Shown here piece after piece: positions 1-64,000 of a DNA stretch of 64,000 nt. The translations under genes and the position numbers were made by a program. The notes under the pieces are model-generated. The model was not told where the DNA came from, did not search any database, and worked only from the letters and a program-made list of their open reading frames with translations. Positions within the stretch are counted from its first letter, which is position 1; the number at the start of each line of letters is the position of its first letter. The stretch comes from Owenweeksia sp. (GTDB taxonomy: Bacteria > Bacteroidota > Bacteroidia > Flavobacteriales > Schleiferiaceae): contig JANQPD010000045.1 in NCBI GenBank assembly GCA_028285465.1, positions 1 to 64,000 of the forward strand, written 5' to 3'.

Positions 1-27
1 GCGGAACAGCAGTCGGCTTTGCGGTAA
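1..27 (+). CDS. possible 3' end of an upstream gene
   Basis: Frame 1 is open from the window edge and ends at a TAA at 25-27, giving eight residues (AEQQSALR). This may be the tail of a gene that starts before the window. Eight codons cannot identify a product, and the stretch could be chance. Confidence 0.2.
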   Translation, partial: AEQQSALR

Positions 28-119
28 GGCATTGATCCCATTCGCAAAGCTTTTTCGTATGTTCGCCATGTGCAACCGAGCCCAGTGGTGGGCTTAACCG
101 CTCCTGTTTTTAAAGCATC

Positions 120-1415
120 GTGAAGTATCCTCCCCAGCATACTACCGCATCAGTCAAAGCGCAACGCCCTTTCTGGATAGGGGCCATTCTGTTGCATCTC
201 CCGTATTTCATCTACGCTTTGATACAGGGACCTAACCTGTTGGAAGATTCGCATGAGTACCTGAATCAGGCTCGGAGCCTTTCGCAGGGGTATTTTGCGT
301 ATTGCGGAGACCTGTCAGACCCGCTCAATTCCTTTTTTCTTAGCAAAAGGCCCCCACTATACCCCTTGGTGCTTTGGCTTACAGGAGCTACTACCACCTG
401 GTTGGGCATCCTGGTTTTTCAAAACACCCTCTCCCTGTTGAACCTCTACCTATTGCGCAAGCTTCTCATAGAACGAAAAGTATACCACGCAAAGGCTTTT
501 GGTATTCTGGTGGCGAGCAGCTTTTCGTATTTCTTATACGCAAACAGCATTATGTCAGAAATGCTGTTGGTAAGTACCGTAGTGGCCATGTTGTTTGCTT
601 TACACCGATTTCTGCGGGGTGAGAGAAAGTACATTTGGGGGTATCACCTGGCGCTATGTGCAGCCGTACTTACCAAGCCGGTATTTTTCCCTTTTGTTTT
701 TGTAAACCTTTTGTTTTGGCTGTTTTATAAGCCAGGCGTTTTGCGGGCGGCAGTAGTGCCCTTGTTAGTGGTGGGCCTTATGTTTTGGCGCAACGCCCGG
801 GTTACCGGTGTTCCCCATTATTCCAGTATCGCCTATATAAACCTTCTGGACTACAACACCTATTACTTTAACGTGAACCGCAAAGGCTTGCAGTATGCCG
901 ACAGCATAAGTGATTTTGCGCATGCGCAGATCCAAAAGGCTCCTGACTTTAAGGCGAAAGTAGACATCATGCAGGATGTGGCCTGGCAGCAAATAGGAGA
1001 AGAGCCCGGCTCATATGCCTCGTTCCATATAAAAGGGGCCTTTAAAGGAATGTTGGACCCGGGTAATTTTGACTTTCGCACTTTCTTCAAAGTAAAGGGG
1101 TTGGGTAGCTTGCTGAATGTGTTAAACCAAAAAGAGGGGAAGGGGTTTTTTGAGATAACACAAGGGGTTTCGCCCCTTTTTCTGAGTGTATTGCTCTTGA
1201 GCCTGTTCAATAAACTCATGCTTCTGCTCGGAACACTATGGTTTGCTGTTCAAAAAGAGGTTCATGCCTTATGGAAAGTGGCGTTAACAGGCTTGGTTTT
1301 ATACGTGGTAATGGTTACAGGCCCGATTAATGCTTCCCGTTTTATGCTTGCTGTCTGGCCAGCGCTTTTATTAGCTAGCGTACAGGCCTGGAAAACCTGG
1401 CGTAAAGCAGGTTAG
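120..1415 (+). CDS. multi-pass membrane glycosyltransferase-like protein (GT39/PMT-like)
   Basis: A protein of 431 residues with about ten hydrophobic segments. Near the N-terminus, after the first membrane helix, comes a loop with the acidic motif LLEDSHEYL (about residues 40-48). In family terms this resembles the first periplasmic loop of GT-C glycosyltransferases such as ArnT and GT39, which use polyprenyl-phosphate sugars. The motif RPPLYPLVLWL follows, as is common in Bacteroidota members. The start is GTG at 120; no ATG lies close by in frame. It probably glycosylates an envelope polymer or protein, but the substrate cannot be told. It stands alone on the plus strand, converging on the minus-strand thioredoxin-like gene. 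Confidence 0.6.
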   Translation: MKYPPQHTTASVKAQRPFWIGAILLHLPYFIYALIQGPNLLEDSHEYLNQARSLSQGYFAYCGDLSDPLNSFFLSKRPPLYPLVLWLTGATTTWLGILVFQNTLSLLNLYLLRKLLIERKVYHAKAFGILVASSFSYFLYANSIMSEMLLVSTVVAMLFALHRFLRGERKYIWGYHLALCAAVLTKPVFFPFVFVNLLFWLFYKPGVLRAAVVPLLVVGLMFWRNARVTGVPHYSSIAYINLLDYNTYYFNVNRKGLQYADSISDFAHAQIQKAPDFKAKVDIMQDVAWQQIGEEPGSYASFHIKGAFKGMLDPGNFDFRTFFKVKGLGSLLNVLNQKEGKGFFEITQGVSPLFLSVLLLSLFNKLMLLLGTLWFAVQKEVHALWKVALTGLVLYVVMVTGPINASRFMLAVWPALLLASVQAWKTWRKAG

Positions 1416-1479
1416 AAATTAACAATACCTGTATCTGTTAATTTCAGCTAACCCGCTACCCTCGCAAAGGGCAAAAAGC

Positions 1480-1511
1480 ATAAACCCCTTTCTTGACGAG
1501 TAGGGGCTTAT
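1480..1511. terminator. candidate bidirectional terminator hairpin
   Basis: ATAAACCCCT (1480-1489) pairs with AGGGGCTTAT (1502-1511) with one A-C mismatch and a 12-nt loop. It lies between two convergent genes. A short T-rich tail follows on the plus strand, so it could serve both genes. Confidence 0.5.
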
Positions 1512-1541
1512 TTGTTGCGGTTGGGATTTAGGTTTTATTTC

Positions 1542-2153
1542 CTAAACTCTTTTAATCGTGCAACCATATTCCTTAGTAGAAGCAGGTGCAATTTCTTTTC
1601 CCGCGGCCAGGTTACCCATGGCATCTTCCAGGTAGGTTTTGCTTACTTTTTTAGCGCGGCTTTCGTACATGTCGTTAATGGAGCCGCGGTACACCAGTTT
1701 CATATTGCCGTCAAAAAGGTAAACGTGGGGCGTGGTACGTGCGCCAAAAGCATCCGCCAGCTTGTGTTTTTCGTCCAGCACGTATGGGGTGTTGTAGTTT
1801 GCTTTTGCGTAATGTTCTTTCATGGCTTCCAGGCTATCGTCTCCTTTGCGTTTGGCCTCATTGCTGTTGACCAATACCATTCCGATGTTTTTCTCCTTGG
1901 CGAGTTTGCCGAGTTTAGGGTATTGGTCTTCCCAGGCTATTACAAAAGGACAGGTGTTGCAGGAGAAAACTACCAATAAGCCGTTGTCTTTCTTGAGGTC
2001 GTTTAAGCTATAAGCTTTTCCGTCCGTAGCGTTCATTTTTGCTTCGGTCAAGGGGGCCTTTTCCCCTATTTCAAGGGTTTCGAAAGCCGGGGCAAAAGCA
2101 AAACATACCACGGCTAAAAAAAGAGCGGCGGTAAGCAAGCGTGTTTTTTTCAT
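1542..2153 (-). CDS. secreted thioredoxin/redoxin-family protein
   Basis: The start ATG at 2153 (MKKTRLL) is chosen over the upstream in-frame ATG at 2198 because it opens directly on a signal peptide (about residues 1-20, ending FAFAPAFE). The mature part is a thioredoxin-fold domain of the AhpC/TSA-redoxin type. A CxxC redox motif lies in SCNTCPF, and a cis-proline segment in RTTPHVYLF. The length (203 residues) fits periplasmic thiol-disulfide proteins that reduce or relay disulfides outside the cytoplasm. The variant CNTC active site, rather than CGPC, marks the redoxin branch that Bacteroidota carry widely. The partner protein is unknown. The EnvC-like gene lies about 90 nt upstream on the same strand. 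Confidence 0.8.
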   Translation of the reverse strand: MKKTRLLTAALFLAVVCFAFAPAFETLEIGEKAPLTEAKMNATDGKAYSLNDLKKDNGLLVVFSCNTCPFVIAWEDQYPKLGKLAKEKNIGMVLVNSNEAKRKGDDSLEAMKEHYAKANYNTPYVLDEKHKLADAFGARTTPHVYLFDGNMKLVYRGSINDMYESRAKKVSKTYLEDAMGNLAAGKEIAPASTKEYGCTIKRV

Positions 2154-2244
2154 GTCCAAAAATTTTAAAGGATGAAGGTACATAAAACAAGAAGCCAAAC
2201 GCTTTTGAATTTCTTAAGTAAATGTTAAAATCAAAAAGGTGTGT

Positions 2245-3600
2245 TTACTTTTTTGCCAGCCATGGGCTTGGGTCCTGAGGCTTATTGTCTTTCCACACCT
2301 CGAAGTGCAACAGGCTGCGCCGTTCCTGCTCATTGTAAAAAACCGTACCGAGCTCCTGGCCATTGTTTACTTTTTCTCCGTTGCTTACCTTGAGCTCAGC
2401 AATGTTTTGATATACGGTAAAGTAGTTGCCATGGCGGATGATCACGGCAAAGGCACCTCCCGGGATGCGTACAATGCTGACCTCCCCTCCAAAACTGGCG
2501 CGCGCTTTGGCATTGCGTTCCGTAGTAATATCAATGCCTGTATTGTTGATGATCACGCCCTTGGCAATGGGGTGGCTTTGCTTGCCGAAGCGGCTGGTTA
2601 CAATTCCCCGTTCTACCGGCCAGGGCAGGTTTTGCCGATTTGCGGCAAAGCTGGCAGCCAACTGGCGTGCTTCCGGGGTCAGGTCATATACAGGGCCACT
2701 GCTCTCCGCAACCGGTTTATTGGCTGCCCTGAGGGCTTCTTTTTTCTTTTGGATGAGTTCTTTTAACAGCGCATTACTGGTGCGGCTGCTGTAGTCTTTG
2801 CCCGAAACGAGCCCTACCCGCCTGGCCTCTTCTTCAATTTGATTGCGGACAGCCCTTGCCTTGGCCCTCTTGATCTCCTCTGCTATGATGCGCTGTATCT
2901 CATTCTCCACCTTTTTGGCCTGTTTTTGTTTTTCGGCTAATTCCGCAGCGATCTCCTGTTCACGTTCCTTTAGCTTGGCAATATCTGCTTCCTGTGCCTT
3001 TTTTTCTTGCTGTAGCTTCTGGCGCTCCTCCTGCATTTGTCCTCGCAGGGCTTCTTTCCGCAATTTTTGACGGGTTAGCTCCTGTATTTTGCCATTCAGC
3101 GTAGCTTGTTTTTCTTCGATGAGTTTTACCTGCCTACGCCTGAAGGCCGCATATTGTTTCATGTACTCCAGGCGTTTGAGTGCCTGGTTAAAATCCTTAC
3201 TGGAGAGAATGAACATGAGCCGACTGTAGTTGCTGCGGCTGCGGTACGCCTGGCGGATCATATTGGCGTATGCCGTTTTTTGCTCTTCTACTTCTCTTTC
3301 CAGGGTGTCGATATCGTTCTCCAGCTTTTCGATATCTTCACTAAGCAATTCTACTTCTTTATCCAGCGTGGCCAGTAGGTTTTCGCGCAGTTTTATCTTA
3401 CGCTCTACGGTTTGTACGTTGCCCAGCGTAGCTTTTTGATCGGCTTTGGTAGCCCCGAGTATGCGGTTGGCCAGCTCTATTTCATCGAGGAGACGGATCT
3501 TTTGACGCTGTAACTCACCTTTGCGGTCCCGCTGTGCGTCAAGCGAAAGCGAAAAGGAACACAATAGGGTAAGCAATATGAACTTACTTAAGACGTGCAT
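2245..3600 (-). CDS. EnvC-like murein hydrolase activator with degenerate M23/LytM domain
   Basis: The protein has 451 residues: a signal peptide (about 1-22, ending LSLDAQ), a long coiled coil (about 25-270, rich in E, K, Q and R) and a C-terminal LytM/M23 fold (about 330-451). In active M23 peptidases the zinc ligands sit in HxxxD and HxH motifs. Here the first region reads NNTGID, with Asn where the His is expected. The second reads YQNI instead of YxHL, while LHFEV is kept. This matches the known behaviour of E. coli EnvC, whose LytM domain is inactive and activates amidases instead. It is therefore probably a regulator of septal peptidoglycan cleavage. Its start overlaps the DUF4292 gene by 17 nt, pointing to one transcript. 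Confidence 0.85.
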   Translation of the reverse strand: MHVLSKFILLTLLCSFSLSLDAQRDRKGELQRQKIRLLDEIELANRILGATKADQKATLGNVQTVERKIKLRENLLATLDKEVELLSEDIEKLENDIDTLEREVEEQKTAYANMIRQAYRSRSNYSRLMFILSSKDFNQALKRLEYMKQYAAFRRRQVKLIEEKQATLNGKIQELTRQKLRKEALRGQMQEERQKLQQEKKAQEADIAKLKEREQEIAAELAEKQKQAKKVENEIQRIIAEEIKRAKARAVRNQIEEEARRVGLVSGKDYSSRTSNALLKELIQKKKEALRAANKPVAESSGPVYDLTPEARQLAASFAANRQNLPWPVERGIVTSRFGKQSHPIAKGVIINNTGIDITTERNAKARASFGGEVSIVRIPGGAFAVIIRHGNYFTVYQNIAELKVSNGEKVNNGQELGTVFYNEQERRSLLHFEVWKDNKPQDPSPWLAKK

Positions 3601-4381
3601 AACCCGAGGGAATTGAAAAAGGGAAGTTAACTCTTTTGTTTACCTGCAACTGCTGTACGTTCAATTCAAGTGTACTTACTGCACTGGCCGCATATTCTAC
3701 CTTTACTCTTTGTGGAAAGGTAACGCCCCCCTGGTGCTGGAAGTCGGCATAAAGCAAACTATAGCGTTTACCGTTTACGGGCTCGTTTTGTTCCTGTGCG
3801 GTAGGTTTAAAGGTTTCCGGATCGAAGTAAAGCTGTACAAACGCCTCCTGTAAGGGAGAAACACTTTGTTGCTTTTCCGGGTCTTGCTCAAAATTAGCCA
3901 GCTGATACAAGCCGATCGCGGGATATTGCTCAAAACGTTCAAGGTCTCTGGGGGTCAGGTTGCCCAGGAGAATGGCCTGAAGGTCAAAAAAATCAAAATC
4001 GAATTGGAAAGTACGCTGAAAGGCCGCAATGTTTCCGGTAAGGTATTCTCGTTTGAGCTTATTTACAAAAGCAACACTGTCTGGATAAACTACGGCACGG
4101 GCTGCCTTTACGCCCAAGATCGGGTCTGCAAAATCGAGCCAGATAAGGCTGTCTGGCAATAAACGCACTTCGAGCTTAAAGTTTTGATTAAGTGCCGGTG
4201 AACTCAGGCGTGCGGAAGCCCTGAACTGTAAAACCACAGGTTTATTCTCTGCCCGGGCAATGCTGTCTAAAAGGGCCTTTGTTTTTAAGGGAGAAGGTGC
4301 ACCGGCGGGTAGCGCTTTGCGGTTGCCACATTGCACGAAAAGCAGCGTTAAAAGGAAGAGAGGCAGCACCCTTTTCATCAA
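3584..4381 (-). CDS. DUF4292 lipoprotein
   Basis: A protein of 265 residues with a lipoprotein signal peptide; the lipobox ends LFVQC at about residue 19. The rest is a beta-rich domain of the DUF4292 type, which is found almost only in Bacteroidota and placed between a TPR protein and an EnvC-like gene, exactly as here. Its distant LolA/LolB-like appearance (segment RLLPDSLIWLDFADPILGVKA) suggests binding of a lipid or envelope component, but that is inference. It overlaps the TPR gene by an ATGA (4378-4381), so translation is likely coupled. Confidence 0.8.
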   Translation of the reverse strand: MMKRVLPLFLLTLLFVQCGNRKALPAGAPSPLKTKALLDSIARAENKPVVLQFRASARLSSPALNQNFKLEVRLLPDSLIWLDFADPILGVKAARAVVYPDSVAFVNKLKREYLTGNIAAFQRTFQFDFDFFDLQAILLGNLTPRDLERFEQYPAIGLYQLANFEQDPEKQQSVSPLQEAFVQLYFDPETFKPTAQEQNEPVNGKRYSLLYADFQHQGGVTFPQRVKVEYAASAVSTLELNVQQLQVNKRVNFPFSIPSGYARLK

Positions 4382-6120
4382 GAAACTTTTTTCAGGCGTT
4401 TGGTCAGGTTCGCTTTATTCCCGCCCGCTTCCAGCGCCTTTTGCCACTGAATTTTGGCTTCCGCATTGCGGCCGAGGGCAAACAAAATATCGCCGTAATG
4501 CTCCAATAATTCTGTGTTGACGCCAGGCTCCAGGGATAGGGCCTGTTCTATCTTTTCCAGGGCCAGCGCATAGTTCTTTTTTTGATAAAGCACCCAGGCC
4601 CAGGTATCCAGGAAGGTGGCATTATCCGGTGAAAGGCCGTTGCTTTTCTCCGTCATCTGCAAGGCGCGGTCAAGCTTTTCTTTTCTAACCGAAAGGTAAT
4701 ATGCATAATTGTTTAAAGCAGTGGCGTTGTTGGGATTCAGGGCCAGTGCCTTTTCAAAATATTCATCGCTCTCCGGGTGTTGTTCAAGCCGGTGGTAGGC
4801 ATCAGCCAGCTGTATATAATACTGTTCTTTTAGGGCAGCATTGCCCAGGGTATATACCAGGCCATCCTCCAGGTAGGTAAGGGCTTCTTCAGGGCGCGAT
4901 AAAGCATTGAGCGCTGCGCCCGTAAAGAAATAGGGCAGGGGTTGGTTGGGGAAAAGATCAACGGCTTTTGGGCCATATACGGCCAGGCTGTCATACTTCT
5001 GCAGTTGTATCTGGATGAGTAGTATTTGTTCCCATATCTGAAAACGGCCCCCTCCTTCCAGTGAAATGGCTTTTTTATACGCTTCCAGGGCTGCGGCTCC
5101 CTGGCTGTTTTTGCTTAGGTAGTCGCCATAGATCGCGTATGCCTTTGGGTCTTCCGGGGAGGCTTCCACTACAGATTTAAAGATACTTTGCGCCTCCTTT
5201 TCCAAAACCGTATCTGCATTGGGCACATCGAACAAGCTCAGCAATACAGGTACTTTTTTGTCAATATCCAGATTGGGGCTGGCCATAGCCTGTTTTAAGT
5301 GAAACAGAGACTTGGAAGTGTTTTTTTTCTTGCGGTAGTAGAGCGCCAGGTCCAGGTGGGGGCGGGGGTCAACCGGGTCGATGGCCAACATCTGCCTGTA
5401 TAAGGCCACGGCTTCTTCTTCGTAACCGTTTACCTCGTAAAGCTTAGCCAAAGTGCCATAATAATCCAATTTGCGTGGGTAGGTCTCAATGAGCTTCTTC
5501 ACTTCTTCAACAGCGCCCATTACATTTCCCATTTGCAAATGGATCTGCTTTTTTTGATTGACAACATCTTCATTTATGCCTATGATCTCTTCCGTTTTGT
5601 CAAGGGTTTCCAAAGCTTTTTCGGGATCATCATCATTGAGGTAGGCAAGCGCCAGTTCATAGTAATAGCTTACACGTAGCGGGTCTTGCTCTATGAGCTT
5701 TTTAAAGGTCTTGACCTCTTTCTTGCTTTCGCCCAGGCTGCGGTATACATTGGCCAGAAGCAAGGTAAACCACTTGTTTTGGGGTTTTAGCTTATGCGCC
5801 CGCTCGGCATAGAACAGGGCATCACTGGCTTGTTCACTGGTTAAATAGATCTGTGCCAGCTCAAAACACACGGTGGCATTGGTTGTGTTGAGCAGGTAAA
5901 GTTCCCTGTACAGGGTTTCGGCTTCACGCAGGTTGCCCAGGTTTTTCTGCTTTTCGGCCTGGAAAAACATTTCATTAAAAGCCAGGGCTTTATTCCCGTC
6001 AAGTTTTACTTCAGCAAATGGATTTTCCTGCTCATCTACAGGTTGTGCAGCCAGGATAAGACCAAAGAGCAATAGAGCTGTTAAAAAGAACTTTTTATTC
6101 CAATACGCTGTAATCGCCAA
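4378..6120 (-). CDS. secreted tetratricopeptide-repeat protein
   Basis: About 580 residues built of TPR helices across most of the length, with typical units such as YYELALAYLNDDDPEKAL and YAIYGDYLSKNSQGAAAL. A hydrophobic signal segment (KKFFLTALLLFGLILAAQ) sits at the N-terminus. Start choice is uncertain. An ATG at 6147 overlaps the upstream nucleotidyltransferase gene by 53 nt. A TTG at 6120 overlaps by 26 nt and gives a better placed signal peptide, so I prefer the TTG. TPR arrays act as protein-binding scaffolds. Its constant neighbours (DUF4292 and EnvC-like genes) suggest a role in outer-membrane or cell-wall assembly. Confidence 0.8.
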   Translation of the reverse strand: MAITAYWNKKFFLTALLLFGLILAAQPVDEQENPFAEVKLDGNKALAFNEMFFQAEKQKNLGNLREAETLYRELYLLNTTNATVCFELAQIYLTSEQASDALFYAERAHKLKPQNKWFTLLLANVYRSLGESKKEVKTFKKLIEQDPLRVSYYYELALAYLNDDDPEKALETLDKTEEIIGINEDVVNQKKQIHLQMGNVMGAVEEVKKLIETYPRKLDYYGTLAKLYEVNGYEEEAVALYRQMLAIDPVDPRPHLDLALYYRKKKNTSKSLFHLKQAMASPNLDIDKKVPVLLSLFDVPNADTVLEKEAQSIFKSVVEASPEDPKAYAIYGDYLSKNSQGAAALEAYKKAISLEGGGRFQIWEQILLIQIQLQKYDSLAVYGPKAVDLFPNQPLPYFFTGAALNALSRPEEALTYLEDGLVYTLGNAALKEQYYIQLADAYHRLEQHPESDEYFEKALALNPNNATALNNYAYYLSVRKEKLDRALQMTEKSNGLSPDNATFLDTWAWVLYQKKNYALALEKIEQALSLEPGVNTELLEHYGDILFALGRNAEAKIQWQKALEAGGNKANLTKRLKKVS

Positions 6121-7099
6121 TGCTAATGCTTGTAAAATTGCCATCATAATGTGCTTTATTGCCGATCATCGAGTTGGTGAGACGGGCATTCAGCACCTTG
6201 CTGTTTTCTTGTATAAGGGTATTGTCTATGGTACTACCGCTTACCTCTGTGTTTTTCCCTACACTAACGTTAGGGCCAACTGTACTATTGCGGATTACGG
6301 CTCCGGCACCGATAAAGCAAGGGGGAATAACTTCTGAATTTTCAATGATCGCTTCAGTACTCACCAGTGCTTCATCTCCATCAATGAACCCGAGTATCTT
6401 ACCGTTTGTTTCCACGGTCACATTCTTATTGCCGCAGTCCATCCACTCATTTACCGTGCCAGAAGTAAGCTTTAGCCCTTTGTTTTTCATGTTCTCCAAA
6501 GCATCGGTGATCTGGTATTCTCCGCGATCGGTGATGTTGTGGTCGATCAGGTACTGCAGTTCATCACGTAAATTGTCCCCGTCTTTAAAATAGTAAATGC
6601 CAATAATAGCCTCATCAGACACAAATGTTGCAGGCTTTTCTACAAAGTCTGTAATGTGGCCTTGCGCATTCTTTTTCACCACACCGAAAGCAGAAGGGTT
6701 TTCGACCCGTTTGGTCCAGATTACGCCATCACTTTTGTTATCTAGGGCGAAATCGGCGCGGAAAAGCGTATCTGCAAAAGCCACTACTAAGTTACCCGTT
6801 AAGGAGGGCTTAGCGCATAAGATCGCGTGCGCAGTCCCCAAGGGTTCTTCCTGATGATAAATGGACCCCTTGGCCCCCAGGCCTTCGGCAATAGCTTTGA
6901 GCTGTTCTTCGGTTTCCGGGCCAAAATCGCCTATAATAAAGGCAATTTCATCTACTGCCTGCCCGCAAACTTTCACAATATCTTCTACAAGGCGCTGCAC
7001 AATAGGCTTGCCGGCAATGGGAATAAGCGGCTTGGGAATAGTGAGTGTATGTGGGCGAAGCCGGCTACCGCGGCCGGCCATGGGTACTATGATCTTCAT
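6095..7099 (-). CDS. sugar-1-phosphate nucleotidyltransferase
   Basis: A protein of 334 residues. The N-terminal nucleotidyltransferase fold carries the signature GRGSRLRPHT (about 9-18) followed by KPLIPIAGKP, which binds the NTP and sugar phosphate. A second acidic site is seen in VVAFADTLF. The C-terminal part (about 245-320) shows hexapeptide-like periodicity (IENSEVIPP, IGAGAVIRN, VGPNVSVGK), forming a left-handed beta-helix. It should make an NDP-sugar (glucose-1-phosphate thymidylyl- or mannose-1-phosphate guanylyl-type) for surface polysaccharide. The exact nucleotide and sugar cannot be read from sequence. It lies downstream of dut and a flippase and overlaps the TPR gene. Confidence 0.85.
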   Translation of the reverse strand: MKIIVPMAGRGSRLRPHTLTIPKPLIPIAGKPIVQRLVEDIVKVCGQAVDEIAFIIGDFGPETEEQLKAIAEGLGAKGSIYHQEEPLGTAHAILCAKPSLTGNLVVAFADTLFRADFALDNKSDGVIWTKRVENPSAFGVVKKNAQGHITDFVEKPATFVSDEAIIGIYYFKDGDNLRDELQYLIDHNITDRGEYQITDALENMKNKGLKLTSGTVNEWMDCGNKNVTVETNGKILGFIDGDEALVSTEAIIENSEVIPPCFIGAGAVIRNSTVGPNVSVGKNTEVSGSTIDNTLIQENSKVLNARLTNSMIGNKAHYDGNFTSISIGDYSVLE

Positions 7100-7201
7100 T
7101 TATAGTTGTTTCAAAGCGTTTTTGTAGTCTTTTATACAAATTGCAAATGTAGCGGGATGTGTGGGATATTAAAGGGTTGCGCACAATACTTATGTACAGG
7201 C

Positions 7202-7636
7202 TTAGTTTTTCCCGGTGCTGCCAAAGCCACCGCTTCCGCGGGAAGTGTCTTCCAGTACTTCTACCGTCTCCCATTCCACTGATTCGTGCCGGGCTATAAC
7301 CAATTGCGCAATGCGTTCGCCATGTGCAATAGTGCGGGGCTCGTTAGACAGATTTACCAGTATTACCCCTACTTCGCCCCTGTAATCGGCATCTATAGTG
7401 CCCGGGCTGTTAAGCACGGTAAGTCCCTGCTTATATGCCAGGCCTGAACGTGGGCGCACCTGCGCTTCATACCCGACAGGGAGGGCTATGAAAAGCCCGG
7501 TTTTTATCAGGCTGCGTTCAAGTGGTTTAAGGGTAAGGGGTTGTTCCAGAACGGCTTGCAGGTCCATACCGGCCGCACCTTCCGTTTTGTATTCGGGCAA
7601 TGCAAAGCCCGATTGATTGATGATCGATACTTTCAT
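7202..7636 (-). CDS. dut: dUTP diphosphatase
   Basis: Trimeric dUTPase of 144 residues, the usual size. It hydrolyses dUTP to dUMP and pyrophosphate, keeping uracil out of DNA and feeding dTMP synthesis. The conserved motifs are present: AAGMDL (motif 1), RPRSGLA (motif 2), [11 protein letters not shown] with the catalytic Asp (motif 3), RIAQLV (motif 4) and the glycine-rich tail [10 protein letters not shown] (motif 5). The start is the ATG at 7636; the longer upstream extension has no family counterpart. It overlaps the flippase stop by 4 nt (ATGA), so the two genes are translationally coupled. Confidence 0.96.
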
Positions 7637-9114
7637 GAAGAAGGAGATAAAAAACGTTTGATTTCTTTTCGTTCTAAAAGGTAAAGCCCAAGGGCAAAGC
7701 ATGCAAAAATAAGCCCGTTGATGAGGTATTGCTCCCTTAAATGAACATAACATACATAAGCCAGTACTATACCGGAAACCAGGTAAAACAGAATGCGGCC
7801 GGTTTGATAGGGGCTGCGGTAATGCTTTTGATTGAGGTAATAGGAATAGGCGGTCATGGCGGCATAACTTACAACTGTGGCCAGGGCCGCACCCAAAATG
7901 CCATAGTAGGGAATAAGCAGCAGGTTGAGCACCACCGTAAAGAACAAGCCAAAGAAGGTGATGAAGGCCCCAAAGCGGGTTTTATCTTCCAGTTTGTACC
8001 AAATGTTCAGGTTTAGGTTTATGCCCACAAGTAAATTGGCGAAAATGAGAATAGGGGCCAGGTAAAGGCCGCTCCAGTACTTCTCATCAATAAAGATCTT
8101 CACCACATCGATAAAGCCTACCAGACCTACAAAAATGAGCACCTGGAAGAGGGTGAAATACTTAAGGATATGGGCATAGGTTTGCCTTTGATCTTTGGCT
8201 TTTGCCTGGCTGAAAAAGAAGGGCTCCGCGGCAAAGCGAAAGGCCTGTATAAACATCATCATGAAAGTGGCAATCTTATAATTAGCCCCATAGATGCCAA
8301 TTTCGGCAAAGTTTTCTTTTTCGGTACCGGGCAGCAGGTACTTTAGAAATTGCCGGTCGGCCATTTCATTGGCAATACCAGCTAAACCTGCTACTACCAG
8401 GGGAGCGGCATAACCCAAGTAGCGTTTTTCTACCGACCAGTCTACAATGGGTTTAAAATGCTTCATTTCAGGGAGCAAAAGCAAAAACATGACTCCACTG
8501 CCTATCAGGTTGGCTATAAAAACATAAGCTACGCCCAACTCCGGGTAGTATATGCGTTCAATGAGTGGAGTGGCTATGCCTTTCTCCAATAGCCAGGGGC
8601 AGGCCTTAAAGAAAAAGTAGTTGAGTAGAAAGAATAGCCCGATTTGCGTCATGCGGACGCTTACGAAGCGAATGCCCCTGTTTTCGGCCCGTAGCTTGGC
8701 AAACGGCACCGCGCATAGGGCATCCAGCATTACTATGGCAAAAGCGTATACCGGGTATTCAGGGTGTTCGGAATATTTTAAGGCGCTGGCCACCTGCGGT
8801 AAAAAAAGCAAGAGCAAGAACAGGAACAGCAGAGAAAAACCAATAACAGGAAACAAGGTGTGGTTTAGCACTTGTCTTCCCTCAGCTTCGTCCTTGCGCC
8901 TTTGGTAGTACCTGAAAAAGGTCGTTTCCATACCAAAGGTGAGCACCACCATCATAAAGGCTATAATAGAATAAAGATCGGTGTTTACCCCATAGTCGCT
9001 TTGGCTGAGCACGGCCGTATGCAAGGGGGTAAGAAAAAAAGTAAGGAAACGCCCGACAATACTGCTCAACCCATATAGGGCCGTTTGCCCGGCAAGTTTT
9101 TTAAAGGTACTCAA
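7633..9114 (-). CDS. polysaccharide flippase (Wzx/MATE-like)
   Basis: A protein of about 493 residues with 12-14 transmembrane segments, of the oligosaccharide flippase/polysaccharide biosynthesis family. It moves lipid-linked sugar units across the inner membrane. I place the start at the TTG at 9114, reading (M)[14 protein letters not shown], because Bacteroidota homologues begin with this amphipathic segment. The upstream ATG at 9162 adds a non-conserved, cysteine-containing leader. Downstream genes in the block supply dUTPase and an NDP-sugar enzyme, an order common in this phylum. Confidence 0.85.
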
Positions 9115-9441
9115 GCCCTGTAAATTTTGGTAAAAATAACACCTTGCCTTTATGCACGGCACGAGGTGAGGTAAGAGTTCTTAACGCCTATATAGAGGTA
9201 GTGTATACATCTTTATATTAATAAAATAGAATTCTATTTAAGAAAAAAAAGAACTGCCCTGATTTTAAGGTCTTGAATGATTAAACGTTCAGTCTTCCGG
9301 TAAAATAGCAGGATAACCCGTTGACTAATTGCGCAAGTCGAAAAAAAAGATGAAGATTAAGTAAGCCTCTCCTTATAGGTATATTCGTACACTTTATATT
9401 TCTGCCGAGCAGAAACTATTTCTAATCCTAAACACTATAAA
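9115..9441. other. intergenic region between divergent genes
   Basis: 327 nt separating the flippase from the giant secreted protein. It holds a perfect 16-nt palindrome centred on GAATTC (9224-9239) in an AT-rich stretch. A 7-bp hairpin (TTTCTGC/GCAGAAA, loop CGA, 9399-9415) lies 26 nt before the start of the giant gene. A near match to the -7 element (TATATTTC, 9395-9402) lies just before that hairpin. No gene was seen here. Confidence 0.4.
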
Positions 9442-12400
9442 ATGAAAAAGCTTTTATGCATTTTCCTTATTGGCTTGCCCATACTTACCCTTAATGCTCA
9501 AGGGTATGCGGTGTCTTATTTTGAAGACGCTGGTAACCCCGGGGGGCTGAATACGGATAGTTACACCTCCAGTACGGGTTGGACCGAGATTTCTCCAGGC
9601 GGACAGGGCGCCAACGAATGGACCTCCCCGGAGCCCCTTCCTTTTCCGTTTGACTTTTACGGCAATCCCGTAAGCTATTTTCAGGTAAGCTTAAACGGGG
9701 TGCTCACCTTTGACACGGCTACTACCATAATTCCAGGAGACAATGCCGCTCTTCCTTCAGCGTCCCTGCCCGATAGCAGCATCGCTTTCTTTTGGGATGC
9801 CTTTACTACCTCCCCCCCATTAAGTACTGCGGACGATATAGATATGAAAGTTTTCGGCACCGCTCCTAACCGGCAACTGTGGGTGCGGTATGCCGGATTT
9901 GAGTTGAATGGCAATTCCAGGGTGTATTCGGCTGTAGTATTGGAAGAAACATCCAATAAAATCTATATAGTAGACCTTCAGTCAACCAATTCCAATGGCC
10001 TTTCTGCAACCGTTGGCGTACAGGCCACTTCTTCTTTGGGAGTTGATGTGGGTTCAAACCTAACCATAAGTGCCAATGCGGCTACTACAGCCGACAATGA
10101 CTATTATGAATTTACATTCGTGCCAGCCGGGGTTTGCTTCCCGCCAACTGACTTTGCTTCAAATGATTTCACTTCCAGCGAAGTTACTTTAGTATGGAAT
10201 GAAGCTGCTTCAGGAAGCAGCTTTACTGTAGAGTACGGCCTGGATGGTTTTGCCCAGGGTTCAGGCCAAACGCTTACCGGTATCACAGATACCTTTGTGG
10301 TAGTAACGGGGCTTGATGCGTACGCAGACTATGATTTTTACGTGAGCGAGTCCTGTACCGGGAGTACGCCCAGCGCCTTGGCCGGGCCGGTTAGTGTGCT
10401 TACCGCGATGGGAGAAGGCTCGAAAGAAGATTTTTCAGGTAGCTTTTTGCCCCTAGGGTGGGGAGAAGCACAAGGGGTTATTGACAACCCTACCAGTTTT
10501 ACAAGTACCACATCCGCAGGATGGACGCAAGATGAGTTCTCTAACCGGGGGGTGGACGAGGCAGCTAATGAACTTATTTCGGGTTCAAGCAACGAAGAGT
10601 GGCTCATTTCACACTCGATCTATTTGCCTGCCGGGAATAACCTGGCATTGGAGTTTGATGCTTCTGTAACCAGAAGTGGCGCCAACGTACTAGGCGTATT
10701 GGCCACAGATGACACCATACATGTAGTAATCTCTTTGGATAACGGTGCCACGTGGAACCGCTCGGATGCCCTGCTTACTATAGATGAAAACAGCACAATA
10801 GCCGCCAATTCGGGCGTACATTATACCCTGCCTTTAACAGCCTACTCTGGTTTGGTGAAGGTGGGTTTTTATTCAGAATCATCCGTTAGTGGTGGGTCTG
10901 CAGACCTGTTTATAGATAACGTACAGTTGAGGCAGGTAGGCGCATGCCCTCAACCTTCTGCGGCATTTGCCTCCACCATAACCACTACTAGCTTTGATGT
11001 AAACTGGACCGCTAACGGAGGTGCTTCTTTTGCTTTAGTGTGGGGCCCTGCAGGGTTTAACCAGGCTACGGCCACGGCTACAGTGGTAACTGCTCCTCCC
11101 TATACAATTACGGGCCTGAGCCCTTATACCGCCTATGATGTATACCTCTGGAATGAGTGTGCCGGAACAACCAGCGATACCATATTTTTACCGGGCACTA
11201 TTACTGCTATACAACCCGCCTGGCTGGAAGATTTTGAAGGAAACGACTTTGTACCCTTTGGCTGGGAAGAACGGGCCGGAGTGATTGGCAACCCGACAAA
11301 TTTTGTGTCTTTTACCAGTGCAGGCTGGACCTCTGATGATTTTGCCAACATTACGGGTGCCGGGGAGTCCGCCAATATGGTGATCTTCTCCTTTAGTGGG
11401 GTATTGGACGATTGGCTCATTACACCTCTGATTGACCTGGGGACAGGTAACAATTTCCAACTGGAATTTGATGCCGCTTTGACCTCTTCAGGTGGAACCG
11501 CACCTGAAACCTTTGACGCAGATGACTCGTTGAAAGTAGTCATCTCTACAGATGGAGGAGATACCTGGTCGAATGTAAACAGCCTGCTCAGCTTAGGTGC
11601 CGGAAGTGAGCCCTCGAATACGGGAAGCCAGTATGTGGTAGACCTTAGCGCATATTCAGGCCTGGTAAAATTCGGCTTTTTAGTAGAGTCCAGCACCAGT
11701 GCCGGAAGTAGTACCCGCGAAGTATTTGTAGATAACGTACAGGTAAGGGTTCCACCAAACTGTGCGTCTCCGCTTAACATTGTAACTTCGGGGGATGGAG
11801 ACAGCGTAACCGTTTCGTGGAGCGTGCTCTCTCCGGCAAATTCCTATACCCTGGATTATGGCCCCGATGGCTATGGCTTAAGCGGGGGTACCCAAATAAC
11901 CGGTATCACAGATACCTTTTATACTATAACCGGCCTTCCTTTTAATACCGGCTATGATTTTTATGTACAGGCTGATTGTGGTGCTGTGGATGGCGTAAGC
12001 CAGTTTGCCGGCCCCGGAGGGTATCTCACGCCCTGCGATGTGTTTATTGCCCCTCTTTTTGAAAATTTTGATAACTGGACAGCCGGTACGAACGACTCAA
12101 TAAGTGTGTGTTGGGACAGAAATCCTAATGTTACTAATGAATTCATCTGGCGTGTGAGAAGCGGCACCACCCCTACTACTAATACGGGCCCTGATGATGA
12201 CCGTACCATTGGGGGAAATTATATGTTTACGGAATCTTCCGAGGGAGGCTCGGGAGCGCAAGCTGCTTTTATTGTACCCAGCCTGGACGTTTCTGCCCTT
12301 AATACGCCTGAAGTTGCTTTTTACTACCATATGTATGGAGAAACTACCGGGGATCTTTATATTGAAATTTCAGATGGAGTAAACACCTATACGGAAGTAG

Positions 12401-15400
12401 GGCTTATTTCCGGGGAGCAACAAACGGCCAGTGCAGACCTGTTCAGGCAGCAAGTGATCAACTTAGCGCCCTATCCTTTAGCTTCAGATACGATTTCTAT
12501 CTCTGTTATAGGAAGAAAAGGAACGGGACGTACCGGAGATATGGCTATTGATGATTTTGAAGTACGTGAAGCGCAGACCTGCCCTGTGCCCTACGATGTA
12601 AATATATCCGGGATTACTTCTACATCGGCTATAGGTTCCTGGATTAGCGGTACAGGCACCACAAACCTGGAGTGGGGCCCCAGCGGGTTTACTCAGGGTT
12701 CGGGAACAGGAACCTTAGTAAAAAACGCCAGTAACCCCTTTCCCTTCAATGGGCTTACCCCTAATACGTCTTACGACTTTTACATCCAGGATTCCTGTAC
12801 CAGTTTTCCCAATGGAACTTGGATAGGGCCTTTTACCTTCACCACCAAGTGTACCAGTGTTTTAAGTGGTACATATACGATTGGCGGCCCGGCCGGCCCC
12901 ACCAACTTCCCTACTCTGGATAGTGCCGTACAAGTACTCAACGACTGTGGGATCTCAAGCTCGGTCGTGTTTGAGATCGCCCCAGGCACTTACAATGAAA
13001 CAGTAACCATATTTGAAGTTGAAGGTGCTGATGCAAGCAATACCGTTACGTTTATAGGTACGGATCCCCTCACCACCAATATTGTGCATGACGGTTCAAC
13101 CAGTAATGCAACCATAGCTTTGGATGGGGCGGATTACATTACGTTTAAAAACCTCACGATCCAAAACACCAAGGGCAGTGATGAAGCTATTGGTATTTTC
13201 CTGACCGGGGCAGCGGATCACAATACAATTGACAGTTGCCTTTTCCTTTTGCCCAATTCCGATAATGACGCGGCAAACATTTTTGCGGGAGATGACATAA
13301 CTTCTGTTTCTACCGGTGCAAACGGTACGAACGCAAGTGACCTGGTGGTGCGCAACTCTGTGTTTGACGGAGGAGAGTTTAATATTCTTTTTGTAGGGAA
13401 TGATGACAATGTGAACCTCACTTCCGGCCTGACCATCGAAAACTGCGTGTTTACGGGCTTTGATGAAGTGAGCTTATCCATACAGAATGTGAATGACATA
13501 CACATCTTAAACGATTCTATTGTCGCTTCCGTGGGCAGGTATGCTATTGATATGGATGATGTTTCGAACTTTGATGTATCAGGCAACTACATCCGTAACC
13601 TGGGTACTGTAGCTACTTTCTCCATCTTTACGGGGAACGACGATGCGAACGTAACCCTGAACGGCAATTCGCGTATCAGCAACAACATCATACACTCTAC
13701 CAATAACTGGTCGCTGTTTTTATTCGAAGTACACCATACGGATGTAGTACACAACACACTATACTCAGATGAATCCGATAACCTCTATCTTTCTTCCGTA
13801 GACGACATGCGGGTACTAAACAACATCCTGTGCGCACCCAAAGGAGAGGGCCTCACCTATTCCGGAGGTACGCCTCCTGCAGCTACCAACGAAGTAGATT
13901 ACAATTTGTATTTCCCGTTGCGCTCGGATAACTTCCCGGCTACCTACATCCCTGTAATTGTGGACGGGAGCACGCGTTATAATCTTGCAGACTGGCAGGC
14001 CTCCCAAAGCGATTGGGACCAGAACAGTGTAGCGGGAGATCCCGAATTTGTAAGTGCAACAGATTTACATGTACAAGGCTACCTGGCCGATAATGCAGGC
14101 ATCCCGGTTATCGGCCTTACCGATGACTACGATGGGGATATCCGCAGCCTTACTACCCCTGATATTGGGGCTGATGAGTATATGGCCATAGCCTGTCCCA
14201 AGCCTACTGGCCTGGATGTGACAGGTACCACAAGCACCTCAGCAGATCTTATTTGGGATGGGATAGGTACAGCCTATGAAGTAGAATGGGGAGAGTTGGA
14301 TTTTGTTTTAGGCAATGGAACCACCGTATCCACCACAACGAACACCACTACCTTAACAGGGCTCACAGGTGGTTTAACCTATGACTTTTATGTGCGGAAT
14401 AATTGTGCTCCCAACCAAAGTGAGTGGGCAGGACCATTTAGCTTTGTAATTGAATGTGGCAACCCGCTTAATGGTACGTATACCATTGATGCTACCCTGC
14501 CATCCGGGGGAACCAACTATTCTTCCGTAAGAATTGCGGCGTTGGCACTGTCACAATGTGGCATAAGCGGACCGGTAACCTTTAACATAGCGGCCGGCAC
14601 CTACAGCGGAGCACATATATTTGGCGCTATTTCGGGTGCTTCGGCTACCAATACCATTCGGTTTGTAGGGGCCTCGGTAAGTTCCACGATCATTTCTTCT
14701 ACCGGAGAGGAAGTATTGGGCAACCAGGCCACCATTCTGCTGGATAGTACAGATTACATCACTTTTAGAGATGTGACTATACAGAATACGAAAACCGCTG
14801 ATGCCTGGGGTGTATTGCTTACGCACGATGCAGACCACAACAACTTCATCAATTGCCACTTTGATATGCCCAATACGACCAGCGGAGATGTGGCAGGTTT
14901 GGTTGCCAGTAACAGCCTGGTAAACGACAACAGCACTGGAGACAATGCCTCATACCTTACCATCGACAGTTGTCATTTCACCGGTGGAGAAAAAGGAATT
15001 GTGGTAGATGGTTCAGGTTCAGGCTTTGATAAACTTGGATTGCGTATTACCAATACCATAATTGAGTCATTTGACGAAACAGGTATCGACATCAATGAAA
15101 TGGACAGCATTCACATCGAGGGCAATACCATTCGCAATATAGGCGATGCCTCTTCCTCTTTCGCAATAGATATGGACGATGTGATCAACTTTGTGCTTAC
15201 CCGCAATACGATCATTGCATCGGACGAGGGCATCAACATCAATGACGGGAACAACACCAATAACCCGGCAGTACGTTCCGAAATATCCAATAATATGATC
15301 ATTGCCGGAGGAGACCATGCGGCAGACATTGTGGATGTAACCGATGTAAATATTTTCCACAACTCCCTGGTGGGCGAGCCGGCCATTGACATTGATCAGC

Positions 15401-17301
15401 ACGATAGGATGAGCATTAGAAACAACATCTTCTACGGCCGTGCTTCTGAAGCTTTCTTAAGTGATGATCCTTTAGGCAGCCTTACTGCGGTGGATATTGA
15501 TTACAATCTGTATTACAGCAGTGATACGGTTGCCGAGTACCCGATCGATATTGACGGGACCGATTATGCAACCCTCGCTGACTGGGTAACGGCTGACAAT
15601 ACACGGAATGCCAATTCTATCGAAGGCGATCCGGACTTCCTTGATGTGACTTCAGACTTGCATATGGAGCGTCCTATCGCAGACGGAGTAGGGGATAATG
15701 CCGTGAACATTCTCGTGGATATAGACGGAGATACCCGACCTTTGGCCGGCTCTACCGTGGTAGACATGGGAGCAGATGAGTATATCGCGGCTACCTGCTT
15801 TGCTCCGGATTCCCTGATGGCTATAAACATACTTACCAATGCGGTAGAGCTCGATTGGGTTACGGGAGATGCCACAGCCTGGCAGGTACAATATGGGCCT
15901 GAAGGCTTTGTGCCCGGAGCAGGTACCCTCCTGGGAACTACCACAAAACCGTTTACGGTGAGTAGCTTGACGGAAGCTACCTGTTATGACTTTTATGTGC
16001 GCGATAGCTGTGCCGTAGGCGATGTAAGTGCCTGGTTCGGGCCGCTTAACCTGTGTACGGATTACACCTGTAACATAGCCACCCTGCCCACACTCTTAGG
16101 CGATACTTTGTTGTGTGCTCCCCAGATAGATACCCTGTATGGAACTACTACTGAGGACTTGTTTGTGTGGATAAACGATAAGGGCTATGTATACCATCAG
16201 AACGACACGCTGATTACCGATACCATTTTTACGGATACTACTTTTTATGCAGCTGACGTTAGCCTGGACGGACCACAGGGGCGTCACGTAGGCCCGCTGA
16301 CGAGTATAGCCGCTCAAGGTTTTGGCAACTTCTCCAATGGTATGATGTTTACCGTATTAAAGCCGTTGGTACTGGATTCTGTAACCATGAAGAGTGATGG
16401 TGCCCGTGGGGGTAGGATACGTATATGGGAACCGGACTCCATTAATAATGAAGACATAGATGTTTCCAAAGCCACCTTGATCCAGGATGTAGCATATGAC
16501 TTACCAAGTGCCGGGGAGTTCCAGGTACCCGTAGGGATAGTGCTTGCCCCGGGCAGGTATTTCATCAACCTGAGCTACCTTACCGGTTCGGGTAGTATGT
16601 TCCGCTCTACTACGGGTGCTGATTTCCCGTATGTACTGGATAACCTGGTGTCTATTGATAGCTCTGTCGGAACCTCAAACTTCCCATCTACCCGCATTTA
16701 CTATTTCTTTGACTGGGTAGTATCCGGGGCGTGTATAGGAAACCTGGACTCTATAGAAGTAAGCTTTGGCGGAGCCCCTACAGCGAGCTTTACCTCAGCC
16801 ATTACTTCCGTTACGCTCAATGACGCCACTGTAGATTTTGACGCTTCGGCAAGCGCCAGCGGCATTACGGATTACGAGTGGGACTTTGGAGACGGTAACG
16901 TAGGTACGGGCGTTAGTCCACAACATCAATACACAGCAAACGGTACATATGATGTAGAGCTTGTGGTGTTTACCAAGTGTGGCGAAACAGATACACTGGT
17001 ACAACAGGTGGTGATACAAGGCATAGGTCTTGAGGAAAATGCCCTGAGCCGCTCTCTGGAACTTTTCCCTAACCCGACCGACAAATCTGTACACCTGAGC
17101 TTTGAAGCGGCAGGTGCACAAAGTGCAATGATCAGGTTGCTTGATTTCTCAGGAAAAGAAGTGAAACGCTTCCACGCGGAGAACATTAACGGCAGTTATA
17201 AAGCGAGCATTGATTTGAGCGACCTGCCTTCGGGTGTTTATTCCTTGAGCATACAGGCGGGAGACTTACGTGCCGTACGTAAAGTACTTAAGCATAAATA
17301 A
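9442..17301 (+). CDS. giant modular T9SS-secreted surface protein
   Basis: A protein of 2619 residues. A signal peptide (1-19, ending LTLNA) leads into an unidentified N-terminal domain (about 20-225). Three [fibronectin type III + jelly-roll/MAM-like] units follow (Fn3 at about 232-320, 503-588 and 773-863; jelly rolls at 328-498, 593-768 and 865-1043). Two [Fn3 + right-handed beta-helix] units come next (Fn3 at 1047-1136 and 1584-1673; helices at 1138-1580 and 1673-2113). Then there is a sixth Fn3, a beta-rich module, a PKD domain (about 2445-2527, motif YEWDFGDG) and a C-terminal type A sorting domain (2530-2619: LFPNPTDKSVHLSF ... LPSGVYSLSIQ). It is exported through SecYEG and then T9SS and anchored or released at the surface. 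Adhesion or glycan binding is plausible. No catalytic residues were recognised. Confidence 0.9.
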   Translation: MKKLLCIFLIGLPILTLNAQGYAVSYFEDAGNPGGLNTDSYTSSTGWTEISPGGQGANEWTSPEPLPFPFDFYGNPVSYFQVSLNGVLTFDTATTIIPGDNAALPSASLPDSSIAFFWDAFTTSPPLSTADDIDMKVFGTAPNRQLWVRYAGFELNGNSRVYSAVVLEETSNKIYIVDLQSTNSNGLSATVGVQATSSLGVDVGSNLTISANAATTADNDYYEFTFVPAGVCFPPTDFASNDFTSSEVTLVWNEAASGSSFTVEYGLDGFAQGSGQTLTGITDTFVVVTGLDAYADYDFYVSESCTGSTPSALAGPVSVLTAMGEGSKEDFSGSFLPLGWGEAQGVIDNPTSFTSTTSAGWTQDEFSNRGVDEAANELISGSSNEEWLISHSIYLPAGNNLALEFDASVTRSGANVLGVLATDDTIHVVISLDNGATWNRSDALLTIDENSTIAANSGVHYTLPLTAYSGLVKVGFYSESSVSGGSADLFIDNVQLRQVGACPQPSAAFASTITTTSFDVNWTANGGASFALVWGPAGFNQATATATVVTAPPYTITGLSPYTAYDVYLWNECAGTTSDTIFLPGTITAIQPAWLEDFEGNDFVPFGWEERAGVIGNPTNFVSFTSAGWTSDDFANITGAGESANMVIFSFSGVLDDWLITPLIDLGTGNNFQLEFDAALTSSGGTAPETFDADDSLKVVISTDGGDTWSNVNSLLSLGAGSEPSNTGSQYVVDLSAYSGLVKFGFLVESSTSAGSSTREVFVDNVQVRVPPNCASPLNIVTSGDGDSVTVSWSVLSPANSYTLDYGPDGYGLSGGTQITGITDTFYTITGLPFNTGYDFYVQADCGAVDGVSQFAGPGGYLTPCDVFIAPLFENFDNWTAGTNDSISVCWDRNPNVTNEFIWRVRSGTTPTTNTGPDDDRTIGGNYMFTESSEGGSGAQAAFIVPSLDVSALNTPEVAFYYHMYGETTGDLYIEISDGVNTYTEVGLISGEQQTASADLFRQQVINLAPYPLASDTISISVIGRKGTGRTGDMAIDDFEVREAQTCPVPYDVNISGITSTSAIGSWISGTGTTNLEWGPSGFTQGSGTGTLVKNASNPFPFNGLTPNTSYDFYIQDSCTSFPNGTWIGPFTFTTKCTSVLSGTYTIGGPAGPTNFPTLDSAVQVLNDCGISSSVVFEIAPGTYNETVTIFEVEGADASNTVTFIGTDPLTTNIVHDGSTSNATIALDGADYITFKNLTIQNTKGSDEAIGIFLTGAADHNTIDSCLFLLPNSDNDAANIFAGDDITSVSTGANGTNASDLVVRNSVFDGGEFNILFVGNDDNVNLTSGLTIENCVFTGFDEVSLSIQNVNDIHILNDSIVASVGRYAIDMDDVSNFDVSGNYIRNLGTVATFSIFTGNDDANVTLNGNSRISNNIIHSTNNWSLFLFEVHHTDVVHNTLYSDESDNLYLSSVDDMRVLNNILCAPKGEGLTYSGGTPPAATNEVDYNLYFPLRSDNFPATYIPVIVDGSTRYNLADWQASQSDWDQNSVAGDPEFVSATDLHVQGYLADNAGIPVIGLTDDYDGDIRSLTTPDIGADEYMAIACPKPTGLDVTGTTSTSADLIWDGIGTAYEVEWGELDFVLGNGTTVSTTTNTTTLTGLTGGLTYDFYVRNNCAPNQSEWAGPFSFVIECGNPLNGTYTIDATLPSGGTNYSSVRIAALALSQCGISGPVTFNIAAGTYSGAHIFGAISGASATNTIRFVGASVSSTIISSTGEEVLGNQATILLDSTDYITFRDVTIQNTKTADAWGVLLTHDADHNNFINCHFDMPNTTSGDVAGLVASNSLVNDNSTGDNASYLTIDSCHFTGGEKGIVVDGSGSGFDKLGLRITNTIIESFDETGIDINEMDSIHIEGNTIRNIGDASSSFAIDMDDVINFVLTRNTIIASDEGININDGNNTNNPAVRSEISNNMIIAGGDHAADIVDVTDVNIFHNSLVGEPAIDIDQHDRMSIRNNIFYGRASEAFLSDDPLGSLTAVDIDYNLYYSSDTVAEYPIDIDGTDYATLADWVTADNTRNANSIEGDPDFLDVTSDLHMERPIADGVGDNAVNILVDIDGDTRPLAGSTVVDMGADEYIAATCFAPDSLMAINILTNAVELDWVTGDATAWQVQYGPEGFVPGAGTLLGTTTKPFTVSSLTEATCYDFYVRDSCAVGDVSAWFGPLNLCTDYTCNIATLPTLLGDTLLCAPQIDTLYGTTTEDLFVWINDKGYVYHQNDTLITDTIFTDTTFYAADVSLDGPQGRHVGPLTSIAAQGFGNFSNGMMFTVLKPLVLDSVTMKSDGARGGRIRIWEPDSINNEDIDVSKATLIQDVAYDLPSAGEFQVPVGIVLAPGRYFINLSYLTGSGSMFRSTTGADFPYVLDNLVSIDSSVGTSNFPSTRIYYFFDWVVSGACIGNLDSIEVSFGGAPTASFTSAITSVTLNDATVDFDASASASGITDYEWDFGDGNVGTGVSPQHQYTANGTYDVELVVFTKCGETDTLVQQVVIQGIGLEENALSRSLELFPNPTDKSVHLSFEAAGAQSAMIRLLDFSGKEVKRFHAENINGSYKASIDLSDLPSGVYSLSIQAGDLRAVRKVLKHK

Positions 17302-17324
17302 GCTCTTTCCTTAATTGGTGGTGA

Positions 17325-17355
17325 AATAGCCCGGTGTATACACCGGGCTATTTTT
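17325..17355 (+). terminator. strong intrinsic terminator
   Basis: A perfect inverted repeat of 14 bp per arm (17325-17338 and 17339-17352, arm core AGCCCGGTG) is followed by a T run. It lies 23 nt after the stop of the giant gene and ends its transcript. Confidence 0.9.
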
Positions 17356-17383
17356 GTCTATATACGAAAGGCCCATCAAACCC

Positions 17384-17391
17384 TATCTTTG
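17384..17391 (+). promoter_or_regulatory. -7 promoter element of the M28 peptidase gene
   Basis: TATCTTTG matches the Bacteroidota -7 consensus TAnnTTTG. It lies 18 nt before the ATG at 17410 and after the preceding terminator, so a new transcript probably starts here. No TTG sits at the expected -33 spacing. Confidence 0.45.
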
Positions 17392-17409
17392 CCCCTTTAA
17401 TTGTTACGT

Positions 17410-19089
17410 ATGAAAAAGATACTCCCTTATATACTGATCCTCTGTGTATTTGCCGCACAGGCACAGGTAAACTGTTTACCCCTGGAGCCAGTTACAACGG
17501 GGCAGATCCAAAAGGATATCAATTACCTGGCTTCTGATGAACTGGAGGGAAGAAAGCCGGGTACGGCAGGTGCGGAAAAAGCCGCTACCTACATTCAACA
17601 AGTATTTCAAAGCCACGGTCTCCAACCTATGGATGGGCTGGGTGGTTTCAGGCAGGATTTCCAGATGCCTGTTAATGTCAAAGTGCAGCCAACTACTTTC
17701 CTGCAAGTAGAAGCACAAGGCCAACGGCTTCTATTCGATTTTTTTCCTACCCGGTACAGTGCAAACGGAGAGATTGAAGGAAAAACCATATACGTACAAT
17801 ATGGGATCGTGGCCCCAGAGCTCGGGCGCGATGATTATAAAAAGAAAAAAGTAGCGAAAAAAGGCATAGTGGTGATGGACATTGGCTCACCTGACGGGGT
17901 CCACCCGCATAGCGAGTACCTGAAATACCACGACCTAGGCGAGCGGATCGCATTGGCCAGGGAAAAAGGGGCCACCGCCGTATTGCTCGTAAACATTGAA
18001 GGTCAGGCGAATGATCTTTCCCCGGAGTACAAAAAAATCCGCACTAGCGGTATTCCCGTATTGTTTATCCAAAATACGGCACTGGCCAGGCAATTGACCG
18101 GGGAACGGGAAGTAAGGCTGCGGGTAGAGCAGAAAGAACAGGTCGTTACTGCCTTTAACGTGGTGGGAACCATTAACCGGAAAGCCCGGAATACCGTAAT
18201 TATTGGGGCGCATTACGACCACCTGGGGTATGGTGGATCCAGTTCGCTTTATGCTAAAAAAGGGGAGCCCGCCATTCACAATGGAGCAGATGACAATGCC
18301 AGCGGCACAGCAGGTCTTTTAGCCCTAGTGCGCTACTTCAACCAGCATGCAACAGACTTCCCTAACCATAATTTTGTATTTATTGCCTTTTCAGCAGAAG
18401 AGGAAGGCCTCTTAGGATCGGCTTATTTTGCCAGGCAGCGTCTGTTGAATATGGACGAGGTAAGTTATATGCTCAATATGGATATGATCGGCCGTATGGA
18501 AGACAGCACGCTTGCCATAAGCGGGGTGGGCACTTCCCCTTTTTGGAAGGAGAGCATAAAGATAAAGAACGCCTGTGGACTTAAAGTAAAAACCACGGCA
18601 AGCGGTACCGGCCCGAGTGACCATACCAGTTTTTACAACCAGGGGGTTCCCGTGCTGCACTTTTTTACGGGCACACATGGCGATTACCACAAACCCAGTG
18701 ATGATGCAGATAAGATCAATGCAGAAGGGATAGCTATGGTATTGCGTTATATGCTGGGCGTTATAGCTGCGGCAGATACCATCCCCGACCTGGCTTTTAC
18801 GAAAACCAAAGCAGAGGAAGGAGCCGTGCCTCGCTTCAGTGTGACCTTGGGCGTAATGCCGGATTATCTTTTTGAAGGCACCGGAATGAAGATAGATGGG
18901 GTAACGGAAGGAAAACCAGCGGCAAAAGCCGGTTTGCAGGCAGGGGATGTAGTTACCCATTTAGGCAAGGTAAAAGTGGTAGATATGATGAGCTATATGA
19001 AGGCCCTGGGTCAGTTTAAAAAAGGCGACCAGGCAGAGCTGGAATACCTCCGCGAAGGCAAAACCAGGCGGGTGCCCGTGCAGTTTTAA
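17410..19089 (+). CDS. secreted M28-family zinc peptidase with PA and PDZ domains
   Basis: The protein has 559 residues from the ATG at 17410, which opens on a signal peptide (ending FAAQAQ). A PA-like insert (about 115-240) precedes the M28 core. The zinc ligands are visible in order: GAHYDHLG (about 266), NGADDNASG (about 292), AEEEGLLGS (about 330), LNMDMIGR (about 357) and THGDYHKPSDD (about 421). The C-terminal part (about 480-559) is a PDZ domain (KAGLQAGDVV), which usually presents peptide substrates. It is expected to be an aminopeptidase acting in the periplasm or at the surface. It starts a plus-strand run with gpsA and a lipoprotein gene. Confidence 0.9.
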   Translation: MKKILPYILILCVFAAQAQVNCLPLEPVTTGQIQKDINYLASDELEGRKPGTAGAEKAATYIQQVFQSHGLQPMDGLGGFRQDFQMPVNVKVQPTTFLQVEAQGQRLLFDFFPTRYSANGEIEGKTIYVQYGIVAPELGRDDYKKKKVAKKGIVVMDIGSPDGVHPHSEYLKYHDLGERIALAREKGATAVLLVNIEGQANDLSPEYKKIRTSGIPVLFIQNTALARQLTGEREVRLRVEQKEQVVTAFNVVGTINRKARNTVIIGAHYDHLGYGGSSSLYAKKGEPAIHNGADDNASGTAGLLALVRYFNQHATDFPNHNFVFIAFSAEEEGLLGSAYFARQRLLNMDEVSYMLNMDMIGRMEDSTLAISGVGTSPFWKESIKIKNACGLKVKTTASGTGPSDHTSFYNQGVPVLHFFTGTHGDYHKPSDDADKINAEGIAMVLRYMLGVIAAADTIPDLAFTKTKAEEGAVPRFSVTLGVMPDYLFEGTGMKIDGVTEGKPAAKAGLQAGDVVTHLGKVKVVDMMSYMKALGQFKKGDQAELEYLREGKTRRVPVQF

Positions 19090-19137
19090 AAGATTGCTTT
19101 TTTTTGCAGCCCTTTTTTATAAGGAAGAACCGAACAT

Positions 19138-20148
19138 ATGAGCGAGACCAAGCAAAAAGAAATACACCACATAGCCGTAATTGGCGGAGGAAGCTGGGCT
19201 ACGGCCATCGTTAAGATCCTCACCGAAAACAACGACTACGTAGGTTGGTGGATGAGGGGAGAGGAAAACGTGATGCACATTAAAAAGTACCACCAAAATC
19301 CTCAATATTTAAGTTCCGTGGAGTTGCTCACAGAGAATATTGACATCTCTACCGACCTGGACCACATAGTAAAAGAAGCTGATACACTCATCTTTGCCAT
19401 TCCCTCCGCCTTTTTAAAAAAGGCCCTGGAAAACCTTAACACAGACATCTCCGATAAATTGGTTTTTAGTGCGATTAAGGGAATAGTGCCGGACGAGAAC
19501 ACCATTGTTGGAGAATTTTTTCACGAGCACTACAAGATCCCCTTAGACCAGATAGGGGTGATTACGGGCCCTTGCCACGCAGAAGAAGTAGCGCTGGAGC
19601 GCCTCTCTTACCTCACTATAGCTTCGGCTGATGAAGGTATGGCACGCAAACTTGCTGATCGTATGAATTGCGATTACATCAAAACAAGCATCAGCGATGA
19701 CATTTACGGTACGGAATACGCAGCGGTATTGAAGAACATTTATGCACTTGCCTCGGGGATTTGTCATGGGCTGGGCTATGGCGATAACTTCCAGGCAGTA
19801 TTGGTAAGCAACGCCATTCGTGAAATGAAGAAGTTTATGAAGGCGGTGCACCCTATAAAACGCGACATTAACGACAGTGCTTACCTGGGCGACCTGCTGG
19901 TTACGGCTTATTCACAGTTTAGCCGCAACCGCACTTTCGGGAATATGATCGGGAAAGGCTACACCATACGTTCGGCCATGCTCGAAATGAACATGGTGGC
20001 AGAGGGGTATTATGCCGCTAACCTGATCCGTGCGGTGCGCAAAAACTACGACATTAAGATGCACATTGCCAATGCCGTATATAAGATCCTGTACGAGGGC
20101 AAATCGCCCAGGAAAACCATGAAGAAGCTGCAGGAAAAACTGGATTAA
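19138..20148 (+). CDS. gpsA: NAD(P)-dependent glycerol-3-phosphate dehydrogenase
   Basis: A protein of 336 residues, the normal family length. It reduces dihydroxyacetone phosphate to sn-glycerol-3-phosphate for phospholipid synthesis. The Rossmann motif is GGGSWAT (about 15-21). It is followed by the family's KGI segment (SAIKGI), GPCHAEE in the substrate region, the catalytic-lysine stretch AAVLKNIYALASG, and GLGYGDNFQA. The start is the ATG at 19138, 48 nt after the peptidase stop. The cofactor-binding first glycine loop is typical, with no missing residue seen. Confidence 0.95.
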   Translation: MSETKQKEIHHIAVIGGGSWATAIVKILTENNDYVGWWMRGEENVMHIKKYHQNPQYLSSVELLTENIDISTDLDHIVKEADTLIFAIPSAFLKKALENLNTDISDKLVFSAIKGIVPDENTIVGEFFHEHYKIPLDQIGVITGPCHAEEVALERLSYLTIASADEGMARKLADRMNCDYIKTSISDDIYGTEYAAVLKNIYALASGICHGLGYGDNFQAVLVSNAIREMKKFMKAVHPIKRDINDSAYLGDLLVTAYSQFSRNRTFGNMIGKGYTIRSAMLEMNMVAEGYYAANLIRAVRKNYDIKMHIANAVYKILYEGKSPRKTMKKLQEKLD

Positions 20149-20177
20149 TTATCTTTACTTCCTAAGACCTGTTTCTA

Positions 20178-21386
20178 ATGCATATGCGTTTTTTCATCGT
20201 TTTCCTTTCCGCTCTGAGTCTTTGGGCCTGCAAAAAAACTACCCAGGCCCCTCAGGTTACCAATTGCAATCAAAAACCTATCCCCGAAAAGTATACCGGC
20301 GTGGTGCTGGAGATCCATGATGATGCCTATGGCCTTTACCCTTTTCCTAATGGGAACCTCGGCTTTTGGCACAGGGATAGCTTTTATATTTACGACCCTG
20401 ATTTGGTGCAGTTAAACGTAGTGCCTACTACTTCCCGCGATATCAGGGTGCTGCCGGATAATACTTTCCTGACGCTAAGTACTAGCAGCCATACGGACTA
20501 CGTAGAAGGCCCTGACTTCATTACCGGTTGGGTGTATGTGGGAAAGCAAAAAGACTGCAGTGCAGCATACCTCTTTGCCGATAATGTAGAGCTATCCGTT
20601 ATGCACAGCGTCAACAAAACCCTTGTTACGCGCTATGATGAGAACGGTTATTCTCTCGGTGGTTTTGAGCTTGAAGGATTGTACTCAAGGAGTTTACCCG
20701 TGGTATATGGGGAGCACCTCTATTTCGGCTTGCTGGACAAAGACACTGTAAAACAATACCCGGTAATGGATGCAAATGGCTTTTTCCGGGATACCATACG
20801 TAAAAATGAAAGCGCAGGCGTATTGCATTTCTACAAAACTACGTTAAGCGGAGCCATACAAGCCCATAAGGTGTATACAGGCTACTCTACCTATATGGAA
20901 GCTTCAGGGGAACATACTTTTTTTGAGAGAGGGCAAGGAAGGCTTTGGTTTTGTACTTCGGACGAACTGACACAACTCGATATGGAGGGAAGGTTAATGC
21001 ACCGGGATGCGTACCCTAAGGCCGCTTGCGAAGGAACGCCCTATTTAGCCATGGGGTTTAAGAAGGGAATTTATATAGGTTCCGGCACAGAGCGGTACCT
21101 GGTGAACGCCTCTTTTACCGCTTCGGACTTTAACGCCTTCGTGCCCGGGACGAATTCTGTGATCCATGAAGACCGTTTCTTTTCAATATACTCCGGAAGC
21201 CTGGAAGCGCGTAACCTGGAAGGAAATATACTTTGGAAAACGAATGCAAGCGTATACCCGCTTGCCCCTGGCTCATTTGCCATAGACTGCACGGGAAACG
21301 CATATTGTTTTTATTACAAAACAGCAACAAGAAAAAAGTACCTGATCCGCTTCGGACCTAACGGGGAAGCTCCTCCCTCCGGTTGA
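20178..21386 (+). CDS. uncharacterised lipoprotein
   Basis: A protein of 402 residues with a lipoprotein signal peptide (lipobox LSLWAC, Cys at about residue 18). The start may be the ATG at 20178 or at 20184. The mature part shows repeated short beta-strand-like segments (GNLGFWHRDSFYI, EHLYFGLLDKD, GRLWFCTSDELTQL), which suggests a beta-propeller, but no known repeat consensus is convincing. It follows gpsA by 29 nt and may share its transcript. Function unknown; probably periplasmic or outer-membrane associated. Confidence 0.6.
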   Translation: MHMRFFIVFLSALSLWACKKTTQAPQVTNCNQKPIPEKYTGVVLEIHDDAYGLYPFPNGNLGFWHRDSFYIYDPDLVQLNVVPTTSRDIRVLPDNTFLTLSTSSHTDYVEGPDFITGWVYVGKQKDCSAAYLFADNVELSVMHSVNKTLVTRYDENGYSLGGFELEGLYSRSLPVVYGEHLYFGLLDKDTVKQYPVMDANGFFRDTIRKNESAGVLHFYKTTLSGAIQAHKVYTGYSTYMEASGEHTFFERGQGRLWFCTSDELTQLDMEGRLMHRDAYPKAACEGTPYLAMGFKKGIYIGSGTERYLVNASFTASDFNAFVPGTNSVIHEDRFFSIYSGSLEARNLEGNILWKTNASVYPLAPGSFAIDCTGNAYCFYYKTATRKKYLIRFGPNGEAPPSG

Positions 21387-21550
21387 GTCGTTTTAGTGCT
21401 TACTTCACTGCATGGCATGACCTCTGTGAAGACAAGTGGTAAATCAAATAAAGGGGTTTTTGTTTCAAGAACAATTTAAACGAGCATTTTTGAATCCCTC
21501 CGTGAAGACAACCAAAAGCCCATGGAGAAAAAACGCTAAACGCACGCTTT

Positions 21551-24250
21551 CTATAACTCATACTTTACGCCCAGCAGAACATAACGGGGCATTACGTAAT
21601 ATACGGAGGTGCTGATGAGGTTTTCGTTAAACGCGTCCTCACGCAGGATACCTGTGTTAAGGAGGTTCATCCCGTTCAGGCTAAACTCCCAGGGGCTATC
21701 TTCTTGCCGGTAGTATAGGTTGGCCGTTAAAAAGTCGAAGTTATTGGTGGTTTGCCCGTTGTTTTGGTAATTGTTAAACGCGTACTCTGCGGTAAACAAA
21801 AAGCTTTTTAAGAAGGGAACCTCCACATTTACATAAGGGCGATTGGTTACAAAGGTGTTTTGCACATTGCCTCCATCGTATTGGTTGTTGATGTAGCGAA
21901 AACCAACCTCTGCATTAGGTGCCTTTTTAAAATTGGTTTCCATGGAAAGGTCGTATACCTGCACAAGGCTGTTGTTTACGTTCGGGCGACCCTGTATTAA
22001 AGTGTTGGTGTTGGAATAGCTTAAGTTGGTGCTCAAAGCAAATTTCCATTTGGTAAAACGCTTTTCAAAACTTCCGTACATACTGGCTACTTCATTTATG
22101 CCCTCTGTATTGATAGGGGTTAAGACGCGAAGCACCGGGCTGTTAAAGTCCGAGGCCGTTACGAGGGCATCTATGCTGCGGTTGTATACAATCCCCGCAA
22201 AAATATTGGTGAAGTTAAACATGTTGAAGTTGTAGTATCCCAGGTTAAAGTTGTGGGCCAGGCTATTTTGGATCTCCGTATTTCCCCTGAAAAGGCTATT
22301 GTACCCGTTTAGAATGATGCCCGGAATAAAGTTGTTCACATCCGTGAACTGTGCCTGCATATTGTAGGTAAGCGTTAGCGACTCGGTTTTGCGGAAATCG
22401 TATTTGGCAAATAGCTCAGGCAGCAGAAAGTATTCTTCAAACAAAGGCTGCCCAAAGGCGCTTCCATCTTCGCGGAGGTCGTATACATAACGATGTGCGT
22501 TGACGCCGGGACTCAGGATGAGCTTGCCTAACTTGGTCTTATACCGCAACCCGATGAAATAATCCTCCAAACGATAATCTACATCGTTTTGGTAATCAGG
22601 GTCGTCAATAGCGTTAATTACCTGCCCCTGGTACAGCTGGTCCATATTGCTTTCAAAAGCCTGCCGGGTAATGCTTGTACCAGCCAGCACATTAATGTGA
22701 TTGGTGTTGTTGAGCACAAAATAGTGGTTGAGGTTCAGGTCTGTTTTTTGTGTGGTGATGGCGCGTGTTTGAAGCAATTCATATTGATTGGTATCGGTGA
22801 GGGGCAATAAAAAGAAAGGGCGTTGATTGCTGCTGAGATCGTAGCGCGGGTCCTGGTACTTATACAGGAATTGCCCCTCCGCAGAGGAAATGTGGTTGGG
22901 GTTGCTTTCGTAAAACGCCCGAAAGCTATGACGCGTTTCTACCGGGCGTTGACTGGTATGCTCTTCCAGAAGGTTGCTCAAGCCTGAAAAGCTTGAACTC
23001 CTGAAATTATTGTCTTCCAGGTCATTCACTTTAAAGGTGCCATCATAATCTATGTGCAGGGCATTATTGGGCGCATAAGCAGCAGTAAGCTTACCCATAA
23101 GAGCGGTATTTCTTTGGTCGCTGCGGGTAGTGAGCGTTTCCCGGATGCTGTCTGAAGGCAAGCCGGGAGTGAGATAACTGCGAAACACTTCGGAATTTAA
23201 GAGGGTTCGCGACTGGTTGGCAAGGAGAAAACCACCGAAGGTCCAGGCCTTGGAGGGGTTCAGGTTAAAGTTTAAGGCACCGAAGCGCGAAGTGATCTCA
23301 TTGGCACGGCTGTTCTGGATCATGGCTCCGCCAAGGTCATCGCCAGCCACGTTAAGGTTGCTGCCCGAGCGGCTGTTTAAACTTCTGAACCCCCCGGAGA
23401 AACGAAAATAATCCTGTCGGGTAAAAGCGGGTAGGCCAATGTTGTTGAGGTCCCCGATAAGGTTATAACTGGCTTTTGGGGTATAGTAAAAGATATTGGC
23501 GTGTGTGAGGTAACGTTCATCTAACCCGCCCTGGGCCGAAACATCTCCAAAGAGAATGTTTTTCTTGCCGTCTTTTAACTTTATGTTCAACGCAATACGG
23601 TCGTCATTATCAACCCCGCGTAAGGGGTTTACATCGTTGTAATCGCGCAAAACCTGTACCTTATCTACTGCAGATGCGGGAATGTTCTTGGTGGCCAGTT
23701 TGGTGTCGCCATCGAAAAAATCCTGACCTTCCACCATAACTTTTTCCACGGTTTTGCCCTGTACTTTTACTTCTCCGTTCTCATCTACCTCAAAACCGGG
23801 CAATTGCTCCAATACATCTTCCAGTTTGCGTTCCTCTCCCGTGGTAAAGGCCTCCGCCTTATAAATAATCGTGTCGCCCACTACAGATATAGGCATTTCT
23901 TCTACTACTTCCGCTTCTGCCAGGGTAATATCCTGTTGTGCCAGGGTAATTACACCCATATTTACCTCTTCTCCTTCCCGGGTGTTAAAGGCAGTATCCA
24001 GGGTCTCAAGGCCCAGGTAGCTACAGCGAAGCACATAGCTTTTGCCTGCGTCCGCTTTTATTTTAAACCGGCCGGTCTCATCGGTAAATCCATAAGTACT
24101 CATGCTGTTATCGGTAGCGTTGAGCAACAGCACATTCGCCATCTCCAAAGGATTTCCCTGGGGGTCTTGCAGCACTCCTTTTACCACAAGACTTTGCGCA
24201 AAAGCAGTGCCTCCGAAGAGGAGAAAAAGAAAGGAAAGAAGGCTTTTCAT
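21551..24250 (-). CDS. TonB-dependent-receptor-like outer-membrane beta-barrel protein
   Basis: The protein has 899 residues: a signal peptide (ending GTAFAQ), an N-terminal carboxypeptidase-regulatory-like beta-sandwich (about 20-105), a plug-like domain (about 120-225; LEDVLEQLPGFEVDENGEV, then VEKVMVEGQDFFDGD) and a C-terminal barrel of roughly 650 residues. The family is the outer-membrane beta-barrel group (OMP_b-brl_3 type) of Bacteroidota, distinct from SusC because no SusD partner is adjacent. The downstream-acting cargo is unknown. It lies 26 nt after a GLPGLI gene on the same strand, a pairing frequently seen in the phylum. Confidence 0.85.
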   Translation of the reverse strand: MKSLLSFLFLLFGGTAFAQSLVVKGVLQDPQGNPLEMANVLLLNATDNSMSTYGFTDETGRFKIKADAGKSYVLRCSYLGLETLDTAFNTREGEEVNMGVITLAQQDITLAEAEVVEEMPISVVGDTIIYKAEAFTTGEERKLEDVLEQLPGFEVDENGEVKVQGKTVEKVMVEGQDFFDGDTKLATKNIPASAVDKVQVLRDYNDVNPLRGVDNDDRIALNIKLKDGKKNILFGDVSAQGGLDERYLTHANIFYYTPKASYNLIGDLNNIGLPAFTRQDYFRFSGGFRSLNSRSGSNLNVAGDDLGGAMIQNSRANEITSRFGALNFNLNPSKAWTFGGFLLANQSRTLLNSEVFRSYLTPGLPSDSIRETLTTRSDQRNTALMGKLTAAYAPNNALHIDYDGTFKVNDLEDNNFRSSSFSGLSNLLEEHTSQRPVETRHSFRAFYESNPNHISSAEGQFLYKYQDPRYDLSSNQRPFFLLPLTDTNQYELLQTRAITTQKTDLNLNHYFVLNNTNHINVLAGTSITRQAFESNMDQLYQGQVINAIDDPDYQNDVDYRLEDYFIGLRYKTKLGKLILSPGVNAHRYVYDLREDGSAFGQPLFEEYFLLPELFAKYDFRKTESLTLTYNMQAQFTDVNNFIPGIILNGYNSLFRGNTEIQNSLAHNFNLGYYNFNMFNFTNIFAGIVYNRSIDALVTASDFNSPVLRVLTPINTEGINEVASMYGSFEKRFTKWKFALSTNLSYSNTNTLIQGRPNVNNSLVQVYDLSMETNFKKAPNAEVGFRYINNQYDGGNVQNTFVTNRPYVNVEVPFLKSFLFTAEYAFNNYQNNGQTTNNFDFLTANLYYRQEDSPWEFSLNGMNLLNTGILREDAFNENLISTSVYYVMPRYVLLGVKYEL

Positions 24251-24275
24251 GCCGTATTGAAATAGGGGGGTGTAC

Positions 24276-25097
24276 TTAGCGCATTTTTATTTTTACGCTT
24301 CCCTTGCCGCTACCCCTGCGTTCTCCTCCGTACATCTGTTGCATTTGCCGTAGCTTCTCATCCATAATTTTTCGGTACTCTGCATGCGTAACCCGTTCTC
24401 CTTGTTCGGGCTTTTTGATCTTTACTTCTTCTTTAGGATTGAGCACTAGTTTGGTGCACAACATCTGCATGCTTCCGTCATTCACTTCGAGGATCAGGCC
24501 GGGCAGGCCAAAGTAACTATCCGGTCCGGTGCTAACGGGAATCTGCGGGGTATACCAGGCGGTAATGGTCACTTCTACGGTGTCATCAGCCATTTCCTCC
24601 CCTTCTTCGCCAGTACTGAAGCTACGCTCCAGGGTTTTGCGCAATGCTGTGGCTTTGTAGCAGGTATAGGTGCCAATCTGCTTGCTTTCGTTTACGAGTT
24701 GCCAATCCAGTTTTTCCAGTGTATCCTCAATGAGGAATAGCTTTCCAAAGAATTCGGTTTGGCGCAGGCTTTCAAGGCTTTTGCTGTCTTTGTAAAGCTG
24801 CCCGCCACTCCCTGTAAAGGAGCCGAGGAGCTTCATCCCCATATGGCCGTCTTTTTCGAGGTTTTCTACCTCTTTATACAATGAGGTATGTCGATCAAAG
24901 AGCAATTCATGATCATTTTGCATAGCCTCCCGCAGCATTTTTTGTACCTGGGCCTGCTGGCCTTGATTTACGGTGTTGCTATCCAACTCTATATCCAGGC
25001 TCATTGCAGAATGATAGACAGCTTTACCGAAGAATTTTTGGGCGGAGGCCGATAGAGTGAATAAACCAAAAGCAACCAATAGAAGCGAAGTACGCAT
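24276..25097 (-). CDS. GLPGLI family secreted protein
   Basis: The ATG at 25097 (MRTSLLL) opens on a signal peptide ending LSASAQ; the ATG at 25109 only adds MCLL. The protein has 273 residues. The family signature is seen complete as YFGLPGLILEV. GLPGLI proteins are Bacteroidota-specific and lie beside outer-membrane barrel genes, as here. Their biochemical role is unsettled, so this call names the family and not a function. The C-terminus is rich in Gly, Arg and Lys. Confidence 0.88.
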   Translation of the reverse strand: MRTSLLLVAFGLFTLSASAQKFFGKAVYHSAMSLDIELDSNTVNQGQQAQVQKMLREAMQNDHELLFDRHTSLYKEVENLEKDGHMGMKLLGSFTGSGGQLYKDSKSLESLRQTEFFGKLFLIEDTLEKLDWQLVNESKQIGTYTCYKATALRKTLERSFSTGEEGEEMADDTVEVTITAWYTPQIPVSTGPDSYFGLPGLILEVNDGSMQMLCTKLVLNPKEEVKIKKPEQGERVTHAEYRKIMDEKLRQMQQMYGGERRGSGKGSVKIKMR

Positions 25098-25160
25098 AAG
25101 TAAGCACATTATTTTAGGTCAAAGGTGCTATAAAATTGTATTTGAAACTGTTAAGAAATG

Positions 25161-27215
25161 TTAAGGCATTTCAAAATACTTTTCTAACAATGCCCCTAAC
25201 TTGTTTTTATCGATGGGCTTGGTGAGGTATTCATTCATGCCTACTTCAAAGGCCCGTGCTTCCGCTTCCGGGGTCACGTTGGCCGTACAACCAAAGATGA
25301 GCACATGGCTGTTTACAGAACGAATTTCTTCCGTAGCGCTAAAGCCATCGATTACGGGCATATGAAGGTCCATAAGGATCAGGTCGAAGTGCCCGGTACT
25401 GAAAAGCTGCATGGCTTTTTGCCCGTTTTCTGCCTTAACGGCTTCAATACCCCATTTTTTCAGGATCAGGTCTAAAATAGTAACGTTAAGCAGGTTGTCT
25501 TCCACGATTAAAACCCTGGCCTGGGCAATGGAGGGCCTGTTTTTTTCGGGGCTTACAGGCATTTCTCCTGAGGGTGTAACCGGTTCAAAGGAAAAGTCAA
25601 TGCTGAATGCACTTCCGTTTTTTGAACTGCTTACCAATTTCAATTGCGCGCCCATAAGGCTTGTTAACTGCTTGCTGATGGTTAAGCCAAGGCCGCTGCC
25701 CTCATAGCGTTTGGTAAGCCCTTCGTCACCCTGCTCAAAGCGTTCAAAAATACGATCCTGTGCTCCGGGATCGATGCCAATGCCGGTATCTTCTATCTCG
25801 ATATGCACCCTTACCATAGGCTCATTTACGATTTCGTGGTAACGCACGGTTATACTGCCCGATTCGGTAAATTTTATTGCGTTGCGCAATACGTTCGTAA
25901 TGATTTGCAGGTACTTCCCGCTGTCGCCCGTCACTTTTCGAAACGGGCCTCCTTTGTGCTCGGTGTTTAACAACAGGTTTTTCTTTGCTATATCCGGGCG
26001 GTACAATTCCAGGGCTTCCCGAAGCAGCTCTGCGGGCATAAATGCTTCTTCCTTCAAGGCCATTTTCCCGGATTCGATTTGCTCAAAATCGAGAATGTCG
26101 TTGACCAGGCCCAATAGATTTTTTGAGGAAAAATGCATTAACCTGAGGTACTCTTCCTGGGCGGCAGCCACCCCCTCTTGTTTTAGCAGTTCTATAAACC
26201 CAATAAGCGCATTTAACGGGGTGCGTATCTCATGACTCATATTGGCCAGGAAGGCAGACTTTGCTTCACTGGCTTTCAGGGCTTTTTGTTTTTCGAGCAT
26301 CAATTGCTCATTCAGCACCCGTTGCTCTTTGTTTATCAGCTGTATATGCCGGGCCTGCCAGCGTTGCGCCAGGAAGTAATACACAAAAAGCGCCATAATA
26401 AGGCTGATGCTTAAGGCAAATCCCAATGCTGCGTATAAGCGGCTTGCATTAAAATAACTCGGGTTTGGGTGGGCAGGCATGGCCTTCATAAACCAACTTT
26501 TACCTAACGCAATACCCAATGGGATCTCGGTTTCACTTATCTGCTCCTTTGTAAAGGCTGTGGTGTCGGGCTGGTTATATGTATAGAAAACCTGCCCGTT
26601 ATGATCGGTGAACTCAAAAGCATAATCGGAATATTGGTTGCCTAAAAGTTGCTTAAAAGAGGTGTTGAAATTGAGCCCTCCGGTAATGCTGCCTTTAAAG
26701 GTATTCTGATAATGCAGGGGGGCATCTACCAAAAAAGCCTGCCCTCCCTGAGAAAGGGTGAGCCACCCGGTTACATTGGTCAGGGTATCTCTTCCGGCTT
26801 TAAGCCAGTCTTTCGTGCGCTCTCCGTAAGCAGAGATGTCCAGGCCTACCGCGGGCTCATTTCCTTCAAGTGGATGTACTTTCCGAATAACCAGACTGCT
26901 GTCGATGTATTCTACAAAAAGGAAAGCTTCGTTCTGATCCAGGATCAGGGAGGCATCATATGCCCAGTGCTTAAAAAACTGACCGTTGGTTACTTCTATC
27001 CGGCTTTTGAGGTTTTGCAGGTCCCTGAGTGCCCCCTGTACTTTTTCCGTACACTCCTTACCTACGCTTTCGGCCCGGTCGGTGAGCCGTTGGTAATAAA
27101 TACGCTTTTGCACTTTTTGGTAGTCGAAAAAAAAGAAAAGGCTGATGCTGGCAGTCAGTAAGAAAGCAAGCAGTGCCAGGCCAAAGGGGCGCCATAAGAA
27201 TTTTGGGTTGGTCAA
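25161..27215 (-). CDS. hybrid sensor histidine kinase/response regulator with CHASE-like sensor
   Basis: A protein of 684 residues. The first transmembrane helix is at about 12-31 and an extracytoplasmic CHASE-like sensor at about 45-250 (VHPLEGNEPAVGLDI). The second helix is at about 265-287. HisKA follows with the phosphoacceptor His in SHEIRTPLNAL (about 328), then HATPase (GLGLTISKQL) and a receiver domain (about 565-684, acceptor Asp in LMDLHMP). CHASE domains sense small molecules such as cytokinin-like ligands or peptides; the ligand here is unknown. No output domain is fused, so the phosphate must pass to another protein. The gene stands apart from the PNP gene cluster by about 256 nt. 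Confidence 0.9.
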   Translation of the reverse strand: MTNPKFLWRPFGLALLAFLLTASISLFFFFDYQKVQKRIYYQRLTDRAESVGKECTEKVQGALRDLQNLKSRIEVTNGQFFKHWAYDASLILDQNEAFLFVEYIDSSLVIRKVHPLEGNEPAVGLDISAYGERTKDWLKAGRDTLTNVTGWLTLSQGGQAFLVDAPLHYQNTFKGSITGGLNFNTSFKQLLGNQYSDYAFEFTDHNGQVFYTYNQPDTTAFTKEQISETEIPLGIALGKSWFMKAMPAHPNPSYFNASRLYAALGFALSISLIMALFVYYFLAQRWQARHIQLINKEQRVLNEQLMLEKQKALKASEAKSAFLANMSHEIRTPLNALIGFIELLKQEGVAAAQEEYLRLMHFSSKNLLGLVNDILDFEQIESGKMALKEEAFMPAELLREALELYRPDIAKKNLLLNTEHKGGPFRKVTGDSGKYLQIITNVLRNAIKFTESGSITVRYHEIVNEPMVRVHIEIEDTGIGIDPGAQDRIFERFEQGDEGLTKRYEGSGLGLTISKQLTSLMGAQLKLVSSSKNGSAFSIDFSFEPVTPSGEMPVSPEKNRPSIAQARVLIVEDNLLNVTILDLILKKWGIEAVKAENGQKAMQLFSTGHFDLILMDLHMPVIDGFSATEEIRSVNSHVLIFGCTANVTPEAEARAFEVGMNEYLTKPIDKNKLGALLEKYFEMP

Positions 27216-27471
27216 AACAAGTATATTCGCTCCTGCAAAGTAGGCAATTTACTACATATTTTTATGTGGTGTGCAGGTGAATGGCAAAGCGGCAGCACTT
27301 GCCTAAGGTGTATGACCCCCCTTAATCTTCCGCCTTTTGATATAAAGAAAACACTATTCTTACATAGAAGCCTAAGGTGAGCTCTACTGCCTTTTGCAGG
27401 CTCAAGTGATATTCCCTACCTGCTCCGCTGGCCGTTATGCAGTACCGGGTTCTGCTTTGTAGGGGTGGTTT

Positions 27472-28287
27472 TTAAAGCATTTCTTTAATTAAACGGGCAA
27501 AAATATGACCCAGGTTTTTGTCTGCCTTTCCCGCAATTTCTATGATCTCTTCAACATTTACGGCTTGCAGGTTATCGGGGTCGCACTCATCGGTAATTAC
27601 AGATACGGCAGCGCATGGCAGAGCCATATGGTTGGCTACAATTACCTCCGGTACGGTACTCATGCCCACTACATCTGTCCCGATGGTTTTCAGGTACCTG
27701 TATTCTGCACGGGTTTCAAGGTTTGGTCCTGCTACGGCTGCGTATACGCCCTCATGTAACGGTACCCCTTCTTCCTGTGCAATTCTTTTGAGTTGTTTTC
27801 CTATTTCTTTGTCATAAGGCCTGCTCATATCCGGGAAACGGGGGCCCAGGTTTTCAAAATTAGGCCCGGTGAGTGGGTTTTCCGGCTGCAGGTTAATATG
27901 ATCTTCGATCAATACCAGGCTTCCCTTTTTAAAATCGAGGTTTACTCCCCCGGCAGCGTTGCTGAGCAGGAGCTTTTTTATACCCAGTAGCTTCATCACC
28001 CGGATCGGGAAGGTGATCTCCTTCATGGAATAGCCTTCATAAAAGTGAAAACGGCCTTGCATGGCCACCACCTTCTTCTCACCCACGGTACCAAAAAGCA
28101 GGTTACCTGCATGAAACTCCATAGTGGCAACCGGGAAATGGGGGATGTTTTTATAGGGAATGGTGAAGTGCACGTCCATTTTATCGATAAAGCGCGCAAG
28201 GCCTGTACCCAGTACTATTCCTACATCCGGGGCTCTAAATCCACGGTTACGCAAATAAGCAGCAGCTTCCTCTAATTGGTGCATCAT
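27472..28287 (-). CDS. purine nucleoside phosphorylase
   Basis: A protein of 271 residues of the trimeric PNP/MTAP family. It splits purine nucleosides with phosphate to the base and ribose-1-phosphate. Visible landmarks are the phosphate loop GIVLGTGL, the motif MQGRFHFYEGY (His/Tyr at the nucleoside site), SNAAGGVN and the base-binding segment GPNLETRAEYR with MSTVPEVI. Two ATGs (28287 and 28284) are possible; the first overlaps the upstream gene by 4 nt. In genomes with arsenosugar-type clusters, a PNP homologue is a frequent neighbour of TIGR04282/TIGR04283 enzymes, which is what is found here. Confidence 0.92.
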   Translation of the reverse strand: MMHQLEEAAAYLRNRGFRAPDVGIVLGTGLARFIDKMDVHFTIPYKNIPHFPVATMEFHAGNLLFGTVGEKKVVAMQGRFHFYEGYSMKEITFPIRVMKLLGIKKLLLSNAAGGVNLDFKKGSLVLIEDHINLQPENPLTGPNFENLGPRFPDMSRPYDKEIGKQLKRIAQEEGVPLHEGVYAAVAGPNLETRAEYRYLKTIGTDVVGMSTVPEVIVANHMALPCAAVSVITDECDPDNLQAVNVEEIIEIAGKADKNLGHIFARLIKEML

Positions 28288-28883
28288 TGTAATTCAGGGT
28301 ATTTTTTAAGGTCTTCTATGGTATCAAGATCGCTCATTTGAGGCATTGTATCAAATGAGGCTCCTGATCTTTTAATTTTCTGCAAGGTAGTTTCAAATAC
28401 TGTATCCGTACTCCAGGCAACGTCATCAAACAGGTTGTGGTACCGGTTCATGCCCAAGAGGTAGTATCCTCCGTCCAGGGCTGGCCCAAGTACTACTTCT
28501 TTTTCTTTAAGTGTTTCAAAAGCTTGTTCGATCAAGGGCGCATTCATTTCCGGACAATCGCTGCCGATAATAAGTATCCGCTCGTAGCCCTCCTCAAAAC
28601 CGGACGCAAAAGCATGCCGCATGCGATCTCCCAAATCTCCTTTTACCTGGAGGCGTTTTTCAAAGCTGGACCCCGGCCATTCATCTTCCGGGTTTATGTA
28701 ATCCCCATAGTACAGGTAACGCGTACAGTCTACCTCCAGGGCTGCCTGGCGGGTGCGCGCGAGTAGTTTTTTGTATACCGCCACTGCTGCCGTGTGGCCA
28801 ATACTTTTTCCTAAACGGGTTTTTACTTTTCCCGGGTGCGGGTTTTTGATGAAGATGAGAAGAAGACATTCCTTCCGGGCCAT
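28284..28883 (-). CDS. TIGR04282-family (DUF2064) glycosyltransferase-like protein
   Basis: A protein of 199 residues with a nucleotidyltransferase/GT-A fold. Landmarks are KNPHPGKVKTRLGK at the N-terminus (sugar-nucleotide loop), IIGSDCPEM (DxD-like site) and GPALDGGYYLLGM. This is the family labelled arsenosugar biosynthesis glycosyltransferase 1 by domain databases; experimental support for that name is limited. It is coupled to the PNP gene by a 4-nt overlap and lies 102 nt after the TIGR04283 gene. No ArsS or ArsM gene is present in the window. Confidence 0.85.
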   Translation of the reverse strand: MARKECLLLIFIKNPHPGKVKTRLGKSIGHTAAVAVYKKLLARTRQAALEVDCTRYLYYGDYINPEDEWPGSSFEKRLQVKGDLGDRMRHAFASGFEEGYERILIIGSDCPEMNAPLIEQAFETLKEKEVVLGPALDGGYYLLGMNRYHNLFDDVAWSTDTVFETTLQKIKRSGASFDTMPQMSDLDTIEDLKKYPELQ

Positions 28884-28985
28884 ATAATGCTTTTTATGAG
28901 TGTAAGCTCGATGGATGGATCACCTGCCAGATCGAGTAAAACGCTTTATGAGCAGGGCTTAATCGAACTTAAACAGTGTAACTCG

Positions 28986-29690
28986 CTAAGAAGAAATGTG
29001 CTGATGGTAAAACCGCAAAAGCTCCTCTTGCGAAGCGCCAAGGTAATACCTAAGCCAGATAAGAAAAAAAAGAAACTGAAGGCGATATATCCCTTCGCGC
29101 AAGTACCTCCGGGCAGAGGTTTGCATAGGATAAGGCAGCACAGAGAGAGAAGAAAAGCGGGTAATGCGCCATACCACTTCCTGGTCTTCAAGTAAGTGTA
29201 GTTTTTCGTTATATGCTCCGGCCATAAAAAACAAAGAGCGGCTTAGCCATAAGCCCTGGTCTCCAAACCTGAAAAAAGGGCTTTTAAAGCGGGTGAACCA
29301 GGCATTTGCCTTTAAGAACCAGTGTGTATGATCAAAGCGAAGTCTGAAACAGGCAGCTTCAATGCCTTCTGCGCAAGCTTTTTCCAGGAGGTCTGCAAAA
29401 TCGGCCGGAGGAAGTGAATCGGCGTGAAGAAATAAAAGGTAGGGTGTAGTGGCCTGCGCAGCTGCAAAATTGAATTGGGCGGCTCTCCCTGTTTTAGGGC
29501 AGGAAATAAAAGTAGCCCGGTAGCGGGCTGCTACCGATGCCGTATGGTCAACACTGCCCCCGTCTGCTACTGCAACAGGAAGTGCGGGATAGGCCGAGCG
29601 TATGGCTTCAAGAAGTTGTGTTAAATGAAATTCCTCATTTAAAGTAGCAATGATCACGGTAAGTTTTTCGGTATGGTCTCTTGCACTCAT
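28986..29690 (-). CDS. TIGR04283-family glycosyltransferase (GT2)
   Basis: A protein of 234 residues with a GT2/GT-A fold. The N-terminal strand is VIIATLNEE. VADGGSVDHT binds the nucleotide, GRAAQFNFAA follows, and the DxD-type metal site reads LFLHADSLPP. A later acidic motif, LLEDQEVVWR, is the likely catalytic base region. Databases name the family arsenosugar biosynthesis glycosyltransferase 2. The hydrophobic C-terminal helix may bring it to the membrane. It lies 14 nt from the hybrid kinase gene in what looks like one operon running from dprA to the PNP gene. Confidence 0.85.
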   Translation of the reverse strand: MSARDHTEKLTVIIATLNEEFHLTQLLEAIRSAYPALPVAVADGGSVDHTASVAARYRATFISCPKTGRAAQFNFAAAQATTPYLLFLHADSLPPADFADLLEKACAEGIEAACFRLRFDHTHWFLKANAWFTRFKSPFFRFGDQGLWLSRSLFFMAGAYNEKLHLLEDQEVVWRITRFSSLSVLPYPMQTSARRYLREGIYRLQFLFFLIWLRYYLGASQEELLRFYHQHISS

Positions 29691-29704
29691 TTAAGGCAGG
29701 TACG

Positions 29705-32700
29705 CTATTCCGTTTTCCCGTGTTTCTCTATCAGAGCGGTCAATTCATCAAAATCTACCGGCTTGGCAATATAATCGTCCATGCCCGCTTTAAGGTACAC
29801 TTCTTTTTGCCCCTGCATGGCATTGGCTGTTAATGCAATTATAATGGGCTGGACTTTTATTTTGCGGCTGTTGCGAATGTATGCCGTTGCTTCAATGCCG
29901 TCCATTTCCGGCATTTGAATGTCCATAAATACCAGGTCGTATGTCTTTTCTTCACATTTGGAAATGGCTTCCAGCCCGTTTTTTGCCATATCTACCTGGT
30001 ATCCCAATTGCTGAAAGATGAGCAAAATAAGTTTTTGATTTACCGGGTTATCCTCTGCCACCAGTATCTTAAGATCTTTACTGGTGTGTGCCAGGGGCAT
30101 ATTTTCCTTTTCTGCTTTGGGCAGGGGATAAGTAATGCTTCTTAGCCTGCTTAACTTCACAGGTCGGTTTATAATGTTCACTTTCGCGAGGGCAGGTGAT
30201 TTCCTGTGCACGTTGCTGATCAAATGAACTTCATGGTCCTTAGCCAATGCAGTGGCAAGGTTTGCCATCTCATGGCGTGAAGCAGATGTACTCAACAATA
30301 AAACAATAGTATGTTCTGGAAGTACGGCTAATGCCTGCTTGCCCTGAAAGCTGATAAATTGATGGGGAATGTTGGCGGTCACCAAAAGCGAGCGCAGGGC
30401 TTTGGCTTCTTCTCCCTGTTCAGCAATTAAGGAAAGGGGTTTAATGCTTAGCGGGGGTCTTGAAGGTGGTTTTGAGGCAAAGTCAAGCTCTATAAAAAAG
30501 GAAGAACCTTTCCCCTCCTTGCTTTCAACGCCAATTTCACCACCCATGGCCGTTACCATTCTCTTGGTAATAGATAAGCCAAGGCCGGTACCTCCGTAAA
30601 TGCGCGAAGTACTATTGTCGGCCTGTTCAAATGCATTAAAAACGTCTTGTTGCTTTTTTTCCGGAATGCCAATGCCGGTATCCTGAACGGTAAAGCGCAG
30701 GGTTACCCTGTTCGTTGCTTCCTTTACAACACTTGCTTTGATCAGGATATGGCCTTTTTGCGTAAACTTCACAGCATTGTTCAGGAAGTTGATCAGGCAC
30801 TGCCTGATGCGTGCTTCATCTCCCTTTATTTGCTCAGGCAGGTCGCGGTCCAGCTCATAAAAAACGCGAAGTTTTTTGCTTTCTGCCCCAATGGCTACTA
30901 CCTGCAGGGATTCCTCCAATAACTGATTTACTTCAAACCACTCCTCTTCAAAAGACATACGGCCGGATTCAATTTTGGAAAAATCCAAAATGTCGTTGAT
31001 TACGGATAACAACGTGTCACCACTAGCCTCTATGGTTTGTACAAAGTCCCTTTGCCGGTCATTTAAAGGGGTTATCTTTAATAGGTTGGCCATGCCTAAT
31101 ACTGCATTGAGCGGTGTGCGTATTTCGTGGCTCATGGTCGCCAAAAAATCAGATTTTGCCTGTGCTGCAGACTCTGCCTTTTCTTTGGCTTCCCTCAAGG
31201 CCTGCTCGTTTTTGTACCTTTCTGTAATGTTTTGAATGGTCCCCTGCATATACCTGGTCCGGTTGTTTATAACAACCGGTTGGGCGGTGTCTTGTAGATA
31301 CTCTACTCCTCCTGACTGGCTATAGATGCGGTAAACCATAGAAAAGGCTTTTCTTTCTCTGATGGCCTCATTCCATTTTCTTTGATACTTGAGGTAATCT
31401 TCCGGATGGATCAGTTTTTTTAGCCTGGGCCCTTGAACGGATACATTTTTTTCGTCCAATTTAAATACCTCTGCCATATTCTTGCTCCACTCGGTTACTT
31501 CGTGCGCAATATCCCTGCTGTAATACGTTAATTGCGCAATTTTTTGTGCAAGTTGGAGGTCCTGCTCACTTTTCTCAAGTTTTTTTAGGTAGCCTTCACG
31601 CTCTTTTGTAGCCCCTTCAATGGCTTTTAAGCTGTCTTCCAGCTTTTGTTTGCTTTGCGAAAGTTCAAGGTTTTGTTCGGCGAGGCTTTTGCTTTGGCGG
31701 GCAAGTAGGGATTGCGATTTGCGTATGCGAATAAAAAGAAGTGTGAAAGCGGGCAGCACGATCAGTAGCACCAGACCGGCATATACAAGTAAGAGGAGTA
31801 GAAGGCTACGCGCTTCTTTCACCAGGGCTTTTTTGGGGACTAACGCAATAAGATAGTACCCTTTATCTTCAAATGTACGCCTGTTTATATTGAGAATGTA
31901 ACTGCTTAAGGCAATGTGTTTAAAGCCTAATAAACCCTTGTTTGCATTTAGATAGGCTTCGTTTAATGACTCCTCTTTTTGCCATATCTCCGGGTAAACT
32001 TGTTGTGCATTTTTTGCCTGCCCCGGTGTCAGAATATGGCTGAAGTTGTCGTATACATCAGGTCCCTTTAACCATTGCCCATCTCTGTCCGTCATTAAAA
32101 AACGGGTATCCGTTTTATCTTCCAGGTTTTTCAGTTTGCTCAATACTTTGGTGAAATCAAAAAACAAAAAAAGATACCCTAGCTTTTTACCTTTTCTAAA
32201 AATCGGGGTAACGAATGTGGCCGAGGGCCTGGGTGGGATCAATACTTCCTCTCCTTGCTTGTACAATTGTATAGGGCTGATGAATATGTCCCGTGCCCGA
32301 AGCTGTTCCAGGGCTTGCATTTGACTTGGAGGTAGAGTATACAGGCTGTCTTTTCCTTTTGACAGGCCAGTGAAATCTAATGAGAATTGTTCTTTTCCTC
32401 TCAGGTCTATGAGTTTGACAGCGTGATAGGTGCCTCTTATCTCCCCGTACGCCTGCAAGGTTTTTCTCACCACAAAATCATTTTGGATCTCGGTTTGGTC
32501 CAGGTAGTCGGCATAAGCCGGGTTACGGCTAAAAAACTCCAGGTCCTGGGTTACCAGTTCCACTTCTTCCTTTAAAGATTGCTCAATGAGAGAGAGATTT
32601 TTCTCGGATTTGCTTTGCTCTTTTTCTATGTAGTTTTGAAGTTCGCTTTGGAAAATGAAGTAGGAGGCAGCGACCACTACAAGCACTAAAAAAGCCATGG

Positions 32701-32758
32701 TGCCCCAAATGCGTGCAGCCAGTGTTCTTATATCTGTTTTTTGTGGTCGCGTGTGCAT
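29705..32758 (-). CDS. hybrid sensor histidine kinase with Cache-like and PAS sensors
   Basis: The start ATG at 32758 (MHTRPQK) lies 2 nt after the dprA stop. The longer reading from 32875 would overlap dprA and is rejected. The protein has 1017 residues: one membrane helix near the N-terminus, a large extracytoplasmic Cache-like sensor, a second helix (VYAGLVLLIVLPAF), a coiled coil, a PAS domain, HisKA (SHEIRTPLNAVLG), HATPase (GLGLSITKRM), a degenerate receiver-like segment and a full receiver (acceptor Asp in VFMDIQMPEMDG). There is no output domain. Its embedding between a DNA-uptake gene and sugar-transfer genes gives no clear ligand. Confidence 0.9.
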   Translation of the reverse strand: MHTRPQKTDIRTLAARIWGTMAFLVLVVVAASYFIFQSELQNYIEKEQSKSEKNLSLIEQSLKEEVELVTQDLEFFSRNPAYADYLDQTEIQNDFVVRKTLQAYGEIRGTYHAVKLIDLRGKEQFSLDFTGLSKGKDSLYTLPPSQMQALEQLRARDIFISPIQLYKQGEEVLIPPRPSATFVTPIFRKGKKLGYLFLFFDFTKVLSKLKNLEDKTDTRFLMTDRDGQWLKGPDVYDNFSHILTPGQAKNAQQVYPEIWQKEESLNEAYLNANKGLLGFKHIALSSYILNINRRTFEDKGYYLIALVPKKALVKEARSLLLLLLVYAGLVLLIVLPAFTLLFIRIRKSQSLLARQSKSLAEQNLELSQSKQKLEDSLKAIEGATKEREGYLKKLEKSEQDLQLAQKIAQLTYYSRDIAHEVTEWSKNMAEVFKLDEKNVSVQGPRLKKLIHPEDYLKYQRKWNEAIRERKAFSMVYRIYSQSGGVEYLQDTAQPVVINNRTRYMQGTIQNITERYKNEQALREAKEKAESAAQAKSDFLATMSHEIRTPLNAVLGMANLLKITPLNDRQRDFVQTIEASGDTLLSVINDILDFSKIESGRMSFEEEWFEVNQLLEESLQVVAIGAESKKLRVFYELDRDLPEQIKGDEARIRQCLINFLNNAVKFTQKGHILIKASVVKEATNRVTLRFTVQDTGIGIPEKKQQDVFNAFEQADNSTSRIYGGTGLGLSITKRMVTAMGGEIGVESKEGKGSSFFIELDFASKPPSRPPLSIKPLSLIAEQGEEAKALRSLLVTANIPHQFISFQGKQALAVLPEHTIVLLLSTSASRHEMANLATALAKDHEVHLISNVHRKSPALAKVNIINRPVKLSRLRSITYPLPKAEKENMPLAHTSKDLKILVAEDNPVNQKLILLIFQQLGYQVDMAKNGLEAISKCEEKTYDLVFMDIQMPEMDGIEATAYIRNSRKIKVQPIIIALTANAMQGQKEVYLKAGMDDYIAKPVDFDELTALIEKHGKTE

Positions 32759-32760
32759 AT

Positions 32761-33870
32761 TTACCTGGGCGCCAAAGTATACATTTTCCCGGGGAGGTTT
32801 TTTACTATTCCCTTTAACTCGAGATTTAGCAGGGTACTCAATACCTTGCCAATCGGTAACTTGGCTATTGCACAAAGGCGGTCAAGAGCTAAGGGCTGCC
32901 CGGAGGTGCCGCTTAAACAATCGACCAACAGTTGCTCGTGCCGGGTTAAGTGCTCGAAGAGTTGAGGTTGTTTAACATCCATATCTTTTTTTGTCCAGCC
33001 CAATAAATATTCAAGATCTTTTACAGTAGTAATGATCGTGGCTTTATGCGTTTTTATAAGGAGGTTACAGCCCTCGGAATAGGTGTCGCCAAGCCTCCCC
33101 GGTACGGCAAAAACATCCCGGTTGTATGAATTTGCAATTTCGGCGGTAATAAGCGCTCCGCCTTTCCTGGCAGCTTCTACTATAACTACGGCATCGCAAA
33201 TGCCTGCTACAATGCGGTTCCGCGATGGAAAATTCTCCCGGTCGGGGTTTGTGCCTGATGGGTATTCTGTAAGCAGTGCGCCTCCTTCTTGGAGCATTTG
33301 GCGGGCAATTTTTGTGTGTAGGCTGGGGTAGATCCTGTCCAGGCCATGAGCAAGAACAGCAGCTGTGGGAATATTGTTTTTAAGCGCCTCCTTATGGGCA
33401 CAAATATCTATGCCATATGCGAGCCCGCTTATAACTACAACTTCCAGCGCTTTTAATGCCGCCACAAAACGTTCACAAAATGCTAAGCCGTAGGAGGTGG
33501 CCTTGCGGGAGCCTACTAAAGCAATAACCCGCTGTGCATTGAGGTTGAGGTTTCCCTTCTGAAAAAGTACCACCGGCCCATCCTCACAGCTTTTTAACCT
33601 GTTGGGATATCCTTCATCCAGATAGGAAAAGGCTTTAATGCCTGCGTGGTAAGCAAATTCCAGTTCTTTTTCTGCAAGCCGGAGCGCTTCTTTATGATGG
33701 ATCTTATGTACAGACCTAGGGCCTATCCCCGGAATGCGCATCAGCTCTTTCTTAGGGGTCTCAAATACCGCCCTGGCACCGCCGCGATGTGCTATAAGCA
33801 GTTTGGCGCCAATAGTACCGATGCCAGGGGTGTTTTTCAGAGCAAGTTGATAAATGAGATCAGGGTTCAA
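32761..33870 (-). CDS. dprA: DNA-processing protein DprA
   Basis: A protein of 369 residues. It binds incoming single-stranded DNA during natural transformation and loads RecA. The N-terminal helix-hairpin-helix region (KNTPGIGTIGAKLL, RIPGIGPRSVHKI) precedes the Rossmann-like DprA core with VGSRKATSYG, ISGLAYGID and LAHGLDRIYP. The segment PSRNRIVAG follows, then a C-terminal winged helix (about 300-369). All family landmarks are intact, suggesting a working copy. It heads a minus-strand operon with the hybrid kinase gene 2 nt downstream. Confidence 0.95.
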   Translation of the reverse strand: MNPDLIYQLALKNTPGIGTIGAKLLIAHRGGARAVFETPKKELMRIPGIGPRSVHKIHHKEALRLAEKELEFAYHAGIKAFSYLDEGYPNRLKSCEDGPVVLFQKGNLNLNAQRVIALVGSRKATSYGLAFCERFVAALKALEVVVISGLAYGIDICAHKEALKNNIPTAAVLAHGLDRIYPSLHTKIARQMLQEGGALLTEYPSGTNPDRENFPSRNRIVAGICDAVVIVEAARKGGALITAEIANSYNRDVFAVPGRLGDTYSEGCNLLIKTHKATIITTVKDLEYLLGWTKKDMDVKQPQLFEHLTRHEQLLVDCLSGTSGQPLALDRLCAIAKLPIGKVLSTLLNLELKGIVKNLPGKMYTLAPR

Positions 33871-34439
33871 GCGGGTTCTTTTTGCGGTATGACCAAAATA
33901 CTATAATTAAATCTTAGTCCGGGCGTAGGGTGCAGTTTGGTGTATCGAGCTTCGTTTACGAGAGAAGAAAAGCTGCGGGGATGTCAAAAACAAGGCCTTG
34001 TGCTTGCGTGTGATCTTTACAACTATCCAACTAATAGCGGATAAACCTAAACCTAAAAAATGACCCCCGAAATCCGCAAACTGTTGGAGAGCATCTTGGC
34101 AAGGGGCGGGTGGATAAAAAGCCCTTCCGGGAAGATATTGCGCATATCTTGAGCATTGATGCAGAGATCATCGGAAAATGGGAAAGCTGGACCCAGGCTA
34201 AAATTCTTGATGTCGGGTATTCAATTCTAAGGATATACGGCAAACGCTTGTAGACAATAAGCGTCACGGCATGAAATACGGCATCTGCAAATACATCGGG
34301 CTTTTCTTGGAATAGAGTTAGCTTTAAACACCACCTACATTTATTTAAATCTGAAACAGAAATTAGTTTTATTAGATTAGTGCTGCCAATAAACCCGAGA
34401 TTGCATTACCAAGTGCAAGCTCTTAAATAAGCTAAACCT
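33871..34439. other. gene-poor junction upstream of the seven-gene operon
   Basis: 569 nt between divergent dprA and the HMG-CoA reductase gene. It holds one frameshifted short reading frame (34060-34253, listed separately) and an AT-rich last 120 nt. Two near matches to the -7 element (TACATTTA at 34336-34343 and TAGTTTTA at 34364-34371) could drive the operon; neither has a clear -33 TTG. No tRNA, integrase or terminal repeats were recognised. Confidence 0.4.
34060..34253 (+). pseudogene. short frameshifted coding remnant
   Basis: An ATG at 34060 opens MTPEIRKLLESILA. From 34101 a second frame continues smoothly (KGRVDKKPFREDIAH, then SIDAEIIGKWESWTQ and LRIYGKRL) to a TAG at 34251-34253. 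Joining them needs one extra base near 34100. The joined protein would be about 64 residues, charged and helical, perhaps a small DNA-binding or regulatory protein. The family was not recognised. It could also be a sequencing error in an intact small gene. Confidence 0.35.
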
Positions 34440-35549
34440 ATGTCAAATAACCCTGCTGGGCATACCGATAAATGGCCAAACCTTGCTGGGCAAATGCCTA
34501 CCCCTACAGCTGAACAAGTAAGCGGTAATATTGAAAACTATATTGGAATGGCACAAGTTCCGGTTGGCATTACCGGTCCGCTTAAAGTAAATGGCAAATA
34601 CGCCAAGGGAGAATTTAGAGTTCCACTCGCCACAACTGAAGGTGCGCTCGTAGCCTCTTACAGTCGTGGAATAAAAGCGGTATCTCTATCAGGGGGGGTA
34701 ACCTCCCATTGCTTGAAAGAAGGCGTTCAAAGAAGTCCGTTCTTCGGATTTGAATCTGTCCTTGAAGCAGAAGAATTCTCTGATTGGGCTGTGGAAAATC
34801 TTCCAGTGTTCCAAGAGATCACCGCTTCGGCAAGCCGATTTGCCAAGCTCCGCTCGGTTCGACCAAATATTGAAGGGAACAGCGCTATTCTTACTTTTGA
34901 ATATTATACAGGAGATGCCGCCGGACAAAACATGGTTACCATTTGTACCGATCGTATTTGCCATTGGATTTTAGACCACTCACCGGTTAAGATTGATGTT
35001 TGGTATATCGAAAGCAACTACTCAGGTGATAAGAAAGCTACAGCGCTTTCGTTCACCAATGGTAGAGGTAGAAAAGTGACCTCAGAAGTAACGATTCCAA
35101 AAGAGATTGTTCAAAATGTGCTCAAAAGCTCAACGGCGAATATGGTAAAGTACTGGAGATCGTCAACCCTGGCAGTTACTCAAAGCGGAGCGATTGGCGC
35201 ACAAGGACACGTAGCCAATGGGTTGACTGCACTGTTCATTGCATGCGGACAGGACGTTGCGTGTATCTCTGAATCTTCCATTGGAATCACCCGAATGGAG
35301 GCCTTGCCGAATGGTGATTTGTATGCCAGTCTTACTTTGCCATCGCTTATCGTAGGAACGGTGGGCGGAGGGACACACCTTCCCACGCAAAGAGAATGCT
35401 TGGAGATATTGGATTCATACGGTCCCGGGAAGGCGAATCAACTTGCAGAAATTTGCTGTGCCACTGCACTGGCAGGTGAATTATCGATTGCCGCCGCTCT
35501 CGCTGAAGATCACTTCACCACGGCACACGAAAATCTTGGCAGAAAATAA
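34440..35549 (+). CDS. class I hydroxymethylglutaryl-CoA reductase
   Basis: A protein of 369 residues, the catalytic domain only. It converts HMG-CoA to mevalonate with two NADPH. The four class I catalytic residues can be placed: Glu67 in ATTEG, Lys198 in GDKKA, Asp272 in GQD and His363 near the C-terminus in TTAHENLGRK. Substrate segments ENYIGMAQVPVGITGPL and TGDAAGQNMV are also present, and TVGGGTHLP matches the family. Compared with typical enzymes, the tail HMxHNR is altered to HENLGRK. It is the first gene of the seven-gene operon, 1 nt before the UbiA gene. It may feed mevalonate to the operon's product or act on a related thioester. Confidence 0.9.
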   Translation: MSNNPAGHTDKWPNLAGQMPTPTAEQVSGNIENYIGMAQVPVGITGPLKVNGKYAKGEFRVPLATTEGALVASYSRGIKAVSLSGGVTSHCLKEGVQRSPFFGFESVLEAEEFSDWAVENLPVFQEITASASRFAKLRSVRPNIEGNSAILTFEYYTGDAAGQNMVTICTDRICHWILDHSPVKIDVWYIESNYSGDKKATALSFTNGRGRKVTSEVTIPKEIVQNVLKSSTANMVKYWRSSTLAVTQSGAIGAQGHVANGLTALFIACGQDVACISESSIGITRMEALPNGDLYASLTLPSLIVGTVGGGTHLPTQRECLEILDSYGPGKANQLAEICCATALAGELSIAAALAEDHFTTAHENLGRK

Positions 35550-35550
35550 G

Positions 35551-36483
35551 ATGAGCGTTTCTAATAACTCTAGCCTGATTAAACGTCTATGGCAATACCA
35601 GAAAGAACGCTTTCCCGTATTTGGACATGGCATTATGATTATGGCTTTTACATTTTCAGCGGTGAGCTATTCCATCTCTTGCCGAAATAGTGATAAGTTC
35701 ATCAATTGGACCGATTACGCTATAGGGGTCTTTATCACCGTAACTCTTTTCCTGTTGGTGAGAATCTTCGATGAATTCAAAGATCACAAAGATGACATGC
35801 TTCACAGAAAATACCTCCCGGTTCCGAGAGGACTTGTATCTCTAAAGGAATTAGGAAGAATTGGTTGGATTGTAGTCATTACGCAAATTGCGGTTCTTCT
35901 GGCCCTCCAACCGGCCATGTTTCTCCTATATGCCGCTGTAATGGCCTATCTCTTACTTATGCGAGTTGAATTCTTTCGACCAAAATGGATGAGGGAACAT
36001 CACATGATCTACATCTTTTCTCACATGCTGATCATTCCACTCATCGATCTATATGCAAGTGGGCTTGATTGGCGCTTGGGGGGTATTGGCCCACATGTTG
36101 GACTGCTTTGGTTCTTTGCCGTTTCTTACAGCAATGGATTGGTTTTGGAGTTTGGAAGAAAACTCAGAACGCCAGAAAAAGAGGAGGAAGGTGTAATGAG
36201 TTACACAAAGTATTTCGGCACAAAGTCAGGCGTTATCGTCTGGCTGACCTCTATGCTTGCAACCATGATCCTTGCCATTTTAGCTGCAAACTATGCGGAC
36301 GATGACCGACTTGCCGTACCCATCTTTATTATCACCTTTATGCTGTGCTCAATGAGCGGTTGGATCTTCTTAGTGAGACCATCAAGTAAGTTGATCAAAC
36401 CGATGGAGTATTCTGCCGTGGCCTGGACTATCTTGATGTATGCCTTCCTTGGTGCTCTCCCAATGATTAACTCCTGGATCTGA
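35551..36483 (+). CDS. divergent UbiA-superfamily prenyltransferase
   Basis: A protein of 310 residues from the ATG at 35551, with eight or nine membrane helices. The first Asp-rich motif of UbiA enzymes is recognisable as RIFDEFKDHKDD (residues 71-82), followed by KYLPVPRGLVS as in family members. The second motif, normally DxxxD, is replaced by an acidic stretch (LEFGRKLRTPEKEEEG, residues 199-214). UbiA proteins move a prenyl chain onto an aromatic or glycerol-phosphate acceptor in the membrane; the acceptor here is unknown. Its stop overlaps the next start by one base (TGATG at 36481-36485). Confidence 0.82.
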   Translation: MSVSNNSSLIKRLWQYQKERFPVFGHGIMIMAFTFSAVSYSISCRNSDKFINWTDYAIGVFITVTLFLLVRIFDEFKDHKDDMLHRKYLPVPRGLVSLKELGRIGWIVVITQIAVLLALQPAMFLLYAAVMAYLLLMRVEFFRPKWMREHHMIYIFSHMLIIPLIDLYASGLDWRLGGIGPHVGLLWFFAVSYSNGLVLEFGRKLRTPEKEEEGVMSYTKYFGTKSGVIVWLTSMLATMILAILAANYADDDRLAVPIFIITFMLCSMSGWIFLVRPSSKLIKPMEYSAVAWTILMYAFLGALPMINSWI

Positions 36484-38975
36484 TGGACGAGGTACAATCA
36501 GGAGGAAAAGCCAGGAACCTGCGGCTGCTCGCATCCAATAACTTCAACGTCCCGAAGTTTTGGGTAATCAGTCCTGCCTGCTTCTCTCAACTTAAGAAGC
36601 TGAATGAAGAGGAGCGAATGGTGCAGATCCTCTGCTACCTGGATGATCAATGGATAGGCGATGTTCAACACTACGCTGTTCGTTCATCTGCCAGTGTCGA
36701 AGACGGTTCGCATCAATCTTTCGCCGGACTTTTCGAGACCAGACTCTATGTAACAGAGGATCAACTTTGGAACGCCATTCAGGAGGTTCATGATTCCCTG
36801 GAATCAGACCGTGTAAACGAATACGTCCGGACGCATGGATTGACCGGTGTGGATTCCATCTCAATAATTATTCAGGAAATGATTCCCTCCGAAGTTTCGG
36901 GCGTTGCTTTCGGGGCGAACCCTCTGAATGGTGCGAAGAATGAATGTTTGGTGAACGCGGTATTCGGATTGGGAGAAGGACTTGTTTCCGGGAGAATTAC
37001 CGGAGATCAATTTGTATTCTCAGGTTCGTGGAGTAGCACAATTAATGATAAGAAGGAAGCACTGATATATAATGGTTCCATGTTGGTTTACGAGTCTTTG
37101 AGTAATAAACAGTCATTGGCGCCTACCCTCAACACGTCACAACTTGAGCAAATCCGCGACATTCTGTATCGACTGGAAAAGCTCACGGGTGCTCCACAAG
37201 ACATAGAGTTTGCCTTTGTAAACAACCGGCTGTTTCTCTTGCAAACACGTCCTATAACCACATTGAGTTCCGAAGGGGAATACACCCTTTGGGACAACAG
37301 TAACATTGTCGAATCCTATCCCGGAATTACCACCCCACTTACCTACAGTTTTATAAGCGTGATGTACGATCAGGCCTATCGGCAACTACTGAGTTTGATG
37401 GGGGTAACCAGAAGCCAGATTCAGAAGCACAAAGATGTTTTTGCCAACACGCTCGGTCTTGTTCGCGGACGAGTTTATTACAACTTGTTAAGCTGGTACA
37501 AAATGCTGGCTATGATTCCCGGCTATGCGCTCAACGCTGAGTTCATGGAGAATATGATGGGCGTTAAGGAACGATTTGAGCTCAAGGATGACTACCAGGT
37601 TGGCAAAAACACGGCCCGACTTCGCATTTTGTGGATGGTATTCAGGATGATTGTGCTGCAATTCTCCCTTCCAGGCAGACGTAGGAGATTTCAGGCTCAC
37701 CTCGACAAAACCATGGCAGAGTATGCCAAATTAGACTTCGATGCGATGCCGTCTTCGGAGATCATCAATAGGTATAATCAATTTGAACAGACGCTACTTT
37801 CAAAATGGAAGGCCCCGCTCATTAACGACTTCTTTTCGATGATATGGTTTGGCTTACTCAAGAAATTCTGCGAGGCAAAACTGCCTGAAGCAACGAACAT
37901 CCATAACGACCTGCTGTGCGGTAGTGAAGATATCATCTCGGTAGAGCCTATTCATGAGACCCTGCGGTTGGCGTCCTTAATAAGAGAGAATAAGTCGGTA
38001 AAGACCTTGTTTGAACAGAAGAACTCTACTGAAATATGGGATTCCCTGCAAGCCGAAGAGTTCGAGCACATATTTCAACCCATCAATGCGTACATCATCA
38101 AATTCGGAGAACGATGTGTTGGAGAGTTGAAACTCGAAACGATCTCTTATTCCCAGGATCCAACCCTGTTTATAGAAGTTCTTCGAGCCTACATAAAAAA
38201 CAACGTGACTAATGAACGATTAAACAGTCACACCAATGAAAAATTGCGCTATCAAGCCGAAGAGAAAATGCGGATAGCCCTTAAAGGCAAGCGTTCCAAA
38301 ATTTTCAAGTATAAGCTTTTGCTCAAGCAAGCACGTGCTCACGTAAGTGCCCGCGAAAACCTCCGCTTCGAGCGCACACGTGGATTCGGTATGGTGAGAA
38401 GAATGTTTACACATCTGGGCTTAGCTTGGGAGAACACTGGTGTGCTGGACGATGCCCGAGACATTTTCTACCTCGAACTATCTGAAATTAAAAACTACCG
38501 CGAAGGGGAGAATCTTAAAACCCGTGCCGCCAAACGTAAGCAAGAGTTCTCGGAATTTGCCCGGCAAAAAGCTCCATCGGAGCGCTTTTCTACTTACGGA
38601 AATGATTTCTCGGACGCACGAATATTCAGCACAGAAAAACTCGAGGATCCGCAAGATCAACTACGAGGAATCGGGTGCTGTCCAGGGCAGGTTCGAGGAA
38701 AAGCAAGAGTAGTTTATTCACAAGAAGAAATTGCATCGTTGGGTGGTGACATCCTTATTACTACAAGTACTGATCCGGGGTGGGTGACCCTTTTTCCATC
38801 TGCAAGTGCCATTATTGTGGAACGAGGCAGCCTTCTCTCTCACTCAGCTATCGTTAGTCGCGAGATGGGCATTCCGTGTATTGTTGGAGTAGATGGGCTC
38901 CTTAGAAGTGTATCTTCGGGAGATGAGATCTGGATGGACGGAAGCACAGGACAAATACAAATCACTCGAAAATGA
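36483..38975 (+). CDS. PEP-synthase/rifampicin-phosphotransferase-like dikinase
   Basis: A protein of 830 residues. The N-terminal ATP-grasp domain (PPDK_N type, about 1-265) has YAVRSSASVEDGSHQSFAG and, further on, DIEFAFVNNRLFLLQTRP. A middle region of about 450 residues resembles no family I can name. The C-terminal swivelling domain carries the phosphohistidine in ERGSLLSHSAIVSRE (His787) and MGIPCIVGV. PEP synthase has TCH at this site. The SH form is that of rifampicin phosphotransferase and related enzymes, which use ATP to phosphorylate a small-molecule hydroxyl, releasing AMP and phosphate. It probably phosphorylates an intermediate made by its neighbours. The ATGA overlap with the next gene shows coupling. 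Confidence 0.82.
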   Translation: MDEVQSGGKARNLRLLASNNFNVPKFWVISPACFSQLKKLNEEERMVQILCYLDDQWIGDVQHYAVRSSASVEDGSHQSFAGLFETRLYVTEDQLWNAIQEVHDSLESDRVNEYVRTHGLTGVDSISIIIQEMIPSEVSGVAFGANPLNGAKNECLVNAVFGLGEGLVSGRITGDQFVFSGSWSSTINDKKEALIYNGSMLVYESLSNKQSLAPTLNTSQLEQIRDILYRLEKLTGAPQDIEFAFVNNRLFLLQTRPITTLSSEGEYTLWDNSNIVESYPGITTPLTYSFISVMYDQAYRQLLSLMGVTRSQIQKHKDVFANTLGLVRGRVYYNLLSWYKMLAMIPGYALNAEFMENMMGVKERFELKDDYQVGKNTARLRILWMVFRMIVLQFSLPGRRRRFQAHLDKTMAEYAKLDFDAMPSSEIINRYNQFEQTLLSKWKAPLINDFFSMIWFGLLKKFCEAKLPEATNIHNDLLCGSEDIISVEPIHETLRLASLIRENKSVKTLFEQKNSTEIWDSLQAEEFEHIFQPINAYIIKFGERCVGELKLETISYSQDPTLFIEVLRAYIKNNVTNERLNSHTNEKLRYQAEEKMRIALKGKRSKIFKYKLLLKQARAHVSARENLRFERTRGFGMVRRMFTHLGLAWENTGVLDDARDIFYLELSEIKNYREGENLKTRAAKRKQEFSEFARQKAPSERFSTYGNDFSDARIFSTEKLEDPQDQLRGIGCCPGQVRGKARVVYSQEEIASLGGDILITTSTDPGWVTLFPSASAIIVERGSLLSHSAIVSREMGIPCIVGVDGLLRSVSSGDEIWMDGSTGQIQITRK

Positions 38976-40042
38976 GCGAGCAGTTAGCCCATATTCGTCA
39001 CGATTACCTGCGGTATGCAAATTGTTGGGAAGACGCTGATTTGTTGCTTCACGCGCTCAAAATTAAAAAAGGTGAAACCGTCATTTCTATTGCATCAGGA
39101 GGAGACAACAGCTTTTCCCTACTCACAGGAGATCCGTCCAAAGTAATTGCGGTGGACTTAAATGTTGTTCAAATCAAGGTCACCGAGCTTAAAAAAGCTG
39201 CCTTTCAGTCGCTTACTTATCCAGAATTTCTTGAGTTCCTTGGCTTTCGCCACTCGAAGTCCAGGTTAGAGTACTGGCGCCGTATAAGACCACAACTAGA
39301 GCCAAACACCCGGCTTTATTGGGATGAGAAATTTCAATGGATACAGAATGGACTTATCAGCTCGGGGAAATTCGAAAAGTATTTCAAGCTCTTTCGCACT
39401 TACGTCCTTCCTCTCGTCCACAAAAAGAAAACACTGGACGAGTTGTTGCGCCAAAAGTCCGCTTCTGAGCAAAGGGAATTCTACCACAAGCGTTGGAACA
39501 CCTGGCGATGGAGACTTGTATTCAAGTTCTTCTTTAGTCGTTTCATCATGGGACGGTTTGGCCGGGATCCCGCATTTCTTAGATATGTGACCGAACACGT
39601 TGGAGAGTTTATCTTCAACCGGGCTGAACATCACCTTCAGTCAACCGCCTGCCAGTCGAATCCTTATCTTGAGTTCATCTTCACGGGACAATTCAGCAAG
39701 AGTCTGCCACACTATGCCAGGCCTGAAAATTTCGATAAAATCAAATCGAATATTCAAAACTTAACATTATTTGAAGGCCCCATTCACCTGGTAGCTGCAG
39801 AAGAGGTTCATGCATTCAACTTGTCAAATATTTTTGAGTACTTTGATGAGGACACCTTTGACAAGGTAGCACATGGAATCATTTCGAAAGCAGCTCCTGA
39901 TGCCAGATTTGCCTATTGGAATCTGATGATTAAACGGAGCTTATCAGATGCCGATTCAAGAATTCATGCGTTTGGCGGTGAGATTGCCCATATTGACATG
40001 GGTTTCTTCTATCGGGATTTTAAGATTCAAATGCTCAAATGA
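38972..40042 (+). CDS. BtaA-like DUF3419 aminocarboxypropyltransferase
   Basis: A protein of 356 residues. BtaA transfers the 3-amino-3-carboxypropyl group of S-adenosylmethionine to diacylglycerol, the first step of betaine-lipid synthesis. The early segment RYANCWEDADLL and the SAM loop ISIASGGDNSFSLL (about 38-51) followed by VIAVDLNVVQ are typical of the family. The C-terminal part keeps EFIFTGQF and the SDADSRIHAFG stretch. No BtaB methyltransferase is adjacent, so the product would stay an unmethylated homoserine ether, or the acceptor is not diacylglycerol. Both neighbours overlap it by 4 nt. Confidence 0.85.
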   Translation: MSEQLAHIRHDYLRYANCWEDADLLLHALKIKKGETVISIASGGDNSFSLLTGDPSKVIAVDLNVVQIKVTELKKAAFQSLTYPEFLEFLGFRHSKSRLEYWRRIRPQLEPNTRLYWDEKFQWIQNGLISSGKFEKYFKLFRTYVLPLVHKKKTLDELLRQKSASEQREFYHKRWNTWRWRLVFKFFFSRFIMGRFGRDPAFLRYVTEHVGEFIFNRAEHHLQSTACQSNPYLEFIFTGQFSKSLPHYARPENFDKIKSNIQNLTLFEGPIHLVAAEEVHAFNLSNIFEYFDEDTFDKVAHGIISKAAPDARFAYWNLMIKRSLSDADSRIHAFGGEIAHIDMGFFYRDFKIQMLK

Positions 40043-40704
40043 ATACCCCTCTCCTCAATACCACCATACTTGCAGGGATATACCTCGCGCTATTCTGTTT
40101 TTCCGAATGGCTTTATCATTTCAAAAAAGTGGAAGGAGAGGTCACGAGAAAAATCACACATGCTGTTTCGGGGATCCTGGCACTTAGCTTTCCCTTTTTC
40201 GTTAACGACCTGTTATTGGTTGGGCTTCTGTCTGCAAGTTTCCTGCTCCTTCTTTTTGCCGGTGATCGCTGGGGCTTTTTACAGTCGATTCACAAGGTAG
40301 GTCGGAAAACCCACGGTAGTAAACTCTTTCCGGTTGCCGTGTTCTTATGCTACTGTCTTACGGATTATTACGATGATCTCACCTACTACTACGCGCCGCT
40401 TTTAATCTTGGCAATCAGTGATCCGTTTGCGGCCATGGTGGGAAAGAACAAACCCATTCGAAAGTACACCACCTTAGGTCATCAAAAAAGCTTCGGTGGT
40501 TCCGGAGCGTTTTTGTTACTGGCCTTACTTATTCTCACCGGTGTGTTTTATTTCACGATGGAATCTTGGTCATTCGGCTTGGTCGGACTCATACTTTTGA
40601 TAGCGGTAAGCACCACCATTGTAGAAGCATTCGGTCATAGTGGTTGGGATAACCTTACAATACCATTAACTGCAAACGTAATTATATGGCTATGGATCAA
40701 ATAA
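40039..40704 (+). CDS. dolichol/phytol kinase-like membrane protein
   Basis: A protein of 221 residues with about seven membrane helices, related to SEC59/VTE5 kinases and CTP-using CdsA-type enzymes. Landmarks are EVTRKITHAVSG near the N-terminus, ISDPFAAMVG, GHQKSFGGS and the C-terminal VEAFGHSGWDNLTIPL. In this family CTP phosphorylates a polyisoprenoid alcohol. An isoprenoid alcohol substrate would agree with the HMG-CoA reductase and UbiA genes upstream. Start ATG at 40039, overlapping the BtaA-like stop. The next gene starts inside its 3' end. Confidence 0.8.
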   Translation: MNTPLLNTTILAGIYLALFCFSEWLYHFKKVEGEVTRKITHAVSGILALSFPFFVNDLLLVGLLSASFLLLLFAGDRWGFLQSIHKVGRKTHGSKLFPVAVFLCYCLTDYYDDLTYYYAPLLILAISDPFAAMVGKNKPIRKYTTLGHQKSFGGSGAFLLLALLILTGVFYFTMESWSFGLVGLILLIAVSTTIVEAFGHSGWDNLTIPLTANVIIWLWIK

Positions 40705-41654
40705 TTAGTGTAGTGGAGGTTGGAGGTACCGACCGGCGATTTCGAGATTGCCGGCATGCAGGTGATGTTCCAACGCAGCATCTGGAATCTTGTGCACTAG
40801 CTGTTGTAAATGAAAACTGCGTAGGACGGGTAGCGGTGTATTGTAATCCATATCTGGAAGATTCTATTGGTGTGTTAGGCGGATGGGCTTGTATAGATGA
40901 CGAGAAAGTGAGTGCAGCCTTGCTGAATTGGGCGTGTGATCGATTAAAAACGATGGGCAAGTTAAAGGTGATTGGCCCGATGAACGGCAGCACGTGGTAT
41001 TCCTATCGCTTTTGTACATCCAGGTCTAAACCAGCTTTCTTTTCGGATGTTGATACCCCATTGCATTACGCCACTCAATTCGAAAATTATGGATTCGAGG
41101 TGGAGTCAGAGTACATCAGTCAGCAAGCGGACTGTCTCTTCGCCAACGCAGATATTATTAGCCATTTCGAAAGGAGATATCTCAATAATGGCTATCTGGT
41201 AAGAAGCTTCCATGCAAACTCGGCTGAAGAAGAACTGATGAAGATCGGTTCCTTTTGTATTGAAGCGTTCGATCAAAACCTGTACTATTCTCCAATTTCA
41301 CCGGGAGAGTTTGTGGAGCTCTACCTTCCCGTACTCCCCCACATCGACCCCAGGATCATTTCTATAATTGAAGATTCCGGGGGTACTATTCACGGGATCA
41401 ATTTTTGTCTACCCAATCTGTTGGATCCCGAAGGCAAAGAATATATCATTAAATCCCTTGCTAAACGGCGTGGAACACCCGTAAAAGGGATTGCCAATTT
41501 CTTAATGGATTATACGGAGAAAATCGCTCAGGAACTTGGGTATACCCATGCCATTCATGCATTGATGCAGGTTGACAATCCATCGGTGCGTATCTCCAAA
41601 CGACATAAAGGAGAGGTTCGATCGGTCTATCGATTATACTCCAAATCACTGTAA
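40686..41654 (+). CDS. GNAT-like acyltransferase of unknown substrate
   Basis: A protein of 320-322 residues; ATGs at 40686 and 40692 are both possible and overlap the upstream gene by 19 or 13 nt. The middle segment GPMNGSTWYSYRF, followed by a pattern of aromatic residues, resembles a family of double-domain GNAT-like proteins in Bacteroidota. The C-terminal half (VKGIANFLMDYTEKIAQELGY, then HALMQVDNPSVRIS) fits a GNAT acetyl-CoA-binding region. The clearly diagnostic Q/RxxGxG/A pyrophosphate loop is not evident, so the call is tentative. It may acylate the amino group placed by the BtaA-like enzyme. Confidence 0.55.
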   Translation: MAMDQIISVVEVGGTDRRFRDCRHAGDVPTQHLESCALAVVNENCVGRVAVYCNPYLEDSIGVLGGWACIDDEKVSAALLNWACDRLKTMGKLKVIGPMNGSTWYSYRFCTSRSKPAFFSDVDTPLHYATQFENYGFEVESEYISQQADCLFANADIISHFERRYLNNGYLVRSFHANSAEEELMKIGSFCIEAFDQNLYYSPISPGEFVELYLPVLPHIDPRIISIIEDSGGTIHGINFCLPNLLDPEGKEYIIKSLAKRRGTPVKGIANFLMDYTEKIAQELGYTHAIHALMQVDNPSVRISKRHKGEVRSVYRLYSKSL

Positions 41655-41663
41655 ATATGGACT

Positions 41664-43127
41664 ATGAACGTAACGCGCCACTTTCATGAAGCCGCAGCAA
41701 ACCACCCTGGTTTGGTGGCCATTATTGATGGGTGGAGACGTGTGACTTATACTGAGCTACAGCAAGGGGTTTATGGGCGAGCGGCATATTTCCAATCGAT
41801 GGGAATAGCCAAAGGGGATCGTGTATTCACCTTTATTCCCATGGGTATCGAGTTGTACGAAAGCGTGTTAGCCTTGATGCACATTGGGGCTACGCCGGTA
41901 TTTGTCGATGCCTGGGTCAATTTAGATCGCCTCTCGTTGAGCGCACAACTTGCCGACTGCAATGGAATTATTGGAGGCACAAAAGTGCGTCTCTTGCGGA
42001 TGGCGCTTAGAGAACTAAGAAAAATCCCGGTGTTCTTATCCCTCTCAAAAAAAGGACAAGGCGAAATTGAACTTGCGGAAGTAGATGAATCGGATAGTGC
42101 ACTTATCACCTTTACAACCGGAAGTACGGGAATACCGAAGGCAGCTGATCGTTCACATCGGTTCTTGAACGCTCAATTTGAAGCCTTGAAGTTGGAAATT
42201 AATCCACAGCCAGGTGATATAGATCTAATCACGTTGCCCATTGTGTTATTCGTGAACTTGGGTGTGGGGGCCACTTCGGTAATCCCAACTTTTAAACTCT
42301 CGAAACCTGATACGCTAAAAGCCGAAAAAGAATATCATTGGCTGGTTAAGAATAAGGTGAAACGGGTGATATCGTCACCCTTCTACATGTTAAAGATTGC
42401 TGATTTCTTGAAAAAAGTAAGGCGGGCCGATTTACAATTGAGGGAGGTTTTTACCGGTGGAGCACCTGTTTATCCTGATGAAGCAGCCCAGCTGATTTCA
42501 TGTTTACCCAAGGCCAGGGTTAATATTGTGTATGGTTCAACTGAGGCCGAGCCCATTAGTATCATTTCTGCACACGAGTTGGTCAATTCCACGGTGGTTA
42601 ATGGATTAAATGTTGGGACCCCAAACAAGGCGATTAGCATCAGGATCCTTGAGATTGGCCAATATAATCCGGTAGATGTTGTCCCCGGGCAGGTAGGTGA
42701 GATTACCGTTTCCGGTGCCCATGTTTTAGATCGATACTTTCGAAATGAGGAAGCCTTTAGGAAGAATAAATTTGAGCAGGCAGGTAGGCTTTGGCACCGA
42801 ACAGGCGACAGCGGATTTCTCCATGATGGAAAACTGTATCTCACAGGACAGGCAGATAAACTGATCAACCGTGGTGGATGGATAGCACCTCTATTAGTTG
42901 AGGCCGAACTGCGAAGCTTCGGCATATCCAAATCGACCGCATTAGAGATTGAGAATCAACTTATTCTTGTGATAGAAAGTGATTCAATCTCCCCGGAAGT
43001 AGCCACCTGGGCAGAGGAAAAGAGATTTAATCGAGTGCTGGTACATACCTGTATTCCGAGAGACTTGCGTCATAGATCAAAGATTGACTATGGAAAACTG
43101 GAAAAATGGGTTTGTCTGAGAATTTGA
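41664..43127 (+). CDS. AMP-dependent acyl/carboxylate ligase (OleC-like)
   Basis: A protein of 487 residues of the ANL superfamily. The ATP loop is ITFTTGSTGIPKAADRSH (about 148-165). A5 is seen in VYGSTEAEPIS and A7 in RLWHRTGDSGFL. The A8 hinge LINRGGWIAP follows, and the catalytic A10 lysine region reads RHRSKIDYGKLEKW. The IPRDLRHRSKID tail resembles OleC-type ligases more than long-chain acyl-CoA ligases. It activates a carboxylate with ATP; the carboxylate is unknown. It is the last gene, 9 nt after the GNAT-like gene. Only a weak hairpin (43133-43153) follows. Confidence 0.85.
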   Translation: MNVTRHFHEAAANHPGLVAIIDGWRRVTYTELQQGVYGRAAYFQSMGIAKGDRVFTFIPMGIELYESVLALMHIGATPVFVDAWVNLDRLSLSAQLADCNGIIGGTKVRLLRMALRELRKIPVFLSLSKKGQGEIELAEVDESDSALITFTTGSTGIPKAADRSHRFLNAQFEALKLEINPQPGDIDLITLPIVLFVNLGVGATSVIPTFKLSKPDTLKAEKEYHWLVKNKVKRVISSPFYMLKIADFLKKVRRADLQLREVFTGGAPVYPDEAAQLISCLPKARVNIVYGSTEAEPISIISAHELVNSTVVNGLNVGTPNKAISIRILEIGQYNPVDVVPGQVGEITVSGAHVLDRYFRNEEAFRKNKFEQAGRLWHRTGDSGFLHDGKLYLTGQADKLINRGGWIAPLLVEAELRSFGISKSTALEIENQLILVIESDSISPEVATWAEEKRFNRVLVHTCIPRDLRHRSKIDYGKLEKWVCLRI

Positions 43128-43229
43128 ACAGATGGGGGTACGTTAAATCCCCACCCTGGTGTTGTTGAAAAAAAAGGGCAGCATTTGTACAGAAAAGCTT
43201 ACCTTCACCCGTTGGTAACAATGGGTTAC

Positions 43230-43257
43230 TATATTTGCCGTTTCGGGCTCAAGCCCG
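43230..43257 (+). promoter_or_regulatory. promoter and leader hairpin of the HU/SPOR gene
   Basis: TATATTTG (43230-43237) matches the -7 consensus. A 6-bp inverted repeat CGGGCT/AGCCCG (43244-43257) lies in the short leader directly before the ATG at 43263. The hairpin could modulate translation; this is inference. Confidence 0.4.
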
Positions 43258-43262
43258 GTTTT

Positions 43263-44306
43263 ATGATGCAACGCACGATCGATTTACATATAAGTAAACT
43301 TCTTTTTCACCACGAGTGTGTAGTGGTGCCGAGCTTTGGTGCTTTTATTACCCGGCATCATCCGGCCGAGGTGAACCCGAGCACCCATATGTTCAGGCCG
43401 GCCGGTAAGCGGTTGAGCTTTAACGCCCGTGTAAATCAGAATGATGGCTTACTCGCGAATTACATCAGCAAAACTGAAGGGATCGGGTATAATGAGGCGC
43501 TGGAAAGCATCAACATCTCTGTTAGGGCCTGGAGGCGGATACTGCGCAGCGGAAAGCAGGTGAACCTGTCTTTAGTGGGCCGCTTGTATATGGACAATGA
43601 AGGAAATCTTCAGTTCAATCCCTCCCTGGAGGTTAACTATGATGTGCACTCTTTCGGGCTGGGCATTTTCAGAGCGCCCAGTGTGCCCCGCGAAATGGCA
43701 ATTGAGCAGGGCATCAATAAGGTTATTGAAACACATAAAAAAGTACGCGGGGAAAAGCTTCGCTTTCGCCCCCTCTTAAGGTGGGCTGCTATACTCACTC
43801 CTTTGGTCGCGCTGGGCATTTATACAACTACCGCCCTCACTCCCTTAAAACAAAATGGCTTTAGCGATTTTTCTTCCCTGTTCCCCTTTTATGAGAGCCG
43901 GGAAGTTGAAACAAGTACGGAGTTCGAGGCAGTAGAACCCTATGAATTACCTGTCCTGGAGGTTTCAGGCAGTCCTTATTTTGAGATTGAAGAACCGGAC
44001 ACACCTGAAGAAAAAGGTATAGAGGAGCCGTTTGCCGAAGAAAACAGCATGCCTGAAGCCAAAGTTAAAACAATCAAGAAGGCATCTACCTACCATATTG
44101 TGGTAGGCTCTTTTAAGGAGAAGGCCAATGCGCTGAAATACATACGCACCATCGAAGCACTTGGCGCAGAACCCTACATTGCGGAGGGAAACACCAATTT
44201 TCATCGCGTTTCTGTAGCGGGTTTTACTTCCCGGTCCAAAGCAGATCAAGCCTTGAAAGCATACAAAAAAAGCATCAATAGCGCGGCCTGGGTGTACCGC
44301 AATTAA
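43263..44306 (+). CDS. HU-CCDC81-type / SPOR domain membrane protein
   Basis: A protein of 347 residues from the ATG at 43263 (a second ATG at 43266 is equivalent). The N-terminal region (about 1-135) matches the HU-CCDC81 bacterial domains that precede SPOR in Bacteroidota proteins: VVVPSFGAFITRHHPAEV. A membrane helix lies at about 175-195 (WAAILTPLVALGIYTTTAL). After an acidic Glu/Pro-rich spacer comes a C-terminal SPOR domain (about 275-347, YHIVVGSFKEKANALKY), which binds denuded glycan strands at division septa. It likely works at the septum in the cell envelope. It is the first ordinary chromosomal gene after the operon. Confidence 0.85.
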   Translation: MMQRTIDLHISKLLFHHECVVVPSFGAFITRHHPAEVNPSTHMFRPAGKRLSFNARVNQNDGLLANYISKTEGIGYNEALESINISVRAWRRILRSGKQVNLSLVGRLYMDNEGNLQFNPSLEVNYDVHSFGLGIFRAPSVPREMAIEQGINKVIETHKKVRGEKLRFRPLLRWAAILTPLVALGIYTTTALTPLKQNGFSDFSSLFPFYESREVETSTEFEAVEPYELPVLEVSGSPYFEIEEPDTPEEKGIEEPFAEENSMPEAKVKTIKKASTYHIVVGSFKEKANALKYIRTIEALGAEPYIAEGNTNFHRVSVAGFTSRSKADQALKAYKKSINSAAWVYRN

Positions 44307-44310
44307 GCCT

Positions 44311-44318
44311 TACTTTTG
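44311..44318 (+). promoter_or_regulatory. -7 promoter element of the thioesterase gene
   Basis: TACTTTTG fits TAnnTTTG and lies just after the HU/SPOR stop. A transcript beginning a few bases later would favour the ATG at 44340 over the TTG at 44316, which lies inside the element. Confidence 0.4.
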
Positions 44319-44339
44319 CGCGAAATGCATGAGTGCGCA

Positions 44340-44870
44340 ATGAAAGCCAAAACGCCCAAAGAATCCCTTACCATATTGACGGAGATCGTTCTACCTAACG
44401 ATACCAATAACTTAAAGAATTTGTTTGGTGGTCAGTTGCTTAGCTGGATGGATAGATCCGCTGCCATTGCTGCCCACAGGCACTGCAAGCGTATCGTGGT
44501 AACGGCCTCGGTCAATAATGTCAGCTTTAACCACCCAATTCCACAAGGGAGTATTGTTACGCTTGAAGCAAAAGTTTCCCGTGCTTTTACGAGCAGCATG
44601 GAAATCTTCGTAGATGTATTTATTGAAGACCAGACCATTGCCGGGAAAAAGACAAAGGCCAATGAGGCGATCTACACTTTTGTAGCGGTAGACCAGCTTG
44701 GAAATCCCATCAACGTCCCGGCCATTGTTCCTGAAACACCTATCGAAAAGGCACGTTATGAAGGCGCCTTGCGCAGGAGGCAGCTCTCGCTTATACTGGG
44801 TGGGAAAATGAAACCGGATGAGGCTACGGAGCTAAAAGCCCTCTTCTTAAAGGAAGAGCAGAAAGCCTAA
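44340..44870 (+). CDS. acyl-CoA thioesterase, hotdog fold
   Basis: A protein of 176 residues with start ATG at 44340 (MKAKTPKES), which matches family N-termini; earlier starts add non-conserved residues. It hydrolyses acyl-CoA to free acid and CoA in the cytoplasm. The single hotdog domain shows the signature LPNDTNNLKNLFGGQLLSWMD, with Asn/Asp at the active site, and VNNVSFNHPIPQG. The length is that of the YciA/BFIT group. The C-terminal helix (ALRRRQLSLILGG) is common in Bacteroidota copies. It is convergent with the following membrane protein gene, with 2 nt between. Confidence 0.9.
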   Translation: MKAKTPKESLTILTEIVLPNDTNNLKNLFGGQLLSWMDRSAAIAAHRHCKRIVVTASVNNVSFNHPIPQGSIVTLEAKVSRAFTSSMEIFVDVFIEDQTIAGKKTKANEAIYTFVAVDQLGNPINVPAIVPETPIEKARYEGALRRRQLSLILGGKMKPDEATELKALFLKEEQKA

Positions 44871-44872
44871 GC

Positions 44873-45808
44873 TTACAAAAAAGTATACAGCACCAGGCTT
44901 AGCCAGGGCATTAAGAAAACGAGGTCCCGCAGCCACCACTTAGCCTGGTAATTCAGGTAGTTTGCCTGAAAGAAAGCTAAGGGAAAACAGAGGATGAGGT
45001 ATAGCGCCTCTCCATTTCCCGAAAAGGCATTCAGTACAAACACTAAGATCAGCACGCTCAGCATGAAGCCCGTTGCCTGACGTTTGTTTACTTTTCCTTT
45101 GGTAAGGGAAGAAAGAATATCCACTATTTCGAGCAGCAACCCCAGAAATACGGGCAGGATAACCACAAGGGGTCGGTAGAAACCCAGGTTTGGAGCAATT
45201 TTGAACGTCATAAAAGAGGAGGGCCATAAAAACTGATCAGTGAAAAACCACCGGATGGAAGCCACTAAAAAAATGGCCATTACAGTAGACAGAAGCGGGA
45301 TTATTGCGGTACGCAGGTTAAAAGAACCAAAATAAATAAGCGCCACCCAAAGTATGGGCATCAAAAACAACATATAAGGGTCTATATACATGCCCAGCCC
45401 GATAATAAGACCGATATCGGTAAGCAGCCAATAAGGCCTTGCAGCTTGTGAGAGGTGTAACATCCGGCCAAAGCAAAAGCTGAACAAGGGCAGTAGAACA
45501 CAAAAAGACAAAGTGGGTTGCAGGGCAGAGAAGAGAGCAGCGTAACCCGAGAGCGCAACCAGGGAAAAGTAATTGGGCTTTAACAACTTGTTTGTAAGCA
45601 ACTGCAAATTAAACCACCAGGCACTCAACACTACACTCAGTGCAATCAGTAGTTTCCTGAACCCGGTCTCTTCAACCAACAAGTCGTATCCCTCCAAAAA
45701 AGGTTGTGCGGAAGACAGAAAAGCCAACCAAATGCCCAAGGCGGAAGCGAATACGAAAGCCCCGACCAAAGAGGGGAGCGTTATGTTATAAAATAACCTT
45801 GTTAGCAT
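44873..45808 (-). CDS. DUF6427-like multi-pass membrane protein
   Basis: A protein of 311 residues with about nine hydrophobic helices and few charged loops. It resembles the DUF6427 proteins of Flavobacteriales, which are usually encoded back to back with a tiny single-helix protein, as is the case here (45849-46019). There is no catalytic motif. Function unknown; an inner-membrane structural or transport role is possible. The start is the ATG at 45808, which shares a 40-nt divergent spacer with the small gene. Confidence 0.7.
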   Translation of the reverse strand: MLTRLFYNITLPSLVGAFVFASALGIWLAFLSSAQPFLEGYDLLVEETGFRKLLIALSVVLSAWWFNLQLLTNKLLKPNYFSLVALSGYAALFSALQPTLSFCVLLPLFSFCFGRMLHLSQAARPYWLLTDIGLIIGLGMYIDPYMLFLMPILWVALIYFGSFNLRTAIIPLLSTVMAIFLVASIRWFFTDQFLWPSSFMTFKIAPNLGFYRPLVVILPVFLGLLLEIVDILSSLTKGKVNKRQATGFMLSVLILVFVLNAFSGNGEALYLILCFPLAFFQANYLNYQAKWWLRDLVFLMPWLSLVLYTFL

Positions 45809-45829
45809 GGCTCTTTTGTCATAATTTTG
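45799..45829 (+). promoter_or_regulatory. well-spaced promoter of the small membrane protein gene
   Basis: TTG (45799-45801) and TAATTTTG (45822-45829) are separated by 20 nt, which fits the -33/-7 pattern of Bacteroidota promoters. The ATG at 45849 follows 19 nt later. The -33 element lies inside the 5' end of the divergent DUF6427-like gene. Confidence 0.55.
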
Positions 45830-45848
45830 GCAGCCTAAATTCGCACAG

Positions 45849-46019
45849 ATGCAAGTTAAAGATATCGTTTACGCAATTGGTGACTTCTTTGAATGGACGT
45901 TTGAAATATTACCGGTATTGGGAAATATTCCCAACCTCTTGTTCCTTGTACTGGGTTTTCTGTTTTTCTTTTATTGGATGGGGCAAATGGCGAAGCACAA
46001 CCGCGCGGGAGAGCGCTAG
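45849..46019 (+). CDS. small single-helix membrane protein (DUF6341-like)
   Basis: A protein of 56 residues: MQVKDIVYAIGDFFEWTFE, then a membrane helix (LLFLVLGFLFFFYWMGQM) and a short basic tail. Size, helix position and location next to a DUF6427-like gene fit the small DUF6341 proteins of Flavobacteriales. Its stop TAG overlaps that of the convergent purD gene. The good promoter match upstream supports it being real. Function unknown. Confidence 0.7.
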   Translation: MQVKDIVYAIGDFFEWTFEILPVLGNIPNLLFLVLGFLFFFYWMGQMAKHNRAGER

Positions 46020-47299
46020 CTTTTTTCCTCCCCGAGATCAAAACCGATGTCTTTCCGGTAATACATCCCTTCAAAGGTTACTTCAGCCAGTGCTGCATAG
46101 CTCCTCTCCAGTGCTTCCTGCCGGGTTTCACCATAAGCAGTGCATGCCAGCACCCTGCCCCCGTTGCTAAGTACTCTGCCGTCTGCCTCTTTTGTACCCG
46201 CGTGAAAAACCAGGGCGTCTTTAACTTCTTCTAAACCGGAGATGTGTTTTCCCTTTTCATATTTTTCCGGGTAACCACCTGAAACAGCCATTACGGTAGT
46301 GGCATAGCGGGTATCTTTTTCCAACGACACTTCGTTTAGCCTTCCCTCTGAGGCGGCTTTGAGAAGAATAAGTAAATCGCTTTTAATGCGGGGCATCACC
46401 ACCTCCGTTTCAGGGTCACCCATGCGTACGTTGTATTCTATTACGTAGGGCTCTCCGGATACATGGGTAAGGCCAAAAAACACGAAGCCCTTATAATCCA
46501 TACCTTCTGCTGCAATCCCCGATATGGTTGGCTTAACAATGCGCTCTTCTACTTTCTGCATCAAGGCCTGGTCCACAAAAGGGACGGGACTTACAGCGCC
46601 CATACCTCCTGTATTCAAGCCCTTATCTCCTTCCCCGATGCGCTTGTAATCTTTGGCAACCGGCAGCAGGCAGTAGTGCTTGCCATCCGTAAGGGCAAAA
46701 ACAGAAAACTCCTGCCCATCCAGGTACTCTTCGATCACTACCCGGGTGCTGGCCGCCCCAAACTTTCCTTCCAGCATATGCCGCAATTCTGTTTTTGCTT
46801 CGTCCAGGTTGTGTAAAATGAGTACGCCTTTGCCTGCCGCAAGGCCATCTGCTTTGAGCACATAAGGAGGAGAAAGTGTGTCCAGGAAGGCTTCCCCTTC
46901 CGTTAAAGTATCAAGGGCAAAGGTTTTATAAGCTGCAGTCGGGATCTCGTATTTCTGCATAAAGCGCTTACAAAAATCCTTACTGCCCTCCAGCTGTGCG
47001 GCGGCAGCATCCGGCCCTATAACACCGATATGGCACAGATCGGGAGATGCACTGAAATGATCTTTTATGCCTTTTACCAAAGGGTCTTCGGGCCCTACTA
47101 TGAGCAAGTCAATGCTTTTGGATATGCAGTGCTCCCCGATCGTATGAAAATCGGTTACTTCAAGAGAAATGTTTTCTGCTATTTGTGCGGTACCGGCATT
47201 TCCCGGTGCTACATAGAGCGCTTCGCATTGTGCACTTTGTTTGATCTTCCACGCTATGGCATGCTCGCGGCCTCCGCCACCTAAAACTAGTATATTCAT
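46016..47299 (-). CDS. purD: phosphoribosylamine-glycine ligase
   Basis: A protein of 427 residues of the ATP-grasp superfamily. It joins phosphoribosylamine and glycine to give GAR in step 2 of purine synthesis. The N-terminal fold has VLGGGGREHAIAW. GPEDPLVKGI and GSKDFCKRFM follow, and the ATP-grasp region shows VLKADGLAAGKGV. The metal-binding end is seen in VIEYNVRMGDPETEVVMPRI. All are intact. It is convergent with the small membrane protein, sharing the stop site. A -7 match on its strand (TACTTTTG, 47329-47336) lies about 29 nt upstream. Confidence 0.97.
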   Translation of the reverse strand: MNILVLGGGGREHAIAWKIKQSAQCEALYVAPGNAGTAQIAENISLEVTDFHTIGEHCISKSIDLLIVGPEDPLVKGIKDHFSASPDLCHIGVIGPDAAAAQLEGSKDFCKRFMQKYEIPTAAYKTFALDTLTEGEAFLDTLSPPYVLKADGLAAGKGVLILHNLDEAKTELRHMLEGKFGAASTRVVIEEYLDGQEFSVFALTDGKHYCLLPVAKDYKRIGEGDKGLNTGGMGAVSPVPFVDQALMQKVEERIVKPTISGIAAEGMDYKGFVFFGLTHVSGEPYVIEYNVRMGDPETEVVMPRIKSDLLILLKAASEGRLNEVSLEKDTRYATTVMAVSGGYPEKYEKGKHISGLEEVKDALVFHAGTKEADGRVLSNGGRVLACTAYGETRQEALERSYAALAEVTFEGMYYRKDIGFDLGEEKS

Positions 47300-47328
47300 T
47301 TGGGTTTGCCTTCAATTTGTTTGGGCCA

Positions 47329-47336
47329 CAAAAGTA
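47329..47336 (-). promoter_or_regulatory. -7 promoter element of purD
   Basis: On the minus strand this reads TACTTTTG, a match to TAnnTTTG, 29 nt before the purD ATG. No -33 TTG at the usual spacing was found. Confidence 0.4.
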
Positions 47337-47345
47337 GTTTTTCAT

Positions 47346-47636
47346 TTAATCCCATGCCCTTTTTCAACCAAACCTTAATTATACCTTACAGGATATCTTT
47401 GAACAATGTCTCGATGAAATCCGTATTATGCCAAAGACGACAAAAATGTGCTGTACAGCTTGTTAGAAGGCAGTGTTTCTTTGATGCAGGCCAGGGAAAA
47501 AGACCGGCATGTAAAAGAAGCGGTTGAGCAGTTTATCGAGAAGCTGAAAGCAGATGTGGAGGAAAGCACCCGTTTGCAGCGCGACAAAGATTTTTTACTC
47601 CAGTATGTTGAAAACCGCATAGCGCCCTTGCTGTAA
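47346..47636 (+). pseudogene. 5'-truncated, frameshifted gene remnant
   Basis: A frame from about 47350 reads ALFQPNLNYTLQDIFEQC, then LDEIR, without a start codon. At about 47423 it breaks, and a neighbouring frame continues as YYAKDDKNVLYSLLEG, then VEQFIEKLKADVEES, ending NRIAPLL at the TAA (47634-47636). Joined, it gives an amphipathic, helix-rich C-terminal piece of some larger protein. I cannot name the family. The GTG at 47448 could open a 62-residue product, but the upstream continuation argues for decay. Confidence 0.4.
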
Positions 47637-47720
47637 GCGAAATAAGACCAAGTGTTCAGATCGATTATTTTTTAGCTAAACAAAGCAAAAACGAAAAACC
47701 ATACGACTCGCGAAATACTA

Positions 47721-47728
47721 TACATTTG
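47721..47728 (+). promoter_or_regulatory. -7 promoter element of the glutamate dehydrogenase gene
   Basis: TACATTTG matches TAnnTTTG and sits 27 nt before the ATG at 47756. No TTG was found at the -33 position. Confidence 0.45.
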
Positions 47729-47749
47729 CTCCCCATAATACTTTATTGA

Positions 47750-49105
<1,356 letters not shown>

Positions 49106-49140
49106 ACGGCCTGAGAAAGCGGATAATCAAAAGAACTAGC

Positions 49141-49174
49141 AAGCCCCCTGCATGTTTACATGCAGGGGGCTTTT
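49141..49174 (+). terminator. strong intrinsic terminator after gdhA
   Basis: A perfect 14-bp stem (49141-49154 and 49159-49172, core GCCCCCTGCATG) with a TTTA loop is followed by T residues. It lies 35 nt after the gdhA stop. Confidence 0.93.
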
Positions 49175-49223
49175 CATAACAGTGTACCGGAACTACCCGG
49201 AACATTGTTTACTTTGCCGGGCA

Positions 49224-50522
49224 ATGCACAAGGAGGAATACACGGAGAAGAAAAGAAAGCCAGGAGAGGGGTTAGAATGGCTTTTGCCTGTAGTACTGCT
49301 ATTGCTGGCACTCATTACCGTAAAAGATGCCCAACGCAACGGAGACTTTATAGGATACCTGAATGCGGGTAACCTGGTGCTTAACGGGGAAGACATCTAC
49401 AGCGATTACCTCAATACCTGGCCTCCGTTTTTTAGTGTGGTAAGCGTTCCCCTTGCTTTAATGGATAAGGGATCGCCTGTAGGGGTGCGCTTGTTTTGGC
49501 TGTTGGGCAGCTGGGGGGCACTTTTCCTGCTTATGCGGATGGCACTAAAACTCTTTGCAGGAAAAACACTTTTGTTGCCTTTTCAAAAAAAAGTAAAGGA
49601 TACCCAGCTTTCTTTTGTTCACCCCCTCTCCTTTATTCCATTGCTGCTCAGTTTACGCTTTTTGATGGACAACAGCAGTCATTTGCAGATTAACCTGTAC
49701 ATGCTCGTACTGGCTTTTGGCAGTGTATACTTCTTTTACAGGAGCAAAGTGATCCCGGCTGCTTTGCTGCTGGGTTTCAGTGTGGCCATTAAGGTATTTA
49801 CCGTTTTTCTCCTGCTTTATTTCTTTTACAAAAGGGCCTGGCGTATGGGGTTGCTAAGCGTGTTTTTTGTGTTGCTGTTTTCCGGCAGCACGGTATTGAT
49901 CTTTGGGCTGGAAGGCGCTATCCGGTACCATGAAGCGTGGTTTGTGAAGAGCGTACTGCCTCTGCCAGACCCTCATCATATGAACCAAAGTCTGATGGCC
50001 GCTTTTATCCGTTTGCTTTCGGAGCAGGCTACCGGAATCGACTTTAGGATCAATTTTTTAAGCTTAGCCCCTTCTTCGATCAAAGCAGTGTATTACGGGA
50101 GCCTCTTGCTGGCAGCCGCTTTTCCCCTGTATGCGTTCCGGCAAAAAATATGCCCCAGGCAAATAAGCCTGGGGCAACTTATGCAATGGGGAATTTTATT
50201 TGCCCTTATTCCCATACTCTCTCCGGTGGCCTGGAAACCCTATTTCGTGTTTTTATGGATCCCCTTTTTCGTGCTGTATTTTCTCGTGTTTCACCTGCGG
50301 ATCGCGCGGGCACAATTGGTGAAAGTGCTTTTTTATGCAAGCCTCCCATTTCTGATCTTAAGTAGTGAGCTATTTGCCGGAGTTTATTTCTCGGATGTGC
50401 TGGAGGTTTGCAACTTCATAACGCTGGGGGCTCTGCTACTGGCTGGGGCTTTGGCAAGCCTTTATTTTTCCCTTGGCGGGGAAAGACTCAGGCAGCCGAT
50501 CACAGAACTGTGGCATCCCTAA
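49224..50522 (+). CDS. GT87/DUF2029 membrane glycosyltransferase
   Basis: A protein of 432 residues from the ATG at 49224. The longer reading from 49152 would begin inside the gdhA terminator and is rejected. About ten membrane helices are present. The first periplasmic loop has NGDFIGYLNAGNLVLNGEDIYS with the acidic residues expected in this GT-C family, then TWPPFFSV. Later comes an MNQSLMAAFIRL segment that the family also keeps. GT87 enzymes use polyprenyl-phosphomannose-type donors to decorate envelope lipids or glycans; the acceptor is unknown. It is monocistronic. Confidence 0.85.
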   Translation: MHKEEYTEKKRKPGEGLEWLLPVVLLLLALITVKDAQRNGDFIGYLNAGNLVLNGEDIYSDYLNTWPPFFSVVSVPLALMDKGSPVGVRLFWLLGSWGALFLLMRMALKLFAGKTLLLPFQKKVKDTQLSFVHPLSFIPLLLSLRFLMDNSSHLQINLYMLVLAFGSVYFFYRSKVIPAALLLGFSVAIKVFTVFLLLYFFYKRAWRMGLLSVFFVLLFSGSTVLIFGLEGAIRYHEAWFVKSVLPLPDPHHMNQSLMAAFIRLLSEQATGIDFRINFLSLAPSSIKAVYYGSLLLAAAFPLYAFRQKICPRQISLGQLMQWGILFALIPILSPVAWKPYFVFLWIPFFVLYFLVFHLRIARAQLVKVLFYASLPFLILSSELFAGVYFSDVLEVCNFITLGALLLAGALASLYFSLGGERLRQPITELWHP

Positions 50523-50544
50523 TTAGCGTGAATAATGGATAAGC

Positions 50545-50700
50545 AAAATGTCGTCAGTTTGAGTGTCACGCCATAGGCGTGATGTATTCTCGCAGTAGCG
50601 GGACAGGCTGAAAACAAGTCATTCTGCCTGTCTCGATCCGCCAACATTGTTGGGGACAAATACAAATTTTCTGCGAAAAATTCACTCGACATGACAAAAT
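50545..50700. repeat. MITE-like element with degenerate terminal inverted repeats
   Basis: The left end (50549-50562, TGTCGTCAGTTTGAG) and the right end (50683-50698, revcomp TTTGTCATGTCGAGTG) are imperfect inverted repeats. Inside are three hairpins: CACGCC/GGCGTG (50567-50581), GACAGGC/GCCTGTC (50602-50633) and CCAACA/TGTTGG (50641-50653). The make-up resembles the dispersed 'GTCATGTCGAGTG' intergenic elements of many Bacteroidota genomes. No second copy is in the window. Confidence 0.5.
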
Positions 50701-50740
50701 CCTACTACTTTATACGTAAACATTATTTACGTTAACTAAA

Positions 50741-50774
50741 AACCCCCAACGTTTTTTTAACGCTGAGGGCTTTT
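50741..50774. terminator. bidirectional terminator between GT87 and lipoprotein genes
   Basis: CCCCCAACGTT (50743-50753) pairs with AACGCTGAGGG (50759-50769), allowing two wobble pairs. T runs follow on both strands. It lies between two convergent genes. Just upstream an ACGTAAA/TTTACGT inverted repeat (50714-50732, 5-nt spacer) is also seen. Confidence 0.75.
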
Positions 50775-50798
50775 AACACAACCAACCAAACTATTTTT

Positions 50799-51689
50799 TT
50801 AACGGCTCACGCTGCCCATGGGAAAAGTAGTAGCTGTTTGATTGTTCAAGCCGAAGGTTACATGGTCATCTGCGCTGGCAGAAACGGGGTGTACTAAGGG
50901 CTTAAAAGCAAATGGGGCCGGGCTATTATCGGGCACGGGTTCAATAGAAATTACAATGGTAGCCCCGCGCAGATCCGTAGGAAAGCTAAGCCCGGTAGGC
51001 GCGTTGAGCACAAAATCTTCACCGGGAAAAGGAGGGCCTGCGGCATCACTTCCGCTAAATCCGTTAAAGCGATCCGCCATGGAACCCGCGTCAAAAGTCC
51101 CGGTAGAAACGGGCACGCCGTCAATAACCGCCCAGCCTTCATAGGTCCAGTTGTCGGGCAAAGCGGGCAAGTTTAAGCCGGCTGCAGGCATGCCTCCCGT
51201 TAGGTCCAGGAACCATACGCCACTGCGTTCATCCGTCATGTCGCTGGTAGTAGGTGTAGCCAGAATGTAAGATCCACTGGCGGTGTTCAGGTCAGCATCC
51301 AAAGCTGCGGGGTGATGGGTATTTACCGTGGCTGTACTTCCATTAAAGGCGCCTCCCACAAGCTTTATGGCACTGGGTGCAGGGTCGCTGTCAGGATGTG
51401 GCTCCAGACTTAACACAAACATGCTGGCCGCATCTAAGGTAGCCTGGGGTACGGAAAAAGAGGATTGAGACCATTCCCCGTTTTCATTTACTTCAAACAG
51501 TCCGGTACTTACGGGTGCTCCATCTACAATAACCCAGCCTTCATAGCGCTCGTGCTCACCCGTAGCAGCTAAATTGCTGATGTTCAGCACCAGGTTTCCA
51601 TTGGTACTGCCTGGTTCTTCGGCTTCTTCTTTACTGCACGACACCAGGGCCATACTTGCCGCTAACATTATAAAACTTAACTTCTTCAT
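50799..51689 (-). CDS. lipoprotein with duplicated RskA-like (anti-sigma-K C-terminal) domain
   Basis: A protein of 296 residues with a lipobox (MALVSC, Cys at about 18) and a short acidic linker. Two copies of a beta-sandwich follow. Copy 1 (about 45-135) reads YEGWVIVDGAPVSTGLFEV ... LSLEPHPDSDPAPSAI. Copy 2 (about 180-285) reads YEGWAVIDGVPVSTGTFDA ... ISIEPVPDNSPAPFAF. The pattern resembles the periplasmic domain of RskA-type anti-sigma factors, but no sigma-binding part or membrane helix is present, so it is not an anti-sigma factor itself. Its promoter carries the same direct repeat at the same position as the adjacent response-regulator promoter, so that regulator probably controls it. 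Confidence 0.72.
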   Translation of the reverse strand: MKKLSFIMLAASMALVSCSKEEAEEPGSTNGNLVLNISNLAATGEHERYEGWVIVDGAPVSTGLFEVNENGEWSQSSFSVPQATLDAASMFVLSLEPHPDSDPAPSAIKLVGGAFNGSTATVNTHHPAALDADLNTASGSYILATPTTSDMTDERSGVWFLDLTGGMPAAGLNLPALPDNWTYEGWAVIDGVPVSTGTFDAGSMADRFNGFSGSDAAGPPFPGEDFVLNAPTGLSFPTDLRGATIVISIEPVPDNSPAPFAFKPLVHPVSASADDHVTFGLNNQTATTFPMGSVSR

Positions 51690-51713
51690 ACTTTGAGGTT
51701 TTTAATTACCCTT

Positions 51714-51721
51714 CAAAAGTC
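51714..51721 (-). promoter_or_regulatory. -7-like element of the lipoprotein gene
   Basis: On the minus strand this reads GACTTTTG, one mismatch from TAnnTTTG. It is 24 nt before the lipoprotein ATG and 9 nt from the adjacent TATCAC repeat. Confidence 0.5.
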
Positions 51722-51730
51722 AGGGAGAAG

Positions 51731-51747
51731 TATCACGCAAATATCAC
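51731..51747 (-). promoter_or_regulatory. putative response-regulator binding site (direct repeat) upstream of the lipoprotein
   Basis: Two TATCAC half-sites at 51731-51736 and 51742-51747 have an 11-nt period; the minus strand reads GTGATA-N5-GTGATA. OmpR-type regulators bind such tandem direct repeats one helical turn apart. The same arrangement occurs before the regulator gene, at 53961-53977. Confidence 0.65.
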
Positions 51748-51779
51748 AGGAAGGTATACAATTGATCTCGCTGGTCTGA

Positions 51780-53231
51780 TCAGGCTGCCTGCAGGGTAAA
51801 ACAGAAAGTAGTGAGGCCCTGGGGTGTGCTTTCCGCCCATATTTTGCTTTCGTGTATGTCCATGATGTTTTTCACGATAGCCAGGCCCAAGCCCGTGCTG
51901 TCTGTGCTCCTGTCTGCGTCTTTATAGTAGCGGTCAAATACCTTATTCAGCTTTTCGCTGGCTATGGGTTTCCCGGTATTGCTTATTGCAACAAGCCATT
52001 TCTCTTCTTGTTGTTTTAAAAGGAGTTTCACTTTTCCGCCCGAGCTGAATTTTAAAGCGTTGTCAAGCAAATTTTGAAGCGCACGCTGAACCAGCGCTAT
52101 GTCGGCTTTTACCAAAGCATTTTCCGGCAGGTCGGTTTGTAGCTGTATGCCCTTTTCTTTGGCCAGGCCCTGGTATTGCTGGGCCGTATCTTTTAAAAGC
52201 TCTTTGAGGTTAAAGGCCTCTTTAAGTACTTCAACCTGTCTTGCCTCTAATTTGGAAAGTTCAAAAAGGTCGCTTACCTGCTTGCTCAGCCGGTCACTGT
52301 TTTTCAATACAATTTCCAGGTATTGCTTTCGCTGGTCTTTGCTCAGCCGGTCGTTTTTGATCAATAAAGTTTCTACATACCCGTGTATTACGGCCAGCGG
52401 ACTGCGCAGGTCGTGCGATACGTTGGCAATGAGGTCTCTACGCAGGCTATCCACTTCTTTTAGATCCTCCATGTTTTGCAAAATGGTATCTGCCATGTGG
52501 TTAAAGGTCCTGGCCAGGGCATTGAGCTCGCCCTTACCCTTATCGGGGATGCGCAGGTGGTAATCTCCTTCTTCAAACTGCTTAACACCGGATATGATCT
52601 TTCTGAGTTTTTTGGTGAGCAGTGCGATGAGCAGCAGTCCTAACGCGAAGGCCGCCACTAAGGTGATCCAAAAAGCACGGGTACCTATTTTTAAAAAATA
52701 GCTGCCTTGCAGGGCCTCAGCAATATTTTGGGATTTTTCACTGGCCAATACCATGTATACATACCCCATAAAGCGCCCCTGTTCGTGTACTTCGGTGGCA
52801 GAAAAAATGGTCTTTGCACCTGGGGTACGCGGGTCATCGCCCAATACAAAACTTTGGCCCTTTTCGGCTATAAAGCGTTTTACGGGGGCAATGTCTACAT
52901 TCTTAAGCCGTACTTCTTCATCCAGTACTACGTACTTTAAAATGGTGCCTTCCGCATCGAGCAGGTATACCTCCAAAGCCGGGTTCACCGCCATCATGGA
53001 ATGCATGATCTTCCCCAAAGCCTCCTCGTTTACTTCTCCGTTTTGAAACGGGTTTACCTCAAGAAGCATATGCCGGGCAACGTGTGCGTGAAGCTTCTGG
53101 GTAGTTTCCTGGTAGTATTTTCGTGCGGAGGTTACGGTAATAGACACATAGGCAACCCCAAGCACGAGCAGCATGAGCAACAAGCCGCCAGAAAGGCGCC
53201 AGAAAAGTGAACTTTTAAAAGGGCTTGTCAT
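51780..53231 (-). CDS. sensor histidine kinase
   Basis: A protein of 483 residues: a first membrane helix (about 12-32), a periplasmic sensor of about 150 residues and a second helix (about 190-210). HAMP follows (about 212-265), then HisKA with the phosphoacceptor in NVSHDLRSPLAVIHGY and HATPase with NLLDNALKFSS and GLGLAIVKN. It is the partner of the response regulator at 53228-53926 (4-nt overlap). The signal is unknown. It lies immediately upstream of the RskA-like lipoprotein, itself a likely target. Confidence 0.93.
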   Translation of the reverse strand: MTSPFKSSLFWRLSGGLLLMLLVLGVAYVSITVTSARKYYQETTQKLHAHVARHMLLEVNPFQNGEVNEEALGKIMHSMMAVNPALEVYLLDAEGTILKYVVLDEEVRLKNVDIAPVKRFIAEKGQSFVLGDDPRTPGAKTIFSATEVHEQGRFMGYVYMVLASEKSQNIAEALQGSYFLKIGTRAFWITLVAAFALGLLLIALLTKKLRKIISGVKQFEEGDYHLRIPDKGKGELNALARTFNHMADTILQNMEDLKEVDSLRRDLIANVSHDLRSPLAVIHGYVETLLIKNDRLSKDQRKQYLEIVLKNSDRLSKQVSDLFELSKLEARQVEVLKEAFNLKELLKDTAQQYQGLAKEKGIQLQTDLPENALVKADIALVQRALQNLLDNALKFSSGGKVKLLLKQQEEKWLVAISNTGKPIASEKLNKVFDRYYKDADRSTDSTGLGLAIVKNIMDIHESKIWAESTPQGLTTFCFTLQAA

Positions 53232-53926
53232 GATAAGGCATCATTAAAGCGGTAGCCTACTCCCCAAATGGTGAGAATAAACCGGGGGTTGGAAAGATCG
53301 GTTTCCAGCTTTCCGCGCAGGCGGTTTATATGTGAGTTAACGGTGTGCTCATACCCGTTAAATTCGTACCCCCACACAGAAGAAAGCAATTGCTCACGGC
53401 TAAAAGGCTTGCCGGCATTTTGCGCCAGCAGGCAAAGAAGGTCGTATTCTTTTGGCGTTAGATCTAGTGTTTCACCCTCTTTTTTTACGAGGTGCTTCTC
53501 AAAGTCTATGAATAGCCCTCCCAGGCTAAGGTGTCGTGTGCCTGCCTGTGTTGTCTTTTTGAATTCGCTTCTCCTTAGAATGGCCTTTACCCGTGCGGTC
53601 AATTCACGCACGCCAAAAGGTTTTGTGAGGTAATCATCTGCACCGGATTCCAACCCCATTACCTTGTCAAACTCTTCTGCTTTTGCCGTAAGCATCAGGA
53701 TGGGCGTATACACATTCAGGGCTCTCAGTTTCTGGCATATTTCCAACCCGCTCATCCCCGGCAACATCAGGTCGAGAATGATCAGGTCAAAAGACCCGGA
53801 CCTGGCCTGCTCAAACCCCTCTGCGCCATGCCCCACACTAACGGGCTCGGTCTGAAGGTCGTGGAGGTGAAGCTCCACAAGACTGCGGATGTCCGGATCG
53901 TCCTCGATCAATAAAATACGCTTCAT
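53228..53926 (-). CDS. OmpR-family response regulator
   Basis: A protein of 232 residues. The receiver domain (about 1-118) has the acidic pair in LIEDDP, the acceptor Asp in LIILDLMLPGMSG, and the conserved Lys in YLTKPFG. The C-terminal winged helix (about 130-230) shows LTPKEYDLLCLLAQNAG and VNSHINRLRGKLE. It should activate transcription by binding direct repeats. Such repeats are found upstream of this gene and of the RskA-like lipoprotein gene. Translationally coupled to the kinase. Confidence 0.95.
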   Translation of the reverse strand: MKRILLIEDDPDIRSLVELHLHDLQTEPVSVGHGAEGFEQARSGSFDLIILDLMLPGMSGLEICQKLRALNVYTPILMLTAKAEEFDKVMGLESGADDYLTKPFGVRELTARVKAILRRSEFKKTTQAGTRHLSLGGLFIDFEKHLVKKEGETLDLTPKEYDLLCLLAQNAGKPFSREQLLSSVWGYEFNGYEHTVNSHINRLRGKLETDLSNPRFILTIWGVGYRFNDALS

Positions 53927-53943
53927 AACCTAAGTTTACCACC

Positions 53944-53951
53944 CAAAGGTA
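53944..53951 (-). promoter_or_regulatory. -7 promoter element of the response-regulator gene
   Basis: The minus strand reads TACCTTTG, a full match to TAnnTTTG, 17 nt before the ATG at 53926. No -33 TTG is present; the direct repeat takes that place, as at activator-dependent promoters. Confidence 0.6.
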
Positions 53952-53960
53952 TAAGGCTTG

Positions 53961-53977
53961 TATCACGAAAGTATCAC
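53961..53977 (-). promoter_or_regulatory. putative autoregulatory response-regulator binding site
   Basis: TATCAC occurs at 53961-53966 and 53972-53977 with an 11-nt period. It starts exactly 9 nt beyond the -7 element, the same spacing as at 51731-51747. Confidence 0.65.
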
Positions 53978-54027
53978 GGAGCCGACATTGCCGAAAAGCG
54001 CCTATTTTAGCCCAAAATCCAAAAAAG

Positions 54028-54441
54028 ATGAGTAAGGCTCCCAAGCCCGTAGGCTTATATCCCCTGGCCCGTAAAGTGGGCAACTTGTTGTTTTTAAGCG
54101 GCGTTGGTCCGCGCATAGCCGGCAGTGATGCGCATGATTCCGGGGTGCCCGGCCTGGAACTGGACCATAACGGCAACTTCAAAGCATTTGACTTTGAAGC
54201 ACAGGTACACAGTGTTTTTGCCAATGTAAAAGCCATTTTGGAGGCGCATAACAGCGGTTGGGATAAGCAGGTAGACATCCAGGTTTTCCTGGTAGATATG
54301 AAGCGCGACTTCCACGCTTTTAACCGGATTTATGCCGAGTACTTCAAGGAAATGGAGCCAAAACCTTGCAGAACTACCATTGCCATTACCGCTTTACCTA
54401 CCCCTATAGCGATTGAATTGAAGTGTGTGGCTGAGGTATAA
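54028..54441 (+). CDS. RidA/YjgF family deaminase-like protein
   Basis: A protein of 137 residues, the family's usual size, forming trimers. The active arginine lies in EPKPCRTTIAITALP, and the C-terminal glutamate in IAIELKCVAE. N-terminal GLYPLARKVGNLLFLSG and the extended GLELDHNGNFKAFD segment resemble 2-aminomuconate deaminases of the kynurenine route more than housekeeping RidA. No other kynurenine genes are near. It may hydrolyse reactive enamine/imine intermediates. The gene is divergent from the response-regulator gene. Confidence 0.85.
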   Translation: MSKAPKPVGLYPLARKVGNLLFLSGVGPRIAGSDAHDSGVPGLELDHNGNFKAFDFEAQVHSVFANVKAILEAHNSGWDKQVDIQVFLVDMKRDFHAFNRIYAEYFKEMEPKPCRTTIAITALPTPIAIELKCVAEV

Positions 54442-54501
54442 ACCAAACCCGTTACAAAAGTGAGTTTCTTTGGTGTAAAATAAGAAATGTACGGAGGCAC
54501 A

Positions 54502-55611
54502 TCAAGACCTGAACTTCAAACGTTTCTCGTTGTAGGTTTCACTTAGCACGTTGATGAAGCCGTCCAATTCTTCTGTTACATTTTTGAAGTAGCCTGCGTA
54601 CTCACGTGCTTTTTCTTTGGTAAGCTTTTCTTTTTCCAGCATTTCCGAAAGCCCGATCAGGTTGGCCACCGGGCGCCTGATGATGTGCGAAATGGAATAG
54701 GAGATTCCTTCCAGGGTTTTTTGGTATTCCTTACTTTCGGTAATGTCCTGGAAGATGCCATACCAGACAACAGTACCGTTAGAGCGTTTTTCCGGCCTGG
54801 CTGTGGCGCTGTTCCAGCGCAACTTGCCATCGGGCAGCACAATCCGGTATTCCAGCTCCAGTTGGGTAAGCTCATTTTTTGATACCTCTATTGCGGCTTG
54901 CACGCGCTCAAGGTCATCCGGGTGTATGATCCTGAACCCGGCCCAGGAATTTTCCTTCAGTTTTTTTGGGGTTAGTTCGGGGTGCAGGTTTTCTATGCCT
55001 TTGCTGATAAAGGAGAAAACAGACGTTTCATCCGGGGCCAACTCAAACTGGAAAAGAGCCCCCGGTGTATTGTCGGTAAGGTATTTAAGCAGCTTGGCAC
55101 TTTCTTTAATTTCCTTTTTTTGTGAGAGCAATACCTTCCGGTTTTCAAGGTGCTCCATTACTCTTTTTGAGAGAATTCTAAGGCCTTCGAGCTGCTCCGG
55201 ACTGAGTTCGCGTGGTTTATCGTCTATTACACAAAGGGTGCCCAGGGCATGCCCTTCCGGTGTTAATAGGGGAGCACCTGCATAAAAACGGATGTTGGGA
55301 TCACCCAGTACGAGGGGATTGTCCTTAAAGCGCTCGTCTTCTGTGGGGTTTTCTACTACCATCACTTCATCGGGTTTGTTGATGGCGTGCGCACAAAAAG
55401 CTTGTTCCCGTGGCGTTTGTTCTGCACCCAGCCCCACTTTTGCCTTGAACCACTGGCGCTCGGAGTCTACTAAAGAAATAAGGGAAATGGGCATGCCACA
55501 AATGGCCGAAGCGAGGGTTACGATGTCGTCAAACTCACTTTCGGCAAAGGTGTCCATTATGTTGTATTCAGCTAGCGCCTCCAGTCTCTTTTCTTCCTGT
55601 TCTTTCTTCAT
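54502..55611 (-). CDS. GAF-PAS signalling protein with HisKA-like segment but no ATPase domain
   Basis: A protein of 369 residues. The GAF domain (about 20-160) shows SLVDSERQWFKAKVG, FCAHAI and LCVIDD, as in light- or small-molecule-type GAFs of bacterial kinases. PAS/PAC follows (about 180-300, FRIIHPDDLERV, GIFQDITE). The last 65 residues contain a dimerisation helix with SISHIIRRPVANLIGL, similar to HisKA, and then the protein ends. There is no HATPase catalytic domain. It may serve as a sensory dimer or as a phosphotransfer partner for the single-domain receiver encoded 26 nt upstream. Confidence 0.82.
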   Translation of the reverse strand: MKKEQEEKRLEALAEYNIMDTFAESEFDDIVTLASAICGMPISLISLVDSERQWFKAKVGLGAEQTPREQAFCAHAINKPDEVMVVENPTEDERFKDNPLVLGDPNIRFYAGAPLLTPEGHALGTLCVIDDKPRELSPEQLEGLRILSKRVMEHLENRKVLLSQKKEIKESAKLLKYLTDNTPGALFQFELAPDETSVFSFISKGIENLHPELTPKKLKENSWAGFRIIHPDDLERVQAAIEVSKNELTQLELEYRIVLPDGKLRWNSATARPEKRSNGTVVWYGIFQDITESKEYQKTLEGISYSISHIIRRPVANLIGLSEMLEKEKLTKEKAREYAGYFKNVTEELDGFINVLSETYNEKRLKFRS

Positions 55612-55637
55612 GCTCGAAGGATGGTGTAGAAATATGC

Positions 55638-56036
55638 TTAAATAATGATGTCTTCGGCTTTAATCGGCTTGCTTAAAAAACCCTTTACCGTAGGATAGGA
55701 AAGTGCCTTTTCTCTATCAAAAGCATCAATAGAAGAAGTAACTACCAAAATATCAGGTTGTTTAGAATGTGTAAAAGGATGTATTTTTTCTAAAAAATCC
55801 CAGCCACTTACTACAGACATATTTAAGTCCAGCAAAATGAGGTCTGGTCGCTCTTCATGGGCACCTGGCTCTTCCAATTTCTTTAAAGGTTGTTGCCCGT
55901 TCTCAAACTCCTGAATGTGCGATTGCGGATAAGCTGTTTGTACAAGCTTGCGTTCCATCATCCGGTAAATGGGATCATCTTCTACTAGCCAGACAAGGTG
56001 TACCGGCCGGGAAGGATCGCTGTTTGCATTGCTCAT
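55638..56036 (-). CDS. single-domain response regulator receiver
   Basis: A protein of 132 residues that is a receiver domain alone. The acidic pocket is VEDDP, the phosphoacceptor Asp lies in LLDLNMSVVSGWDFL, Thr/Ser in VVTSS and Lys in GFLSKPIKAED. It has no output domain and probably relays phosphate. It is followed by the GAF-PAS protein gene. A -7 match on the minus strand (TAATTTTG, 56089-56096) lies 52 nt upstream. Confidence 0.9.
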   Translation of the reverse strand: MSNANSDPSRPVHLVWLVEDDPIYRMMERKLVQTAYPQSHIQEFENGQQPLKKLEEPGAHEERPDLILLDLNMSVVSGWDFLEKIHPFTHSKQPDILVVTSSIDAFDREKALSYPTVKGFLSKPIKAEDIII

Positions 56037-56341
56037 ATGCTCTTAGAAGGATTCAATTTACAAAAGCGATTACGCTATTGTGCATGCTCAAAATTACTAC
56101 AAAATATGCTGTATCGTCTTTTTTCGAAATTAAGCCGTTTTCCTATGCGCGGCATAACTAATAAATGCGGGCATAACAAGAGGTTAACGTACATAAATAA
56201 GGTCCATTTCGGGAACACTTTTTATCGCTTATGTTGTTGAGTAGCATATTGTGCAGGTACCTCCGGTAATTAAGCCAGACGAAAATAGACAGTAACGTAC
56301 TACAATTTGTTTTCCTGACTTACTTTTGAGAAAAAAGAAAT
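56037..56341. other. 305-nt divergent intergenic region
   Basis: It separates the receiver gene from the lipoprotein gene. The only signals seen are -7 matches for each side: TAATTTTG on minus (56089-56096) and TACTTTTG on plus (56321-56328). No RNA gene or repeat was recognised. Confidence 0.4.
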
Positions 56342-56923
56342 ATGAAAAATAGCGCCACATATATAGCCCTGTTGCTCCTGGTAGGAATAGCCTGTACCAA
56401 CAGTACACCTAAAGACAGTCAAGCAGAAGAGAAAGGAACCATCCTGAATGAAGAAAAACAGGAAGAAACCAGCGAAAAGCCCCGGGCTTCCCCGAGCTCC
56501 ATAGATGAGAAACGGACCTCTATTGAAAATGCACTAAGCGAAATGTCTCCGGTAGAATTGGATACGGAAGGTTTAAGAGCACAGATCAGCCAGAAGTGGT
56601 CTAAGATCCATTACTATAAGAAGGACGGTAAAATTGTACGGATAAAGACCTACCCCCATCCTGGGATATCAAAGCGTACGGAAGAGTTTTATTTTGAGAA
56701 CGAGGCATTGATCTCAGTGGTGATTGAAGACAATGGGCTAGACGAAAAAGGCAAAACGGAGTCGCCTAAAGACCGGGTGTATTATTTTGAAGACGGGGTG
56801 TTCATCCAGGAGGTAAACCACTCCAAAGAAAAAGAATACAGCATTAAAGAGTCAGATGCTGAGCGGCTTTTACAAGAAGCAGGCGAATACCTGGATGTAC
56901 TAAGGGAATACGAAGCAGGTTAA
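56342..56923 (+). CDS. uncharacterised lipoprotein
   Basis: A protein of 193 residues with a lipobox (LVGIAC, Cys at about 18) and a low-complexity Glu/Lys-rich linker (about 20-60). A compact domain follows with alternating strands (WSKIHYYKKDGKIVRIKTY, then YFENEALISVVIED). This imitates small Bacteroidota lipoproteins with MORN-like strand pairs, but no family is certain. It is likely in the outer membrane facing the periplasm. A -7 element (TACTTTTG) lies 13 nt before the start. Confidence 0.6.
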   Translation: MKNSATYIALLLLVGIACTNSTPKDSQAEEKGTILNEEKQEETSEKPRASPSSIDEKRTSIENALSEMSPVELDTEGLRAQISQKWSKIHYYKKDGKIVRIKTYPHPGISKRTEEFYFENEALISVVIEDNGLDEKGKTESPKDRVYYFEDGVFIQEVNHSKEKEYSIKESDAERLLQEAGEYLDVLREYEAG

Positions 56924-57022
56924 GCGGCATAGGCCAATGTTTTTACGGTGTTGTAAGCAGTAAAGAATGGCCGGACTAAACAAGTTGTGCTTAATACGCG
57001 TATTTACCTCAGTATAATTTCA

Positions 57023-57910
57023 ATGCGATTCGGTAAACAATTCACATACTACGCAATCGAAATAGCCCAGGTCGGGATTGCCATTGTACTGGCCAGTATT
57101 GGGCTCAAAGCTTTTTTGTTGCCTAACCATTTTTTAGATGGCGGAGTAACGGGCATTGCGCTTTTGGTCACATCTAAGTTTGACCTTAACCTCTCCTTAT
57201 TGCTTGTATTGCTGAGTATCCCGTTCCTTGCCATGGCCTACTGGTTTGTTTCCAGGCGGGTTTTTTATAAGTCGTTGCTAGGCATACTCGGCCTCGCATT
57301 TTTTATCCAGTTCGAGACGTTTACGCCCCTAACGGATGACAAACTGCTTATTGCCATTTTTGGCGGACTGTTTTTGGGCCTGGGCATTGGTATTGCCATA
57401 CGCAACGGTGCCGTACTGGATGGGACCGAGATATTAGGGGTATACCTGAACGAGCGTTTTGGCCTGCCCGTAGGGCAGGTGATCTTCGTTTTTAATGCCT
57501 TGCTGTTTATCCTGGCGGCGGTTACGCTTTCGGTAGAGATCGCCATGTACTCCATTCTTACCTATTTGGTTACGGCCAAGGTTACGGATACTGTGATCAA
57601 AGGCTTTGAAGATTTCATCGGGGTAATGATCGTATCGAAAAAGGCAGACGAGGTAAAAACGGCTTTGCGCCAGGAAGCGGGTCTGGGCCTTACCGTGTAT
57701 AAAGGCGACAAACCCTATGGGGAAACAGATGCCGTACACGAACACCTGATCATACATACCATCGTAAACCGTATCGATATAAAAAAGGTACAACGCACAC
57801 TGGATAAAGTAGATCCGCAGGCCTTCGTAGCAGAGTATGAAGTAAACAGCATACGGGGAGGGGTGTTGCGGCGATACCTGAACCGCAAGGCTGCCAAAGC
57901 CGGGATATAG
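57023..57910 (+). CDS. YitT family membrane protein with DUF2179 domain
   Basis: A protein of 295 residues from the ATG at 57023 (MRFGKQFTYYAIEI). A GTG at 56987 would add 12 residues and is less likely. Five or six membrane helices (about 1-195) carry the family pattern LLPNHFLDGGVTGIALL and NGAVLDGTEILGVYL. A cytoplasmic DUF2179 domain follows (about 210-290: GRGVTVYKG-like text seen as GLGLTVYKGDKPYGE). Members are inner-membrane proteins of uncertain transport function. Confidence 0.9.
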   Translation: MRFGKQFTYYAIEIAQVGIAIVLASIGLKAFLLPNHFLDGGVTGIALLVTSKFDLNLSLLLVLLSIPFLAMAYWFVSRRVFYKSLLGILGLAFFIQFETFTPLTDDKLLIAIFGGLFLGLGIGIAIRNGAVLDGTEILGVYLNERFGLPVGQVIFVFNALLFILAAVTLSVEIAMYSILTYLVTAKVTDTVIKGFEDFIGVMIVSKKADEVKTALRQEAGLGLTVYKGDKPYGETDAVHEHLIIHTIVNRIDIKKVQRTLDKVDPQAFVAEYEVNSIRGGVLRRYLNRKAAKAGI

Positions 57911-58038
57911 AGATCCGGTGCGGGATGAAAACCTTCGGAGAAAGGCGGGTATCTGATCGCAGGCAGGCTTTAGGTACTGTGCCGCAACCTTGAAGAAAAG
58001 TAAGTATACTTTTGCATTACGCTTTCTGCGATATGTCT

Positions 58039-58046
58039 TAACTTTG
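58039..58046 (+). promoter_or_regulatory. -7 element almost abutting the ATPase start codon
   Basis: TAACTTTG lies 4 nt before the ATG at 58051. A second match, TACTTTTG (58007-58014), lies further upstream. If the near one is used, the mRNA would be leaderless. Confidence 0.4.
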
Positions 58047-58050
58047 GCGT

Positions 58051-59007
58051 ATGTATCCTGATTTTAAGCGCACTGCTCTTTTGCAAAGCCTGTACGACCG
58101 GGTAACGGTTCGGGAAGATATCCTGCTGTATGGTCAAGCCGGAAACGGCAAAACACACTTGCTCAAACAGCTTCAAAAGCGCTTGCTGCAAAGGCGTATT
58201 TGTTTTTACTTTTCCTTCAGGGGCATCCGCGCGTTTGACGCCTTTACAACCTATTACCAGGAAGTTTTGCAAACGGAGGCCAGAAATCACCCCACAGTAG
58301 ACTACCACCTAAAACAGTTTTTTCAGCAAAACCCGGTTATTCAATTGCGCAATTGGACGCAGTGGTTAAACTGGCATCAGCACCTTACCGGTACCCTGGG
58401 ACAATTGTCGCAAGACTTGCTGTTTGTGATAGATCATTTTGAAGAATGGGAAGTATCAGGCAAATCCCACTTCCCCGATGAGGCGTTGCCGCAGATCAGG
58501 GAACTTAGAAATTGCCAGTGGTTGATCGCCACTCAGCAAGAAACGATTTTCGATGGGTTCTCCGTTATGGAGGTACCTCCACTTACTATTAAAGAAGTAG
58601 AAGAGAGCACCTTGCCCGTTGAAAGCTTGCAGGAATACCATAGCTATACCAAGGGAAACGTAGCTTTTTTAACCGAGTTGCTGGCTCATGAGGGAAACCT
58701 TGAGCCGCAGATCAAAGCTTTGATGGAACAAAGGCACCGCCACTTTTTGTTTTTTAAAGCGCGTTTTACTTCCTTACAATGGAATTTATTGCGTGCTTTA
58801 GCCCTGGAGGAGAACGTACAGCAACCCCTGGCTTTCTCTTTTTTGGTAAAATACAAGCTTGGGGCTGCGAGTAGCGTAGACCGGGCTTTGACGAACCTGC
58901 TCAGCAGCCGGATGATCCTTAAAAGCCAGGAAGAAGGCTATATACTAAGGGATGTAGCGCTCCTCAGGTGGTTTCAATGGTTGTATGTCGCGGAGGAAGC
59001 CCCGTGA
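58051..59007 (+). CDS. AAA/STAND-type ATPase of unknown role
   Basis: A protein of 318 residues. The P-loop GQAGNGKTHL is at about residues 28-37, and the Walker B-like segment LLFVIDHFEEW at about 130-140. A lid helical part follows. The C-terminal 80 residues look like a winged helix (FTSLQWNLLRALALEEN, SSVDRALTNLLSSRMI). The layout resembles the archaeal-type/ORC-like ATPases found in Bacteroidota as free-standing proteins, often without an assigned function. It may bind DNA or regulate a partner, but nothing nearby gives a hint. Confidence 0.75.
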   Translation: MYPDFKRTALLQSLYDRVTVREDILLYGQAGNGKTHLLKQLQKRLLQRRICFYFSFRGIRAFDAFTTYYQEVLQTEARNHPTVDYHLKQFFQQNPVIQLRNWTQWLNWHQHLTGTLGQLSQDLLFVIDHFEEWEVSGKSHFPDEALPQIRELRNCQWLIATQQETIFDGFSVMEVPPLTIKEVEESTLPVESLQEYHSYTKGNVAFLTELLAHEGNLEPQIKALMEQRHRHFLFFKARFTSLQWNLLRALALEENVQQPLAFSFLVKYKLGAASSVDRALTNLLSSRMILKSQEEGYILRDVALLRWFQWLYVAEEAP

Positions 59008-59043
59008 CCCTAATCTGTTGATGGCTTAACCGTCTTAAAAAGC

Positions 59044-59937
59044 TTAATAGGCAAGCTTGTAGGCCGTAACCTTATTGCTAAAGAACCTGGGCACCAGCAA
59101 CAGCTTTTCTTCGGGCATAAAACCTATATCGGCTGTCTGTATTTCTTCAGCTTTGGAATCGAGTAATTTCCGGGTTCCGCTTTTTCCTATGAACCAGATC
59201 TCTCCCTTCCAGCGGCTGGCTATAAAAGTCTCATCGTCTAGCACAACCAGCCCGTCTCCTCCGTTTATTTCACTATTCACTATGTCGGCTGAGCCATCTT
59301 CTGTACTTACCTTCAACAGGCCTGCATCACTTAAAGCATACAGGTGTCCGTTGTGATAAGCCAGCCCGTTTAGGTTTTCCATGTTTTCGGCCAATGTCTT
59401 TACCATCCCGTTAGCCAAAAGATGCAGGCGTCCTGTTTTCATGTCTGAGAAAAACACTTTTTCTTCACCTACCGCTACATCGTTCAGAAAGAGGGCGGCG
59501 GCTACCCGGTAACGCTCTGTTATATCCCCGCTTTTCAGGTCTATTTCTACGAGTTCATCAATGTTGGTTACGTATAGCTTTCCGTTAAAAATAGCCATGC
59601 CCTTCGGAGCGTCCAGGTCGCTTACCCACTGCATTTCCACAATGCTGCCGTCTGTAGCCAATTTGGAGATAAAACCTTTGCCATCCTTATCCGTGGGCTG
59701 CCCATCGATATTGCTTACAAAGAACAAGCGCTCCTTGGGGTCATACAGCACAGACTCATTGGTGGTCAACACGGCATCGGTTTCCCAAACCTGGGTGAGA
59801 GACGGGGAAACCGCCTTTTCCTCTTCTTGTACCTCTTGTTGCTTTTCATGCTTCGTTTCATTTTTTTCTTCGCTAGGTGCCTGTTTACAGGCCATAACAA
59901 ATGCCGCTGCGGTGAGTAAGAAATAGAACTTTTTCAT
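59044..59937 (-). CDS. SMP-30/gluconolactonase-like beta-propeller lipoprotein
   Basis: A protein of 297 residues from the ATG at 59937, which starts the lipoprotein signal peptide (lipobox FVMAC, Cys at about 16); the upstream in-frame ATG is rejected. After a Glu/Lys-rich linker, a propeller of the SMP-30/NHL kind is seen in repeated strands (LFFVSNIDGQP, APKGMAIFNGKLYVTN, LNGLAYHNGHLYALS, GGDGLVVLDDETFIAS). Key metal residues (Glu, Asn, Asp) cannot be placed with certainty, so lactonase activity is doubtful. Probably periplasmic. It lies divergent from padR. Confidence 0.75.
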   Translation of the reverse strand: MKKFYFLLTAAAFVMACKQAPSEEKNETKHEKQQEVQEEEKAVSPSLTQVWETDAVLTTNESVLYDPKERLFFVSNIDGQPTDKDGKGFISKLATDGSIVEMQWVSDLDAPKGMAIFNGKLYVTNIDELVEIDLKSGDITERYRVAAALFLNDVAVGEEKVFFSDMKTGRLHLLANGMVKTLAENMENLNGLAYHNGHLYALSDAGLLKVSTEDGSADIVNSEINGGDGLVVLDDETFIASRWKGEIWFIGKSGTRKLLDSKAEEIQTADIGFMPEEKLLLVPRFFSNKVTAYKLAY

Positions 59938-59993
59938 AGATGGAGTTTCTGGGGTAAACCCTACCAGGTAAACAAAGTTCAGAGCACAGGATT

Positions 59994-60023
59994 TTGCATA
60001 CCTAATATTCTTAGGTATATTTG
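59994..60023 (+). promoter_or_regulatory. padR promoter, leaderless type
   Basis: A TTG at 59994-59996 and TATATTTG at 60016-60023 are 19 nt apart. This matches the Bacteroidota -33/-7 pattern well. The ATG at 60029 is only 5 nt beyond the -7 element, so transcription should begin at or next to the start codon. Confidence 0.65.
59998..60018. promoter_or_regulatory. putative PadR operator
   Basis: ATACCTAA (59998-60005) and TTAGGTAT (60011-60018) form a perfect 8-bp inverted repeat with a 5-nt spacer. It sits between the -33 and -7 elements and overlaps the latter. Binding by the PadR dimer would block its own transcription. Confidence 0.65.
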
Positions 60024-60028
60024 GGGTA

Positions 60029-60367
60029 ATGAACAGCAATTCCCTATTAAAAGGTACGTTAAGCCCTATCATTCTTAAGCTTTTGGCCGAGCAAGGGCAG
60101 ATGTATGGCTACCAACTGATCCAAAGCATAAGGGAACGAAGTGGGGGACATTTGCACATCAAGGAAGGAGCGCTCTACCCGGCCTTACATAAGCTGGAAC
60201 AACAAGGCTTTTTAGAGGTGGAGCACCGGCAGGTATCCGGTCGTGTACGCAAGTATTATCGCTTGGGAGCGAAGGGCAGGCGTGCTACGGAAGATAAGCT
60301 CTCTGAATTAAAAACCTTTGTGACCGCAGTACAAAGCATCCTGGAACCTAAAACAAAGCTCTCATGA
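60029..60367 (+). CDS. PadR-family transcriptional regulator
   Basis: A protein of 112 residues. The winged-helix domain (about 1-85) has MYGYQLIQSIRER, then HIKEGALYPALHKLEQQGFL and VSGRVRKYYRL, all typical of the short (PadR-s2) group. A C-terminal dimerisation helix follows. Such proteins are ligand-released repressors that usually control an adjacent membrane protein. Its operator is likely the inverted repeat at 59998-60018. It overlaps the downstream gene by ATGA. Confidence 0.93.
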   Translation: MNSNSLLKGTLSPIILKLLAEQGQMYGYQLIQSIRERSGGHLHIKEGALYPALHKLEQQGFLEVEHRQVSGRVRKYYRLGAKGRRATEDKLSELKTFVTAVQSILEPKTKLS

Positions 60368-61017
60368 GTCCGGAGAAAATTGAAGCCATAAAAAAATACC
60401 TGAGTAAGAATGGGGTAAAGTACTATGATGTACAAGCGGAGCTCATTGATCATTTTGCCACGGCCGTGGAGAAAGCCCAGAGAGAGCAGCCGGGCATACC
60501 CTTTACATCTGCTCTATTAGCCGCACACCGGGCTTTCGGAGGGCGTGAAGGTTTCCACAAATACATTGAGGCCGCAGAAAGAAAGGTGCAGAAAAAAATT
60601 ACATACCTCGTGGGGAAAACACTATTGGGGTACTTGAAATGGCCCTACCTGTTGTTTACATTGACCTTGCTGTTTTCCTGGCGCCTGGGCGTGGAGCATT
60701 TGACGGACTTTACCACTCCTGTTTACGGGTTCATGTTGGTTTTTGTATTTGTTGTGCTGTTCCTTAGTTGGCGTGTACGGAAAGAGCACATGCTTCTTCC
60801 CAAACGCGCCAGTGAGTCTTTAGGCTGGGTTTTTTATTTCAGCTATTACTTGCTGGGAACCCCTTATATTTTTCGGGAACCCGAAAGTCTTCAGGCTATT
60901 AATCCCTGGTTCCACACGGCAGTGTTTACCTTTTTTACCTTACTCCCCATAGCCTGTTTGCAGTTGCCCCGGCTTACGGTGGCCGAAACCAGGAAACTGT
61001 ACCCCGAAATGTCATAA
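60364..61017 (+). CDS. membrane protein co-transcribed with PadR
   Basis: A protein of 217 residues. A cytoplasmic N-terminal helical part (about 1-85: YYDVQAELIDHFATAVEK, then AHRAFGGREGFHKYI) resembles the DUF1700/permease-like partner of PadR regulators. About four membrane helices follow. Pairs like this regulate envelope or sigma responses in Gram-positives; the function here is unknown. The 4-nt overlap with padR shows coupled expression, so the PadR operator should control it too. Confidence 0.75.
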   Translation: MSPEKIEAIKKYLSKNGVKYYDVQAELIDHFATAVEKAQREQPGIPFTSALLAAHRAFGGREGFHKYIEAAERKVQKKITYLVGKTLLGYLKWPYLLFTLTLLFSWRLGVEHLTDFTTPVYGFMLVFVFVVLFLSWRVRKEHMLLPKRASESLGWVFYFSYYLLGTPYIFREPESLQAINPWFHTAVFTFFTLLPIACLQLPRLTVAETRKLYPEMS

Positions 61018-61090
61018 ATCAGCTAAAAAGCATTTTTATGCCCGCCAACAGTTTCGGATATTCGTAGCAGTACTTTCACAAACGTCTGAT

Positions 61091-62224
61091 ATGAAATTCC
61101 TGAAATTCTTAGCCGTCTTTCTCCTTATCCTGGGCCTTGTCGTTTTAGGTCTTTTTCTCACCGGGAATCAATACCTGGTAAAGGGCGTGTGGGCCACTTA
61201 TCTGCACGGATATAAGAGCGCCAGCATCGGAGATGCCCGCTTTTTTGTAACGCGCGAGGTGCCTGCACGCAAGCCCGAATCCTGGACCATTTCACCTGGC
61301 TACAATGAAAAGAAACTGAGTGAAAAGCTTAATAACACCCTCGAAGAAAGCGAGAGCGTAGCCTTTTTAGTCGTAAAAGGAGGAGCCATTGCCTATGAGC
61401 AATACTGGGAGGGGTACAGCGATACTTCGCATTCCAATTCTTTTTCTATGGCGAAAACGATTACTAATATGCTGGTACAGTTGGCCATAGAACAGGGCTA
61501 TATAAGCTCCTGGGACGACAAAGTAGCGGATTACCTTCCTGAAATAGAAGGCCCTTACCGGGAAAAGCTCACCCTGCGTCATTTAGGTACAATGCGGGCG
61601 GGTTTGCAATGGAATGAGCATTATACCAATGCATTTGACATTACCGCACGCGCTTACTACGGGCCGGATGTAGAGAAGTTGCTGCTCAACGAAGTACCTG
61701 TGGTACAGGAGCCGGGCAGTACCTACGAGTATCAAAGCGGGGCAACCCAACTATTGGGCCTAGTGCTTGCCCGGGCCACCGACCAAACCGTAAGTGAGTT
61801 TGCTTCCCGCAATCTTTGGCAGGCCATAGGTGCCCGGCAGCCTGCCCGCTGGCATCTCGACAAAAAGAATGGCATGGAACTTACTTATTGCTGCTTTAAC
61901 AGCAACGCCCGCGATTTTGCCCGCCTGGGCTTGCTTTACGCCCATTATGGCCGCTGGGGCGAGCAACAGCTGCTAGACTCTTCCTTCGTATACCATGCCT
62001 CTCAACCCATAGGTAGTGCCTATTACGGGCACAGCTTTTGGGTAGATCAGCATCAGCTAACACCCGTCTTTTATTCCCGGGGTATTCTGGGACAGTACAT
62101 CATCGCCATCCCCGAAAAGGAACTGGTAATCGTACGGCTCGGGCACCGGGAGTTGGAAGCCGTGCAAGAAGCCCATACCCGCCTGGAGCAGACCATGGTA
62201 GAAGAAGTGTTGAAGTATTTTTGA
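61091..62224 (+). CDS. serine hydrolase of the beta-lactamase/class C family
   Basis: A protein of 377 residues with one N-terminal membrane anchor or signal helix (about 4-24, FLAVFLLILGLVVLGLFL). The SxxK nucleophile motif is SMAK (about residue 119). A tyrosine motif, YEYQSGA, corresponds to YxN/YxS. A GHSFW segment lies near the place of the third HxG/KTG motif. This is the esterase-like penicillin-binding group (domain Beta-lactamase, PF00144). It cleaves an ester, amide or peptide, but the substrate is unknown. Not part of the padR operon: 73 nt separate them. Confidence 0.85.
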   Translation: MKFLKFLAVFLLILGLVVLGLFLTGNQYLVKGVWATYLHGYKSASIGDARFFVTREVPARKPESWTISPGYNEKKLSEKLNNTLEESESVAFLVVKGGAIAYEQYWEGYSDTSHSNSFSMAKTITNMLVQLAIEQGYISSWDDKVADYLPEIEGPYREKLTLRHLGTMRAGLQWNEHYTNAFDITARAYYGPDVEKLLLNEVPVVQEPGSTYEYQSGATQLLGLVLARATDQTVSEFASRNLWQAIGARQPARWHLDKKNGMELTYCCFNSNARDFARLGLLYAHYGRWGEQQLLDSSFVYHASQPIGSAYYGHSFWVDQHQLTPVFYSRGILGQYIIAIPEKELVIVRLGHRELEAVQEAHTRLEQTMVEEVLKYF

Positions 62225-62403
62225 AAGTAATACCCGGAGGTACCCATCTTGTCCCGGATTTTATGATTTGCATTACAAAATAGTCACATATTCAGGTCTC
62301 AAAGTACCAATCAGGTATATATAATGTCTCCCTGCCAGTTAACGGTAGATATTCATCCCCTGCTCATACAATGATTATTATTTGGAAAGGCAATAGAAGG
62401 CAT

Positions 62404-63270
62404 ATGAAGAATAGGTTTTTGTTCGTTCTTTTTGCGATAGGTGTATTGAGCATCCCCTCTCATGCACAGTGTAAGGCTGATGCCGGAGACTCTTCTATTG
62501 TACTTTGTTATGGAGATACCATAACCTTAGGCGGGAACCCTTCTGCGTTTAATGGAGTTCCCCCATACACTTATTCATGGTCTATTGAGCCTGTTCAAGT
62601 AGGAGCCCTTCGTTTTTATGCCTCACACTTTTTAAATGATACTACTCTATCAAATCCAGAAATGACAGAATCCTGGGGTGAAAAGCTGGAGTTTTTTTTA
62701 ACCGTAACGGATGCCAATAATTGTACTTCAAGGGATAGTATTCGAATACTCTTTTCGCAATATACCATTGGGCTTGGTTTTATTTCCAGAACAATTAATA
62801 AAGGAGACTCTGTTTACCTGAACAACGGAAGTAACATAGGAGGGGGTATTGGAAGTAAAAAGTACGTATGGCGGCCAAATCATGGATTGAGGGATTCAAC
62901 CAGTTTGTCTTTTTGGGCTAAGCCAGACAGCTCTATTGAATACTACTTAACTGTGACTGATTCTGTTGGTTGTCATGTAGAAGGCCCTCCTTATTATAAA
63001 ATAACAGTAAACCCCACTTCTAATCCAGAAGCTAAAGCTCTAAATCAACGTATTAGGTTTTTTCCGAATCCAGCAAGTGAGCTATTAAGATGGGAAACAG
63101 GCGGTTTAAAAATTAACGAAATACGTATCGTTGACGTATTGGGCAGGGATATAAAGATTTTAAACAAGGATAGAAATGAAGGAAACATAAGCGGGTTACC
63201 TACAGGAGTTTATTTCATCGTCTTTGATACAGCATACGGTTTGGTGCGGAAGAAACTGCACAAACTCTAG
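62404..63270 (+). CDS. short T9SS-secreted protein with PKD-like fold
   Basis: A protein of 288 residues from the ATG at 62404, which opens on a signal peptide (ending SIPSHAQ). Two SprB/PKD-like beta-sandwich repeats follow (about 22-210, PPYTYSWSIEP, VTDANNCTSRDSI, then VTDSVGCHVEG). The C-terminal type A sorting domain (about 215-288) has FFPNPASELLRWE, VLGRDIKIL and LPTGVYFIVF. It is exported through the Sec and type IX systems to the surface. The text reads more AT-rich than its neighbours, suggesting different origin or relaxed constraint. Confidence 0.85.
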   Translation: MKNRFLFVLFAIGVLSIPSHAQCKADAGDSSIVLCYGDTITLGGNPSAFNGVPPYTYSWSIEPVQVGALRFYASHFLNDTTLSNPEMTESWGEKLEFFLTVTDANNCTSRDSIRILFSQYTIGLGFISRTINKGDSVYLNNGSNIGGGIGSKKYVWRPNHGLRDSTSLSFWAKPDSSIEYYLTVTDSVGCHVEGPPYYKITVNPTSNPEAKALNQRIRFFPNPASELLRWETGGLKINEIRIVDVLGRDIKILNKDRNEGNISGLPTGVYFIVFDTAYGLVRKKLHKL

Positions 63271-63287
63271 CTGTTTCAGATAATGGA

Positions 63288-63671
63288 TTAAAACCCATTT
63301 TGACGCAACAATCGTACATCCGCTTCCAGCAAACCGGGAAAACGAATGAGTTCTGAAGCTTCAACCCAACGGAAGTTAACATGCTCGCTAAGCTTTGGCA
63401 GGCCTTTATACAAACGACAGAAAAGGGGAACCAGTTTAATGTATTTCTCCCTGTAGCGATGTGCAACCGCCTTTCCCTTGCGGGAGACCTGTATGTCGAG
63501 GTGAAGTTCTTCCCGTACTTCGCGGGTCAATGCTTCAGCATAGCTTTCTCCCTGCTCCACCTTACCCCCGGGAAACTCCCATGCCCCCGGGTGAGGCATG
63601 GTATTGGAACGCTGCACTAGTAAATAGTGCCCCGTTTGGTTTTGTAAAAGCGCGCATACTACGGTTGTCAT
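63288..63671 (-). CDS. MutT-like Nudix hydrolase
   Basis: A protein of 127 residues from the ATG at 63671 (the ATG at 63695 would add MHSLYLRH). The Nudix box is complete: GGKVEQGESYAEALTREVREEL with the metal-binding REVREE. GAWEFPGGK precedes it as in MutT and CTP pyrophosphohydrolases. It is likely to hydrolyse oxidised or unusual (d)NTPs, such as 8-oxo-dGTP, to monophosphates, protecting the nucleotide pool. It is convergent with the T9SS protein gene and divergent from uvrC. Confidence 0.92.
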   Translation of the reverse strand: MTTVVCALLQNQTGHYLLVQRSNTMPHPGAWEFPGGKVEQGESYAEALTREVREELHLDIQVSRKGKAVAHRYREKYIKLVPLFCRLYKGLPKLSEHVNFRWVEASELIRFPGLLEADVRLLRQNGF

Positions 63672-63752
63672 GTGGCGAAGATAAAGGGAGTGCATGCTTC
63701 TTTTAGTGGCAAATCACCTGCATTCCCCCTTCGGGATTCCCCTTTCAAAAAG

Positions 63753-63760
63753 TACCTTTG
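63753..63760 (+). promoter_or_regulatory. -7 element close to the uvrC start
   Basis: TACCTTTG fully matches TAnnTTTG and lies 4 nt before the ATG at 63765. It predicts a leaderless or nearly leaderless uvrC mRNA. Confidence 0.5.
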
Positions 63761-63764
63761 CCTG

Positions 63765-64000
63765 ATGCCTTCAGAAAAGATCAGCCATATGCTCAAAACA
63801 TTGCCCGACAAACCGGGCGTGTACCAGCACCTGGACAAGAAAGGCAACATCCTTTACATTGGTAAGGCCAAAGACCTGAAAAAGCGTGTCAGCAGCTATT
63901 TCACGAAGGGCCACGACAATGCCCGCACCTATATGCTGGTAAAACGCATTGACCATGTAAAAACCATTGTTACGGAAACGGAGTTTGATGCCTTGCTGCT
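63765..64000 (+). CDS. uvrC: UvrABC excinuclease subunit C, 5' part
   Basis: The first 78 residues are visible; the gene runs off the window. UvrC makes both incisions in nucleotide excision repair. The N-terminal GIY-YIG nuclease domain shows LPDKPGVYQHLDKKGNILYIGKAKDLKKRV, with the Tyr, Tyr, Lys and Arg of the 3' incision site in order, then SSYFTKGH. The ATG at 63765 (MPSEKISHMLK) is preferred to the internal ATG at 63789 because homologues have a short leader before LKTLPDKPGVY. Confidence 0.96.
   Translation, partial: MPSEKISHMLKTLPDKPGVYQHLDKKGNILYIGKAKDLKKRVSSYFTKGHDNARTYMLVKRIDHVKTIVTETEFDALL

Follow-up and report, generated by a model that had tools for sequence, protein, structure and literature searches.

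The analysed DNA is a 64,000-nucleotide stretch of an Owenweeksia sp. genome (contig JANQPD010000045.1, hereafter the window), in which genes for a response regulator (RR), a histidine kinase (HK) and a lipoprotein (LP) follow one another on the minus strand. A repeat and a -7-type element precede both RR and LP, so that the locus comprises the following features, in the direction of transcription:

53961..53977, minus strand: operator 1 (predicted), GTGATA-CTTTC-GTGATA, before the RR-HK operon
53944..53951, minus strand: -7 element TACCTTTG of the RR promoter, 9 nt from operator 1, assigned from sequence and spacing profile
53228..53926, minus strand: OmpR/PhoB-type response regulator (RR), 232 aa, with Pfam Response_reg and Trans_reg_C
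51780..53231, minus strand: membrane sensor histidine kinase (HK), 483 aa, with Pfam HAMP, HisKA and HATPase_c
51731..51747, minus strand: operator 2 (predicted), GTGATA-TTTGC-GTGATA, before the LP gene
51714..51721, minus strand: -7-like element GACTTTTG of the LP promoter, 9 nt from operator 2, assigned from sequence and spacing profile
50799..51689, minus strand: lipoprotein (LP), 296 aa, with lipobox ...ALVSC, the acidic stretch SKEEAEE and two RskA_C stretches

The HK gene, absent from the original prediction, sits between the two repeat sites. It overlaps the RR stop by 4 nt, the two genes thus forming one operon, and the LP repeat site falls within the 90-bp gap that follows it. On the other side of the operon, the RR promoter lies in a short intergenic gap (53927-54027) shared with a divergent Rid-family gene (54028-54441, plus strand); co-regulation of that gene is doubtful, as the divergent neighbour differs in relatives.

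Repeats at the regulator and lipoprotein promoters

On the plus strand, TATCAC-N5-TATCAC occurs without mismatch at 51731-51747 and 53961-53977, and consequently reads as GTGATA-N5-GTGATA in the direction of the minus-strand genes. The 11-nt period and the coordinates given in the original prediction are exact, as is the distance of 9 nt between the downstream half-site and GACTTTTG (51714-51721) or TACCTTTG (53944-53951). Allowing at most 2 mismatches, the window contains six matches compared with a shuffle mean of 2.96, and the exact ones are the two described sites only. The same holds for the whole genome (3,836,310 bases on 99 contigs, searched by pattern), where the exact 12-letter pattern is confined to these two positions; three matches with a single mismatch fall elsewhere, one of them within an EF-G-like coding sequence. 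The genome scan that had been proposed, for GTGATA-N5-GTGATA placed 9 nt from TAnnTTTG, returned the two sites alone: no third match to the 34-nt pattern including the -7 element was found on either strand of the genome with up to 3 mismatches, and the reversed-pattern control gave 0. A wider regulon in this genome was rejected on the lack of any additional 34-nt-pattern site at 3 mismatches.

Relatives of HK are present in 9 of the 60 relatives examined, in 23 of 395 genomes from the order and in 22 of 395 from the class, in addition to 15 named loci that include Owenweeksia MAGs, the cultured Phaeocystidibacter luteus LMG 25704, Xanthovirga aplysinae, Chryseolinea and MAGs of Cyclobacteriaceae and Bacteroidales. 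RR stands in front of HK in the loci read, and the orthologous loci compared come from three Bacteroidota orders. The repeat is present with at least 10 of its 12 letters in 31 of 34 RR upstream regions, against about 0.5% for dinucleotide shuffles, while periods other than 11 (7 to 16 were tried) were seen in 0-3 of the 34. The mean score for the -7 element (TAnnTTTG, 6 letters) is 4.5 at a distance of 9 nt, with a maximum of 2.81 among the remaining distances between 0 and 24. The consensus of the 31 RR sites, GTGAtA-nTTTt-GTGATA-N9-Ta.tTTtG, carries 37 bits (no small-sample correction). The orthologs are related and the counts are hence not independent events; still, the conservation of the RR site is not mere relatedness, because the intergenic DNA around it has clearly diverged.

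Two of the 34 close orthologs (L038 and L041) have no repeat in forward orientation before RR. At L041, a more distant ortholog, the repeat pair is reversed (L041:694, minus strand, before RR at 765) and points towards a divergent gene, 9 nt from the -7-like element GTTATTTG. At L098, back-to-back repeats were observed (3717, minus; 3755, plus), one towards RR and the other towards a divergent secreted-protein gene, and at L100 a repeat (1459, minus) follows HK upstream of a gene unlike a lipoprotein, with none seen before RR. Among the more distant HK relatives of the class sample, roughly half lack GTGA-N7-GTGA before RR, and the circuit is therefore typical of a closer clade, not of the relatives as a whole. 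Several sites in the order have a -7 element that departs strongly from consensus (TTCATTCG is one example), and the true start may consequently differ there. An exact match to the 34-nt pattern was obtained in 10 of the 24 HK-positive genomes, in each case at the RR-HK-LP locus, and in 0 of 24 HK-negative ones; matches with 1 mismatch elsewhere in other genomes are about as common as those of the reversed-pattern control.

A corresponding picture was obtained for 30 lipoprotein or secreted-protein genes, which were chosen as neighbours of RR-HK. A significant combined site, reached by at most 1 of 300 shuffles, precedes 28 of them, some sites being degenerate in one half, and no significant site was found at the remaining two (L037 and L014). 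In the 25 promoters where the repeat matches at least 10 of 12 letters, the mean -7 score is likewise highest at 9 nt (4.8, with at most 2.44 elsewhere), and their consensus, GTGATa-ntttc-GTGATA-N9-tAc.TTTG, carries 33 bits (no small-sample correction). Seven linked LP genes, that of the window and six close orthologs, have a site with GAnnTTTG. No site was found at three RskA_C relatives unlinked to HK (L022, L023 and L025). The products of the neighbouring genes belong to unrelated families: RskA_C in most cases, Spondin_N (by domain scan in L070, with L095 and L102 alike by sequence only) and DUF7482-like proteins (L075 and L083, whose scores fall short of the curated cut-off, and L087 by similarity). 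The product of L033 received no family assignment in the domain scan, and those of L035 and L037, which look similar, are likewise without a family.

Regulator, kinase and lipoprotein

The designation of RR as an OmpR-type regulator in the original prediction is borne out by PF00072 (97.0 bits) and PF00486 (97.8 bits), each above its Pfam cut-off, and a cognate membrane kinase (HAMP-HisKA-HATPase_c), the mark of an OmpR/PhoB-type pair, is encoded in the same operon. Orthology to PhoB was rejected on scores of 203 against a cut-off of 296.2 (TIGR02154) and 178.1 against 270 (the Bacteroidetes PhoB model NF053854), and orthology to MtrA on a score of 230.8 against the equivalog cut-off of 300. 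RR-HK is thus well supported as a newly recognised pair within the OmpR/PhoB-type systems that is neither PhoB nor MtrA by model cut-offs; our literature search retrieved no description of this RR-HK-LP system. The recognition helix, GYEHTVNSHINRLR, is nearly unchanged among orthologs: GYEHTVNSH(I/V)NRLR is identical in 23 of the 24 examined, the other one having GYTHTVNSH, and the next OmpR-type RR of the genome (40% identity) has GRTIDVHIRKLR at this position. A near-invariant recognition helix fits a near-invariant operator.

Three characterised regulators provide points of comparison. RR shares the winged-helix fold with PhoB, and its predicted operators, like the pho box, are direct repeats at an 11-bp period. 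The pho box consists of two 7-bp direct repeats, each followed by 4 A/T-rich bp and bound by one PhoB monomer; in E. coli it is usually near -10, and PhoB contacts sigma region 4 (PMC4971064). However, the half-site here is GTGATA and not the pho half-site, the promoters are of the -7/-33 and not the -10/-35 type, and phosphate genes are absent nearby. The actinobacterial MtrA gave the best NCBIfam score (230.8), and the best solved relative of RR is 2gwr. The MtrA site is likewise a direct repeat with an 11-nt period, built of a 9-nt unit plus 2 nt (PMC6265350), but its half-site is GTnAC, and recognition helix, phylum and targets are different. CenR of Rhodobacter sphaeroides (CenKR), compared here by its site, recognises TGA-N8-TGA, which has the core letters and the period of GTGATA-N5-GTGATA, and it has a conserved site before cenR as well as envelope targets (PMC9275681). 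Conversely, the CenR motif is carried by 31 promoters as opposed to the two sites found here, and activating CenR sites lie upstream of -35, whereas the present repeat lies on the -33 region.

The periplasmic sensor of HK was modelled as a PAS/Cache-like domain (pLDDT 84) with weak PDB matches (best E 2.8e-3). It is strongly conserved, with a mean column identity of 60%, and within the segment IMHSMMAVNP (about residues 75-84) the His and Met residues show little or no variation among 20 to 24 orthologs. The segment is a possible ligand or metal site.

The description of LP as an RskA-like lipoprotein holds for the lipobox and the two RskA_C stretches (PF10099, 54.8 bits, cut-off 29.4), but not for the anti-sigma part. 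The likeness is to the C-terminal domain of RskA; the anti-sigma-K factor itself has a cytoplasmic sigma-binding N-terminal domain and a single transmembrane segment, neither of which LP possesses. Only a lipoprotein signal precedes RskA_C, no other Pfam match was obtained and the NCBIfam anti-sigma model NF052375 scores 37.9, far below its cut-off of 100. A role of LP as an anti-sigma factor was rejected on these grounds. The lipobox cysteine, C18, is nearly invariant in orthologs and is followed by a serine at +1 of the mature end and by KEEAEE, an acidic stretch that, judged by eye, also occurs in orthologs. Such a stretch resembles the surface export signal of Bacteroidetes (PMC5080379), which makes export of LP to the cell surface probable. 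The structure model of LP is beta-rich and of moderate quality (pLDDT 77), and its comparison with the PDB gave no match at E <= 0.001.

Proposed control circuit

Since distant relatives throughout the phylum Bacteroidota share this arrangement, RR-HK and the repeats almost certainly form a genuine and dedicated regulatory circuit. In the mechanism that we propose, the periplasmic sensor of HK would take up a signal, upon which HK would phosphorylate RR, and a dimer of the phosphorylated regulator would bind GTGATA-N5-GTGATA in a head-to-tail arrangement, with each half-site occupied by one subunit and both subunits on the same face of the DNA. The flavobacterial -7 box extends from -12 to -5 (PMC9723704), which places the repeat at about -38 to -22, in agreement with the earlier claim that it replaces the -33 box. 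The predicted transcription starts are close to 53939 for RR and 51709 for LP. From there, RR would recruit RNA polymerase to a promoter whose -7 element is often non-consensus; it would switch on its own RR-HK operon, resulting in positive feedback, and the neighbouring, probably surface-exported LP.

Three promoter features, namely the distance fixed to one nucleotide, the often non-consensus -7 element and the repeat's occupation of the -33 region, suggest that RR is an activator that touches RNA polymerase, much as PhoB contacts sigma region 4 (PMC4971064). The fixed spacing argues for activation without proving it. Thus, in the predicted activator of itself and of a neighbouring envelope protein, the sites, their period and spacing and the pairing of RR with LP are conserved across the phylum and the motif is genome-specific, while for activation itself we rely on promoter geometry. 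Taken as a whole, a two-component activator of its own operon and of a surface lipoprotein, acting via the repeats, is very probably the correct explanation.

LP could instead be an accessory input that feeds back on the periplasmic sensor in the manner of CpxP or anti-sigma regulators and is co-regulated for that reason. The tight linkage of HK and LP, their shared promoter design and the naming of RskA_C after an anti-sigma regulator are in line with such a role, which could also coexist with the preferred explanation. However, the sensor is strongly conserved while the family of its partner changes (RskA_C, Spondin_N, DUF7482-like), and a binding partner should not be exchangeable; moreover, the acidic residues that follow the lipobox point to a location outside the cell, away from the sensor. 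Since the partner families change and the sensor does not, LP more probably acts as an output of the circuit than as an input to it, and we regard the accessory role as unlikely.

A repressor would account for the same sites and the same conservation: an RR dimer over the -33 region would block RNA polymerase, with phosphorylation changing or relieving its binding, and repressors also bind where a site overlaps the core promoter. Repression, however, would not require the -7 distance to be constant to the nucleotide throughout a phylum. The repeat furthermore takes up the -33 region, and the -7 element is often non-consensus (GAnnTTTG, TTnnTTCG), as for activator-dependent promoters, making a repressor an improbable reading, somewhat more so than an accessory LP. 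Finally, that the repeats arose by chance or form a constitutive upstream promoter element rather than an operator is consistent with the mere two sites in one genome, but is extremely improbable given their genome-wide uniqueness, the exact spacing over the phylum, the co-conserved recognition helix and the absence of sites at unlinked lipoprotein genes; a chance origin was rejected on the uniqueness and the conservation at ortholog promoters.

Returning to the activator, to our knowledge few activator binding sites have been defined for the -33/-7 promoters of Bacteroidota, and our literature search found no activator site of this kind for them. The locus provides a precise predicted operator at a fixed position, a predicted regulon of two promoters in this genome and a handle on surface lipoprotein families. 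On balance, we lean towards a phylum-wide cassette in which sensor, RR, recognition helix and operator-promoter are near-fixed and the controlled gene is swapped among unrelated families of surface lipoproteins, the repeat with its -7 element at 9 nt serving as a portable activator-dependent promoter in Bacteroidota.

Beyond the Rid-family gene, the window encodes a GAF-PAS protein (54502-55611, minus strand) with a HisKA fragment only and without an ATPase domain, adjoined by a stand-alone receiver protein (55638-56036, minus strand); the two look like an orphan signalling pair.
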